Positions 1 to 64,000 of a stretch of DNA of 64,000 bases are shown here, one piece after another. Origin of the DNA: Blepharisma japonicum (Eukaryota; Ciliophora; Heterotrichea; Heterotrichida; Blepharismidae); the NCBI GenBank assembly GCA_949751835.1, contig CATKHK010000030.1, positions 372,001 to 436,000 of the forward strand, in the 5' to 3' direction. The notes beneath the pieces were generated by a model. It had not been told where the DNA came from and searched no databases. It worked only from the letters and a program-made list of their open reading frames with translations. Numbering within the stretch: position 1 is the stretch's first letter; the number at the start of each line of letters is the position of its first letter. Made by a program: the position numbers and the translations under genes.

Positions 1-39
1 TCTATGGAAATGGATAATGATGAAGAATTTTTTAAATAG
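1..39 (+). CDS. 3' end of a gene cut by the window start
   Basis: An open frame enters the window and ends in TAG at 37-39. It encodes about twelve residues, strongly acidic (MEMDNDEEFFK). An acidic tail before a TAG stop is plausible for a real C terminus, but the piece is too short to name. Nothing beyond the open frame supports it. Confidence 0.3.
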   Translation, partial: SMEMDNDEEFFK

Positions 40-1083
40 GATTTTTAAGCATTATTTTGCTGTATATTTCAAAAATACTGTATGCAATATACTGGATATG
101 AGGCTGTAATTTCTAGTGTGTATCGGGATATCCAATGATAATAGCTTTCAAATGTCATCTTCAGTTGTTTAAGAGTTAGCAAATCTCCTAGGCCTATAGA
201 TTTTCAGTCAACTCAAGCCCACAAAATATTTTGTGTTTACAAAGGATGTGACTATTTTTTCTAAAATTTCTGCTTTATTATTTATCAAGTGTCTTATGTT
301 CATTTTCTGGATTTATTCTATTTGAGTTTTCTGCAACCTATGACTGATTCTAAATCTTTTTTATTTTGATTTGTTAGTGTGTGTAATCTATTAGTTCTTG
401 AAGACTCATGCCATTTTTAGGCTATCTAATATAGCTAGTGCAATTTTGGATATATTGTGCAGACCATGAACGCTTCTTAAGTACAATCTTATGCCAGCTG
501 GCTTAGTTTTGGGATGGTTCTTTGAGGAAAATTCATGAAATCGCTTAATTTTCGCTGAAATTGAAGTATCAGGATCTTAGCTGTAGTCAGTTTTATATAC
601 TTTATTTTGTGATTTTAATTGAGCATTATTTCCAAATTGGCTAATCTGCTAAAATCTTTGCATAAACATAGCCTTCATGACTAGGAATTGGAGAATTATT
701 TTCTAAAAAATCCAATCAAAGTGAGGTTTTGTTTCTTAAAGTGCAGTCTCTAACTGCAAAAAGAATCTGTTTGGAATGGAAAAGATGTTTAATTTCCTTA
801 CTGTGATTTTATTTCCTTGTAAGATTTACTGTGTAAAAATAAAGCTCTTTTTGTCTTCATCTTGAAGAGTATGATTGTATCATTGCCACTTTGGCATAAT
901 CTCACTTTTCTTTAAAAAATAATATAAATTTTTTGGTAGAAATTGATGAATAAGCAAATAATAATTACAAAAAATAGAGTTTATTCCCAACAACTATAAC
1001 AACTATGGGATAAGTATTGATTAAAAGTTAGCCTTTATTGTATGATTATCAAGAAAACCAATATGATTATATTTAGATTGGAA
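40..1083. other. Intergenic stretch, no gene seen
   Basis: About 1 kb of AT-rich sequence with frequent TAA/TAG in all six frames, even when TGA is read as Trp. I see no tRNA fold and no repeat. A non-coding RNA gene or long UTRs cannot be excluded by eye. Confidence 0.5.
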
Positions 1084-1359
1084 TTACTTAGCTGATGATT
1101 TTTTCTTTTCAATAATTCCTTTAAGGTGATCTGATATGTCATTTACACATCTGTCCAATTGAGCTGGAGCCATGTCGCACCGCTTTCTTTCATCTTCAGT
1201 TTTTATTTGGCCTTTTCTTCCGAGACATCTCTGAACAGCACAGCAGAATGGTTTGCACCATTTCTCTGCTTCAACTCTGATTTTTTCTTCATTCCACGTT
1301 ACTCTGACTGTTGCCTCAGGAATAGGAAGAATTCTATTTAATTGCTTCTCATAATCCAT
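1084..1359 (-). CDS. Twin CX9C (CHCH-type) small protein
   Basis: A complete 91-residue protein. Cysteines at 35 and 45 and at 61 and 71 form two CX9C motifs separated by 15 residues. This is the signature of CHCH proteins such as the CMC/COX assembly factors and some respiratory-complex subunits. In that family the four cysteines make two disulfides in a helical hairpin, and the protein is imported into the mitochondrial intermembrane space by the Mia40 pathway. Two further cysteines (39, 40) lie inside the first motif. There is no presequence, as usual for Mia40 substrates. Which family member it is cannot be told from length alone; CMC1-like is a reasonable guess. Confidence 0.75.
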   Translation of the reverse strand: MDYEKQLNRILPIPEATVRVTWNEEKIRVEAEKWCKPFCCAVQRCLGRKGQIKTEDERKRCDMAPAQLDRCVNDISDHLKGIIEKKKSSAK

Positions 1360-2095
1360 CTTGAAAATTATAATGATATTTCATATGAGTTTTCTTAGTC
1401 GTTGGTTTGTGAATTAAGCTAAGCTTGCATCCTAAAGCGTAAATTTCAAAACGAAATTACGCAAGTTTGGACTATTAAATGAGAAAATTTTATATCTTTT
1501 AAAAATAATCTCATTTAAGCAAAACCATTTGCTGGCTAACTAAGGAGATCTTAATAATAAAAATGATGAATTTTATAGGATGTGCTAAATTTGCAGACAG
1601 ATTTGAATGCTATTCCTATAAAAATGCATTATCCTCATAAAAATATTAAGTTTAATATTAATGAGTAGTTATTAAAATCTATATAATTAAAGTTATGATG
1701 CAATAACAGTATATATTTTATTGGCTTATTTATCATAAATTTTATGCACTTATTATAAAGTTAGCAATTAAATATGCTTGAATCATATGTTATTCTAGAG
1801 CTTGTCTAGTGGTAAATAGCATTAAAATTAGATAAAGTAGCATTTATTTTTAATCGTATTTCAATAAATTTAAATGCATCTTATTTTATCACTCTCATAA
1901 TTCTTTTAATCAGCAATATCAAACATTAGCAATTATTTCATTATTATTTTTTACTTAATTTCATGCAAGTTATAAAAATGGCACATTCCAGCAGAAATTG
2001 ATATAAAGTTTCTTACATTCTTAACTAGAAAATCTCAAATTTTCGATAAATACTGCTTAATAAATATACATAGATAAGTATAAAAGAATAACGAG
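1360..2095. other. Intergenic stretch between divergent genes
   Basis: About 735 nt, very AT-rich, between the divergently transcribed CX9C and CCT genes. It probably carries both promoters. No coding frame or structured RNA is evident. Confidence 0.5.
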
Positions 2096-2665
2096 ATGGA
2101 CTACAACGAGAATGAATGTTTTGACGATCTAGACATGGACACTGAAGGCAGATTTTGCGATTCTCCAATGGGAAGCCCTTCATTTCCAGATCTCCTCTGC
2201 GAAACAGATCCACTATTCGGTTTAAACCTCCCTTCTGATACTCTAAAATTGGACATGGAAGATGTTCCTATTTTTGAACCCGAGTCAGGACAAAGCGACA
2301 AAGCAAGCACAGCTGTATCAGAAGGTACTCCTGAGAATTGTGAAAAGACACACACTAAGTCATCAAGCCAGGAATTTGTATCTGAAGAAAAAGAAATGCC
2401 AATTTCACCAATTAAAAGAATTGGAAGTCTTACTCTTGAAGAAAGACATATGAAAGTCCAAAAGTACTTGGACAAACGCCAGAAGAGAACTTGAAGTAAA
2501 CGAATTAACTATGACTGCAGAAAAAGGGTAGCTGATAAAAGAATCAGAGTTAAAGGAAGGTTTGTTACGAAAGAGCAAGCCAATTTGTTATTAGAAGAGC
2601 AAAAGCAAGGAAGCAGCCAAATGGAAATTGAAAATAGTCAGCCTTATCAGGCAACACCTAATTAA
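2096..2665 (+). CDS. CCT-domain protein
   Basis: A 189-residue protein, ATG to TAA. The N-terminal two thirds is acidic and Ser/Pro-rich. Residues about 117-160 match the CCT motif of plant CONSTANS-like and TIFY proteins: Arg-Thr-Trp-Ser-Lys-Arg-Ile-Asn-Tyr, then RKRVADKRIRVKGRFV. The Trp of the motif (residue 133) is encoded by TGA, which is direct evidence that TGA is sense here. In plants the CCT motif binds DNA together with NF-Y-type partners and carries a nuclear signal, so a nuclear regulatory role is likely. Target genes are unknown. No intron was found. Confidence 0.8.
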
Positions 2666-2820
2666 TTTATTTTTAACTATTTAACGGAGTGCTGAGGACT
2701 GAGGACTGAGTATACATCGTTCTATATAATTTTTACAAGAGTTTGATCCCACTGTTCTGAATTATCATATGTTTCTAGAGCGTGCTTGATAATTTCTGGA
2801 TATAGGTGATTTTTTAAACA

Positions 2821-4170
2821 CTATATAAATTTTACATTTATAAAGCCAATAAATAGACCTCTATAAATCTTTTGTTGCCTTGTTAACTGTGCTTCAGGCA
2901 ATAAATGGCTTCCTTTCTGCATAGAATATTCTGCAGTCTTTTTTAACAGCAAACCTATTTCTGTATAAAATGTTTCTCTTAACTTTTCAAGAGGAAGCTC
3001 CCTAAGTTCGAATTACCTTATTTCGCTAATAATAGTGATACAGTTATTATATAAAACGCTGATACTTCCATATTCAAGCAATGGATTTTCTTTTTGCGCA
3101 GTCGATTCCCACATAAACAATTTTACCATAGTCTCAAAATGAGTTAATGCTTTTTGGCACATTTCTAGAAACCTTATTTGTGTTGATGATATTATAACAT
3201 TTTTTATTTCCTTAGATATATTCGCACCAAGTGACAAAAATATGTCTCTATTAATTTCTAGTCACAAAGAAGATATTTCTCTTATGTCCGATATAAGATC
3301 TAATTGGCTGAAATTTCGGGATAAATCTTCAACTGACGCCGAGATCAAATCAAAGCAAAACCTTTTAAATAGCAAATCATGGTCTTTAAAATTAATATAA
3401 AAAATTTCAGTAAAAGAAGGAAGAAAATCTTTGATAGTATTTAAGTAAAATAATATGTAAAGTTTTGGAGTGTTTTGTTTAGATAATTTTTTTGCGAGAT
3501 ATTTCTTTTTGTAGCTGATATATGATTCACAAAGCTGAGTTTCATCCAAATTTTTTAAATGCTTTAGGATGAGCAAATAATTAAAGGTCTTGTCTTTATC
3601 TAAGGTTTCTCTAAGCTGGTCAATAACGTCGTCTTCAATTCTTTGTTTAAGTTCTAAGATTGTATTTCAGAGACCTGCAAATATGCCACATTTATATTTA
3701 TCTTTCAGATTTTCTACGAATTTTAATAGCTCTAAAGCTTCGTTATAATGATGTGCATTTATCAGCGTTTTTAGCAGATTAGGGACGTCAAGGATTTCAC
3801 TAATGATTCCTTGTTGGCTTGAAACCATTCTTAGCTTTTTCTGCTCTTGAAGATTTTCTTCAAGTTTTTGCCAATTGTTTTGAAGTGATTTTTCCAATTC
3901 TGTGGTTTGCTCCAAAGCTGAATTTAAGAATGAGGAAATTGTATTTTCAAGCATTTGTATTTCTTTGCCGTCTCCTAAGGCCTCAATGAATTCTTTGCTT
4001 TCAGTCAATGCTTGCTGCTTCATTTGTTTATTCAGTGTCTGCAGCTCAAGTAAATTTGACTCTTGCTCTTTCACAAGCCTCGGAATCGGATAAGAAAGTA
4101 ATGTGTTGAAGTATTTAAGCGTTGAGTGATCTATAGTCGACTTTTGTAAAAAATACGTAGTAAGAGACAT
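2821..4170 (-). CDS. COG8: Conserved oligomeric Golgi complex subunit 8 (Dor1-like)
   Basis: About 444 residues after removing one 15-nt intron at 3002-3016 (GTAATTCGAACTTAG). TGA codons at 3667-3669 and 3262-3264 are read as Trp. The N-terminal half is helical and contains the Dor1-type stretch 'EILDVPNLLKTLI...YNEALELLKFVENL', typical of COG8. The family subunit belongs to lobe B of the COG tether, which captures retrograde vesicles at the Golgi. The protein is shorter than animal COG8 (about 600 aa). The intron is required because frame continuity to the TAG at 2821 otherwise fails at a TAA inside it. Confidence 0.8.
3002..3016 (-). other. 15-nt intron (COG8 gene)
   Basis: Read on the minus strand: GTAATTCGAACTTAG. 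It contains an in-frame TAA, and removing it restores the frame to a TAG stop 60 codons on. A at position 10 as in all other 15-nt introns here. Confidence 0.85.
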
Positions 4171-4274
4171 CTTTCTAGCTTGAAAATTAATATAATTATC
4201 ATTATTCTCATCTAGTTAATTATTAGTTTGCTTTAAAATCTTTATAAAGCTTTCTTAATTAAGAACATTATGAT

Positions 4275-5819
4275 ATGCATAATGAATTCATAAACTTAAA
4301 TATGAAAAACTACTACAGCAGAGGGAAGCGAGAAGAGATGGAAAACAAGCTAAGACAAGAGCAGAAAAAATTTGAAGCCATGATGCAGCAAGCAAGAAAC
4401 AGACAAAAAGAATTAATCAAAGAAACAAACGAAATTAGAAAGTAATTTTAAAGCAGCATTTCCAAAGTTGCTGCAGCACAAATCAGGCTGCAAGAAGTAC
4501 AGAGACAAGAAGAAGATAGGCGAAAAAGAAAAGATCATAGAGATGTTTATATTAACTATCTTAGAGGCAATAACAGAGGCTGCTCAAGGGAAAGAGAAAT
4601 TTCTGCTTTAGATCTCCAAATTGTTGAGCCTCCTAAAGAAAAAACCAAGATCCCAGCACCAAACCATAATCAGCCAGTTGAATGTAGGATAAACACTCCA
4701 AATACCAAAATTCCTCGTTTTCTTTCAAATTTGAAAGAAGACAAGCCATTATGAAGTAAAGGAGATTTACTTGATAGTCTTGATTTATCAAATACAAATT
4801 TAAATAAAAAACCAAAAAAAGAAGAGTTTGATGATTTAAATAAGCCGGAATGAAATCCTACTGAAAAAGAAAACTGGCTTGAACAAAATATAAGGGAAAG
4901 CATCAGAGAATGAGCCCCAACAAAAGAAATGAAAGTTATCAGTGAAGAAGAGGAAAAACCAGAAAAAATAGAAAATATTAGACCTACCAAAAGAGTCACC
5001 AAAGTGTTATCTGTGAAAAGACAGACCAACCAAAATAATCAGATAAATGCCATAGAGAACCAAGAAAAAGTTACAGAAAAGCCAAAGTCAAAATTTGTAT
5101 CAAGAATTAAATCAATTGGGAATAGTGATATTGATGCTGAGTTTTTAAATGTTGAATTGGAGTGTGTAAATGAAGCAGAAAATAAAATTGAAGCATCTTT
5201 AGCAAGACTTGATATAAAAGCATTAAAAGTAAAGTGTCAAAGCGAAGTGGCAAATCTTAATCAAGAAGTCGAAAAACTAGAAGGGTCGATTGAAAAGCTG
5301 AATCTTCAGATGGATAATAAAAAGGAAACAAAAACAGCAGAAATACCTATACAAGAGAAGCCAATTGTTCAGAAAATTGAATTTAAGCCAGTTGTTAAGA
5401 AAGAACAAAATGAGCCTGTAAAAGCAACATATAATTCTAGATATGAAAAAACTAATGAAGATGAAGGATCTGATAATTTATCAAGATTTGGAATAGATGA
5501 TGTGAGGTCTGTATATAGTGCTCATCCATATCCAAGGAAGAGGCTTATTGATGAAGATGAACGCTCTATGATTAGTGCAATCCCAGGAAAAGCAGAACCC
5601 AGCGAGTATGGAGCTTATTCAGTTTTTGGAGAAGAAACTAAATCAAACAGATCTAAAAAGTATTCAATAGTCCATAGAAAACAGTCCCAACAAAAATTAT
5701 ACTCCAAGGACGCAGAAACAGATATAACAAGTGAGCAATCTGAAACAAAAACAACACAGGGAGATGTTGTAAGAATCAATCCAAATATAGATGTTAGAGC
5801 TTTGTTTTTTGATGATTAA
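4275..5819 (+). CDS. Coiled-coil, Lys/Glu-rich protein, function unknown
   Basis: About 509 residues after removing a 15-nt intron at 4442-4456 (GTAATTTTAAAGCAG). Three TGA codons are read as Trp. The first in-frame ATG is at 4275; a second at 4302 is also possible. The N terminus (KREEMENKLRQEQKKFEAMMQ) and the centre are long charged helices likely to form coiled coils. The C-terminal third is rich in Ser, Asp and Arg and probably disordered. The mixture recalls ciliary or centrosomal scaffold proteins, but I recognise no family and assign no function. Confidence 0.75.
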
Positions 5820-5979
5820 CCTTAAAATTGTGCTTTCTGTAATGGATAATTCTAAAAGCACTAAAATAGCTTTAAATTAAATTAAATTTGTTTAGCTATC
5901 AAGCCTACATAATATTCTGATATTGGTATGGCTTAATTATTTACTGCTTTTTATAGTTTATATTATTAATATATAGTGT

Positions 5980-6633
5980 TTAGCTAATTCTTTCCATTAT
6001 TTTCATTATTTTTATCTCAGAATTCAGGCTTTTTCTCAAATTCTCAATTCTTTGAGTTTTGCCATCTGTTTCTAATTTTATTTTTTCAGCTGAAGGCATT
6101 TGAATTGATATTTGAGAATATTTATAAAGAAGTTTCATTCAAGAATACCATTTATAAAGGGCTGCTGAGCATATCTTTAATTGCATTTCATTTCCTTCAA
6201 ATTCTTCTATGATTGGTTTTATAAGTTCCAAAGCTTCAGGGCTTACTTCAAGACTTTGCAAATCATTCCATAAGCTCCTTCGTTGCGCTACTATTCTATA
6301 TTGCTCTCAGGATGGTTTTTTGCAGCCAAGAAGGATTGGAATGCCTGTCATAACTGTTTCCATAATTTTAGGCGGCTTTTGGTAGGAATATATTTCAAAA
6401 TGATCATATTTAGTAATAGAAAGCAATGCTTCGTTTGCAGATCTCAGTATTGGTAAATATGTTGAAGATATATTATTATTCAATATTCCTAGGTCATACA
6501 AATAAGATAATTCTGCTTCATAAATTTGTATTTTATGAGAGAGGTTATTTATATTTTGCTTTAAGTTTTCATGGAATGGAGCAATTTTTCCTTTAGTTTC
6601 AATAATATTGATTATACTTGAATAAGGGTTCAT
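5980..6633 (-). CDS. Stand-alone protein resembling a dynein heavy-chain stalk/microtubule-binding domain
   Basis: A 217-residue protein, ATG to TAA, with TGA read as Trp at two sites. It starts with helical sequence and then shows KPPKIMETVMTGIPILLG, a Trp-containing segment, and an 'AALYKWYSWMKLLYKYSQIS' segment. In axonemal dynein heavy chains the equivalent order is KxPP...VMxAVxxLLG...W, then SxAAxxLCxWVxAMxxYxxV. There that region forms the microtubule-binding head and the return helix of the stalk. Here it is the entire protein, with no AAA module on either side. Short charged helices flank the head and could be the two arms of the coiled coil. Likely microtubule-related; the match is from pattern reading only. 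Confidence 0.6.
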
Positions 6634-6834
6634 TAATTAATTATTTTATAAATTAAAGAATAGATCTTTAGTATAAATTAGCTATAATTCATATTCAGTA
6701 GACTGAATAAAATTAAACTCAGGTTTATTCAGATGATATTTATTATTCTTTGCTCTATACAATCAGCATTTAAAATTTGCTTATCTATTATAATTCCAAA
6801 TGGTAATGAGAATAAAATTAAAAAGTTAAGCATT

Positions 6835-7878
6835 CTATTGTTCTGGCATCCCATCGTTGACATAGCTAAATCCTTGATAAGTTGGGCTTGCAGCACCTAG
6901 CCTTGTATCTTTCCCCATAGAATCAACTGCTGGCATTCTCTTGAACTCTTCTTCAAAATTGCCTAATCCATGATCTCTATTAACACTTGGCACAAACGGT
7001 GGCCTAATCTCTTTTCTCAGCAGTGCTCCCCAGTTAATTCCTGCAAAAAATGGATGTGCCTTAATAGGCTCACTATCATTTGCACCACCCCCTAATCTTT
7101 GTGCTGGATCTTTCACAAAGAGTCTCAGCAATAAATCTTTTGCATTATTCGACATATATCCAGGAAAATTAATCTCTTCATGTAAAATGCTATTAAAAAG
7201 TTTTTCTCTATCTCTTGTGTAAAATGGTGGCAATCCAGTAAGCATTTCGAAAATTAAAGCTCCTAAGCTCCACCAGTCCACTGCTTTTCCATGGCCTTGC
7301 TTAGCTAGAATTTCAGGGGCAAGGTACTCAGGGGTCCCACAAAAAGACTGGGCTCCTGAGTTATCGATGATATTTTCTTTTGACAGACCAAAGTCTGTTA
7401 TTTTTGCATAACCTTCAGCATCGATTAAGATATTTTCTGGCTTAAGGCTAAATAAGGGTTACTCTCGGTAAACTATGTTTAAGGAATGAAGATGCTCGAT
7501 TGCTGAAACCATACAAGCTGCGTAGAACACTGCTCTGGGCTCATCAAAACGTTGTGCTCGGGATAAATGAAAGAAGAGTTCTCCTCCTGGGCAATATTCT
7601 AATACAAAATAAAGCTTCTTTGGGTTTTGAAATGCATATTTGAGCTTTACGATATAAGGGTGGTTTACTCTTTCTAAGACATTTCTCTCTGTTCGTGTGT
7701 GCTCGACTTGGTTTCTGCGGGCTATATAATCTTTGCGTAACATCTTCATAGCCAGCATTTCTCCAGTGTTGTTTTTTCTGACAAGAAGGACTTTTCCATA
7801 TGATCCTTTACCGATAACGCTAAGAAGTGTGAAGTCTTCAATTGAAACACTGTGATCAACCATATTTTTTAGTGGCAA
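6835..7878 (-). CDS. AGC-family Ser/Thr protein kinase (Akt/S6K-like, no PH domain)
   Basis: About 342 residues after removing a 15-nt intron at 7448-7462, which splits the catalytic-loop Asp codon of YRDLKPEN. The glycine loop is GKGSYG; the Lys in AMKML, the HRD-equivalent YRD, DFG, and the activation loop SFCGTPEYLAPE follow in order. Ser before FCGT is the expected PDK1 site. The C-terminal tail ends in an AGC hydrophobic motif (YQGFSYV). There is no N-terminal PH or other domain. The layout fits a kinase activated by tail phosphorylation. Substrates cannot be inferred. Confidence 0.9.
7448..7462 (-). other. 15-nt intron in the kinase catalytic loop
   Basis: GTAACCCTTATTTAG on the minus strand. 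Removing it turns the interrupted YRE-stop into YRDLKPEN, the invariant kinase catalytic loop. This makes it the best-supported intron in the window. Confidence 0.95.
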
Positions 7879-8242
7879 AGGGAATACAGTTTAAAAAGTT
7901 GATGAGTTATTGGGAGATGACCGAAAATAAAATTAGCATTGATGCTTGAGATTTTATTTATTTCTGCACCTGTTTGAGGAATAATTTGAAGATAAGTTGA
8001 AATTAGGAAATAAATAAATATATTACTTAAATAATGTTCCAAGTATTTATTTGAGATCAATTAATAGGGTGATTGATTAATATCAGGGCATTTCTTAAGC
8101 ATGCCTGAAGTTCCTTACAGATTTATAAAAATAGTAAGGTTTTAGCCCAGTCTATATTTTATCAATGAGTTTCGTCATTATACATAAAATATACACTTAA
8201 AATTGCCATTTTCCCTAGATACTTAATATCGTTAAATTTAAA
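7879..8242. other. Divergent intergenic region
   Basis: 364 nt between the AGC kinase (minus) and the secreted coiled-coil gene (plus). A 63-codon minus-strand frame here looks like chance. No structured element seen. Confidence 0.45.
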
Positions 8243-9679
8243 ATGCAGTTAATAAGCTTACTGTTACCAATTGTGCTCGCCACTGATACTTTAAACTTGC
8301 TTCAGCGTGAAAACGAGCAACTCCTTAACGCAAACTCCATCTTACACAAGCAGCTAGTCCAGCTAGCCCAAATTTCTGATTCATCAGATCTCATTGAAGC
8401 AGATTTTGCTTACAACAAAGAAAAAATCCAAGCAATTTTAGATGGCTACTGGGCTGAAAGTGACGAAGTTGTTAGACTTGCTTTAGCAGAAGAAATAGAA
8501 AATTATTTAAAATCGTTAGCAGAAGACTTGAATTTAATGGGTGGATTCAGTGAAGGAATCCAGTCAACTGAACTTGAAGACCTTATTGTAATGCTTTCAA
8601 GCTATATTGAAAGCACAAAAGAAGCTTTAGAACACGAAGAATTCAATAAAGCTTATAGTGACCTTAAACTTGCATTAGATAGAAAAGAAGAAACTCTTAG
8701 GAAATTACAGCTAGAAAATGCAAAATTGACAGGAAAATTGGACTCAGTTCAAGCTGAGCTAGAGCAGACTTCTCAGCAGTATGAACATGATAAAATAAAG
8801 CTAGATGACGTTAAAAATGAGCTAGATGAAGTTAGAAAAGACCAAGAAGTTAGGCTTGAAACACTAAAACAAACAATGAAAAGTGAGGAACAGATCTCCA
8901 GAACTAAAGAAATCAATGATTTCAAAATAATCCAAGAATCGAATGACAATCTAATAGCCCAGCTTCAAGACCAAAGTGCTCAGCAGTCATTGAAAATCGA
9001 GCAGCTAAGCGTGGATAAATCCAATTTAATAGCAAAATTAAGGCTGCTCAATAACACTATTGATAGAATGGAAAGCGAGCTGCAAGCAAGATCAGCCCAG
9101 CTTAAAGCTGCAGAAGAGAAATTCGAAGAATTCAGGAAACAAGTTGAGTATGACACTAATGACGAAATAAAATCTTTAAGGAACTCTGAGCAAGCTCTTA
9201 AAAAAGAGGCCAAAGACCTCCAAGAAAAGCAGATTGAGCTCCTTGAAAGCATCACAAACTGCACAAAAGAACTAGACCATTTGCAGTTATTAAAAAGACA
9301 AAAAGATAACAGAATCAAAGAGCTTGAACTTGAGCTATCAGAAGCAGAAAATAGGATCGAGCATGCAAAAACTGCAAGATCTCAAGAAATTGAAGGTTAC
9401 AAGCAAGATTTAGACAGTTCAGAAGAAAGCTTAAATGATTTACAAAGGCAACTAGATGACGCACTTACCAAAATTGCAGCACAAAATAACCAAATTCGGG
9501 AGCTTTCTGATAGTTTATCTGAGTCTGAGTATAAAAACAAAAGAAATAGCCCGCCACCTATAGAAGAGCCTAAAGAGCACAAGGAGTCAAAAGAAAGCTT
9601 TTATGAAGCTCCACAAGATTCCTCATATTATTCCTATTCTTCTACGCTGCGAGGATTTTCTTTACCTATTATAAACTAA
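8243..9679 (+). CDS. Secreted or luminal long coiled-coil protein
   Basis: 478 residues, intronless, ATG to TAA. The first 13 residues (MQLISLLLPIVLA) look like a cleavable signal peptide. Almost everything from about residue 95 to 430 is heptad-rich coiled coil (Leu/Glu/Lys/Gln), and the end is Pro/Ser/Tyr-rich. Signal peptide plus coiled coil is the general design of ciliate extrusome and cortical-granule matrix proteins, so that is one possibility. I see no specific signature of the Paramecium trichocyst matrix family. Usage of TGG versus TGA is unremarkable. Confidence 0.75.
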   Translation: MQLISLLLPIVLATDTLNLLQRENEQLLNANSILHKQLVQLAQISDSSDLIEADFAYNKEKIQAILDGYWAESDEVVRLALAEEIENYLKSLAEDLNLMGGFSEGIQSTELEDLIVMLSSYIESTKEALEHEEFNKAYSDLKLALDRKEETLRKLQLENAKLTGKLDSVQAELEQTSQQYEHDKIKLDDVKNELDEVRKDQEVRLETLKQTMKSEEQISRTKEINDFKIIQESNDNLIAQLQDQSAQQSLKIEQLSVDKSNLIAKLRLLNNTIDRMESELQARSAQLKAAEEKFEEFRKQVEYDTNDEIKSLRNSEQALKKEAKDLQEKQIELLESITNCTKELDHLQLLKRQKDNRIKELELELSEAENRIEHAKTARSQEIEGYKQDLDSSEESLNDLQRQLDDALTKIAAQNNQIRELSDSLSESEYKNKRNSPPPIEEPKEHKESKESFYEAPQDSSYYSYSSTLRGFSLPIIN

Positions 9680-9685
9680 TGTTAT

Positions 9686-10529
9686 TTATTTTCTAGGTCG
9701 TCTTTTAACCTGTATATACGGTGGTGTATGCATCATATCATAGTCTCGCTCTTCATAAAACTCTTGTTCTTCTTTCAAGGTTTTTTCGCACAGCTCGCAC
9801 ATTTTTTCAGCAGCTTCACTGGTTTGGTTTAATAATTGTGTTTTTTGGTCTATGCTTCTTGAAAGATGGTCTCTGGAGGCTTCTAATAAATCCATCAAAA
9901 TTGATAGTTTCTTCTTTTGCTTATCAGTTATCAGTTCCATTTTCTTTACTTCGCCTTCTAGATGATATAGAGTAGAAATTGATCGCTGGTATTTAAGTCT
10001 TGCTTCTTTTTCTTCTCTTGTTTGTAAAAGTGCTTTATCAGCAATTTGCATTAATTTTTGAATTCGAAGATCGGCTTCTTTTAATTGATTTTCTCGTTCT
10101 TCAGTAACATTATCAATTTCTTCTCTGATTTCTTGGTTTCTCTCTTCAATACCCCTTAGCTCTTGTTCACGTTTTTCATATTGTCGCTTATTCTCTTCGT
10201 AAAGAGCTTTATATTGTGCTTCAAGGTCTGTTTTTCTTTTAGTTAATTTCTCATTCTTTTCGTTGCGCTTAGAAAAATAAGTTTGAAGCTTTTCAAGCTG
10301 ATATGACTGCTTTTGGCTGAATAAAAATTACTTTTCTTCAGTCAGCTGCTGAATTTCAAGCTTTTTCTTTGCAATTTGCTTTGCAGCTTCTTCAAAAATT
10401 AGCGAACTTTTAACTTTGCTTGCATTTTGGTTTCAGCCTTGCAATTCTTGTATAGGATTTACTTTTAATGTCAGGAGAGGATTCGAGGATTCTCCGAACC
10501 AGCTCTTTTTTAGGGTTAGTTTTATCCAT
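9686..10529 (-). CDS. Cytosolic coiled-coil protein, unknown
   Basis: About 270 residues after removing a 16-nt intron at 10447-10462 and a 15-nt intron at 10317-10331. Both are needed to keep one frame from the ATG at 10529 to the stop, and the spliced length is an exact multiple of three. The protein is mostly charged helix, with a Cys pair (MCELCE) and a basic C-terminal end (VKRRPRK). It is convergent with the preceding secreted coiled-coil gene, with only 6 nt between stop codons. No family recognised. Confidence 0.75.
10317..10331 (-). other. 15-nt intron
   Basis: GTAATTTTTATTCAG on the minus strand, in the coiled-coil gene. Contains an in-frame TAA; A at position 10. Confidence 0.8.
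10447..10462 (-). other. 16-nt intron
   Basis: GTAAATCCTATACAAG on the minus strand. Its removal changes frame by one and joins the N-terminal 21 codons to the long coiled-coil frame. Without it the frame ends at a TAA 19 codons later. Confidence 0.75.
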
Positions 10530-10660
10530 TTTACAAATATAAAAAATTGAAATAAGACTAAATGGCAAGTCTTTTATATAAAACTAATTAAAATTATATA
10601 ATAAAATCAGAAATATGAAATTAAAAGGTCAAACTTACTATCACAATTTCAGAACGTTTC

Positions 10661-11542
10661 CTATTGAAAATCAGTTCTTTTGATTGTCTGCTTTCCTTCT
10701 ATTCTTACCTGAGTCTTCAAAGTCAATAATTTAAATATTGCCAAAGCACTAGAAGTAATCCCACAGATGCTGTAAAACACTCCACTCACATTTTGAGTTA
10801 AAGGTAGTTTTAGTGATTTCATCAGCATAAAAATTCGCAAGAAATTCTTCATAATATCCAGAGCTTGATATCTTCGCTTTGTCCGAATTTTCACCAAGCT
10901 TAGCATTTTCTTATACCCATGGTTATCATAATTAATAATTCTCCCAGGATCGCTCTCCAGCTCTTCTATAAGCTCCATCTCTTTAGCTCGTCTTTTTCTT
11001 ACAGAGAATAAATTGATTATCAATAATAAAATATACCTTACAAATGACGCCGCATCTTTTGTGCTTTCCCATTTCCAGTTTGCATTGGTAATCACTTTGG
11101 AGATTACCCCAATTTGTGCAACTCAGACCAAGTTATCTAATATATAATAGATCGCCCCAGCTATATGCCTGACTAATTTTAAGACAATAATAGCGTCATA
11201 AGGCCCTTTTGCATTTTTTCCAATACTTCCTAGTTCTTCAATCCATCTCAAAAGACGAAAAATTTTTCGCCCATTCTTCATAGACTCATTAATTATTTTC
11301 GCATTTCTGAGTATTATCGGCCACTCTCGAATGCGGTTTTCTGTGAGATAATCAATCATGCAATTTTTATATAAGTCTGAGAGGTGCTGCACCACGCCTA
11401 AAATTTTATCTCTGCCTCGAGATGATCTGAGAACATGGGAAACGCAAGTTGAGAAATAGAGAATTAATTGGGAACCTTTTACTGTTGGCTGAGCCATTAG
11501 CTCTAGAAATGACGAACTCCTTTTGACTTTGCTTCTTTTCAT
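10661..11542 (-). CDS. PEX11: Peroxin-11 family membrane protein
   Basis: 293 residues from the ATG at 11542; TGA at 11123-11125 is Trp in ILDNLVWVAQIGV. Early residues 'RGRDKILGVVQHLSDL' match the PEX11 N-terminal amphipathic helix region. The middle 'IYYILDNLVW' and the following hydrophobic segments match the conserved membrane part. PEX11 elongates the peroxisomal membrane before fission. The window also holds a catalase with a peroxisomal SKL end, which fits. The C-terminal hydrophobic segment (VSGVFYSICGITSSALAIFKLL) is the usual last membrane span. No intron. Confidence 0.85.
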
Positions 11543-11658
11543 CAAATCTTCGACAAATTTTTATTCATATTCGTTTTGTGAATTTAAATTAGGACAAAAC
11601 AATAAATTGAGGAGTTTTATTAAGCAATGTTTTGGTATATTAAAAAAATCAACAAAAT

Positions 11659-12396
11659 ATGAAAATGTGGAGAAGGGTTCTTGCGGAAGCACAAGGAACG
11701 GCTTTGCTTGCGTTCTTAATCACTGCGAGCGGTGGGAATCCTTATGCTATTGCTTTGGGGCTATGGATTGATATAGTGGGAACAGGGTTTATTGGAGGTG
11801 CACATTTCAACCCTGTTGTTACCCTTTGTGTCATGGCTAAGAAAAAATATTTCAAAGCCTTATCAAAGCAAGAAATTATTGAATTTATTGCATACCTGAT
11901 AGTACAATTCCCAGCAGCTACTGTAGGTGCAATATCAGGCTTAGCTATTCGCCCTTCAGATTTTATAATAAATGTTGGTGAAAATAGTTCAATATTTCAA
12001 GGACTATTTGCAGAAGCTGTTTTTACAGGACAGATGGTATTGGTGATACTCATTGTAGGGGAACTAATGGAATTAAAGTTGGTCTCTGCTTTGGCTGTAG
12101 CAATCACTGTTTTAGCTGGAATATTGACAGTCGGAGGTATATCTGGGGCTTGCTTTAATCCTTTTGTGTGCTCTTCAATTGATATGGTCCAGTTCATTAG
12201 ATTCAATGATTCAGCATACGTCGAAAATTTATGGATTTATTATGTTGGCCCACTTATTGGTGGAATAGTTGCAACAGTTGTGGGATGTGTTTATCTCACT
12301 GACTCAAAATTTATGAAAAAGAGAGACGAAGAAACTATCAATTGTTCTACCCAGGAAGGGGACAATTGCCAATGCGCACTTATAAAGATGATATAA
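11659..12396 (+). CDS. Aquaporin-like (MIP) channel with altered NPA boxes
   Basis: 245 residues, six hydrophobic spans. The first half-helix box is GGAHFNPVVT (NPV at 51-53) and the second is SGACFNPFV (NPF at 167-169). Canonical aquaporins have NPA in both and an Arg right after the second box; here the following residues are Val-Cys. Changed NPA boxes occur in superaquaporins and in several protist MIPs, so pore selectivity is uncertain. Length fits the family. The gene lies head to head with PEX11 with 116 nt between the start codons. Confidence 0.85.
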   Translation: MKMWRRVLAEAQGTALLAFLITASGGNPYAIALGLWIDIVGTGFIGGAHFNPVVTLCVMAKKKYFKALSKQEIIEFIAYLIVQFPAATVGAISGLAIRPSDFIINVGENSSIFQGLFAEAVFTGQMVLVILIVGELMELKLVSALAVAITVLAGILTVGGISGACFNPFVCSSIDMVQFIRFNDSAYVENLWIYYVGPLIGGIVATVVGCVYLTDSKFMKKRDEETINCSTQEGDNCQCALIKMI

Positions 12397-12497
12397 GTAA
12401 TAATTTTAATTAAAATTCAATAATCAAGGATTTAATTCAGGATTAATGCCATTTCAACAGATATAAAGTCAATTTTGTCGCTAATTAAATTACACAC

Positions 12498-12884
12498 ATG
12501 GATAGAGACAATATTGAAAATTTCGAAGTAATTTTAAGAGAAGGGTGAATAGAAAAGCAAAGCCGATTTGTAAAAGAATGAAGGCGCCGCTGGCTTGTTT
12601 TGACTCCAAAGTTCCTTTTTACATTTAAGCAACAACATGCTTATAGAGATAAGCCAACTGAAAAACTTAGGCTGCAAGCTTGTTTGGCTTGTAAATCAGC
12701 TGAAGAAGAAACAAAGAAAGATTTTTCTTTTAAAGTGGAAAGCAAAGAAAGAGTTTTTTATTTCTCAGCTTTGGATCGAAATGATAAGGAGGGGTGGATT
12801 GGAGCTATTGCAAGGGCTATGGTTAGGCCTGAAGTTTTGAGAACTTTAAGTGAAGAAAATGCGCTAAATGGAGTAAAAGCTTAA
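12498..12884 (+). CDS. Minimal PH-domain protein
   Basis: 128 residues that consist almost entirely of one pleckstrin-homology domain. It starts REGWIEKQSRFVKEWRRRWLVLTPKFLFTF and ends with the C-terminal helix 'ALDRNDKEGWIGAIARAM', whose Trp is the invariant PH tryptophan. Two TGA codons encode Trp, one of them in the conserved GWxxKQ start. Basic residues in the first loop suggest phosphoinositide binding. No other domain, so it may act as a membrane adaptor. Confidence 0.85.
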
Positions 12885-13124
12885 TATAAAGTTGCATAGC
12901 TGTTCAAATTGATTTTTTTTATTATTTTATAAAAATTCAGCTCTGATATAATTATTAAAGCTTATAAATTTATGTTTGTATTTGAATAAATAAAGTAGCA
13001 GATTTCATTTAAAGCAAAGTGTCTGACAAAATCATAATTTATAGTAAAAAACTAAATTGAAAAAGCAGTTTCTGAGGACAAAAATTAATATTAGCGCATT
13101 GATGAATTTCATAATTTGATTAAA

Positions 13125-14123
13125 ATGGAGGTCAGTGAAGCAGATTACAAGCCTCTTGAAAAAAACACAAAACACATCCCCTGGCTCCTCTCAGCAATTT
13201 TTTCAATGATTTGCTTGGGAGTTGGTCCTTTCTTATGTGGACTCTCTTCTTACAATCCTTTATCAGTAATCTCAATGATATCAATCGGACAAATTATATT
13301 TGCGGTGATATTTTACCTAATTTTTCAACACACAATTTCAATTACTCATAAAGAATTACAAAAAATAGCTAATGAAGCTTCTTCATCGAAGAGTTTTGAG
13401 CCAGGAGTATTTCTTGCAATATGCTCTGGGATTATCCAAGGCATAGGGCAATGGGCTCTTATATGGGGCTTTTATTATGATGAAAATGGTAGAGGCATTT
13501 TGTCATCAATTATATCAGCTCAAGGAGTTTTGAGCTCAATTCTAGGCTACATCTATTTTAAAGAGAGACTATTGCATTGCGAATGGTTTGGAATGCTAAT
13601 AAGTCTTGGAGGAATGGTAGTAATCTCTTTGTCAAGCTCCAGAGATAGCACATTTATAGGAGTAATTCTTTCCATAATTGGATTGATAGCATTTTCAATC
13701 AGAAATGTGTTTACTAGGAAAGCACAAATTAAAGGTCTTAGCACTTATAGTGTTATATTCGTTAATTTGATAGCTTTTGGAGTCAGTGGGTTTTTGGTAG
13801 TTGCAGTTGCTTTACCATTTGGGTATGACCCATTTTCTGAGGGCTGGAAAGTCCTTGTGTCACTAACGGGAGGAATACTTATAGGTATGGGCGCTTATTT
13901 TATATGCCAGGCTTGCATGACCGGACCTATAGGCCCTTCCGTTACCATAGCTAATATGTGTGGAATTGTACAGATTCTTCTGGACTTTGTGTTTTTAGAT
14001 ATTGTTCCAGACGAAACAAAACTTATAGGTGCTTGCATTACAATCGGCGGGGCAGTTCTACTTGCCGTTGGGGATTCAGTCATCGAAAAATTCAAAAACA
14101 AAAAGAAAAGTTATGAAGACTAA
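13125..14123 (+). CDS. EamA/DMT-type multi-pass transporter
   Basis: 332 residues with about ten hydrophobic spans arranged as two repeated halves, typical of the drug/metabolite transporter superfamily. The first in-frame ATG is at 13125. The loop 'YIYFKERLLHCEWFGMLISLGGMVVI' matches the family hallmark of a helix ending in (F/L)xER followed by a Gly-rich helix. A soluble loop of about 20 residues follows span 2. Substrate unknown; solute sugars or amino acids are typical for the family. Confidence 0.8.
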   Translation: MEVSEADYKPLEKNTKHIPWLLSAIFSMICLGVGPFLCGLSSYNPLSVISMISIGQIIFAVIFYLIFQHTISITHKELQKIANEASSSKSFEPGVFLAICSGIIQGIGQWALIWGFYYDENGRGILSSIISAQGVLSSILGYIYFKERLLHCEWFGMLISLGGMVVISLSSSRDSTFIGVILSIIGLIAFSIRNVFTRKAQIKGLSTYSVIFVNLIAFGVSGFLVVAVALPFGYDPFSEGWKVLVSLTGGILIGMGAYFICQACMTGPIGPSVTIANMCGIVQILLDFVFLDIVPDETKLIGACITIGGAVLLAVGDSVIEKFKNKKKSYED

Positions 14124-14211
14124 TCATAATATTTTAATATGGCCTGATCGGAAAATTCTAGTTTAATAAAAATAGTTGATATATAGCATATCATTACACT
14201 AAGCCAGCTAT

Positions 14212-14727
14212 TTATAATAAATGACTGTATTGCTGGAATCTTTCTCTAAAATAACTTAAAAGGTTTTCAAGGAGGATTGATAAAAGATATATTGTCAATA
14301 AAGAAGAAAAAATAATAGAAACTGATATTAGGGCAATAAATCCTGGAGGATCCTGAAATGGATAAAAATTAACACATCGGTCCCGGATATCTCTGCAGCA
14401 TGCCATAAAAAGGCCATAATATACAGTTGCAACTAAGCTCCAAGATAAATATAAAGGGCCTAATATATATAGAAAACAAAGAAATAGCGCTTGAATTTCT
14501 GGAATTATTAATATCAGTAGTAGCAAGCTAAGTGCAAGAAGTCATATAATGTTATGGGAAATAAGTCATGACTCTAATATGTCAACTTCGAAGCATACAG
14601 TAGCATTTTTGAGTTTTTCAATTTCATATCAGCTAACTGAATAATCGTAAACTTGATAGCCATAATACATCATAGCCAATGATAAAATGATCCCTCCACA
14701 GATCCTTGCTTGTTTATTGGTTTCCAT
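14212..14727 (-). CDS. Small multi-pass membrane protein, unknown
   Basis: 171 residues with several TGA-encoded Trp codons. Four hydrophobic segments lie around residues 10-28, 55-85, 90-110 and 135-160. A short extramembrane segment with CCRDIRDRC lies between the third and fourth. I recognise no family. It is convergent with the DMT transporter. Confidence 0.65.
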
Positions 14728-14918
14728 ATTTAAAAATAGATATGATCCAATAAAATAAACCGATCATTTCTTATAAAGCTAAGCATTTCTTTTAAAATAA
14801 TTTTACCTATTCAATAAATAATTATTTTTATTCCTTTATAAGACCTATAGACATAATTAATAGCGAAACAGTAAGTTTAAAATTTAATTACATATAGATA
14901 AATAAACCTACCCAAAGC

Positions 14919-15833
14919 TTAAAATTTCTTTGATTTAGATATAATGCCCATCAATGTTTCAATTTTTCTTTTATTGTACTCAATCTGTGCTACTAAATCA
15001 TCTCTCTCGTCAAGCATATTCATTAATATTATTGATTTTTTATCTATTTTTTCTTGAGCTTCTTTATATATTTCAAGCAGTTTCTCTTTATTTTTTCCTA
15101 ATAATTCGAATTTTTCAACATTAAAGCTCAGGTTTCCTTTTAAAAATTCAAGCTTTGAAAAACTCATATCAGAAAATTCAGCAAAATCTGATAACGAAGC
15201 AGGTTTTAGCAGTTGCTCATGAAACTCGATACTTTTTGTATGCAAAGGAATTGAATTCATCATTATTTTTTCATCGAATATGTCTTCAATTTCTGAAGGT
15301 TCGTCAATTTCTCTCTTATGCGATTTGATCAATGAATTTTCATTATTGAAAATTCCTAGAAATTCCCTATTTGTTTTGTCATGAACAGAAATAGGGATAT
15401 TTCCAAAAATATCTTTATCTGGAACTATAAATTCGCTTGAATTTTCCTCCACTCGATAATTTTTTCTCATTTTTAATTCATTAAATACTTCTTTTAATCC
15501 TCCTTGCAAAGCCGCTACAAAATTATCAAGAACTTGATATAAAGAAATTTTTGATTTTCTTTGCAAGATTAATAGATTTTTCACTTTTATTTTCATAATC
15601 CAAGACAAGAGAGATCTTTGAATAATACTCGTTGCTTTTTTTTGCTTAATAGCAGATCTCTAAATAAAAAATACTCGATGTTTTTCAAACTTATCTTCAT
15701 CAATTACTGGGTTAAAAGTTTTCTCAATTCTGTATGAATGGCTTTTACTTTTTGTGCTGCTGCCTGAGTTGCTAGAATGAGACGCTGTGGAGTCTTTAGT
15801 TTTTTTAGGGCTCTCTAAAAGCTCATAAATCAT
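14919..15833 (-). CDS. IQ-motif protein with C-terminal coiled coil
   Basis: 299 residues after removing a 15-nt intron at 15660-15674. The N terminus is Ser-rich. Around residue 55-75, 'AIKQKKATSIIQRSLLSW' fits an IQ-type calmodulin-binding helix (IQxxxR-like). The C-terminal 60 residues (ELLGKNKEKLLEIYKEAQEK onward) form a coiled coil. Starting at the downstream Met codon near 15596 would lose the IQ motif, so the spliced model is preferred. Function unknown; calmodulin-linked cytoskeletal proteins of this kind are common in ciliates. Confidence 0.7.
15660..15674 (-). other. 15-nt intron (IQ protein)
   Basis: GTATTTTTTATTTAG on the minus strand, phase 0. It contains the in-frame TAG that would otherwise end the first exon. 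Confidence 0.8.
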
Positions 15834-16205
15834 TATGAAAAATTATTATCAGTAATTTAACAGCTGCTATTTAAGGAAGCATTTTTGGAATGAAAAATAT
15901 GGACTGAAAATCAATTCCTCAATTTTTTCATTTTTTTAAAAATTTTAGTCAGAAAGTTTAAAGGTTAATTATTTCAATATTTTCTCTTTTGTCTTTGTGC
16001 CAAACCAATTTTCCTCTAAAAATTTTAAATTTTAATTCTTAAATTGGTTATGATTTCTCCTTCTAATATTTTACTTATGCTTAAAAATTCAAAATATTCA
16101 TTCTTATTTCAAATATACAATTTATTTGTAAATAAGCTATATTAATCTTGCAGCTAAGTAAATATGGATTTCTTCATTTACATGAAAATGTTGTCTTAAA
16201 AAATA
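15834..16205. other. Divergent intergenic region
   Basis: 372 nt between the IQ-protein gene (minus) and the DUF229 gene (plus). Only short frames; no structured element seen. Confidence 0.45.
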
Positions 16206-18281
16206 ATGAGATTTGCTATGGTCCTGATATCAAGCTTAAAGCAAGGCTTTATTTTTTTGCTATTGTTCGCTTTAGTGTGCTACCTTATTCAAATTCAACC
16301 TGCTTTATGCGAATATCAAGATTTTTCTCCATCTGAACCATTAGTCAATATGTTTAAAACTCAGCCATATCTATCTTTTGAATGATATCCTAACTCAGAC
16401 TATGAAAAACACAAAAACTTAACTTTTTCAATTGATGCTACTGATAATCTCAACAAATATAGAGGTCATGGATTTTGCCTTCCTGAAACATGAGGCTATT
16501 CAGTAGAAGAAGCAAATAAATACTTTCCAAATGTTACCTATCCAAAATGCTCAGTCTTAAATTCTAATACCAAAGGTGAGGTTTTTCTTGACACAGAAGA
16601 AAATCTATTAGAGCTTATTTGTCCACAAGGTTTTCAAGGGAGATACATTTTAGGAAACGTGACAAATCAAAAATTAGTATACAGAAATGAAGGGAAATGA
16701 ATTCAAAAAAATTATAAGGGCCCAGTTAAGCTTAATGGATATGAAGAATATGTAATTGCTTCATGCAATAAAGAAGGACCAATGGATCTTGCGCAAATGA
16801 GGCCGAGATACAATAAAACAGCCCATATATTAGCAAGAAATCAATGAATAGAGGCAAAAAACACAGTCAAGGAAGCTCATAGTGAACCTCTTCATATAGT
16901 CCATTTAGTATTGGATAGCTTTAGCCGCAGGCATTTCTATAGAAAACTGCCTAAAACAGTAGCCTTGTTAAAAGAAATTTATAAATCAGATCTGTATCAT
17001 ATTGAAGATTTTTTGGTTTATAACATCAGAGGGCCTGGGTCAATCCAAAATCAAATACAAATTTTAGGAAATCAATGAATAAACCAAAACCAAAAAGATG
17101 TCCAAAAAGATTTAGTAGGAGAAAATGCCATTTGGAATATCCTATCACAGTTTGGCTATGTTTCTCTCCTCGGAATCGAAAGTTGTAATAATGAATTTGC
17201 CCTTTCTTTAGGCAGACAGCCAAATGTAACTCACTCTATTAACGAATTCTACTGTGGAGCCCAAAATTACTGCCAATACCATACTGAAAAAGAATTTTCT
17301 GAACAAAGATGCATAGGAAAGCAAATGTCTCATTACTATGCATTTGAGTACGCAAAAGAGTTTAGGGAACTTTATAAAGATATAAATCAATGGATTTATC
17401 TACATCTTGATGCAGCCCATGAATACACAGGCCAACATGCAGCTACATTAGATGATGATTTAGTAGATTTCATCAAAAACGTCACATCTCCTTATAGTTT
17501 AATTGTTATAGAAGGAGACCATGGTATGCGCTATGGGGAATGATTCACAAAAATCCAAGGTTTTATGGAATATAGGCTTCCTGCGTTATTCTTTTTAATC
17601 CCTCATGAAATTATGGCAGATTATGATTATTCGTATTCCAAGTTAAGCTTAAATTCAGAAAGACTTGTGACTAAACAGGATGTAAGATCGACTGTTCTCA
17701 GTATTGCCCACAATTGAATGGGCAGGTTTTTCAGTGATGATTTTGACGCAGTCTTCTTATTAAAATGGGAAGTCGACCAATGAAGAACATGCTATGATGC
17801 TGGGATCTCCAATTGGCTATGCTCTTGCAATGAATTTTATGCATATGATAAGCTTAAATTTGATAATGAATATGAAGAAAACGAGTTTAAAGAGCTTGCA
17901 GAATATCTGGCAGAAGAAAGTGTTTTTACAATTAAAGAAAAACTTTATGCAAGTGTGAGTAGAAACAGCATTTGCAAAGATTTTTCCTTGGGGGATATAA
18001 TTTCTGTTCATTATTTGAGAATTTATAAGACGAAATTTATGCTGAAAATTGTTTTTTCGGTAGAGGAAAGACCTACAGTAAAATTTGAAGTCTTGGTATT
18101 TGTGGCTTCTGATTTTTTGTATGGAGTTGATGAGAGCAACTATCCAATACAAGCTGTGTATTTAAAATCAAAAAAAGCGATGTTTAGAATACAGTATATT
18201 AACAGGCTTGATAAATATGAAGGGTGTGAAGATCAGGCAATAAAGATTGGAGCAAATCCTCAATATTGCTTATGTGAGTAA
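16206..18281 (+). CDS. DUF229-family, membrane-anchored alkaline-phosphatase-fold protein
   Basis: 691 residues, ATG to TAA, with numerous TGA-encoded Trp. The first in-frame ATG after a TAA is 16206. A hydrophobic stretch after SLKQG (residues about 14-30, FIFLLLFALVCYLI) is a type II anchor or signal. The luminal part contains HIVHLVLDSFSRRHFYRKLPKT, the DUF229 hallmark in which the Asp and Ser sit where sulfatases/phosphatases bind metal and nucleophile. Further on, 'YLHLDAAHEYTGQ' and 'IVIEGDHGMRYGEW' match the other metal-binding motifs (DAAH, DHG). Many Asn-X-Ser/Thr sites suggest a secretory route. The DUF229 reaction is not well established, so only a hydrolase fold is claimed. Confidence 0.85.
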
Positions 18282-18625
18282 ACATATTTTTATGAAGAAA
18301 ACAATGGGTTTGAGAAAGCACAAGATATCATATCAATGGATAATTTCTTATAATTGAATTTATGATTCAAAAATACTAAATTAGAATATAAATAAATTGC
18401 TTATATACTAATATTTTTATGATTTATTTATACACAAACGCTATCAATTTAAAAATAAATTAAATGATGTACTAATTACTAATTACAATAACACAGACAA
18501 TTGGCCATATATAATAAATAACTTTAAATTTTCATTTTCCATATATAAAACAATGGTAAATATATATAAAAAACATCATTAAAATTTTATAAAGAAGTAT
18601 ATTATATAGAAACCCGCCCAGTTTA
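18282..18625. other. Convergent intergenic region
   Basis: 344 nt of very AT-rich sequence between two convergent genes; presumably 3' UTRs. No frame or repeat of note. Confidence 0.45.
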
Positions 18626-19177
18626 TTATATTCCTCCAAACATTGCTCTAAGAATAGCTTCAGAAATTCTTTTGTTTACTCTAGTTGCTTCTTCATGAGT
18701 ATAAAACCAACCAAGCAATGATTTCCATGAATTCAAAACCCAAGCATGAGGATGATCGCTGGTGATTTCTCCAGTAATATGACTATAAAGGCTATTTGAA
18801 TGATGCCAGCAATTGTAATTCATGACGTCATAATTTAAATTGCTTTCTCGAATTACTTTTTCAAGGTCTTTTTCAGTTAAATTAGGCTCAACTTTGGTTC
18901 TTTGCCAAGCGTGGTACTCATCATCAATTGCAGGACTATATTTTATTTTTCTGATGAGATTTCCTCTGACAGGATGCCAAATGATATCCCATTTACTTCT
19001 AGCACCAGATTGGGTTGTAGTCACTAAATAGCCATGTTTCACACCAAAAAGTGCTCCTGTTATATCCTTCTTATACTTCCAGTACTGCTCAACTAGGACG
19101 ATCCCCTCTCCACTGGACTCAGCAAAAGCCAAGATGTGAGCATCTTGCCTTTTAATGCCCTCAAGGGTTCCTCCCAT
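18626..19177 (-). CDS. Cys/His protein with NlpC/LRAT-like flavour, unknown
   Basis: 183 residues, complete and intronless. The most striking segment is 'YDVMNYNCWHHSNSLYSHITG', an Asn-Cys-Trp-His motif before a helix. Papain-fold families such as LRAT/NlpC-P60 and PPPDE have a similar Asn-Cys-x-His-Phe. A candidate upstream histidine is in 'IIWHPVRGNLI'. The N-terminal region is beta-rich. The resemblance is suggestive only. No signal peptide or membrane span. Confidence 0.6.
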   Translation of the reverse strand: MGGTLEGIKRQDAHILAFAESSGEGIVLVEQYWKYKKDITGALFGVKHGYLVTTTQSGARSKWDIIWHPVRGNLIRKIKYSPAIDDEYHAWQRTKVEPNLTEKDLEKVIRESNLNYDVMNYNCWHHSNSLYSHITGEITSDHPHAWVLNSWKSLLGWFYTHEEATRVNKRISEAILRAMFGGI

Positions 19178-19269
19178 ATTTGTTTCTACTAAGAATAATT
19201 GCCTTAAAATAATAATATTTACTCAATATCTCCTTAGCAATCTAATTTTCAATTTTCTCTAATAAATAA

Positions 19270-19662
19270 ATGTCATTTTTCAATCAAAGATTCACAAATT
19301 ACATCTCTCGAAAAAAGCTCCCCACAAGTGTATACGATTTTGAGAACTCTATTAGGCTTAAGCGTGGACTTAAGCCAGAAGCATTTGTCTCAATACCGAT
19401 GTCTGAGAGCTCTTATGAACAAAAAACTCTACAAGAAATAATTGATGAAGGCAAACAAAATACAAATTGGAGATACGTAAGAATAAGGAAATCAGAAGGT
19501 CCAAGATATATCAAATTTTTCTTGGCTGCATGCTTGGTAACAAGCTATAAGGTTGTTCGCATAGTAGAGAATCAGGTTTTTGATAAAAATAATTCTAATA
19601 AGGACAAGCCAGGAACTGAGACAGAGATTGGATCGAGACGATTCCAAGATAAATTAGAATAG
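19270..19662 (+). CDS. Small single-span protein, unknown
   Basis: 130 residues, ATG to TAG. The N terminus is basic and hydroxylated (MSFFNQRFTNYISRKKL), which could be a mitochondrial targeting sequence. One weak hydrophobic span (YIKFFLAACLVTSYKVV) lies near residue 85-101. The tail is polar. A small mitochondrial inner-membrane subunit is a guess; no family recognised. Divergent from the Cys/His gene with 92 nt between starts. Confidence 0.6.
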   Translation: MSFFNQRFTNYISRKKLPTSVYDFENSIRLKRGLKPEAFVSIPMSESSYEQKTLQEIIDEGKQNTNWRYVRIRKSEGPRYIKFFLAACLVTSYKVVRIVENQVFDKNNSNKDKPGTETEIGSRRFQDKLE

Positions 19663-20214
19663 CTTTATTACTTTTATATTGGTAAGCTTATGATTTATAA
19701 ATATAATAGAAACATCAAGAGCTATTCACAGGCAGGACATACAATGAGCAGATTAAATTCTTAAAATTTTGGATCACTCTAATATATGTGTGAGAAAGAT
19801 TGTGCCTTCATGTTCCCATTAATAATACACATCATTGAAGGGTGTTATAGTAAAATTTAAAGTATATTTGAAAAACCATAATAGATACTTTTTGATTTTA
19901 GAGATTTAATTTTATATACATCTAATAGCATTTGATACTTAAACCATGGTAGTCATCTAAGAATACTATTTTCAAGCTACTATAAGTACATCATTTTGTC
20001 CCTTAAAAGTTTATAATACAAGATTAACTATGATTTATTCACTGCTATACCTTTATCGCAGAATAATTGATGAGTTTGGTTCGAATTGGGAACTTAATGA
20101 TACCCCCAGTTTTCTATTTTAGGATTAGCTAGCTGACAAAATTAAGAATTCAATGATCTAATATAAATGAAAAATGTTGGCCCATAGGAAATAATAACAG
20201 TATTATCATAAAAT
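19663..20214. other. Intergenic stretch
   Basis: About 550 nt between convergent genes. A 31-codon plus-strand frame at 20028-20123 is the only frame of note and looks like chance. No repeat or tRNA. Confidence 0.45.
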
Positions 20215-21558
20215 TTATACATCGAAGCTTCTTTGCTCACTACTATCCTTTTCTTCTTCGTAATATGCTAAACGAAATCTTGGTGTACCCAGCATATTTG
20301 ACGAATTAATCTCTTCATCAAGTCTAAAAGACCCTTCATTTGCATACACCATCGTCCTTGGATATCTTTTTGCTCTATTCGCGCACAATTCATCCCTATT
20401 ATCCCCATCTCTCGTCAAATGTGACATTTCGTCCTCCCTTGGACAAACCCTATTTTTCCTACACTTATTAAAGATGCTAAAGCAGCTTATCGGTTCCTTT
20501 ACATCCAGCTGAAAAAGTGTCCGATTGACCTGTATTGCAATATCTTGCCCTACATCTAAATTTAAAACTTCTTTCATTTCTAATAAAGTCCCGAATTTGC
20601 TGTTTTGATCTTCTATGTAAAATTGATTATTTATAAGCTTGATTTTTGAATGGTGCCGACTGACTGAAATATCAGAAAGTTTTACGTCACATTCGTGCCC
20701 TCTCCCAATATCTGCTGCTTCTCCGGATTCTAAAGAAATTATGTGAATTCCATTACTTTGTCGTAGATCTAGCCGAAAATCTTCAAGGGCAATAAAAGGC
20801 TTTGTTGGGTGGCTAAAACCAATTAATTCGTATTTGTGGTTTTCAATTTGAATGGAAAAGGGAAGCTTGCTTTTGCAAAGCTCACACGAGAAGTCTTTTC
20901 AGTAGTATGAAACTGCTTTGGTGGATTCTCGGGTTGCGATACGATTTTTTAGTCATTCTTTTAAGCAGTTTACGTGGACGAATTTCATGGTTCCTGCACA
21001 TTTACAAGGGGCGATTAGTGGATCTTCGTGAGATGTGGTTTCACACAGACAGATGCGACATGGTAAAGACTCGGTGTTGGCTTCTTCGGGAAGTTCACTT
21101 GTTTCTGAATCTGGATCATAGTTTTTAGGTAGTAATGATAAATCAGCTTGGTTTATGTTCGCTAACTGAATTTGCTTTATGTGAAATCGAGCTCGCCCGA
21201 GCTTTATTCAATCACCTTGTTTTAAAGCATATCCTTTGATTCCTCCGGTTTTCATGAATTTCACTACTTGCCACATTTTGTCGTTAGAGCTACTGGATAT
21301 TTGAGAAATTTGGAATGAATCTTTATATTTTTTGACGTTCAGCAAAGGCTCTGATCCTTCTTTGAAATCATCCATGCTTGTCATATCTCAAGAATAGCAG
21401 AAATGTGCAGTTCTGTATATTGATGCAGAATTATCCAATTTCATATAGGCCTTTTTAACACCTTTTGACTCATAATCAAATAATCCATATGTTTCTCTCA
21501 TCCATGACGTTGCCCTAACTTCTAAACTAAATAAATATTACAACATAGTTGAACTCAT
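20215..21558 (-). CDS. RING-CH ubiquitin ligase with FHA domain
   Basis: About 442 residues after removing a 15-nt intron at 21527-21541. Residues about 162-223 carry a C4HC3 RING-CH finger: CRIC...CKCAGTMKFVHVNC...CELC, with His-x2-Cys spacing. The Trp after the finger's CLKEW is TGA-encoded. Residues about 260-350 form an FHA phosphopeptide-binding domain (DIGRGHECDVKLSD...SRHHSKIKL...SKFGTLL). The N-terminal part (GYALKQGDWIKLGRARFHI) resembles a second, partial FHA. There is no membrane span, unlike MARCH ligases. The combination suggests phosphorylation-dependent ubiquitination. The tail is acidic. Confidence 0.85.
21527..21541 (-). other. 15-nt intron near the start codon
   Basis: GTAATATTTATTTAG on the minus strand. 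The first exon is only 17 nt (ATG plus four codons and two bases). The alternative is a start at the later in-frame Met with no intron. Confidence 0.65.
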
Positions 21559-21889
21559 ATTTATATAAAAGTATTCATTGCTCATTTTCAAAATTTTTGT
21601 GGTATTCTTTATGTTTTTCATTTTCAAGCAGCACTAGTTTATTACTGCTCAGATAATTTTAATAAATATTGCTTATTAAGCTTATCAAGAGTCGCATTAT
21701 CAAAATAACTGATAAATGCTATTGATTTAGCTTTGCCATGCTATTTTTTAAAAAATTTAAAATTTAATTTGAAGGAGACAATTTAATGATAATATAATGA
21801 TAGATTTGTATCTGGGTAATACAGCTGTAAAATAAATGAATAAATAAAAAGATATCAAAAAAGTTGAGATAAATTATTATTTATAAATA
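21559..21889. other. Divergent intergenic region
   Basis: 331 nt, AT-rich, between the RING-CH/FHA gene and the membrane-protein gene. Nothing recognised. Confidence 0.45.
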
Positions 21890-23524
21890 ATGGAAAAGAA
21901 AGTAGAAAGAGATCCATTGAATTGCTGGGGTGATAGCTTTTGAAAAAGACATTTATACGGCCTTTGATTTATTAAATGATTTGTTGTATATTTGGTTGAC
22001 ATGATAGAAGAGAAAATATGAATTCCTGAACTCTTTATTATCCTAGGGGCATTATACATAACAAGTTTAACTGGAGTCATTGCAGGCGCCTATAAGCACA
22101 TTGGTCTTTGCTACCATTTTAATGAAGTAGTTTATATTTAGTCTAAAGTGAAGGATTTACCTTATTTATTGAACTCTAACAATCTTTTTCCTGAATATTT
22201 TCATTGGTTTTTTGTGTTGGTATTTTTTGGGAATCTCAAAAAATCGCCTTTATTTCTTACGATTATTTGTGCTTGCTATTCTTTATATGATGCAATTATA
22301 TCTGCCGTTGATTCATCTCTATGCCCGATTTATAATGAAAATTCAAGCGGGTGATCGGGTTTGATGATGTATTCTTATTTTCGGAGCATTTTAAGCTGAT
22401 GGGTTGTGTATTTATGGTTTGCAATTATATTTTTGCCAAAAAGATATCGTAGAAAAGCTCAAATTGAGCCTTATATTAGTAGTGGAATTGCTTGAATTGC
22501 TGCTAAAATATTATGGCTTGTAAGGGCAAGAAAAATAAGTAATACAATAAGCACTCCTTTTGAATATCCTACGCGAATTAGAGCAGCAGCGCTAATTACT
22601 TTTGGTGCTTCTACAGTTATGATGATGGGAATTCTTTTATTTTCTTATCAAATTTATTATTTTATTGATACTTTAGAAGATTGAAAGAGTTATTTAAAAG
22701 GAAGACCATATGATAGCGTTTTTGCGGCATTTAACTTAGAGCATGAATATACTTGGACGACTGGAGATGGTATTGATATTATAAATGCTTTCATCGATCT
22801 TTGTAAGCCACTTTTTCCATGTGCACTAACTGCTCTAATATTATCCTATTTATTTGTTCAATACTCAATTGCTGTAATGTTATATAAATATAAAGAGATA
22901 ATGCTCACTATTATGGAATTTAGAGATGATTCCCCTCTTTTAAAAAGGGTTTGGAGTTTTTCTTGTCATAGAGCAATTTTCTTCCCTTGTAAGAAATATT
23001 TAGCGGAATTCATGGTTAACAATGTATTTTTGCTATATACATTTGGAGCTTTTATATTCCTAGGGCTCTATGTTGTAAGCATCATTTTTATTTTTAAAAT
23101 CCCAGCATATTTATTATTAGATCGGCCAATAAGTTTTTGGCTAAGCTTTGCCCCAACTATTTGGAGGTATTTTTTATACAGTGTTCTTTATTTTAGATTT
23201 TTGGTGACTAAGAAAAATTTTATCAAAAATAAAAGCTATATGGCCTTTTGGGATTCATGATACTTTTTAGTAGGATTTTTTGGCGCAATTGTAAAAGGAC
23301 TCAGTCGCTTTGGAATAGGCATTGGAGTCTCTTTATTTCTAGGGTTTAGGGCTCATGTAAGTATAGTACCGACGCCTTTTGACATTTTCGACTCTCTTTA
23401 TTGCAGCTTTTATGCATCAATTGCACTGCAATGCTTATCGCTTGGAATAATTCCAGATGATATAGACTCATTAGACTTTTCATTTGGAGACAAGGACATC
23501 GGTCCAGCCCGAAGAATTAATTAA
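21890..23524 (+). CDS. Multi-pass membrane protein, unknown
   Basis: About 539 residues after removing a 15-nt intron at 22127-22141; at least nine TGA codons read as Trp. There are roughly nine to ten hydrophobic spans, and a cytosolic loop with many Arg/Lys before 'AALITFGASTVMMMGILLF'. A Trp-rich N terminus leads to the first span. A faint impression of a STRA6-like topology exists, but no diagnostic motif was seen, so no function is assigned. Confidence 0.7.
22127..22141 (+). other. 15-nt intron
   Basis: GTAGTTTATATTTAG, phase 0; carries an in-frame TAG. Removing it joins 79 codons to a 461-codon frame. Confidence 0.8.
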
Positions 23525-23631
23525 TTTTTTCATTTATTAAAAAATTTATTCACAAGCAGTTCACTACCTATTGTAATAAGACAATAACTTTTATTTTCCC
23601 TAACTAACGGTCTTGTATATGCTTAGCAAAT

Positions 23632-24930
23632 ATGGAATTCATTACACGATCTATTGAGTTCTTCAGCGGTATTTTTTCGCGCAAAAGACGCCGCTCGTCA
23701 CCCAAAACAGACAACCTTATAAACCTCAAACGAAAAAAAATCGATTTCAATAGGTACCGTGACGAAGAGATTTCTCCTTATTCAGTCTCTAACCATCTGA
23801 AATTCACCCCTCATCCACCCAAAAAGCAAGTTCAAAGCCAAGCAGAATTCAGCGATGCTCAGTCGTTATTCAGAGCATTTGTCAGCCCAAATGATGAAAA
23901 ATCGCCAGAAATTTTGGCTGCCAAACTGCAGCTTATGAGACAAGCTGTTGAATACGGCGAAATCGCGCTTGTAAAACAGAACAGCTGCCATAACAAAATT
24001 AGCCTAAAAGAACGTAACGTAGATGGGACTGACCATCCTGAGCGTTTTGAGTCCTGCCCTAGTTGGGAAACAAGTGAAGTGGAGCCTAATGGGGATTATT
24101 ATGAGACATTATCACACAGAAACAATGGAAAATCGACCTTGGGGGAAAGGCTTGACAAAGTTATGAAGTCTATGGAAAAAATTGAGCCTTATCCAAGCTG
24201 GGAAAACAGTAAAAATGAATCTCCTGAAGAAAATCCTCTGGAAAGCTTCATTAAGGAAAAAGGATGGGAAATTGAGCCAGATTCATTGAAAGAAGTGGAG
24301 AGCATTCTAAATGATGAAAGACATGAAGAAACCTGGGGAACCGTAAAAGGTGTGACACTACTATATAAAGACATCAAACTTCTAAAGCCCCGAACCTGGA
24401 TAAATGATGAAGTTGTCAATGCATATCTGAAATTGCTGGAAGTTCCTAAAAATTTCCATATATTTAATAGCTTTTTCTATGAGTATATTTCAGGAATGCA
24501 CGCAACTGATGATTGGAATATTAGGAAACTCAAGAGAATCCTCAAAAAACAAGGGCTGGATAACCTTTTTTCAAAGGATTTCTTAATTTTTCCTATAAAC
24601 CTAGATAGAAACCATTGGATTGTTGCACAGGTGGATAACAAAAATAGATGCATAGAGTATCATGACAGCTTTGGAGATAACAGCTTTGAAAAAGTTTGTG
24701 AAACAATAGATGAATGCATTGGAGTCCTCAATCGAGAAGAAACAAACTGTTATGAATATAAATCAATGAATGTTCCCCAGCAAGATAATTATTATGATTG
24801 TGGAGTTTTCATGCTTCAAACAATCCGCTGCTTGGTAGAAGGCAGAGAATTCGATTTTTCTCAAGACCAAATTGATTTTATTAGAAAAATTATAGTTCTG
24901 GAGCTAAAAAATCAAACGCTTTATATGTAA
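23632..24930 (+). CDS. Ulp1/SENP-type SUMO protease
   Basis: 432 residues, intronless. The N-terminal 200 residues are basic then Ser/Pro/Glu-rich and likely disordered; KRRRSSPK and KRKK could be nuclear signals. The C-terminal 230 residues are a C48 peptidase domain starting at 'WINDEVVNAYLKLL'. The catalytic residues are all present: His328 (NHW), Asp345 (YHDS), Gln383/384 (PQQDN) and Cys390 (YDCGVF). The family removes SUMO and matures its precursor. Repeated 'PSWE(T/N)S' segments in the N-terminal part (near residues 142 and 185) look like short duplicated motifs. Confidence 0.92.
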   Translation: MEFITRSIEFFSGIFSRKRRRSSPKTDNLINLKRKKIDFNRYRDEEISPYSVSNHLKFTPHPPKKQVQSQAEFSDAQSLFRAFVSPNDEKSPEILAAKLQLMRQAVEYGEIALVKQNSCHNKISLKERNVDGTDHPERFESCPSWETSEVEPNGDYYETLSHRNNGKSTLGERLDKVMKSMEKIEPYPSWENSKNESPEENPLESFIKEKGWEIEPDSLKEVESILNDERHEETWGTVKGVTLLYKDIKLLKPRTWINDEVVNAYLKLLEVPKNFHIFNSFFYEYISGMHATDDWNIRKLKRILKKQGLDNLFSKDFLIFPINLDRNHWIVAQVDNKNRCIEYHDSFGDNSFEKVCETIDECIGVLNREETNCYEYKSMNVPQQDNYYDCGVFMLQTIRCLVEGREFDFSQDQIDFIRKIIVLELKNQTLYM

Positions 24931-25016
24931 GCATAAAAATGATTTGTAATCAGTTTTCTATTATTTAACTAAAAAAAATATTTGGTAAATACATTATTAA
25001 AATATAAGAATTTATT

Positions 25017-25325
25017 ATGAAAATCAAAAAAGCTATCCTAAATTTGCTGAATAACGAACAAAAGCTAGAAGAGTTTGTAAGAGGAATGTATTCTGCTATA
25101 GATACAAATAATGATGGGCATATAGATGTTGATGAGCTTTATGAAGCATTGAAAAGCTTTTCACAATTAGGAGATGACTTAGAGCCTTTGACGATAGAAA
25201 ATATAAAATCAGCTATTTCTGAATTGACTGAAAATCCTGATGCGAAAGTTGCTTTTGAAGAGTTCAAAAACTTGGTTTTGGCTGCTCTTCAATTTATATT
25301 TCAACGTGAGTCAACTCATAATTAA
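25017..25325 (+). CDS. Small EF-hand protein
   Basis: 102 residues. One canonical EF-hand loop, DTNNDGHIDVDE (about residues 29-40), has all calcium-coordinating positions filled. A second, degenerate hand around NPDAKVAFEEF lacks some ligands. There is no other domain. Shorter than calmodulin or centrin. Probably a calcium-sensing partner of another protein. Confidence 0.85.
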   Translation: MKIKKAILNLLNNEQKLEEFVRGMYSAIDTNNDGHIDVDELYEALKSFSQLGDDLEPLTIENIKSAISELTENPDAKVAFEEFKNLVLAALQFIFQRESTHN

Positions 25326-25554
25326 TAGTTTAGATCTGTAATATGTGTATCCAAGTTTTTTAATTTTTATTTGCTATTAGTGCTTTATATAGCCTGATAA
25401 ATCAATTTTTATACTTAAAGCTTAAGATTAATCCTTAAAGAAAAAGAATAAAAAACGAAAGCTAAAAAATTCACATTCTAGGTATTAGCATAATTAATAT
25501 ATATCTAAAGAGATATTAAATTTGCCCCTCTTGTAAATTATCTAATTATTTCAA

Positions 25555-25971
25555 ATGCCTTTCGATTTCGGAAGATGGACTATTGACGACACTGAAGTTT
25601 TTTACATCGGCCAATATTCTTTTGCATTTGTGAATCTACGACCTATAAGAAAGCATCATGTGCTGGTATGCCCAATAAGAAAAGTTGAGCGACTTAAAGA
25701 TTTGGAACTCCAAGAGCTCAGTGAAGTGATGAAAATTGCAAGCCTAATTTCTCAAAAAATAGCTAATGGTGCATGCAATATCGCTATACAAGATGGCATA
25801 GATGCTGGGCAAACAGTAAATCATGTGCATATTCATGTTGTTCCTAGAGAAGGGGAAGGCGTTCTTCATATTGATAGAATCCATGGAGATCGAAGTCCTG
25901 CACAAATGGCAGCTGAAGCTACAATATTGAGAAGTATGATGCAGGATTATTATATTGAGGAACGTGCGTAA
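25555..25971 (+). CDS. HIT-family hydrolase, FHIT-like
   Basis: 138 residues, close to the usual FHIT length. The histidine triad HVHIHVV is at residues 90-94. FHIT features are present in order: FAFVNLRPI, HHVLVCP, and the Gln-rich region before the triad. The family hydrolyses dinucleoside polyphosphates such as Ap3A through the middle His nucleophile. Convergent with the cyclin gene, 12 nt between stops. Confidence 0.9.
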   Translation: MPFDFGRWTIDDTEVFYIGQYSFAFVNLRPIRKHHVLVCPIRKVERLKDLELQELSEVMKIASLISQKIANGACNIAIQDGIDAGQTVNHVHIHVVPREGEGVLHIDRIHGDRSPAQMAAEATILRSMMQDYYIEERA

Positions 25972-25983
25972 TAATGTAATAAA

Positions 25984-26964
25984 CTATAAGCAATTTGGAT
26001 TATTTAATAATTTATTTTGATCTTTTTCTAGCTCATTATCACAAAATACAAAAAGAGGGCCTGGCTTCCTGGAGGTAATAGTAACATTAAAAAAATCAAA
26101 CACACTTGTATATCCAGGAAATTTTTCAGCATATTTATCAACATCTCTGGATAATTTTGCAATCACTTCTTCAGTGAGTTTATCCTTGCCCTTAGCAGCT
26201 AGCATTTTTTCACACAGATTATCTTGCCTCAAACTTCTTGCAGCTATAATTACACTACTCACCGCAATATCTGACTGCTTAAACTTCAAATGTTTATAAT
26301 ATATTTGAGAAATCCTGCATATCAATTCTGCAGTCACCTGTATCACAGTAGGAACCTTAAATTCTTCATACAAGCTTTGCAAAAAATCATAGCAGGTGCT
26401 CAAATTTACTATAAATCCAAGTTTCTTCAGTATTAGTTTTTCAGTAATCAAAATTTCACTCTCAGTAAATTTTTTATGGGCAATTTTTTCTCTCAAAGCT
26501 CCCAGTCTTATCCGGTGCCTTGTATCAGAAAATTTCGAAGCGATAAACATACAACAGACTCCAATTATATGGAGAAGCTGAGAAGACAAAGCCTGCTGAT
26601 GGACTTTGAAGAACTTATCCATGATTTTAACTGCTAGAAAAAACACAGCCTTGTGGCACTTAAATGCAGAAGTCACTTCAATCATCCAATCTATCATTTT
26701 GGCTCGGAATTCAGGCAAAATACTGTGATTGCTTAATGGATTTGGGGTATAAGAGAGTGTCTCAGATGATAATAGAGACCTTGAAAGAGCTTGGGAAAGC
26801 GGGACAATGCTATTTACTTGAAATTGGGATACTTCAACTTTGGGAGATCGGCTTCGGTTTCTGGAAGTTCGGATGCTGATACGAGTGGCGACTTCACATT
26901 TTACAGCAGGAAGCTTTGTCTTTGAGAGCTGGGCACTGTTAGTTCGTCTATGCAAAGTTATCAT
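25984..26964 (-). CDS. Cyclin-like protein
   Basis: 326 residues, intronless. The N terminus is basic and Ser-rich. The cyclin box begins 'RAKMIDWMIEVTSAFKCHKAVFFLAVKIMDKF', which keeps the MIDWMIEV core of mitotic cyclins, including the Lys and Glu partners for CDK binding. A second fold follows ('TCYDFLQSLYEEF'). I see no RxxL destruction box that is convincing. Closest in style to the A/B cyclins, but subtype is not assigned. Confidence 0.85.
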   Translation of the reverse strand: MITLHRRTNSAQLSKTKLPAVKCEVATRISIRTSRNRSRSPKVEVSQFQVNSIVPLSQALSRSLLSSETLSYTPNPLSNHSILPEFRAKMIDWMIEVTSAFKCHKAVFFLAVKIMDKFFKVHQQALSSQLLHIIGVCCMFIASKFSDTRHRIRLGALREKIAHKKFTESEILITEKLILKKLGFIVNLSTCYDFLQSLYEEFKVPTVIQVTAELICRISQIYYKHLKFKQSDIAVSSVIIAARSLRQDNLCEKMLAAKGKDKLTEEVIAKLSRDVDKYAEKFPGYTSVFDFFNVTITSRKPGPLFVFCDNELEKDQNKLLNNPNCL

Positions 26965-27038
26965 TATTACTGACTTTTCACTTAAGGATACTTAAGATAC
27001 GCCTTAAATTAATTCTAAGTCTCTTAAATTAAGATTTC

Positions 27039-30000
27039 TTAAAGAATCCCAGGGAATTTCTTGCTTTTGATAATCGTTATCTTTTCATAAACCTGTTTCT
27101 TGAACTCATTTTGTTTGTCTTCCACTTTCTGCAGATGTGCATTCCCTTGCTTCACGATTTCTCCTATTCTCCTATTCATTCCGTCATAATTGTTTTGACT
27201 GTCTTTTATCACATTATCCAGCCTATTTTGGAGTAATAAAATATCTTTCAACAATATCTGGCCTTGTTTTTCCAGTGTAGTAGTTGATTTAGAGTCCGAG
27301 TCATCCTCACTACTTGTGCAAAGTTGTAAATGCATAGGAGTTCCTGAGTTCCTTCTCCAGAATAATATAGCTTCGTACTCTATAATCATCGCAACCATAG
27401 ACTGAATATCAGCGACCACCATATCTTCTTGCACTCTCCCATAAGTTTCTCCCATAATTGCAACCAGTAAATTAAACATCATAAGAGGGTTTACTATTGT
27501 AGCTACATAAAAACATAACCACTCAGCATCTGAATATGTGCCATAGTCAAAAGCTCCGAATAAAAGTAAATATGAATGGATCAGGGCTTCAGAAAACGTC
27601 TTATCCTCTGATAAGCCACTTAATACCTGGAACATCAAAGTAAAAGCTAACACAGAAAAGGCAAGCACAATGACAAAAGGAATCATATCATGCAAAATTT
27701 CTGTCAGCATTCTGACCATATAGCGAGTTTGCTTAAAAACTCTGAAAAATCCTATCCCTCTTTGGAAAGAAGCTAATAAAATTAATGCAAGAGTAGTTGT
27801 CGACAGTTCTCCACCGACAAAAGGCTCAATAAATGAATATGCAAAAATCAGTAAAATTCTTGCCATATCCAGCCAGTTCCAGAAATCTTGAAGATATTGT
27901 TTGATTCCGATAGTGATCTGGAAGCACTCATAAATAAATAATATAATGTTTAGCACTATAATAGAAACAAATAAAATTGTATCTTGGCCTGGGCTGGTTT
28001 GCATTAGTGAATAGTATCCTAATATGAATAAAAATAATATATAAAAAGCTGCATGGATAAGCATTAAAGGTCTGATTGTTTTCCATTTGGATTTTATAAT
28101 GGTAGATATGATAGGGGCTGTATAAACGTCTTGGTCTTCGCATGCTATTAGCGTTGTGAGGAATTTGATACCTTCTAAGTTTCCTAGAGTCATATTAAAT
28201 TTGAAGGAGCTCACTCTATAGATTAAAAACTGCTCGTTTTCTTTGGAATTAATAGTAGATTTGATGAAATTTTTGCAGTCAATATGGTAACTATTTGAAG
28301 AAAATGGATGGCCTTCTCTTGTTTTAAGCACCCCAAATTGGTCTAAATCTGGTTGTTTTGACCTTTGGAATGCTGCATTATAAAGGGTTGACAGATTTGG
28401 GGTTGCAAGCTCATTTAGCCTAGGAAGCTCAACTTCAATTCTTGTAAAAATATGCCAATCTACCTTGGTGTATTTTGCTATTTTTTTGATGACTAAGTCA
28501 ATAAGCTCTTTATTTTTGGAATCTAAAGCTAAAGTCAAAGGGGTAACTCCAGATGTGGTACTTAAAAACTTGCAGCGGCCTTTAAATGCTAAATTTGCAT
28601 ATTTAAGGTTGACTGTATATGCAAATAAATGGAGAATATTGATCCTCCATGGGAGGATTACCCACTCGTTGAGATGAGAAGGATAGTCGCCTTCGTACTC
28701 GTTTTCCATAAATAGCTTGAAATATGAAGTAAATAGCATGGAGTATATTGATGGGCCAAATATGAATAGATTATTTGCTTTCGCTTTAACTGGGTTTCTC
28801 ATTCTGATAATCTCATTTGTGCTCACTACATAAATTGTCCCGTTAATATTATCAAGCAAAATCTGCTTAGGTCGAAGATTCACTTTTATAGTCCCTATTA
28901 AGATTTTATCAGTTGTTGACCAAAATTGTATTTCATCCTTTTGAGTGCCTACCAATAAATACTCTCCATCTTCAGATATAGAGCATGATAAAAGCTTGGA
29001 AATCTTAGGAGCTGCTCTTCTCCCAAGTGCTCCTGCTCCTATTCAGCTGCCTTGCCTATCCTGTCTTTCTTGCCTTTCATGCATAAATTTATGTCTTCTT
29101 TCTTCGATTTCGTCATTTTCATCATCAGCTTTTAATTCTTCTTCCTTATCTTGTACACAATTAAAAGAAGTGATAAGAGTGTTGAAATTCAGGTTCCATA
29201 TATCAATCATGCCGTTTCCACCTACTGAAACTATATGATTTGTAAAATAATTGGGCTTAAGAGTGTAGATTTGCTGAGCAAACCCTTTTAATACAGCCTT
29301 TTCTGACTCTTGAATATTCACAGCTAAGACATGAAGCTCATTTTCTGTAGCATAAATAACTGTTGTGGAATCTGGAGAAAAACAAATAGATTTTACAGGT
29401 TGGGCGACAGATAGAGTTTTAATCGGATTATAAGTATTCAAATCATATATAGCAACTTCTCCTTTTTCATAATCACTTGCAGCAGATGCAAACTTTTGCC
29501 CGTCTTTACTAAAGTCTACAGAAACCACTGGCAATGTATGCTCTGACAATGACTGAATTTCTTTCTTTATTTTCATATCCCACAGTTTCACATTAGAAAA
29601 CTGAAACCCTACAGCCATCAAAGCTCCAGTAGCATTTATTGTCAAACACTTCGGACTGCCTTCAAATTTTCTCAAGTTTTCGCTTACTCCAGTATCTACC
29701 TCAGTTCGCTTGACTATAAGATCTTCTCCAATGGTAAAAATAGATTTTCCATCAGACGAAATAATGGCCGCATTTATCTCTTCATGTATAACAATTCCAT
29801 CTTTTCTTTGCAGTTCTTCAACAAGCCTTATCCTTCTAATAGTCTTATCACTTTCTCCAATAAATAAATATTTTCCATCAGGAGAACAAACAGCTGCTTT
29901 TGGAGGTGAAGGAAGCTTAAATTCAGTTTCATACTTGGCTTCTTGGGTGTTAAATAGATAAAGCTTGCCTTTGGCACTGCCTGTTATCAAATAGCGGGAG

Positions 30001-30803
30001 TTTTCTATATGGCACATTGCAGTTATTTGAGACTTGTGCTTGGGTAGAAGCGTCTTTTCGCCTGAAACAATGTTCCAGAGTCTAATAATTTTATCGTCTC
30101 CACCAGTCACTAGCACTCCTTTGTCAATGATATCCCCAATATTTGATTTTTCTGCATATGGACAGTAAATCATATAGTTAATTTTGGCTTCTTGAATGAT
30201 CTCCATATGCACTTCCAGTTCTTCGCTGTTCCATATAACGATTTTCATATCTGTTCCAGCTGTAATGAAAACGTTATCATCTTTAGCGAAACAAATTTCC
30301 CTTATATGCCCTTTGTGATGTCTTATATCTTTCTTAAATTTTCTTGTTTCAAGATTATATACGTAAATAATATCTTCTAACCCTCCAGCTATAATCAAAT
30401 TCCGCTGAATGCTTGCAGCAAGAGCTTTTATAGGTGCATTAGGACCCATCAATTGATCAATCTTTTCTTTTGCATCAAGATTTCACAATATAATTGACCT
30501 GTCCTCGCCAGCACTCGCAATTTTATCAATGCCAACATTGCATAAACAGTTAACTTTTCCTTTGTGGCCTTGGAAGGGGAAGTTTTCCATGCTTTCGGTC
30601 TGGTAAACTTGGATCAGGCCATCCGCAGTTCCAACCAATAAGAATTTGTTATCAGGTGTAAGTAATAAAGAAACGATGTCTAGGTTCAAGTTAAAAGTGT
30701 CTATACGCTTTTCAAATTCTCTGAGTACCTGTGTTAAGAAGTTATTCAACTGGCCAGTTGGGAAATTTTGAAGCTCAATATAACCAGCAGGATTTGGTTC
30801 CAT
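27039..30803 (-). CDS. WD40-repeat protein fused to a TRP-like ion channel
   Basis: One uninterrupted frame of 1254 residues; TGA at 30483-30485 and 29043-29045 is Trp (the first in RSIILWNL of a WD repeat). Residues 1 to about 590 hold many WD40 repeats (VIWNSE, RLWNIV, KLWDMK, DIWNLN). A middle region with weak ankyrin-like stretches (GVTPLTLALDS) follows. Residues about 900-1130 are six membrane spans of TRP type: WNWLDMARILLIF in span 3, a pore loop with LLFGAFDYG, and span 6 with NLLVAIMGETYG. A C-terminal cytosolic tail has coiled coil. Ciliates are rich in such channels; a sensory or calcium-entry role is likely. The start ATG is 30803. Confidence 0.85.
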
Positions 30804-30942
30804 TAATAGAGTATTATAGAAGAGAAAGGTTTTATGAAATAAAGATTGATGAATTCTTGTGAGGAGAAAAAGCTTGTGATAATTTTATGGAAAGAGTGAT
30901 AAGGATAATTAAATATAATTAAATGGATAAAAAAAATAAAAA

Positions 30943-31015
30943 CTCCGAGACCGGGAATTGAACCCGGGTCCCCTGCGTGACAGGCAGGGATACTTGACCA
31001 CTATACTATCTCGGA
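30943..31015 (-). tRNA. tRNA-Asp (GTC)
   Basis: A 73-nt cloverleaf on the minus strand. Acceptor TCCGAGA pairs with TCTCGGA plus a G discriminator. The anticodon stem CCTGC/GCAGG encloses loop CTGTCAC with anticodon GTC. The T arm is GGTTCAATT flanked by CCGGG/CCCGG. Internal promoter boxes A and B are present. No intron; CCA is not encoded, as usual for nuclear tRNA genes. Confidence 0.97.
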
Positions 31016-31341
31016 TTGATTTTTACTTATTAGCAGTCTTTATATACTAAAGCATAAACTTTAATTGAAAATTTAGAATTATTTAATGGCTATCTATATT
31101 TGCCACATCAAATTTAAAATATGACACTTTCTTCAAACTTCTCAGAGGATAAATTCATGCATAAGTCAACTGGATTTAGTACTTATTCGATCCTCTATAC
31201 TAATAAGCACACTTTTAGGTTTTTTATATAACATTACTTATAATCTATATATTCAATTTTAGTTAGAAATGAGTTAAACTAAGGAATGGTAATTAATCAA
31301 GCTATAACTTGAAATCTGTGCTATAAACACCTCTTAATTCC
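31016..31341. other. Intergenic region after the tRNA gene
   Basis: 326 nt, AT-rich; no gene or repeat seen. Confidence 0.45.
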
Positions 31342-32067
31342 TTATAGAGGCCTACACCCAATCTCCAGTTTATTTTTCGAAAGGCAGCAAGTCCAATATC
31401 TTCCTTGCGCGCTCCATTTCCCAGGATGGTAATTGACCTTCCTCAATTCAAGCTCTTGCAGCAGCCCTTCTTCTTCTTTTTCATATTTTTCCTTATCTGC
31501 GAGCTCCTTATCAAGCCTTTCAATCTCTTCTCTTATCTTTCTCGTTCTGTCCTTAATAACTTCTGATTGGCTTTCCATCAAAAACACTTTAAAAGCTTGC
31601 AAAATTTCGTCTTCACTGCTCTGAGAGTCCAAGATTTTATTAAAATTGCACACTTTTTTGCATAATTCCGAGCAAACCATAGGTGACAAACAATATCTTT
31701 CAAGTTTAAGCAGCTTTTTACGGCAGATAGGGCTTGAGCATATGAAAACTTCATAATCACATGTTTTTTCGTGCTCCAAAACATCATGAATTGGCCCTTC
31801 CAATGAGCAGCCATTGGCGGAATTTATGCATTTCAGAGTAAGTTTCTTATAATACTGTAGAGCATATTTTGAAGTTATGCGGGGCTTTATTTGGTTATTG
31901 CATTGCGGGCACAAGTCAAGCTTCGATATACAGTTTGTGCAAGCTAAGTTTTCACATATAGAGCATTCTAAAGGGTCGACTGATACATGCTTGCAGCTCA
32001 TACAAATGAAATAGTCATCAACTTTACAGGTGAAGCGATCAATTGTGATTATTGATGTCTCGCTCAT
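31342..32067 (-). CDS. RING / TRAF-type zinc-finger protein
   Basis: 241 residues. Near the N terminus, a RING-like finger runs CMSCKHVSVDPLECSICENLACTNCISKLDLCPQC. A TRAF-type zinc segment follows (LKCIN...GCSLEGPIHDVLEHEKTCDYEVFIC). A charged coiled coil (residues about 165-205) and a Cys-containing tail end the protein. The order RING, zinc fingers, coiled coil is that of TRAF-like E3 ligases, without a MATH domain. Divergent from the RCC1-kinase gene with only 47 nt between the start codons. Confidence 0.85.
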   Translation of the reverse strand: MSETSIITIDRFTCKVDDYFICMSCKHVSVDPLECSICENLACTNCISKLDLCPQCNNQIKPRITSKYALQYYKKLTLKCINSANGCSLEGPIHDVLEHEKTCDYEVFICSSPICRKKLLKLERYCLSPMVCSELCKKVCNFNKILDSQSSEDEILQAFKVFLMESQSEVIKDRTRKIREEIERLDKELADKEKYEKEEEGLLQELELRKVNYHPGKWSAQGRYWTCCLSKNKLEIGCRPL

Positions 32068-32114
32068 TTAATTTAATTTGCCAATGATATCAAACGAGAA
32101 ATTTCATAAAGAAA

Positions 32115-34259
32115 ATGGAGCATAAAGACAATTATGTTTGCTCAGCTTTTGGATATGGAAAATATGGACAGCTAGGAGCGATTTCTATAACTCCAAGTCA
32201 AGTTCCAAACATAATCAACGTTGAAGAGCCTATTTTTTCAGTTTCAGCTGGAGAAGGCCATACTGCAGTGCTTACAGAAAACTTCCATTTGTTTACATTT
32301 GGCCGAAATGCTTTTGGGCAGCTTGGTCTTGGGCATAATTTGCCAATTTATATGCCTACTTTGCTACAATCATTGAGTTCTAAACAAATTGAAGCTGTTT
32401 TTTGTGGAGCTGAGCACACTTTGGCGATAACTGCTGATGGCGAAGTGTACACATGAGGGTTGAATATAAAAGGACAATTAGGGCTTGGGGACAATTTGAA
32501 TAGAAATTCTCCTACCTTGGTAGAAAATGTTTCTAGTAGGCTGGTGCCCAATCAGAGCTGCAGTTTGGAAAGAGGGGAAAGGGCGATTTCTGCAGCTTGC
32601 GGAGCTTTGCATACACTGATTTTGACTGATAGGAATAAAGTATTGTCGTGTGGGCATGGGAGTAATTTTGCATTGGGACATAACACACAAGAAGATGTAA
32701 ATCGATTTAGACAAATCAGACATTTAGAAGGGATGGGAAAAGTTGACAAACTAGAAGCAGGATTAACCACTTCAGCAGCAATTATCCAAGGAAATTTATA
32801 TCTCTGAGGAAAGCTAAGTTCCCAGACATATCAAGTCCCTTCACAAATTTGTTTTGAAGTTACCTCACCCTCGATAAGCAGAGCCAAATCAAATTCTCCC
32901 AGAAGTGGAAATGTCGAAGATGTTGCCCTTGGAGATAATTTCGTATTTTGCATTGTCAAAGGAAATTTATGAGGCTGAGGAGAAGGTTCTGGGCTTAGAA
33001 AACAAGAGCCTACTCGCTTAGAAATAAACAAAGCTGTCAAATATATAAGCTGCGGCTTAAAGCACACAGTTGGCATCACAAATGATTATAACATTTTTGT
33101 ATGAGGAAACGGAGATTTCGCCCAATGTGGAGAAGTTGGCAGCTCAAATACTCCAACTTATTTGCCAAGCTATACAAGTGCATTGGCATCCAAAATCGCT
33201 TGTGGGAGCTACCATACTGTCGTTCTATCTGAAAGGCCGCCATCTATTGTAAATCAGCACCAATCAAGATCGAATCTTGAAGCTGAATGCTCGCAGCATC
33301 TTGCTGAAATTCAAAGGCTTAAAAAAGAGCTTGAAGAGTATAAGAAGCAGGCAGATACTGAAGTAATAAGGAGGACTCCACAGAAAAATGCGTATTTAGA
33401 AAAAGATTTGGTGAAAATTGCATCAAATAATAAACATGTGACTCCTTATTTTGAAGTAAGCTATGAGGAGTTGCAGATTGATCCTGAACCGATAGGCAGA
33501 GGGGGATACGGGACTGTTTATAAAGGGAAATGGAGGGGAAGTACAGTAGCGATAAAAAAGATGAAAATGGAGGCTGGGCATGATCGATACAAAGAATTCA
33601 TTCAAGAGTGCCAAACAATGGTCTCAGTGAGGCATCCAAATATCGTTCTTTTTATGGGAGCCTGCACAATATCTCCCAATTTGTGTATTATTTTAGAATA
33701 TTGTGGATACGGCTCATTATGAGACGTCTTAAGAAATCACAGCGAGCCTTTGCCATGGTATCTGCGTTGCAAAATTGCTTTGGACACTGCCAAAGGAGTA
33801 AACTACCTTCACAATTTCCCTACTCCTATTTTGCATAGGGATTTAAAATCTTTAAACATCCTATTAGATGATGCACAAAACGCCAAAATCGCTGATTTTG
33901 GCTGGACAAGGTTTAAAGCAGATGCTATGACAAATAGAATTGGGACATATCAATGAATGGCTCCAGAGGTAATTTTAGGACAAGAATATTCAGAAAAGGC
34001 TGATGTGTATAGCTTTGGGATTATTCTATGAGAATTAGCTACAAGAAAGCCACCATTTAGAGAGCTTAATGGAATTCAGGTTTCCCAAGAAGTTGTAAGA
34101 AGTGATCTAAGGCCGCCTGTTCCTAAAAGATGTCCTGAGGCTTTTGTGTCATTGATGACTAGATGCTGGGAAAAGCAGCCAAATCTGAGGCCAAGTTTTG
34201 ATGTAATTATAGAAGAATTGGAAGCATTTTTGAAATTTTTGGAAAGGTCATCAGTCTAA
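32115..34259 (+). CDS. RCC1-repeat protein kinase (TKL/RAF-like)
   Basis: 714 residues in one frame, several TGA codons read as Trp. Residues 1 to about 370 hold about six RCC1 repeats (FGRNAFGQLGLGHN, WGLNIKGQLGLGD, WGNGDFAQCGEVG). A short coiled coil (about 385-415) joins a kinase domain at about 455-710. The kinase has GRGGYGTVYKG, Lys in VAIKKMK, HRDLKSLN and IADFGWTRF, then WMAPEVI. HRDLKSxN and the WMAPE form place it in the TKL group near RAF/MLK kinases. The order is the reverse of animal NEK8/9. Presumably autoregulated through the propeller. Confidence 0.9.
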
Positions 34260-34397
34260 TTGATTTTCATTTCAAAATAATTTAATTGATAAAATACTTT
34301 ATAGAGAATTTATAAAAAATAAGTCACTAATCAAATTAATAATTTGCCATATCATGATAGTCAAATAAATTCCCATTTATCCCCAAAAGATATAAAA

Positions 34398-35371
34398 ATG
34401 AATTCAATCCTTTATAAGGTGTTCGTTTGCCTCTTTTATGGATTGTGCTCATTTGGCCTCAGCTTTATCAACAAATGAATTTTTGCTTTCTACGACTTCA
34501 AGTTTCCGTTCATTGTAATACTTTACCTAGCTACTTTTACTTCAATTTGTTTTTAATGCAGGATTCAGCGTCACATATGGTGCATTTGTTGATAATGGGC
34601 CAAAAGCAATATGGAAAGTCCCAAAACTCACCTTAGATGGCTGCAAATCTTGTGTGATTATCAGCTGCACCTTTCTTTCAAATGTCTCATTTGGGGTCAT
34701 ATCATTAACAAAAGTCAGCATCCCTGTCTTTCTTGCTATTAGAAGAATGGTCACAATTTTAATCTATATAGTGGATCTTACATATTTAGGGAAACAATGG
34801 AAAATTTTAGAATTCTTAGGTGTCGTGTTAATCACTGTTGGCGGCATTTTATCAGCTGTATTTTTTTATTTAGGCAAACGATTTCTACGCTGACTATTTC
34901 GGGTACTTTTTGGTTATGATGAATAATGCTGCAACTGTTCTTCACTTTAATTTATGCAAATCACTGTCCCAGAAAAAGCCAGAATTAGATGCTGGGGCTC
35001 AGACTTTTTATATGTCATTATTATCTATTCCTGTTCTGTTATTCTTATGTCTTTTTGCTGAAGATACAAACTCATACGAATTATTTGATAGGGCAAAGCC
35101 GTTTTATATTTCCTTACTTATTACAACGGTAATGGGATGTCTTTTAACGTTTTCTCAAGCCCTTTGCATTAATGTTAATTCACCAATTGCAACTTCTGTT
35201 ACTGGGAATTGTAAAGATATTTTGGCAACAATTGTAGGATTATTGGTATTTCCAGATGTACTAATTACACCTTGGTTATTAGTTGGATTAGCGGCAAGCT
35301 TATCAGGAGCTATTGTTTATTCTTATTCAAAGCTACAAGATGAATTACAAAAATCATCTAAAGTTAAGTAA
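34398..35371 (+). CDS. Nucleotide-sugar transporter, SLC35D/Vrg4-like
   Basis: 313 residues after removing two 16-nt introns at 34515-34530 and 34858-34873. Both shift frame and both are required for one frame from the ATG at 34398 to the TAA. About ten hydrophobic spans. Family features include FGLSFINKW near the start, SLTKVSIPVFLAIRRM in the middle, and ANDFYADYFGYFLVMMNN after the second intron. The Golgi SLC35D/Vrg4 group carries UDP-sugars or GDP-mannose in exchange for the monophosphate; the exact substrate cannot be told. COG8 in the same window serves the same compartment but is not a linked gene. Confidence 0.85.
34515..34530 (+). other. 16-nt intron
   Basis: GTAATACTTTACCTAG. Removing it moves into the frame encoding LLLLQFVFNAG and avoids a TAA that follows in the unspliced frame. 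Confidence 0.8.
34858..34873 (+). other. 16-nt intron
   Basis: GTATTTTTTTATTTAG. Removing it restores ANDFYADYFGY, a conserved segment of SLC35D-type transporters. Confidence 0.85.
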
Positions 35372-35724
35372 TTATTTATCTTCAAATGATCAATCATTAT
35401 ACTTTATCATGGCTTTTATGAATTTATAATAGCATATATTAATATTATTACCTAAAAGTTTATGTATGCTTGATTTAGACAAATCTCTGCAACAATTAAA
35501 ACTATTTATTCCTCTATTTTGAGCACTGAGCTTTGAAATGTGAATAATATTTATATCTGAATTTATTTAGATTGGCGATGTTCTAGTGATATATGAATTC
35601 TTAAATGAATTTTATATAAATTTAAAAGTTAATTCTGTATTTTAATTGCAAAGTAGATACTTCTTTTATAATAACACTATGCATAGTATGCAACATTCAC
35701 CTTTTCCTATATAAATTATTTAAC
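35372..35724. other. Convergent intergenic region
   Basis: 353 nt of AT-rich sequence between the sugar transporter and MsrA. Nothing recognised. Confidence 0.45.
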
Positions 35725-36555
35725 TTAACCTGAAAACTCAACAGGCATTTTTACTCCAGTCCCTCCAATCCCGCAATACCCTCCAGGATTTTTCCCCAAG
35801 TACTGTTGATGATAATCTTCAGCAAAATAGAACTCAGCCACAGGTCTAATTTCTGTCGTAATTGACCCAAGTGAAGCTTTATATAGTTCTCTCTGATACA
35901 GATTTCTGCTCGCTATTGCTTTTTCTCTCTGTTCCAAATTAAACACAAAAATCATTGACCTATACTGTGGGCCTACATCTTCGCCTTGCTGCATTCCTTG
36001 TGTGGGATCATGATACTCCCAGAAAATCTTTAACAGCTTTTCATAAGAAATTTGTTTTGGGTCATAAACAATTCTCACAACTTCTGTATGGCCAGTAAAC
36101 CCTGTGTATACCTCATCATATTTAGGGTTCCTTGTATATCCAGCTGCATATCCAACTTGGGTAGAATATACGCCTGCTTGCTTCCAAAACAGTCTTTCCA
36201 CACCCCAAAAGCAGCCCATTCCGAACATAGCGATTTCCATTTCTTCTGGAAAAGGCTCAACAAGGGGTGTTTCCAATACAAAATGCTTATCAATGACTTT
36301 TATAGGGGTTTCTCTGCCTATAAAAGCTTCTTCTGGGTTAGGGATCCCTGGAGATCTTAGATGCAGCTTGTGGCACTCTTCATCATCTTTGCATGCTGGG
36401 CATTCATAAGCCTTCGCAATTTCAATTGTTTCTGCTAAAAGTAGGCTATGGATCTCATTCTTAAGACTATAGCTGCAGAATAAATTACTCGCCGCATCTG
36501 AGTACAAACTATACACACAAAGAGCTTTGATAAGAAATAAAACCCCGATTTTCAT
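35725..36555 (-). CDS. MSRA: Peptide methionine sulfoxide reductase A, secretory form
   Basis: 276 residues from the ATG at 36555. The first about 25 residues look like a signal peptide (MKIGVLFLIKALCVYSLYSDA). A Cys-containing extension (ECPACKDDEECHK) precedes the MsrA domain. The catalytic motif GCFWG is present, followed by VGYAAGYT and YEKLLKIFWEYHDPT. C-terminal GYCGIG supplies a resolving Cys. The enzyme reduces methionine-S-sulfoxide in proteins. The signal peptide would place it in the secretory path or outside, unlike cytosolic MsrA. The extension is not part of the usual domain. Confidence 0.92.
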   Translation of the reverse strand: MKIGVLFLIKALCVYSLYSDAASNLFCSYSLKNEIHSLLLAETIEIAKAYECPACKDDEECHKLHLRSPGIPNPEEAFIGRETPIKVIDKHFVLETPLVEPFPEEMEIAMFGMGCFWGVERLFWKQAGVYSTQVGYAAGYTRNPKYDEVYTGFTGHTEVVRIVYDPKQISYEKLLKIFWEYHDPTQGMQQGEDVGPQYRSMIFVFNLEQREKAIASRNLYQRELYKASLGSITTEIRPVAEFYFAEDYHQQYLGKNPGGYCGIGGTGVKMPVEFSG

Positions 36556-36619
36556 ATTAAAAAAGATAATAATTCTTATTGGCACTGCATTTTCGCAATT
36601 ATTTATCCTTAAATTTAAT

Positions 36620-38053
36620 CTAGACTAATCCCCATACTTCAAGCTTTAATATTTCAAAGTCTTCAGTTGAGCTTAGGACACTATTGTTGTAGGTTTCTGA
36701 GTGCCCGCTAGATCCTGACATTAATTCCTTGTCAATATAAAGGCCAGCTTTCCCACTACATAAACATTACCCTGAGCCCATTGTAAGGGCGTCTAAATCT
36801 GAGTGCATGTAATAATCATTGATAAGTGTTGGGAAATAGCAAGTGATTTGGTCTGAGTTATGGAAAGTAAATAAAAAGCAGTCACCTGTGCCATAATATG
36901 TATGGTGCATTAACCAGGTGTCGGACACAAATCCTCCGAAAACATGATGATTTTGATCTTGAATTACCAATACACTAGGGCCAGTTGCTTCTAATTGTCT
37001 ATAGAAAACAGATAAGCTTGACCCGTGGACTATAGGCGAATATAATAATTCCCAATTTCTCATCTGAAGAATTGTGGGCAAATAGATCGTTATTTGGTTT
37101 ATCATCCTTTGAGACAAAATCAATGATTGCCTTGACAGAGTAGGAATAAACTCTGGCTCGTCTAAATTCTGCTGCTGCGCACTTTTACTTATTTCTTCGT
37201 TGATTTCTACAATTTCGGCTTTAAGCTCTTCAAAGTTGTCGTCTGGGTTTATATTGACTTCTTGAGGTGAGGGAGAACTTATGTGTTCTTCCACAATTCT
37301 TTTAAATGATTTATTTACGTCGAAATATGGCACATAAGTAGATGATGCTAATTCATCACTGACTGCTAAGGATTTTATTTTTTCTTCTATAAGTGCTAAA
37401 AGCTGCTCTGCAGTGGCTTTTTGCTCTAAATAAGTAAGTCTTGTTGAGTTTACTAAATCAGCAATCTATATATAAAATACTCTAAAATAAACATTCGCCT
37501 TAGGGAGGTTTAATCTTGGTCCTCTTTTTTCTCTTCCAGTCCTACTGAGCAAGAATTGAGTAAAAAATACCCTCCCTTTACTATCTTCTACTGAAACGCT
37601 GTTTATTGAAGGCAATTCATAAATTCTACACTTTATAATATCTCTCATATCCATACAAGCTTGAAATTGCAGTGCAATCGCTCTCTCTTTGCCGCGGGTA
37701 GAGATAATCTCACAGTAATTTTTATTGATGATAAATGGATCAAACATAATAAGTTCATCTGTTATGCTGAGAATTCCTAAAACATCACCATCACGAGTAC
37801 AATAATAAACCTCTTGCTTATGAACCTTTTTCTGAACCTCAGCCTGTAGTGGAATTGCTGGGGACTCTATTTTCTTCTCCTCTTCCGCGGGTTTTTTCTG
37901 CCCTTCTTTAACTTTTAAGACCATTCCTGGGAAAACTAAAGAATCCTCAGTTAGTTGGTTGACTCTAAGTAGATTGTAAAGCGACATTCCGAACTGAAAT
38001 GCTATAGTCGCCCAAGAATCGCCTTCTTTAACAACATAATTGTCATATCCCAT
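36620..38053 (-). CDS. LysM-TLDc protein (OXR1/NCOA7 family)
   Basis: 467 residues after removing 15-nt introns at 36756-36770 and 37466-37480. LysM at residues about 6-48 (YVVKEGDSWATIAFQFGMSLYNLLRVN). A GRAM-like middle (GDVLGILSITDELIMFDPF) follows. TLDc occupies the last about 165 residues, ending in the classic GGKAGLYIDKELMSGSSGHSETYNN then FEILKLEVWG. Only after splicing the second intron is the last TLDc strand joined. Animal OXR1 proteins protect from oxidative damage and bind the V-ATPase; catalase and MsrA nearby give a loose thematic echo only. Confidence 0.9.
36756..36770 (-). other. 15-nt intron in the TLDc gene
   Basis: GTAATGTTTATGTAG on the minus strand. Splicing yields the conserved GSGGKAGLYID of TLDc, strong support. 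Confidence 0.92.
37466..37480 (-). other. 15-nt intron in the TLDc gene
   Basis: GTATTTTATATATAG on the minus strand, phase 0, with an in-frame TAG. Removing it joins the GRAM-like half to the TLDc half in one frame. Confidence 0.85.
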
Positions 38054-38286
38054 TTTATTTCATTGAGATAGGTAATAGATTTATCTTTTTATGCATAAAA
38101 GTAAGGTTAATAATATTCAAATCAAAGATATATAAATCAAAACAAAAAATTGCAATAAATCAAAGAAAAAATCAAGAAAGATAGACTATTTTGGAAAATT
38201 TATATAGTAAGTAAAAAATCGAAATTAGTAAAAATTATTGACAAAGGGCAGATAATTAATTAGAAATAAGCGGCTTAGTAATAAAA

Positions 38287-38649
38287 ATGGAAGACAGGCT
38301 AGGTCCAGAATTCGCAAACGCAATGTTTTTGAGCATTTCAGAAGTCAAGACTCTGCTTGAGTATTTCAAAAGAGAAGGCTACATGAGTGCTTCAAATAAT
38401 CCTCTCTTTGAACAAATATTTGCATATGTCAAAAGATATGATCGTTTCCCAGATATTCAGGTATCTGATCAAGCTAAAAATATGCTTCAGGAACATCATT
38501 TCCAAGACGCTGAAATTGCGATGCTAATGAATCTTTGTCCGCACTCAGCAGAAGAAGCGAGAAGCTTGATCCCTGAACTCAATAGAATAGAATCAGACGA
38601 AGATCTTAATGCTAACTTAGAAGAGCTTGTGAGACTTAAAAACCTTTAA
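38287..38649 (+). CDS. RPB4: RNA polymerase II subunit RPB4-like
   Basis: 120 residues, complete. Pattern 'LSISEVKTLLEYFKREGY...LFEQIFAYVKRYDRFPD' then 'MLQEHHFQDAEIAMLMNLCPHSAEEARSLIPEL' follows the RPB4/HRDC-like helical subunit: a first helix, a KRYDRF loop, and the EEAxxLIPxL ending. RPB4 pairs with RPB7 to form the Pol II stalk. Length fits an RPB4 without the N-terminal extension of yeast. It could be the Pol III homologue RPC17, but the spacing favours RPB4. Confidence 0.8.
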   Translation: MEDRLGPEFANAMFLSISEVKTLLEYFKREGYMSASNNPLFEQIFAYVKRYDRFPDIQVSDQAKNMLQEHHFQDAEIAMLMNLCPHSAEEARSLIPELNRIESDEDLNANLEELVRLKNL

Positions 38650-38771
38650 TAACAATTACTTTTACATACAAAAATATATAAAAGTCCCCTTAATTCATTA
38701 AATTCATGCGAGTTAAGAAATTCATGCTTATATCTCATTAAATTTCTAACACGCTAATATTTAATATCAAA

Positions 38772-39293
38772 ATGGTATCACTAGAGGAAAGGCTTGAAAT
38801 CTTGTTCTTACAAAATCAAATTGAAGAGGTCCACAACGGAATGATCCCTGACTCTCCAATCCTCAGTTTTAATTTTGACAGCTTATTATCAACCCCTCCG
38901 ACCTCTTCTAAATCTTCATCAAACTCCTGTTTGTCTTCAAGAAAAAGGACTATAAATGATCTTAGGTTAAAGAAAATCAGACAGCCAATTTTAGATGAAA
39001 ATTATAACTACACACTTTTTCAAAATGAAAATGATAAAAAACCATCTAAAATTATCAATGATTTTAGACTTACTGAGCTTGAGGGGCAAGAAGATTTTTG
39101 TAAACCGTTAAAATTTATCAGTGATAGTCCATTAGTAAGCCCTCTTAGAATTCAATCAACAAACACCCTTAAGAGAAAATATTCTCCGTATAACGGAATT
39201 GAAGCATCTCAAGAAAATTTTAAGAAATTGAAAGGCAATTTTTCTTCATGGCTTAAAAATGAAGAAATCGCTAAATCTTGTATATTGAATTAA
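38772..39293 (+). CDS. Ser/Pro-rich protein, unknown
   Basis: 173 residues, ATG to TAA. A short N-terminal helix, then low-complexity Ser stretches and several Ser/Thr-Pro sites (DSPIL, STPPTS, DSPLVSPL, YSPY). Basic clusters (SRKRT, LKRKY) may be nuclear signals. Likely a disordered, phosphorylated regulator. No family recognised. Confidence 0.6.
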   Translation: MVSLEERLEILFLQNQIEEVHNGMIPDSPILSFNFDSLLSTPPTSSKSSSNSCLSSRKRTINDLRLKKIRQPILDENYNYTLFQNENDKKPSKIINDFRLTELEGQEDFCKPLKFISDSPLVSPLRIQSTNTLKRKYSPYNGIEASQENFKKLKGNFSSWLKNEEIAKSCILN

Positions 39294-39894
39294 GTGTTAA
39301 GGTACTAATATTCTTTGTGTTAATAATATTTTCAAAATTTAGTTTTGGAAGCAGCAATATTGTCTTTTCTCCAAGACTAATTGTGATTTAGTATTTTGTC
39401 TATTTCGCATTTTGAATAAATAGCTTATTAGCATTCCAAAAATCTGTGTGGAATAATGTCAGTTAATTAGGTTTTTTCACTTTCTCTTGTAATGTCTTTT
39501 GAATTTTTAGATTTCTTATAAGAGTACAAATTTTTAAAAATTTAGATTAAGCGTTGGCCATAATTTATTTATTTATTACATCTTCTATCAACTTCACTGT
39601 ATTATTTCTTATTACTAATAAAGGCAATCTATAAGTTCAAACAGATTCATTTTAGATATCGTTTCAAGTTATCGATTTAAAACTATATAAATCCCTTGTT
39701 ATTTTTAAGTAGAGCTTCACTCATTTTCAGCAGGTTTCTGTACTTTACTTCAAAAATATCTTTGACCACTCTGATAACTTATGGAATTTATGGAATGTAA
39801 AAGAAATAGACTTTTCCCTTCGAGTCGCTACCATCCCTAGAATTTTTTAAAAATATTATTATAAAGATATAATTTTACGTTCATTTTATTATAA
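39294..39894. other. Intergenic stretch
   Basis: About 600 nt, AT-rich, between convergent genes. Stops occur in every frame. No repeats or structured RNA seen. Confidence 0.45.
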
Positions 39895-40719
39895 CTAATG
39901 TTGATTACTATTTGGTGCAAGTGGGACATATCGAATTGTTATAGAAATCCTTGTTTCTCGATATAAAGAGTTCACAACTTTTAAGTCTTCTTTGCAAATT
40001 GGGCATTCCTTAATTAGTTCATCTATTGGCTCAGTAGGTCCGGTATAGTTAAGAACCCTTGAAAGCTCTCCAGCAGAAGTTTGTGTATAAAACACTCCAC
40101 AAGAATCTGTAAAAATATAATCAGAAGGGACATCTTCTATGCTATGCAGCATATTATAATATGGATTTCCCGTTCATAAAAGCAGACTTCTTTGAGGAAG
40201 GATGATAGAAAATGCTGGAGATCGAGGTTCCATATTCCAGAACTGAGAAACTGCGACGCTTCCAAGGCAAAGTGTAGCAACTAATGGGTAATAAGCAGGA
40301 CCATCAGTATGAGGCATAATTCCTTGTCCAGGTTTATATTCGTTTATTAGTGCATGATTTGGCTTAAACGGAAAAATTCTTTCATCAAATAAACGTTGTG
40401 CAAAAATATCTAAAAATTTAGGGAGAGGCTCTTGATTTTGCAAACCATCTTCTGTTACATCTCCGCCCCAAAGCTGAAGACTTCTTGTCCTTAGCCTTAC
40501 CCATTTCGATTCAGGCTGATGATAGACCCCATTATTCAATATTTTTTCTTCTAATTCTTTTGTAATGTAATCAGGAATCAGTCAAACTTCATCAGTGACT
40601 CTATAAGGCTCTAAATTTATTTCCCCTGCTATAAAATTGTCAAATTTTTCTGGAGCTGGCTTTATTATTTTCCTAGGGGCATTCAGCTTAGCTTTGATGT
40701 CTTTCAAAGATAATTTCAT
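39895..40719 (-). CDS. ALKBH6: AlkB-family dioxygenase, ALKBH6-like
   Basis: 274 residues from the ATG at 40719; TGA read as Trp at two sites. The segment 'NHALINEYKPGQGIMPHTDGPAYYPLVATLCLGS' matches ALKBH6, including the iron-binding HxD (PHTDG). The distal part has the unusual C-terminal stretch 'GELSRVLNYTGPTEP' and then an insert CPICKED, a Cys pair not typical of the family, before the expected RIS(I/L)TIRYV with the 2-oxoglutarate-binding Arg. Family: Fe(II)/2-oxoglutarate oxygenase acting on alkylated substrates; the ALKBH6 substrate is not well settled. Confidence 0.88.
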
Positions 40720-40759
40720 TTTATAAGATCTAATTAGTAATCAAAATGAATAGTTATAA

Positions 40760-42727
40760 TTAAAGTCCATCCGGATATTTTACTTTAAACCATGGGTGGT
40801 CTAAAGCTTCCTTCGCAGTTGGTCTGGCGTCTCTGTCAATTTCTAATAGTTTTCCAACAAAATCTAAAAATACTTCATCTTCAGTTCTAAGCCTTGCTTT
40901 TAAGCTTGATTTTTTAGGCACTAACAAATGAATTTTTGTGGCTGATGAAGAAGTAGGAGTAAATGATTCGTCTTTATCCTCTTCAACTACTTTATAAAGA
41001 ATCCTATCATCTGTGAAGAAATGCTTGATTAATTTTCCAGTCTTATATACGTCTTCTGGGAACGGTCCAATAATTCCCATAACGCGAGCTAATAGTCCTT
41101 GGACACTATCATTTTGGAATAATACATTTCCAGTAAATAATTCTGCTACAATGCAGCCTAGTGACCAAATATCAATTTTACTATCATAGCGACACCCTAA
41201 AATGACCTCTGGCGCTCTATATGAGCGGGATTGGACATAAGAACTTAAATGATCGTGTATAAAGCAGCTGCTTCCAAAATCAATCACTTTTACTTCACAT
41301 CTTGAATAAGATTTCATCAAAATATTTTCTGGCTTTAAATCACAATGTATTAAATGCAGAGAATGGACATATTCAAGCGCAATCAAAATTTGTTGAGTCA
41401 CTCTTTGGAGCCTTCCTAAGTTAAAATAGAGCTCAGCTTCATGATCTCTATTGTATCTCGAAAATTCATATAAATTGTCTCTTAAAAGTTCTGTAACAAT
41501 AAATAAATGCTCTTTATGATAAAAATAATCAATGACTTTCAAGAAATTTGTTTTATCAGGATCTGCATTGCAGTTGATAAGTCTCAAAATTTTAATTTCA
41601 TCCAAGCTTTGATCGACATAATCCTTATTATTTTCTATCACTTTTACACATACAAGCTGCTTTGTCAGCATGTCTAAGCATTGCAGTGCCTTGCTGAAAG
41701 CTGCAGAACCTAAATACTCAATGACTTGATATCTCCCAGCAATAACACTGTCAATAATAACAGGAAAATCTTTGGTTTCTTCAAACCCAGTTCTTTCTCT
41801 ATCATAAATAACTTTTAAATGATAGCAATCATAAGTCACGCTTTCATATTCCAAAGGATACATGCTTTCATCTGATGGTGGGAATATTAATTCAGCTGGC
41901 AATAATGAATTTGGTCCAGCAGGCTTAATTCCACCTTTAGGTGTTTTTGGCTTGAGCAATTTTTTGGGGCAGGAAGCTCGCTGTGGGAAGCCATATTTTT
42001 CAGCCAATTGTTTACTCACATAGACTAAATCTTCTTCATTACATTCATAGAGCTCAAATCCAGGATCATCGTCATTTTCATATTCATCATCAATTATCTT
42101 AGAAACTTCTCTGCTTTTTGTCTCTTTTGGCTCTTCCCTCACATCAGAAGTTTCAAAAATTTCATCCTGGGAAAGCTGAGATTTTATTTCGCTTGTCTTG
42201 CTCTCATGGACTGAATTATTGCTACTTCCTTGTCCAAAACAAGGGAGATCTTCTTCAGAGGATTCAATATTTTTGTTGCTTTCAGGTGCAATTGATGATT
42301 GATTTTGGCTCTCATTTTCAAAAAATAATTGTTCAGCACATTTAACCATCTTGTGAAAGGCTCGAAGATTTAGCAAGGCATCAAAGCCTTTTGACATTTC
42401 TTGATATTCACTTACAGCTGGACTTGAAATTATGCGTGACATGAGGCTTTCCATAACGTCTTCGTTTTCTGGAGCAATTCCTGTGTGGGAATTTTGATTT
42501 TCTTTATTTTGAAGGGAGGTGATGATGTGAGATAAAAGCTTTTTGGCAGATTCAGCGTTGCTAAGCTTGGGAGATGATGATTTTAAGGTCTGACGAAGGA
42601 GATAAGCTGAACGGTGCAAGCCTTTTGTTTCAAGATAATCAGAAATTGCGTCGAATACTTCCATATTCTTATGAACCTCTTTTAAATATTTTTTTAATAT
42701 GATGATATTCGAATTAATAAATTGCAT
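40760..42727 (-). CDS. DYRK-family protein kinase with N-terminal LisH-like motif
   Basis: 655 residues from the ATG at 42727; an in-frame Met at 42664 (MEVFDAISDYLE) may be the true start. The N-terminal 'FDAISDYLETKGLHRSAYLLRQTL' resembles a LisH dimerisation motif. A long acidic region follows. The kinase (about 330-650) has the loop LGSAAFSKAL, Lys in VCVKVIEN, HCDLKPEN, IDFGSS and YVQSRSYRAPEVILG. The second Tyr of the YxQSRxYR motif is the DYRK autophosphorylation site. HCD in place of HRD is typical of DYRK/HIPK kinases. No intron. Confidence 0.9.
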   Translation of the reverse strand: MQFINSNIIILKKYLKEVHKNMEVFDAISDYLETKGLHRSAYLLRQTLKSSSPKLSNAESAKKLLSHIITSLQNKENQNSHTGIAPENEDVMESLMSRIISSPAVSEYQEMSKGFDALLNLRAFHKMVKCAEQLFFENESQNQSSIAPESNKNIESSEEDLPCFGQGSSNNSVHESKTSEIKSQLSQDEIFETSDVREEPKETKSREVSKIIDDEYENDDDPGFELYECNEEDLVYVSKQLAEKYGFPQRASCPKKLLKPKTPKGGIKPAGPNSLLPAELIFPPSDESMYPLEYESVTYDCYHLKVIYDRERTGFEETKDFPVIIDSVIAGRYQVIEYLGSAAFSKALQCLDMLTKQLVCVKVIENNKDYVDQSLDEIKILRLINCNADPDKTNFLKVIDYFYHKEHLFIVTELLRDNLYEFSRYNRDHEAELYFNLGRLQRVTQQILIALEYVHSLHLIHCDLKPENILMKSYSRCEVKVIDFGSSCFIHDHLSSYVQSRSYRAPEVILGCRYDSKIDIWSLGCIVAELFTGNVLFQNDSVQGLLARVMGIIGPFPEDVYKTGKLIKHFFTDDRILYKVVEEDKDESFTPTSSSATKIHLLVPKKSSLKARLRTEDEVFLDFVGKLLEIDRDARPTAKEALDHPWFKVKYPDGL

Positions 42728-43029
42728 ACAATATATATCAATTTCGCATATGATCAGAATTAGGAAAAGAATTAAAAATAGTAATTTAAAAGATAATTAT
42801 TTTTAAGAAATTGAAAATTAAGCTATTAAATCACTCACTAAATTAAATAAAGTAAATTAGTTAAATAAATAGCACATAATCTATTTAAATTTAAAATAGC
42901 CTTTTTGGCTTTATTTAATAAATGGTGAGCAGTTTATACTTTTGATTTTAAATCCAGATACTCATAATATTTTTGTTTGTATTTTAACAACAATTCTTTT
43001 TCTATCAACAAAACTCATATATGTAATAA
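42728..43029. other. Divergent intergenic region
   Basis: 302 nt, strongly AT-rich, between the DYRK gene and the copper ATPase gene. No element recognised. Confidence 0.45.
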
Positions 43030-45691
43030 ATGGAACAAAAAGTTTTTGCTATTCAAGGAATGACATGTACAACTTGCTCAAATACACTTTTTAAGTAATT
43101 TTAACCTTAGTGGTCTCTCAAAACTTCCAGGAATTGAGCACATTTCTGTATGCCTTTTAACTGAAAAAGTTCTCCTTAAAGGTAGAAATCTTAATCCCGA
43201 TAAGATCAAATTTACAATAGAAAACTTAGGCTTTGATGTAACTACTACTTAGTGCAATGAAATAAAAGAATGAAATATCTTGGATGGAGAGGTCACTTTT
43301 GAATTAATTGGAAATGAGCTTATAAATCAAGGTAAAATTCAAAGTGTATTAAAAAAGAAAAATGGTATAGCAGACGTTGAGTTCTTAGAAAAACCGAATT
43401 TAATTAAAGTTTCGTATGTGGCTGATGCTATTAAAGCCAGAGAAATTGCCTACTTTCTTGAAGATATTACGAATATGAAAATTAGTGTATATAATGAAAA
43501 CTCAAGAAAAGGGGAACTGATAGAAAAACAACATAAAACAATGAGGATATGGCTAAAAGAGTTTTTGGGTAGCTTGATATTTACAATACCAATTTTTATG
43601 TTAGGAATTATAGTCACACAACTTGTAGATAGCGATAGTTTGGAAAAAAAAAGAACTGGAGATAGTCTTCCTGCTTGCAATTTAGCTATGTGATTCTTGG
43701 CAACTCCTGTACAATTTTGATTTGGGCTTCGATTTTACAAAGGAAGTTACAAATCGTTAAAAAGTGGAATAGCAAATATGGATGTATTAATTGTATTAGG
43801 AACTTCATCAGCATATATATATGGTGCTATAATGAATTTTTTTTATATTTTTGATTATCAGTCTGATACTAACATGCATTATATAGAAGCTTCCCATAGT
43901 TTTGAAACCTCCTCACTCTTAATTTCTATTATTTTATTAGGAAAATATCTTGAAAGCCGATCAAAACATAAAACCACAGACGCAATAACAAAATTAGCAA
44001 ATCTTCAGATATCAAGTGCAGTTTTATTAGAAAATGGAACTGAAAGAGAAGTGGATTTAGCTTTATTAGAAGTTGGAAATATAGTAAAAGTGTACCCAGG
44101 ATCTTCTATACCTGTAGATGGGATTGTTATAGAAGGAGATGCATGAGTCAACGAATCCATGATGACTGGTGAAAGCTCACTTATCCATAAAATTGAAAAT
44201 TCCAATGTATTTGGAGGCACAATTGTCAATACTGGCGTAATTTTAGTAGAAATAAAGAAACTTGGCAAAGACTCAGCCTTAGCCCAAATAATTGATTTAG
44301 TAGAAAACGCCCAAGCCACTAAGCCAGCCATTCAAAAATTCGCTGACAAAATTTCTAGAATTTTTGTTCCTTGTGTAGTATTATTTGCTATAATTACTTG
44401 GATTGTATGGTTTTGCTTAGTTTATGGAGAAAATCATAATGTTATTCATATGATGAACAAAATGAATGAATGCAAGTTCGTATTTGCCTTTAAATTTGGA
44501 ATTTCTGTATTAATAATAGCTTGTCCTTGCGCTTTAGGCCTTGCTGTTCCTACAGTTATTATGGTAGCTACTGGTGTGGCAACTCGTTATGGGATATTAA
44601 TTAAAGATGGGGAGTCTTTAGAAAATGCAGCTAAAATCAAAACCATTGTTTTCGATAAAACAGGAACTTTGACTAGTGGAAAACCTAAGGTTAAAGAATT
44701 TATTATGCTATTAGGCGATTGCAATGAAGCAAATATTAGAGAGCTAGTCGCTTCAGTTGAAGCTAATAGTGAACATCCTGTAGCTAAAGCAATCTGTGAA
44801 GGCATAAAAAATGTAAAAAAATGCCAAAATTTTCATAATATTGAAGGGGAAGGAGTCACCGGTATAGTAGATAACAGAGATATTTATGTAGGAAATACAA
44901 AATTAATGGAAAGATTTAAAATTCAAGTTGATGGAAAAATCACCAAAATTAAAGAAAATTTTGAAAATAAAGGTCAAAGTGTGGTTTTTGCTGCTACAAA
45001 TAGACAGATTTTAAGCTTAATTGTATTAGAAGATCAAGATTTAGTTAGACCTGAAGCTCCGATAGTAGTCAAAGAGCTTAAAACACTTGGCTATGCAGTA
45101 TGAATGATAACAGGTGACAATGAAAGATGTGCAAAACTTGTAGCTGAAGCTGTAGGCATTCCTATATGCAATGTATTAGCTAATTGCTATCCAGCTGACA
45201 AAAAATCTAAGGTCGAGGAGTTGCAGTATCAAAATTTATATAAAAAGCGTACCAAAAGTGTAATAACTACAACGGAGGAAGATTCATCAGTTAAGCTCAC
45301 GAATAAAGCATCATATGGAGGTGTTTTATTTGTAGGAGATGGAATAAATGACTCTCCTTCTCTTGCTCAAGCTGATATTGGGATCGCTATTGGAGGAACT
45401 GACATTGCTATAGATGCTGCAAGCATTGTCCTGCTAAAAAATGACTTAAAAGATGTACTAATAGCCCTTGATTTGACTTCAGTTGCTTTGAGGAGGATTA
45501 AATACAATTTTTTCTGGACATTTATTTATAATATCATAGGAATTCCTATGGCAGCTGGCGTTATGTATATGAAGACTGGGGTTTATATTGATTCGATTAT
45601 CGCCGCAGCTACGATGGCTTGCTCATCTATTGCTGTTATTTTTTCTTCACTCTGGCTGAACAGATATAAGCCACCAAAATTCCATAATTAG
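43030..45691 (+). CDS. Copper-transporting P1B-type ATPase
   Basis: 876 residues after removing a 16-nt intron at 43095-43110 and a 15-nt intron at 43238-43252; the spliced length is an exact multiple of three. The first metal-binding domain has GMTCTTC. A second (around LIGNELINQGKIQS) keeps the fold but lacks the CxxC. The transmembrane metal site CPC is in IIACPCALG. ATPase motifs follow: TGES, DKTGTLT, the nucleotide-binding SEHP and GDGINDSP. The combination defines a Cu(I) exporter of the Golgi or plasma membrane. Both introns lie in the first 225 nt of the gene. Confidence 0.95.
43095..43110 (+). other. 16-nt intron
   Basis: GTAATTTTAACCTTAG, splitting the first heavy-metal domain after CTTCSNTLF. 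Removing it restores the rest of the domain. Confidence 0.88.
43238..43252 (+). other. 15-nt intron
   Basis: GTAACTACTACTTAG, phase 0, with an in-frame TAG at its end. Removing it joins the two metal-binding domains in one frame. Confidence 0.85.
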
Positions 45692-45764
45692 CAAATTAAT
45701 AATTTATATTAAATAATTGATAAAAGCTTAAAAGCTTCAATCGCTTCTATTTTATTCCTAAGGC

Positions 45765-47237
45765 TTAAAGCTTGCTTTGGTGTACTGGGAGTCCAAGAGC
45801 TTGAGATAGTTTTGTCCCATATTCAGGATCGCAATTATAAAAATACTCGCATTCTTTTTCCAAAATATACCTTTTAGTGACATTTTTCATACTTTCATGC
45901 AAGTTTGTAATTAATTCATCTTTTTCATTATCATTGAAAACTCTTCTATAAAGTATTCCTGGCTGCTCAAAGTCACTTGTAGCATATCTTAGTCTATGAA
46001 CCATGGCTTCTCCTTGGACTTTAAATTCTTTCATTTTATACGCACTGTCTTCTTTAGGAGTATCATTTACTGTGCTTGGCTCATAATTTACGTCTTTTCC
46101 TCCATTTTTCGTAATCGTCATCATCCCATCCCTCATATAATTATGGACTCTTCCCATATGAGGGAAATTAATCGGAATATTTCTAAGGTTTCCTCCAAGT
46201 CTATATCTTTGAGCATCGGAATAAGAAAACATTCTGGCTTGTAGCATTCTATCATTAGAAGCTTCAATTCCGGGGACCATATTAGAAGGGCTAAATGCTG
46301 ACTGCTCGACCTCAAAAAAATAATTTGTAGGATTTCTATTAAGAACTACTCTTCCTACCTCAATTAATGGGTAGTCTGAATGTGGTCATACTTTTGTGTC
46401 ATCATAAATATCTCATTTATAGTGTAAACCTTCTTCAAAAGGGATAGCTTGAATTGAAAATTTTCATATAGCTTCTTTTCCTTGTGAAATGTAATTAAAT
46501 AAGTCTCTAGTGGCATAGTCTGGGTCTTCACCCATAATTTTTTCGGCTTCTTTACTAGATAAATTTTTAGTCCCAATTTCAGTATGAAAATGGAATTTTA
46601 CAAAAAAATCTTCACCTTTAGAATTTACTCATTTATAAGTATTTGTACCGTAGCCATTCATGTGACGATATCCGTCTGGAATTCCTCTAGATCCAAAAAT
46701 ATAGGTCAGGTGATGAACTGATTCATGAACTAAACTTAAGAAATCTCAAAACATGTCGTAGTTTTTACAATTTGTGACAGGGTCTTTTTTGTGTATGTGC
46801 TGCCATTCAGGAAAGTAGACTGGCTTTCTTATACCAAAAATAGGAGAACTATTTCCAACAAAATCCCAGTTTCCTTCTTCTGTATAAAATTTAATTGAAA
46901 ATCCCCTTAAATCCCTTTCAGTTTCTGCAGATCCCCGCTCTCCACTACTAGTTGAAAATCTTGCAAAAATTGGGGTCTTTTTCCCTAATTTTTCTAGAAA
47001 TTTTGCTTTACAGTATTTAGTTACATCATTAGTGACCTCAAAAAATCCATAAGCTCCAGCCCCTCTTGCATGGACTGGACGTTCAGGGATTCTTTCTCTT
47101 CCAAAGCTAGCCAATTTATCAATTAAATGTGAATCTTCTAATAAAATTGGTCCTCTTCTTCCAGCTGTTTCTGAATTTTGATTATCATCTATTGGGTGAC
47201 CCCATCCTGTTGTTAAGATTATAGGTTTTTTAGGCAT
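45765..47237 (-). CDS. Peroxisomal catalase
   Basis: 490 residues, intronless. Catalytic His56 is in [10 protein letters not shown] and Asn129 in DFVGNS; the heme-binding Tyr is in the [13 protein letters not shown] segment. TGA encodes the conserved Trp of NYDMFWDFLSLV. The last three residues are SKL, a type 1 peroxisomal targeting signal, so the enzyme should be imported into peroxisomes to remove hydrogen peroxide. Length fits small-subunit (clade 3) catalases. Convergent with the copper ATPase, 73 nt between stop codons. Confidence 0.97.
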
Positions 47238-47339
47238 TTTAATTATGCAAAATTATATTATAAAATTTTTCATAGATAGTCTAAATTTAAAATATCATTC
47301 AATATTATTATATCAATTAATATCATATGATTTATTTTT

Positions 47340-48470
47340 CTACTTATCTTTAATATCTTTCAATTTTTTAAAATGTTTGCGCTTCAAATCAAATTGATAA
47401 AATCCCAGCTTTGCCTTATAAGCCAGGCTTATAAAAATTGATCCATTATTAAATTTTTTGAATGAAAACATAGAAAATTGGTAATTAAATATTCCAATCT
47501 TTTTTCATAAATAATCATTATCTATTTCACTCTCATAAATGAAATTAGAATTCTCAAAAATATACAATCTTGACTCTGCTGAAAAAATTCCTTTATATGC
47601 TTTTAAATCAAGATCTTCTAAGTAAAAATCTGAATGACTTTCAATATTTAAATCATATTTAAATATACTTGATACATCTTTCCCGCTAATAATTATAGTA
47701 TTTTTAAAAATTTCCAAAGAGCAATGAGTAATAGTTTCCGAAGTTGAAGCTACTTTAAATCACTTATTTTGCAATAAATCAAACTTAAATGCAATGGGTA
47801 TGTTATTAATATAATTAGTTCCCCCAAACATATAGATACAATTTTCATGATAAATGCATGATGAATTCCAAAAGTATGGCGAAGGAGGTAAATTTCTTTT
47901 AACAGTAAGAGATTTCAAATCTATTATACAGCAAATTCCATCATGAGCTCTGCCATTGTAACAACAGAAAAGCTCAAGATTTGGAAGCTGAGCTAAGCTT
48001 GAATGGCTGGTTCACTTTTTATTAGGACCAATTGCAACTTCTTTTGATTTTTTAGTCTCAGTGTCATAAATACATATTTTCGAGGTATTTTCCTCAAATA
48101 TTTTTTCAAATCCATATAAATATTTGGAGTCAAAAATAAAATTATTTTTTAAATCACAAATTCTTTGTATAATTGCGCCAATTTTTGCAGTGATCTTATT
48201 GCATAATGCATTGATTTCATTATTTATTTCACACAAAAATATTATATCATTGCTGAATTTTTTATAATTCTTTAGCTTTTCTAGCTCTTCTTCGATAGAA
48301 AGTATTTTATGACTAAATTCTTCTAGCCTAGAACAGTTTCACTTTAAGGATGTATAGTCCAATAATAAATCTTGGAATTTTATTTTTTCTATTTTGATTT
48401 CTATAAGTTGTTGTTTTAAATTTTCAATTACTTTATCGGAATTTTCTAAATCTGATCTTCTTCGTTTCAT
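47340..48470 (-). CDS. Coiled-coil/kelch-like protein, family member 1
   Basis: 376 residues, ATG to TAG, intact, with TGA as Trp at four sites. N-terminal about 120 residues: charged coiled coil (EEELEKLKNYKKF). The rest: kelch-like beta-propeller repeats, e.g. ENCIYMFGGTNYINNI then FDLLQNKWF, and IFENSNFIYESEIDN. Similar to the genes at 50125-51240 and to fragments at 48.8 and 49.7 kb, so this is a local family. Function unknown; kelch propellers usually bind proteins. Confidence 0.75.
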
Positions 48471-48769
48471 TATATTTTTCAATGGATTATTAAATAATTT
48501 TTAAGATTACTGAAATTAAGTTTTAAGAATTTTAGAGGTTACTTTTTCTAATATATTCAGTTTAAAAGCAATTTCTATATAAAGCTTGAAATCATTTTAG
48601 TGCAGTATCATTTTTAGGGCATTATCTAGCAGTAATTGAATTAGGATAGAACTAGATAGACTAATTTCATTAGAGCTGATATTATTTTTAAAATCTTTTG
48701 AATAATATTTAACGTTGAGCTATCTTGAATCTGAATCTATAAAGATTATTTAAAGCTAATTTTTTATTT
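48471..48769. other. AT-rich spacer
   Basis: About 300 nt between the intact kelch gene and a decayed copy; no frame. Confidence 0.4.
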
Positions 48770-49200
48770 TCGATCATTTTAAACGCTTTGGATTTTAAAT
48801 CAACTATAAACTAGAAGTCCGCTTCCAGAAGATATTATGACAAAAATAGAACCATTATTATATTTCTTGAAAGGAACTTCATAAAATCTAAAGTTGAATT
48901 TTCCAATAATTTCTCAAGCAAATTCACTTTCATATAAAAAGCCACTGCTTTCAAAGATATAAACTCTTGAATTTCACAAAATAATTCCTACGCCGCCTCA
49001 TATTAATATAATATAAAATGGCATTGATTTTCCTATAGGATTGTTTGCATAGCTTAGCATTTGGTGATTAATTTGATTTTCTTACATAACGAATAGTACA
49101 ACAAGTCCAAATTTAGCATTTTGCAAATTCAGCCAAAATAAATCACGACATAGACAAATTGTGTTGATTATGAACAGTTCAAGGTAGCTGGCAAGAAAAA
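48770..49200 (-). pseudogene. Decayed kelch-family copy
   Basis: On the minus strand this matches the last two kelch repeats of the neighbouring intact genes, e.g. 'IFESSGFLYESEFAWEIIGKF' and 'FKKYNNGSIFV' with close nucleotide similarity. Frame is interrupted by several stops and shifts. The start-side part near 49100-49200 keeps only short matches (CQLP-type segment). Clearly not functional. Confidence 0.6.
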
Positions 49201-49654
49201 TCTTGATTGGCTCCCTGCCTAACTCTTGAATTGCACATTCAAATAATGAACCTAAGTGTCTTCTCCCGTAAAGCCTTAAGTCATTGGACGAAAATAGAAT
49301 GTTCTCTTAATTCCTTTAGCCTGTAATCCCAAAAGACGTCCGAAAGTTTGAAGAAAAGAGTTTTATCTGATATGCTTATCTAGCTACTTTTTTCTGGGCT
49401 CATGGGAAGCTGTGCATGGGTTGAAAGGGTTTAGCTATCACTATCGAGAAACACCCATAGTCAATCAAGAATTTATCCAGTGAGATATCTAGTATAACTT
49501 CGAGTTTCATTTTTAGCCAATGGTGGACAAGAGAATTGGATTATTTAAAATTTCTTTGAAAGCAACCTATGCTGACTCTCTTCAAAGTTTAAAACCATTC
49601 TCACTACCTATGGAGTGTATATTCACTATTCGAAGGTCTATCTATAAATAATTT
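49201..49654. other. Unexplained sequence between two kelch relics
   Basis: About 450 nt less AT-rich than its surroundings. A 65-codon minus-strand frame ending near 49085 is open but has no recognisable similarity. No terminal repeats seen. Confidence 0.35.
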
Positions 49655-50030
49655 TATCATTAATATTTAATAATTTCGTCATTTTAAATGTTTTGGATTT
49701 TAAATCAAATCTATAAACCCTTAGTCCACTTCCAGATGACATTGTAATAAAACTAGAGTAATTATAGTATTTTTTGAAAGGAACTTCATAAAGCTAAAAC
49801 TGAATTTTCCAATTTTTTTTCAAATATATTCGTTATCAATTTCACTTTCATAGAGAAGCTACTCATCTCAAAGATATATGGTCTTGAATTTCATAAAATA
49901 ATTCCTTTCTTTCCTTATGCTGATCCAATATAAAATGGCATAGACCAGGATTTTTTAATAAACTTATGTGAAAGCTCAAATTATTCTCTGCATAATTTAG
50001 CATTTAGGTTAAATTAGTACAATAGCATGC
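49655..50030 (-). pseudogene. Second decayed kelch-family fragment
   Basis: Matches the C-terminal kelch repeat of the family on the minus strand, starting at the sequence that corresponds to the end of the intact gene at 50125 and to 48.78 kb. Frame broken several times; no N-terminal part. A remnant of an earlier duplication. Confidence 0.55.
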
Positions 50031-50124
50031 ATAAGTTTATTACTCTAACAATACTTAAATCAATTGATTAACTTAATTTTGATTATCAAAATGAAGTTAA
50101 TTTATTTTTATAGCATTATTTTTA

Positions 50125-51240
50125 TTAATATTTAATAACTTTTAATTTATTAAATGATTTCGATTTCAAGTCAAACTTATAAAATTGATGTCCCAATCTA
50201 TAAGACATTATTAAAAAAATTGAATCACCATTGAACTTTTTAAAAGGACTTTCATAAAAACTATAATCACATTTTCCAATTCTCTGCCAGACATATTCAT
50301 TATCAATTTCACTCTCATAAATAAATTGTTTCGTCTCAAAAATATATAATCTAGAGCCTAATGAAAATATTCCTTTATTGTCTCATGACCATGATCAACT
50401 ATCTGAGTTTATTCTTGAATAACTTTCAATTTCTAAATCGTATTTATAGATTGAGTTAAAATTGCCAACGAATAATATAGACTTTTTAAAAATTTCTAAG
50501 CAAGTTGATGCATTTATATGGGAAAATGAAGACAATGGAAATCATTTATTTTGCAGGAAATTAAATTTAAATGAAAAATTTTGACGATAATCTGCCGCAA
50601 ACAAATAAATACAATTTTCATAATAGGCACAGGCAGGAAAAGTATGATTTGAGATAGAAGGTAAAAATCTTTTAATTGATAGAGATTTTAGATCAATTAT
50701 GCAACAAATTCCAGATTTATCTTCACGATTTTCATAATAAAAGAATAACTCAGAGTTAGGAAGCTGGCAAAAGCATGACCCAGAATAAGCTTTAATATCT
50801 AAATTTAATGCAACTCTATTCCACTTTTTTAATTTAGTGTCATAAAATCCAAGATATTTCTTCTTATGTTTATTTTTGATATTAACATAATATATAAATC
50901 TTGAATCAAAATCATACTGATCCTTAAATTCGCAAAATTTATTGGCAACTTCAGCAAGTTTTGCTGATAAGTTGGCACACTGTAATTTAGTATCACTATT
51001 TATTTCACATAAATATTTTAATTCATTGTCAAACGATTTTAATTTTTCAAGGTCTTCTTCAAGTAAAAGTATTTTAGTATTAAATTCTTCTAATTTATAG
51101 CAACTAATGAATCTTGAAGAGTATTCTGATAATAAATTTTGATATTTTTCTTTAATTTCTAAGAGTTTTGCAAGCTTTTCATTTATGTCTTTAATTGCAA
51201 TGCATGAATTCTCAAAATCTGATCTTTTCCTTTTAATCAT
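50125..51240 (-). CDS. Coiled-coil/kelch-like protein, family member 2
   Basis: 371 residues, ATG to TAA, intact with TGA as Trp at several sites. N-terminal coiled coil (ISCYKLEEFNTKILLLEEDL) leads to kelch-like repeats (SGICCIIDLKSL, YYENCIYLFAADYRQN, FETKQFIYESEIDNEYVW). About 220 codons of its 5' part recur almost unchanged at 55294-55951, where the 3' part is missing. It is therefore the complete version of the truncated frame there. Confidence 0.75.
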
Positions 51241-51646
51241 TATATTTTTATTAATAGCAGCTTTCGTTAAACGCGTAAAAAAAATTAAACATACGAAATG
51301 AAAAATATAATTAATTATAAATTTAAACCGTTCTAAGCTTAAATAATTGTGGAATTGCGCCGAAACATTGAAATCAATATATCTTCTTCAACACAAGTGT
51401 TTCTATTTTCACTGAATTTTCACTCCAGCTATTGAAGCAAATAATTCCGTTTTGACTCACGTTGCAGTAAGTATGGTACTTGTATCGTCCGAGATGATCG
51501 ATGACCAAAAATAAATGAAGTCCTCATCAGACTATGTCTTCTTGATTCTTAGAAGCTTAAATTAAATAAATTCTGGCATACTGAAATTTACTTTTTGATA
51601 CTCATCCACACATAATATAACGAATTAATGAAAACTATTTATATGC
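51241..51646. other. Spacer between kelch gene 2 and WD40 gene 1
   Basis: 406 nt, non-coding in my reading, conserved in the right copy (55952 onward) except that the right copy carries about 1.2 kb more here. Confidence 0.5.
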
Positions 51647-54142
51647 CTATCTAATAATATTATCAAATTTTCATATTTTAATATTTTGTTCGTACCCGCC
51701 AACAGTAAAAAAATGCCCCATTTTCGAGATTTTAATATTTTCTATAATTTCTCTATTATCTTGAACAGCTATTGTTTTGATCACTTTTCCTGTATCATAA
51801 TCTCATTCTATTATTTTTCCATTGTCACTTCCAGCAATAATACTCTTACTGTCAGGCGACCACACTATTGAATACAGATCGTAATCATGTAAAATTTCTT
51901 TAACTTTCGTAATTCTTTTAATATCTCCTAAATATCAAATATTTATTTTTTTACATTCTCATTCACAGCATAATAAAAATTTTCCACATGGTGACTGTCT
52001 TATAAACTTGTAGCTATCATCTATTTTAGATCTAGCTAATTGTTTCTGACTTTTTACATCTCAAGTTCTAATATATTTATTATCTAAAGAAATGACAAAA
52101 TTTCCGAATTTGGATCAACAACAATTAGTGCTATCTTTCAACTTAGGTTTTAAAACAGAAATTATTTGATTACTATCAATATCTCATATTTCCACTCAAC
52201 TAAAATCTCCTAATGAGAGCATTTTTTTACCATCAGAAGAAAATTCAATCCTTTTGGGTATTGCATTTGTTTTGATTACCTTAAATAGAGATCCATCATA
52301 AATATTTCAAAATTTAATCATACTTTGGCAGCTTGTAGAGGCCAAAAAAGTATCATATATTGCTATCGAATAGTTGCAATTTGAGCAGCAAGCCATAAAT
52401 CTTTTTAAAATTTTTTGATTTTCAGTTAGAAATATTGATATCCATCCTTTGCAACTTAAAACAACAAACAATTGGCTATCAATTGAAAAAAAAAACTTTC
52501 ATATTTGTTCTCTTCAAAACGATTTCTTATTAACTTCTTCATTAAATTGAATCTTTCAATTTTGGGGGCTTCAAAAAGAATCATTGGCAAGTAAATATTT
52601 CCCTTTTGGATGAAAATCAAGGATATCTTTTCTAAAAAGTGGAGAATACTCTTTCCCTTTAGACAAATTAATAACTTTTTCTATCCAATCAGTCTCTATA
52701 GCAATATATCTCCCACAATGAGAAAACTTAATATAAAAATGATTTGTAAAAATAACTAGCGGTTCTAGCTTTTCAAAATCGTAAAGAGCTAAATCTTTTT
52801 TTCCAGTAGGAATAGCAATATATTTACGATTCAAAGATATACCCACTTTGCGATGATCTAATCCATCGAAATGAATTATTTCCGTTCTTCTAGACAAATT
52901 TCATATACTTAAATTGTTATCATTTCAAATTATCAAATTTTCTCCTGAAGGTGTAAAGCTTGCAAATCATAAATTTGGATCCAATCATCTAATTTCATTT
53001 ATTATTTTTTTGGTTTTTATGCTATAAATTTTCACAATTGTTTTTGTACCAGTAGATTGTCAAATTAAGCAAAGATAGTTATTGCAAGGTGAAAAACAGC
53101 AAAAAGTTCCAGTATTCGAAAATTTGCCAATTTGAAGCTTAGTAGAAGTATCTCACAATATTCTTTTCTCATAATCACTTGAAACTAAATATTTTCCATC
53201 ATCAGAAAACAATAAGAAGTTTATATCTGTATCACTCTTTATTAATTGAGTAATTTTCTCATAAGTTTTTGCATCATAAAGAAATATTTTTGATCCTTTA
53301 GCAATTGCAAGAAATCTCCCACAAGGAGAAAATTTAATAATTCGAGTTTTTATTCCAAAACCTAAATCTACTTTCCCAAAGTTAACATTAAGCATGCTAC
53401 AATTTCTAAAATCGGAGTTATAGATATGGGCTCTTGAGAAATTAACCCCATCAAGAAAGCTTGATTCAAAATTTGTATTAATAAATAAACCCCATGATAA
53501 ATCTGCATTCGGAATTTTTATATTGCTTAAATCTTTATTTTTAAATGAGAATCCAGATTTATTGAGAAGCGTAATTGAGTTACTTGCTGCAATGCTGATT
53601 GAGTCTGATATTTTTGATTCTAAAACGATATTATAAAGATTATCTTTTATTTCTTCTGTAAGAAGGTTTTCGATATAACTTCTTATTTTTCTATAATCAT
53701 TTAAATCAATTTTATTCAAATAACTCTCTTTTATGGAATCGAAAGAATTTGTGCTTGCCAAGGATTGGACAATTTTTTTAGCCAAAATTAAATTAACTTG
53801 TGCCTTACTAAAACATACTCGTTCATTCAGGCAAAACCATTTTATCAAGCTTATTTTTTCTTTTTCTTTATTTTGGTATAAAGAGTTAAATGCTGTTGCT
53901 TCTTCAAAGACATTGTCTAAATTTCTTTTAAATGCTTTATTAATTTCTATAATTTGCTTAAGTGTCATATCTCTTTTATGATATTTAATGCTAACCTGTA
54001 TTTTCCTGACTTGATCGATAAAAGAATTAATTTTGGCTTTTATTAGATTTCTTTTTTTGTTAAACCTGTTGTAAATTCTCATTTTATTTCCTTTTGCTTC
54101 AAAGTCACAACCGAGAAGTTCGATGCCTTTACTAGTGTGCAT
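51647..54142 (-). CDS. WD40 protein with pentapeptide-like repeats, copy 1
   Basis: 831 residues, one frame with about twenty TGA codons, most at the Trp of WD repeats (TGA GAT = Trp-Asp), ending in TAG. Residues 1-190 are helical and basic (FNKKRNLIKAKINSFIDQV). About 195-265 is pentapeptide-like (KDLSNIKIPNADLSWGLF, FLDGVNFSRAHIYNSDFRN). From 270 on are WD40 repeats (KFWNIYDG, EIWDIDS, RTWDVKS, IEWDYDTG, KIWKFD). 'AASNSITLLNKSGFSFKNKDLSNIKIPNADLSW' recalls the segment that follows the NTPase in protist NACHT-type WD40 proteins, but no P-loop is seen. Function unknown. Confidence 0.8.
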
Positions 54143-54779
54143 ATTGATTATTAAAATGCTGGGTTATTTGTATAAATTATTCAGTGAATTATAAATTTAA
54201 AATTAATCTTTTTAGTTTTGCTATTTTTATTAGCACTAAATACAGCAGGTAACAAAAATTTGAAAAATTAACATTGGCAAATATTTTCTTCTATTTTTAA
54301 AAGGATCATTACTCATTTAATATTTAATTGCTTTGAAATTCTACATTTTATTTTTCTATTTTGATTTCTTTATCAATCTTATATGAAATTTATGGCTTAA
54401 TTGCATAATACAGATGAAGCTAATTCATTATATACGCTATTTTATCAATATCTAGTAATTTTTAATTTATTAAAAAATTTTGGTTTAAAACAAATTTATA
54501 AACTTAATGTTTCATAAAGCGATAAGACATTTAAAGCACATTAAATTAAGTGTTTAAAGTGTCAGACTCTAGAAAACTTTTAAGTAGCTTAACTAGTGAT
54601 GAAAATGTCAAATGAAGGGAAGGGATATAATGAGAGTAAAGGATGATTGAGAAATTTCTATGGGATAAATGATAATTATAATTAAACTAAGCTAAATGAG
54701 CTCTATCCAAATATAAAATCTAATAGAAATAGAAATTTATTTATATATTAAGTAATAAAGAGAAATTTAATTTTAGTCT
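54143..54779. other. Upstream region of WD40 gene 1
   Basis: About 640 nt, non-coding, matched almost base for base at 60083-60719 upstream of the second WD40 gene. Conserved promoters within a recent duplication. Confidence 0.5.
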
Positions 54780-55285
54780 TTAAAACAAATAAGCAATTAT
54801 GTATCTATAAATATGCTTGATGGTAGATGTTTTCAAACTTGGCTAGTTGCATGGAATATGCAGATCTGAGGGACTAATTCTATTGCGCAGAGACATGGGC
54901 TTGAACATGCAGAAAAACAAACATCTAAAAACATAAAATCTTGGGAAAATCCCTATTTTTGCAAATTGTTTTTTTGATTCAAATCCATTTTCTAAAGTTG
55001 TTACAAAAGAAGCCACAAAAGATTTTATAAATATTTTTGATAATTTCATTTGTTTCTTTGTAGCTACATTTGCTATATTTCATCAAATCCTCTAATGTTG
55101 AATATCTGAAGCGTTTAATTTTAAAACGTTTTCCATAGCAGTATCAAGAATCTCTTCTCCATTATATTTTATCATTTTGTTGCACCTTGTTTCTGCCTTA
55201 TTTATTTATTTGCTTGATATATTTCCCAAATTCAGCTTTAAAATTCTTTGATAATTTCATTTGTGTTAGTAATTGCTTCAATCTT
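54780..55285 (-). pseudogene. 3' part of a B-box/coiled-coil family relic (left copy)
   Basis: Minus-strand pieces such as 'TLENGFESKKQFAKIG' and 'NEIIKEF' correspond to the right-hand relic at 60720-61310 and to the coiled coil of the gene at 63369. Several stops. The left copy lacks the 5' part because the duplication breakpoint falls inside it. Confidence 0.55.
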
Positions 55286-55951
55286 AAAATTTTGACGATA
55301 ATCTGCCGCAAACAAATAAATACAATTTTCATAATAGGCACAGGCAGGAAAAGTATGATTTGAGATAGAAGGTAAAAATCTTTTAATTGATAAAGATTTT
55401 AGATCAATTATGCAACAAATTCCAGATTTATCTTCACGATTTTCATAATAAAAGAATAACTCAGAGTTAGGAAGCTGGCAAAAGCATGATCCAGAATAAG
55501 TTTTAATGTCTAAATCTAATGCAACTCTATTCCACTTTTTTAATTTAGTGTCATAAAATCCAAGATATTTGTTCTTATGTTTATTTTTGATATTAACATA
55601 ATATATAAATCTTGAATCAAAATCATACTGATCCTTAAATTCGCAAATTTTATTGGTAATTTCTGCAAGTTTTGCTGATAAGCTTGCACACTGCAATTTA
55701 GCATCACTATTTATTTCACATAAATATTTTAATTCATTGTCAAACGATTTTAATTTTTCAAGGTCTTCTTCAAGTAAAAGTATTTTAGAATTAAATTCCT
55801 CTAATTTATAGCAACTAATGAATCTTGAAGAGTATTCTAATAATACATTTTGGTATTTTTCTTTAATTTCTAAGAGCTTTGTAAGCTTTTCATTTATGTC
55901 TTTAATTGCAATGCATGAATTTTCAAAATCTGATCTTTTCCTTCTAATCAT
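55238..55951 (-). CDS. Chimeric frame: kelch-gene 5' part joined to B-box relic
   Basis: 237 residues, ATG to TAA. Residues 1 to about 220 are nearly identical to the protein at 50125-51240, up to YLFAADYRQN. The last about 17 (FKIEAITNTNEIIKEF) come from the B-box family relic, as at 61081-61302. The join is at 55286-55293 and sits exactly at the tandem duplication junction. The protein would keep the coiled coil and only the first propeller repeats, so it is probably a non-functional by-product, unless the coiled coil alone has a role. Confidence 0.65.
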   Translation of the reverse strand: MIRRKRSDFENSCIAIKDINEKLTKLLEIKEKYQNVLLEYSSRFISCYKLEEFNSKILLLEEDLEKLKSFDNELKYLCEINSDAKLQCASLSAKLAEITNKICEFKDQYDFDSRFIYYVNIKNKHKNKYLGFYDTKLKKWNRVALDLDIKTYSGSCFCQLPNSELFFYYENREDKSGICCIIDLKSLSIKRFLPSISNHTFPACAYYENCIYLFAADYRQNFKIEAITNTNEIIKEF

Positions 55952-56340
55952 TATATTTTTATTAATAGCAGCTTTTGTTAAACGCGTAAAAAAATATTAA
56001 ACATATGAAATGAAAAATATAAGTAATTATAAATTTAAACCGTTCAAGCTTAAATAATTGCTGAATTGCGCCGAAACCTTGAAATCAATATATCTTCTTC
56101 AACACAAGTGTTCCTATTTTCGCTGAATTTTCACTCCAGCTATTGAAGCAAATAATTCCTTTTTGACTCACATTGCAGTAAGCATGGTGCTTGTATGGTC
56201 CGAGATAGTCCATAATCAAAAATAAAGGAAGCCCTCATCAGACTGTGCCTCCTTAATTCTTGATCCAAGATCGATAACTTTAAGTGCATTCACCAAAGCA
56301 AAAGTTTTTAAAAAGTTAACTCTTTATAAATAATGGGCAT
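55952..56340. other. Spacer, right copy
   Basis: Non-coding, matches 51241-51555 of the left copy until about 56263, then diverges. Confidence 0.45.
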
Positions 56341-57190
56341 CAAAGTTAATTGTATTCATAGTGGTAAGAGTTTTGCACACTTTTTATTTAAGTCTTCAAC
56401 TACATTTCATGAACTTTCAAAATCTGATCTTTCTTTTAATCATTATATTTTTATCAATAACAGCTATCATTAAACTGTTTTGAAGCTTAAACTAAATAAA
56501 TTCTGGCCTACTGAAAAGTAATTTTTTTAATTCTTGTTCACACATAATATATCGATTTAATAAAAAAACTATTAATTATGCTTATCCAATATTATAAATC
56601 AATATTTCATATCTTAATATTCTTGTCGATATCGCCAATAGTAATAAAATACCCCATTTTTGAGATTTTAATTTTGTCTCCTCTTTCATGAGCAAAATTT
56701 CGTTTGGATTACTTTCTCCAAAATAATGCTTTTACTATCATGTGACCATACTATTGACATCAGATAGTAATCGTGTCAAATTTCTTTAACTATCATAATT
56801 CTTTTAGCATCTGTCCCTTAGATATCAAATATTTATTTTTGTTTGATGTTGACATCAAATTAAAATTTTCCATATGGCGACTGCATTATAAAATCGTAAT
56901 TGTCATCTATTTTATATTTAGCTAATTGCTTCTGATTTTCTTCACCTCAAGTTCTTATATTTTTATCATTTAAAGAAATGATAAAATTTTCGAATTTGGA
57001 TAAACACCACTCAGTACTCTGCTTTATTTTGTATTCAAATTAGATTTTAAAATAAAAATTAGTTGGTTGCTATCAATATCTCATATTTCCACACAGCGTG
57101 AATCTCTATATGAAAGTATTTTTTACTATCAGAAGGAAATTCAGAAAATAGCTGACACAATTTATTATTAGCTGAAACATTTAGCTGTAA
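56341..57190 (-). pseudogene. Older decayed unit: kelch 5' end plus WD40 3' end
   Basis: At 56443 a minus-strand ATG-like start with the kelch family's first residues (MIKRK) is visible but disrupted within a few codons. From about 56480 to 57190 the sequence follows the last about 190 codons of the WD40 genes with many differences, small indels and stops. The order (kelch 5' end next to WD40 3' end) equals that of the intact units, so this is a third, older copy that has shrunk. Confidence 0.7.
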
Positions 57191-57592
57191 ATCATAGAAT
57201 TCGATGCATTTAAAACAACTCAATAAATGAATAGAATATCTGTGAATAGAGATAGATGATAATCAGCTTTTGAATGACTGTTATTTTATGAATTGCAATA
57301 ATGTGGAGCATTTAATCATATTATTGAATAAAGATTTGGAATACACTAAACTAAATTTTATTGCAGAGGTATGCAAAACGGATAAAATAGAGGTACGCTG
57401 AAAAAATTAGAGAAGTAGTTTCAAAGATCAAGATTTTATTTATAGCTTAATACAAATGAAGTAAAGTAATGCTATTGACAAGGAAATTATATTTTTAGAG
57501 GCTTAAATTAAATAAATTCTGGCATACTGAAATTTATTTTTTGATACTCGTCCACACATAATATAACGAATTAATGAAAACTATTTATATGT
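57191..57592. other. Spacer of unknown origin, then 3' flank of WD40 gene 2
   Basis: 57191-57498 has no match elsewhere in the window; a 40-codon plus-strand frame is open but unrecognised. 57499-57592 matches the 3' flank of WD40 gene 1. Confidence 0.4.
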
Positions 57593-60082
57593 CTATCTAA
57601 TATTATTATCAAATTTTCATATTTTAATATTTTTGTCGTATTTGCCAATAGTAAAAAAATGCCCCATTTTTGAGATTTTAATATTTTTTATAATTTCTCT
57701 ATGCTCATAAGCAGTCATTGTTTTGATCGCTTTTCCTGTATCATAATCTCATTCTATTATTTTTCCATTGTTATTTCCAGCAATAATACTCTTACTGTCA
57801 GGCGACCACACTATTGAAAACAGAAAGTAATCATGTAAAATTTCTTTAACTTTCGTAATTCTTTTAATATCTCCTAAATATAAAATATTTATTTTCCATC
57901 TACGATGACAACAAAATAAAAATTTTCCACATGGTGACTGTCTTATAAAATCGTAGCTATTATCTATTTTAGATTTAGCTAATTGTTTCTGACTTTTTAC
58001 ATCTCAAGTTCTAATATATTTATTATCTAAAGAAATGACAAAATTTCCGAATTTGGATCAACACCAATTAGTGCTATCTTTCAACTTAGGTTTTAAAACA
58101 GAAATTATTTGATTGCTATCAATATCTCATATTTCCACACAACTCAAATCTCCTAATGAGAGAATTTTTTTACCATCAGAAGAAAATTCAATCCTTATGG
58201 GCATTACATTCGTTTTGATTACCTTAAATAGAGATCCATCATAAATATTTCAAAATTTAATCATACTTTGGCAGCTTGTAGAGGCTAAAACAGTATCATA
58301 TATTGCTATCGAATAGTTGCAATTTGAGCAGCAAGCCATAAATCTTTTTAAAATTTTTTGATTTTCAGTTAGAAATATTGATATCCATCTTTTGCAACTT
58401 AAAGCAACAAACAATTGGCTATCAAATGAAAAAGAAATCTTTATTATTTCTTCCCTTCAATACGATTTCTTATTAACTTCTTCATTAAATTGAATCTTTC
58501 AATTTTTGAGGCTAAAAAGAGTATTGTTGGCAAGTAAATATTTCCCTTTTGGATGAAAATCAAGGATATCTTTTCTAAAAAATGGAGAATACTCTTTCCC
58601 TTTAGACAAATTAATAACTTTTTCTATCCAATCAGTCTCTATAGCAATATATCTCCCACAATGAGAAAACTTAATATAAAAATGATTTGTAAAAATAACT
58701 AGCGGTTCTAGCTTTTCAAAATCGTAAAGAGCTAAATCTTTTTTTCCTGTAGGAATAGCTATATATTTACGATTAAAAGATATACCCACTTTGCGATGAT
58801 CTAATCCATCAAAATGAATTATTTCCGTTCTTCTAGGCAAATTTCATATACTTAAATTGTTATCATTTCAAATTATCAAATTTTCTCCTGAAGGTGTAAA
58901 GCTCGCAAATTGTAAATTTGGATCCAATCATCTAATTTCATTTATTATTTTTTTGGTTTTTATGCTATAAATTTTCACAATTGTTTTTGCACCAGTAGAT
59001 TTTCAAATTAAGCAAAGATAGTTATTGCAAGGTGAAAAACAGCAAAATGTTCCAGTATTCGAAAATTTGCCAATTTGAAGCTTAGTAGAAGTATCTCACA
59101 ATATTCTTTTCTCATAATCACTTGAAACTAAATATTTTCCATCATCAGAAAACAATAAGAAGTTTATAAATGTATCACTCTCTATTAATTGAGTAATTTC
59201 CTCATAAGTTTTTGCATCATAAAGAAATATTTTTGATTTTTTAGCAATTGCAAGAAATCTACCACAAGGAGAAAATTGCATAATTTGAGCTCATTCTCCT
59301 AAATCTAAATCTTTCCCAAAGTTAACATTAAGCATGCTACAATTTCTAAAATCGGAGTTATAGATATGAGCTCTTGAGAAATTAACCCCATCAAGAAAGC
59401 TTGATTCAAAATTTGTATTAATAAATAAACCCCATGATAAATCTGCATTCGGAATTTTTATATTGCTTAAATCTTTATTTTTAAATGAGAATCCAGATTT
59501 ATTGAGAAGCGTAATTGAGTTACTTGCTGCAATGCTGATTGAGTCTGATATTTTTGATTCTAAAACGATATTATAAAGATTATCTTTTATTTCTTCTGTA
59601 AGAAGGTTTTCGATATAACTTCTTATTTTTCTATAATCATTTAAATCAATTTTATTCAAATAACTCTCTTTTATGGAATCGAAAGAATTTGTGCTTGCCA
59701 AGGATTGGATAATTTTTTTAGCCAAAATTAAATTAACTTGTTCTTTGCTAAAACATACTCATTCATTCACGTAAAACCATTTTATCAAGCTTATTTTTTC
59801 TTTTTCTTTAATTTGGTATAAAGAGTTAAATGCTGCTGTTTCTTCAAAGACATTCTCTAAATTTCTTTTAAATGCTTTATTAATTTCTATAATTTGTTTA
59901 AGAGTCATATCTCTTTTATGATATTTAATGCTAACCTGCATTTTTCTGACTTGATCGATAAAAGAATTAATTTTGGCTTTTATTAGATTTCTTTTTTTGT
60001 TAAACCTGTTGTAAACTCTCATTTTATTTCCTTTTGCTTCAAAGTCACAACCGAAAAGTTCGATGCCTTTACTAGTGTGCAT
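57593..60082 (-). CDS. WD40 protein with pentapeptide-like repeats, copy 2
   Basis: 829 residues, ATG to TAG, one frame with TGA as Trp. Nearly the same protein as 51647-54142, with scattered substitutions and a small difference just after the pentapeptide region (DLDLGEWAQIMQFSPCG here versus VDLGFGIKTRIIKFSPCG). All domains are kept. Both copies remaining open over 2.4 kb suggests either recency or selection. Some TGA Trp codons are substituted (for example a Trp near RCCHRRW), so the copies are diverging at the protein level. Confidence 0.8.
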
Positions 60083-60719
60083 ATTGATTATTAAAATGCT
60101 GGGTTATTTGTATAAATTATTCAGTGAATTATAAATTTAAAATTAATCTTTTTAGTTTTGCTATTTTTATTAGCACTAAACACAGCAGGTAACAAAAATT
60201 TGAAAAATTAACATTGGCAAATATTTTCTTCTATTTTTAAAAGGATCATTACCCATTTAATATTTAATTGTTTTGAAATTCTACATTTTATTTTTCTATT
60301 TTGATTTCTTTAATCAATCTTATATGAAATTTATGGCTTAATTGCATAATACAGATGAAGCTAATTCATTATATACGCTATTTTATCAATATCTAGTAAT
60401 TTTTAATTTATTAAACAATTTTGGTTTAAAACAAATTTATAAACTTGATGTTTCTTAAAACGATAAGACATTAAAGCACATTAAATTAAGCATTTAAAGT
60501 GTTAGACTCTAGCGCAACTTTTAAGTAGCTTAACTAGTGATGGAAAATGTCAAATGAAGGGAAGGGATATAAGGAGAGTAAAGGATGATTGAGAAATTTC
60601 TATGGGATAAATGATAATTATAATTAAACTAAGCTAAATGAGCTCTATCCAAATATAAAATCTAATAGAAATAGAAATTTATTTATAAAAGAGAAATTTA
60701 ATTTTAGCCTTTAAAACAA
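60083..60719. other. Upstream region of WD40 gene 2
   Basis: Close copy of 54143-54779; non-coding. Confidence 0.5.
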
Positions 60720-61310
60720 ATAAGCAATTATGTATCTATAAATATGTTGATGGTAAATGTTTTCTAACTTGGCTAGTTGCATGGAATATGCAGATTAGAG
60801 CGACAATTCTATTCCGCAGAGACATGGGCTTGAACATGCAGAAAAACCAACATCTAAAAAACATAAAATCCTAGAAAAATCCCTATTTTTGTATTTGTTC
60901 GTTTGATTCAATTCCATTTTCTAAAGTTGCTACAAAAGGTTTTTATAAATATTTTTGATAACTACATTTGTTTCTTTTAGCTACATTTGCTTATATTTCA
61001 TCAAATTCTCTAATGTTGAATATCTGAAGCGTTTAATTTTAAAACGTTTTCCATGCCGGTTTCGTAGCAGTATCAAGAACCTATTCTCCATTATAGATTT
61101 TAATCATTTTGTTGTACCTAATTTCTGCCTTATTTATTTGCTTGATATATTTCTCAAATTCAGCTTTAAAATTCTTGATAATTTCATTTGCGTTAGTAAT
61201 TGCTTCAATCTTAAAATTTTCCTTTTTAAGCGTTATTAGCTTATCGATGATTGATTGCCTCATTTCTTTTCCTGGTTTAAGTACTAGAGGCTGCATACTC
61301 ACTGATAAAT
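60720..61310 (-). pseudogene. B-box/coiled-coil family relic (right copy)
   Basis: The frame 61081-61302 (minus) encodes a coiled coil, 'LVLKPGKEMRQSIIDKLITL' then 'NANEIIKNFKAEFEKYIKQI', that is similar to residues about 55-115 of the protein at 63369 (SLKPADEIKQPLISKLTEL, then ASEIIINFKATFGKYMDQI). Downstream pieces continue the match but with stops. The zinc-binding start is absent. A decayed member of that family. Confidence 0.6.
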
Positions 61311-61379
61311 TTATTTTTATTGTTACGATAATAATTCTAATTCAGGACTCATGTTTACAATTTACAAAAATAAAAATTA

Positions 61380-61492
61380 TAAGCAGATGCAAAATTCAAA
61401 AATAAATTATTATGCTAGTCCTATTTTTTATAATAATTTCATCTATTTAATAGGAGGAAACAACAATCAGGTTGAAAGGTATGATTTTAATT
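61380..61492 (+). pseudogene. Isolated kelch-repeat fragment
   Basis: Plus-strand reading gives 'YNNFIYLIGGNNNQVERYDFN', a clear single kelch repeat with the double Gly, then a stop. No gene continues on either side. A scrap of a B-box/kelch family gene in the opposite orientation to its neighbours. Confidence 0.5.
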
Positions 61493-61527
61493 AGCTGAAT
61501 TTTTAATAAGATGTATTAATTAGGTTA

Positions 61528-61980
61528 ATGGAAAATATAACCATTGCAGTGGGGTGTGACCATGAAGGACATGATATGAAAGTGCAGCTTGTGCAATATC
61601 TCAGCGGAAAAGGAATTTCCATTATTGATGTCGGTACAAATGACTCCACTAATGCTGTTGATTATCCAGTATATGCAAAACTAGTTTGCGATAAAGTTCT
61701 TTCAGGTGAAGCTCAAAGAGGATTATTAATTTGTGAGTCAGGAATTGGCATGTCAATGGCAGCTAATCGTTATAAAGGTATTCGCTGTGCTGTTTGCCAT
61801 GACTATTTTGGAGTTCAAATGACAAGAGAGCACAATGATTGCAACGTCTTAGCTTTGGGTGGCAAGGTCATTGGCATAGAAGTGGCAAAGCAATTGGTAG
61901 ACACGTATCTTTCAACACGCTTTTTAAGCGAACACCCTAATCACCCTAGAAGAGTCAATTTACTAAACTCTTATCCTTAG
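61528..61980 (+). CDS. RpiB/LacA-B family sugar-phosphate isomerase
   Basis: 150 residues, complete, intronless. The start IAVGCDHEGHDMK carries the substrate-binding Asp-His, 'RGLLICESGIGMSMAANRYKGIRCAVC' the active-site Cys69 and phosphate loop, and REHNDCNVLALGG the conserved end motif. RpiB interconverts ribose-5-phosphate and ribulose-5-phosphate in the pentose phosphate pathway. It is common in bacteria and found in several protists, so old transfer is possible, but the base composition here matches the ciliate genes and gives no sign of recent arrival. Confidence 0.92.
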   Translation: MENITIAVGCDHEGHDMKVQLVQYLSGKGISIIDVGTNDSTNAVDYPVYAKLVCDKVLSGEAQRGLLICESGIGMSMAANRYKGIRCAVCHDYFGVQMTREHNDCNVLALGGKVIGIEVAKQLVDTYLSTRFLSEHPNHPRRVNLLNSYP

Positions 61981-62034
61981 AAAAAATTAAAAATTATTAA
62001 TCAGTTTACAAATTAAACGGAGTGAAGTAATTTC

Positions 62035-63140
62035 TTATTGATCTCACAGAGGTGTTTTAGCTATAAAATTTCAATTTCAATATATCCTACTGCAATATCT
62101 TGATAAGTAGCCCGAATGATCTTATTAAAGGTATTGAACTTATACCCAATCCAACCCCAATTCAGATTATAGCTGAATTAAATTCTATCATATCTTCTAG
62201 ATAAAAAGAGATAAAAAGCATCCCAATCCCACTGAAATGCTCCCAATAATCCCTAAGCCCCAAGCAATCATCAGAATTAGAATTGTTTTTGATGGCCTAA
62301 AGGCCAAATTAAATTTTTATTAAGCAATAAATTCAGCTGAGCTCTGTCTTGTAATCAATTTTTCATATAAATATAATCTGCTGTGCAATCTTTAGAAAGG
62401 AAAAGCATATCCAAAAAAATGAATCCTCGCTCTGAATTAGAACAAATCCTAAGGATGCAAGAACTGACAAAACAAGCTCAGGCATCAATAAATGCCAAAG
62501 AGGAGATTTAAGGGAACTATCATCAAATCTTGCATAAAATAATCAAGCAGTTAAGCTTAATTGTAAAAAAATCACGAAGTCTCTTATCAATCTTTCGATG
62601 GCTTGAGTATTAAAATTCCTAGTAAAACATATAGAATCATATTTGCATATGGCTTACTGTCGAGCGATCTTTTGCAGATAAAACAAGACTGTAGAGTTGT
62701 GAGATTTATAAGTGGACGCGTTACTGAATTCAATAAATTAGACTCCATTTTAAATAGCTAACGGACTTTTGATAGCAGGTAAATTAGCGTTATATGCTAA
62801 AAGAAAATGTTTAGGAAAGCATGACTCAACTACCTCTCGGTCTAAATTTTACTCACTGCTGAAATGCACAATATAGAGATTCAATAATTATATCAAACTA
62901 TTCTATTCCAAAAGTTGTAAAAATATAGCATCCCTCAAAATAGATACCAAAAAGCTCCAATTTGACATTAAATGGTGAAAAAAATTGAAGCTGGACTCTG
63001 CAAAAACTAATAGCCTTACAGCTAATTGTAGCCATCCTGCATTGCTTATTATAAGGTTTCATTAACTCAAAACTAGCTCTGAAAGTTCGATCTCACATCA
63101 AAGCAAGCATCTCAGGTAACAATTTATAAAATAAAGAATT
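62035..63140 (-). pseudogene. Decayed or unusually spliced multi-pass membrane-protein gene
   Basis: Minus-strand reading with TGA as Trp shows a 114-codon open stretch at 62312-62653 with membrane-like segments (SLTAWLFYARFDDS, LLMPELVLSVLASLGFVLI, KIAQQIIFIWKID). Other hydrophobic pieces lie in neighbouring frames: 'ILILMIAWGLGIIGSISVGLG' (to TAG at 62207) and 'IIWIGVGLGISSIPLIRSFG' further on. A further open stretch lies upstream near 62890-63130 (RTFRASFELMKPYNKQCRM). The phrase with SPLWHLLMPE faintly recalls TMEM185-type proteins. Frames do not join with canonical GT-AG mini-introns, so a decayed gene is the simplest reading. Confidence 0.45.
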
Positions 63141-63368
63141 TATAACTTAATAAAACAGAACCATGCATTAACAAAATTGCGCTCATCATTTCTTCATACG
63201 ATTATAATAAGTATTTTTAAGTTCCTAATAAAAAGAAAATAGCCATAATGCGTTTGGTATTCCAATCCACCTTAAAAGGAAGCATATTGACTACTCCAAT
63301 TAAAAATTTACTAAAGCCTTTATTTTATAAATTTATTAATCAATTAGCCATAATCAATTCTACAAAAA
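63141..63368. other. Upstream region of the last gene
   Basis: About 230 nt AT-rich; no element recognised. Confidence 0.4.
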
Positions 63369-64000
63369 ATGAAGACATACCGCTGCTTTAAAGATAATTG
63401 TCACAGCAGGCAATTGGGTAAATGCAATTGCGAAGAAGAAACCTTATCTTGCAAAGATCATGTTGGGGAACATTTATTTAATTCCACTTTTAGGAATCAT
63501 AATTTTTATAGGATAAGCTTAAAGCCAGCGGATGAAATCAAACAGCCGCTTATTTCCAAGCTAACAGAGCTCAAAAAAGATATTCAGATCTATAAAAAAA
63601 AAGTAATTACAGAAGCGAGTGAGATTATAATAAACTTTAAAGCTACTTTTGGAAAATATATGGATCAAATCAATGAGGTTGATAAAAGATGTAGCAGGAT
63701 TATTGAAATTTTGCATACTGGAGAAGAGATTCTTGATGTTTTTAATAAAAATGATATCGAAAATGTGCTTAAACTTAATGCTCAGGAAATCAAGAAAGAA
63801 ATAGCTGGATGAAGTATAGATAACTGCGATTTGGATTGCAAAGAAATTAATACAACCATAAGTGAAATCTATGGAATTACTTTTGATCCTTTTAAAAAAA
63901 CTATAGAAAATCATATTGAGTCAAATGAACTTTCATTTTTCAGACATAATACTTCAAATTTTGCTACAATTAATTTAGATAATTTCCAAATTTCTTCGAC
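63369..64000 (+). CDS. B-box-like zinc/coiled-coil protein, 3' end outside the window
   Basis: At least 210 residues; open to the window end with TGA at 63810-63812 as Trp. The start, CFKDNC...GKCNCEEETLSCKDHVGEHLF, has Cys/His spacing of a B-box-type zinc finger. A coiled coil follows (LISKLTELKKDIQIYKKKVI, then YMDQINEVDKRCSRII). Family relics at 55.2 and 61.2 kb and the kelch scrap at 61.4 kb suggest that the missing C-terminal part is a kelch propeller. Likely a protein-binding adaptor; ligase activity would need a RING, which is not seen. Confidence 0.75.

Follow-up and report, generated by a model that had tools for sequence, protein, structure and literature searches.

Evidence for a natural family of motor-less dynein stalk heads in the ciliate Blepharisma japonicum

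The genome of Blepharisma japonicum contains a multigene family whose members resemble the tip of the dynein stalk; some copies lie in tandem clusters, and some are broken. One member lies in the 64,000-nucleotide stretch of DNA analysed here (contig CATKHK010000030.1, positions 372,001 to 436,000, hereafter the window), and the evidence supports the view that this locus is a complete stand-alone gene for a motor-less dynein stalk head. Judging from the sequences, we consider it fairly probable that the gene is complete, belongs to a family of motor-less stalk heads and encodes a protein that would bind microtubules independently of ATP. According to PMC6629372, the prevailing view is that the AAA ring controls how dynein grips microtubules through the registry of the stalk coiled coil. 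Stalk heads that occur in nature with no ring would reveal the registry that evolution picks when nothing drives it, and could also be ready-made tools for decorating microtubules. In searches of open-licence papers, including those on dynein in such ciliates, we found no natural stand-alone stalk head.

The window gene and its likeness to the dynein stalk tip

With TGA read as tryptophan, the minus strand of the window holds a frame of 217 aa from an ATG at position 6633 to a TAA at position 5980, whereas under the standard code the frame at the same position is 108 aa. In Blepharisma stoltei UGA is read as tryptophan and introns are predominantly of 15 and 16 bp, as stated in part of PMC9942806. 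Two of the four Trp codons of the window gene are TGA (W109 and W165). The frame is bounded by stops at both ends, and the 120 nt upstream contain three in-frame stops (one TAG and two TAA). The ATG start, clean TAA end and length of 217 residues that a sequence-only reading had given therefore hold, provided that TGA encodes Trp. An exon missed behind a tiny intron was ruled out, since no 15- or 16-nt GT..AG stretch was found on the gene strand between window positions 5900 and 6700. The gene and its parts are as follows.

5980..6633, minus strand: stand-alone gene encoding a dynein stalk head of 217 aa, from ATG to TAA (frame, PDB match, profile comparisons)
6460..6585, minus strand: distal CC1 arm, residues 17-58 (helix in a low-confidence model; five-protein profile matching DNAH2 CC1 from profile position 27)
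6100..6459, minus strand: MTBD core, residues 59-178, lacking the H2-H3 flap (alignment, PDB match, profile)
5986..6090, minus strand: distal CC2 arm, residues 182-216 (alignment, model, heptad test)
6307..6309, minus strand: in-frame TGA for W109, a Trp invariant in 8/8 aligned family proteins and found in many heavy chains
6139..6141, minus strand: in-frame TGA for W165, a Trp invariant in 8/8 aligned family proteins and in 21/21 heavy-chain stalks

Sequence comparison shows that the protein resembles the stalk tip more closely than chance would allow. A phmmer search of PDB chains matched residues 59-191 of the window protein to dynein heavy chain (E=8e-7), and the protein alone matched a profile of the 21 heavy-chain stalks of this genome with a probability of 97.9% (E=5.8e-13), against 4.8% (E=0.0084) for a control, an unrelated coiled-coil protein from the window. 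When the window protein was aligned with four related proteins encoded on contig C49 (S1-S4), the alignment matched DNAH2 over profile positions 27-214 (E=2.8e-18), and the resulting five-protein profile matched the 21-stalk profile with E=1.1e-22 and extends into both coiled-coil arms. Homology thus spans distal CC1, the MTBD and CC2 for the family profile, and the MTBD only for the window protein alone. Pfam hmmscan of the window protein alone returned no family at E<=10, so that it falls short of the PF12777 cut-off; four of the five window/C49 proteins did match PF12777 in hmmscan, with weak coiled-coil families listed as well, and all four C49 copies exceeded the 24-bit cut-off in a profile search of the genome. 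In PDB, the family profiles came closest to DNAH2 and DNAH6. The five-protein profile had 83 PDB matches, and in the top 60 of these the short chains were named dynein or fusion, except for the MKIAA0325 protein, which we take to be mouse dynein; these short chains were taken for laboratory constructs. No relatives were confirmed among the pattern matches in viral_contigs (198) and genome_contigs (173), which are viral and prokaryotic collections.

A single-sequence AlphaFold model of the window protein has a helix order that fits the six-helix MTBD, compatible with the fold that had been proposed, and its mean pLDDT of 42.2 is too low to settle that fold; the profile match to the heavy-chain stalks favours it. 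For S2, S3 and S4, heptad a/d enrichment (p<0.03) was found in CC1 and CC2 alike. S1 showed it in CC2 but not in CC1 (p 0.40), and the signal was borderline in the two arms of the window protein (p 0.05 and 0.07).

The heavy chains of this genome, of which 21 were found (domain counts for such large families being lower bounds), each have a stalk between an AAA_8 match before it and an AAA_9 match after it. All 21 are located on contigs other than C30, the window contig, and C49, and a genome-wide search for AAA_8 and AAA_9 gave no match on either of these two. The idea that the window gene is a piece of a heavy chain was rejected, as AAA_8, MT and AAA_9 matches lie adjacent in the 21 heavy chains on those other contigs; the same matches support the earlier claim that the gene is not a heavy-chain exon or fragment. 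The window protein has a stalk coiled coil and MTBD by homology, has no AAA_8 and AAA_9 flanking its stalk as in the AAA+ ring of a dynein motor, and its gene encodes no ATPase domain. Homology and the closed frame together bear out the proposal of a complete stalk head without an AAA ring. Outside the set of 21 we observed two weak AAA_8 matches (G000 C4:90333-91067 and C48:135772-136383) and two weak AAA_9 matches (G000 C114:64888-65475 and C16:541925-542134, the latter below the Pfam cut-off). One very divergent heavy-chain stalk, L030 (G000 C13:164651-165643), groups with the DNAH6-like heavy chain on C73 (95/86).

The gene family, its neighbourhood and its origin

Genome searches and frame lists identified nine intact stand-alone genes, with products of 217-244 aa. 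Besides the window gene, these are S1-S4 on C49 (L009), three genes on C45 (L036) and one on C99 (L039:6579-7313). The C45 group matched two profiles, that of the heavy chains (96.7%, E=3.6e-10) and that of the five proteins (95.9%, E=6e-9), and the C99 protein matched an eight-protein profile at 98.7% (E=3.2e-16). About nine further copies are broken or partial.

C49: three broken copies, L009 about 3348-3626, 6097-6204 and 7240-7450
C45: three broken or partial copies, L036 6792-7486 (two pieces), 162-446 and 473-601
C87: partial copy, pieces at the contig start
C99: broken copy in two pieces
C14: broken copy with two frame breaks

The C14 copy was counted as broken because no 15- or 16-nt intron explains its two frame breaks, and the copies that abut a contig end, on C45 and C87, could have been clipped there. 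L039:813-1655 was excluded from the intact count because its N-terminus differs; this 280-aa frame has a different, membrane-like N-terminus followed by a stalk-head-like C-terminal part. About 1.8 kb past the broken C14 copy, with two frames between, lies a gene that is beta-tubulin-like by eye (L037:7630-8964).

The neighbours of the window gene are unrelated to it, as had been claimed: a Dor1-family gene and a protein kinase gene adjoin it. Three features of this neighbourhood bear on the comparison with C49.

6835..7863, minus strand: gene for a protein kinase, of AGC type by eye, on the same strand as the stalk-head gene and some 200 bases upstream of it
7448..7462, minus strand: kinase intron of 15 nt, GTAACCCTTATTTAG
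2410..2617, plus strand: outer portion of the duplicated segment, a stretch shared with a CCT-motif gene at the C49 locus (70 residues with 60% aa identity)

The C49 cluster is also preceded by a kinase gene, with a DNA identity to the window kinase of 81.8% over 1036 aligned positions; over 291 codons in two exons the pair shows 89% aa identity, dS 1.45 and dN 0.066. Since a paralogous kinase precedes the stalk heads at both loci, the window and C49 loci are duplicated segments. Between S1 and S2 there is a kinase-tail relic, 91% identical to the C49 kinase, which indicates that the tandem unit formerly contained the kinase tail. That tail decayed while the adjacent S2 frame stayed open, although other stalk-head copies of the C49 cluster did decay.

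In the phylogenetic tree, the window protein and S1-S4 formed a group separate from this genome's heavy chains, with support of 100/99, or 95/88 with more rows. All nine intact proteins grouped with only 68/92, so that the tree does not establish one origin for all, and the branch of the window row is long. The best-scoring heavy chain was that on C73 for the window protein and that on C2 for S4. Like the stalk heads, the C73 stalk lacks the H2-H3 flap; its closest relatives are an unnamed 8glv chain and DNAH6.

Proposed microtubule binding and alternative explanations

A reading wider than the explanation given at the outset, and to which we give somewhat less than an even chance, is that the dynein stalk tip became a natural family of motor-less microtubule-associated proteins (MAPs) of fixed affinity, which tune or stabilise the arrays of the ciliate, and that a second branch changed its partner. 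In the main explanation, the protein would fold into a six-helix MTBD carried by an antiparallel coiled-coil hairpin about five heptads long. In dynein, the ring controls the registry shift of the two stalk helices, and H1 with CC1 moves most on binding (described in sections of PMC6629372). With no AAA ring there would be no driven shift of registry, which would be set by the sequence, and consequently affinity should be constant. Such a stalk head would bind the tubulin intradimer groove at one fixed affinity, without an ATP cycle, and as a MAP would occupy dynein sites. Roles as a cap, competitor or spacer, as earlier proposed, are conceivable. If the wider reading is true, the family is a tandem-expanded, dynein-derived counterpart in nature of the engineered MTBD constructs.

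Like the dynein heavy-chain stalk/MTBD (PF12777), these proteins have distal CC1, an MTBD with conserved Pro and Trp positions and distal CC2; unlike it, they are without proximal stalk, AAA ring and ATPase, and form a multigene family of 217-244 aa proteins. LC1 is a leucine-rich-repeat protein, unlike the stalk heads. It is, however, also a small non-motor protein at the contact of stalk tip and microtubule, as the light chain on the outer-arm alpha MTBD (from part of PMC8500839). Laboratory constructs (SRS-MTBD and the bare C. elegans DHC-1 MTBD) are likewise MTBDs without a motor and can bind microtubules, as described in portions of PMC6629372 and PMC4230729, but they are engineered, whereas the stalk heads are natural genes without a fused scaffold such as SRS locking the registry. 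The bare DHC-1 MTBD (residues 3207-3372) co-sedimented with microtubules (PMC4230729, in part), and scaffold-fused MTBDs decorate microtubules (PMC6629372, in part). Counting against binding, microtubules were poorly decorated by a stalk-SRS construct of 12 heptads that carried the DNAH7 MTBD, according to the same paper, PMC6629372. We regard the chances that the window protein is an ATP-independent microtubule binder as evenly balanced.

The tubulin-contact positions bear on this. They were numbered on the assumption that mouse residue numbers are the human ones minus 2. Part of PMC6125590 names five contact residues, namely K3298, K3299, K3336, R3342 and R3382. We scored K3298, K3299, R3342 and R3382, with the cytoplasmic-type dynein of this genome (L020), aligned to DYNC1H1, as a ruler; K3336 was omitted, as it could not be placed on the alignment. 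At the four positions the window protein has T, K, R and I, so that the equivalents of K3299 and R3342 are kept and those of K3298 and R3382 are absent. The R3382 equivalent is also lost in S3/S4 and that of K3299 in S1/S2, and K3298 is kept in none of the five. On average 1.80 of the four contacts are basic in the window/C49 five, compared with 1.33 in the 21 heavy chains, and 0-1 in the C45/C99 proteins. These counts suggest that the window/C49 branch could bind about like an ordinary heavy chain, while binding by the C45/C99 branch is doubtful; the latter has probably left tubulin for a different partner.

Loss of the basic contacts in the C45/C99 branch would also be expected if the stalk-head fold had been co-opted throughout the family for a non-microtubule partner (a light chain, an axonemal adaptor or an unrelated protein), with microtubule binding lost family-wide. 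This is the most serious rival, although we think it unlikely. It gains from the rapid evolution of the proteins beside a slow kinase, since dN between the window protein and the C49 stalk heads is 0.68-0.87, compared with 0.066 for the adjoining kinase pair, which is odd for a ligand of conserved tubulin. It gains also from the pI of S1-S4 (about 5.0-5.4), but a pI below 7 is also seen in 19 of the 21 heavy-chain stalks, the window protein has a pI of 8.65, and basic contacts in the window/C49 branch are on average at least as frequent as in heavy chains.

A further possibility, which we consider improbable, is that the genes are non-functional debris of partial dynein duplications, open by chance. 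It agrees with the presence of several broken copies within and near the clusters, and also with the dN/dS of the stalk heads, which greatly exceeds that of the adjoining kinase pair. Six C49 pairs gave dN/dS of 0.52-0.62; bootstrap intervals lay below 1 in four of them and reached 1.00 for S1/S3 and 1.11 for S3/S4, touching or exceeding 1 as debris would. Against this, intervals also excluded 1 in all three C45 pairs (dN/dS 0.49-0.62), and nine frames of 217-244 aa are intact. In a neutral simulation, all four C49 frames remained stop-free in 0 of 2000 runs, and S3 and S4 together in 21 of 2000, figures that somewhat overstate the case because the simulation allowed only substitutions, on branch lengths that were assumed, and because copies were chosen for it on the ground that they are intact. 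Pairs with the window gene have dS of 1.07-2.18, near saturation, and dN/dS of 0.32-0.81, with an interval up to 1.21 for the pair with S1; this high dS makes the case for selection weaker for the window copy. That the stalk would be supplied in trans to a stalk-less heavy chain is very improbable: the five-protein profile does cover parts of both coiled-coil arms, but AAA_8, MT and AAA_9 are adjacent in all 21 heavy chains found, none of which is stalk-less, the four weak AAA matches (two AAA_8, two AAA_9) lying outside that set.

Other genes in the window

Two very similar frames of 831 and 829 aa (51647-54142 and 57593-60082), WD-repeat-like by eye, are accompanied by related frames at 47340-48482 and 50125-51396 and a shortened one at 55238-55951; together they are probably a young tandem duplication. 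By eye, a 1254-aa frame (27039-30803) has WD-like repeats followed by an ion-channel-like multi-pass membrane region, and a 738-aa frame (32043-34259) combines RCC1-like repeats with a protein kinase domain. One tRNA lies between them on the minus strand (30943-31015).
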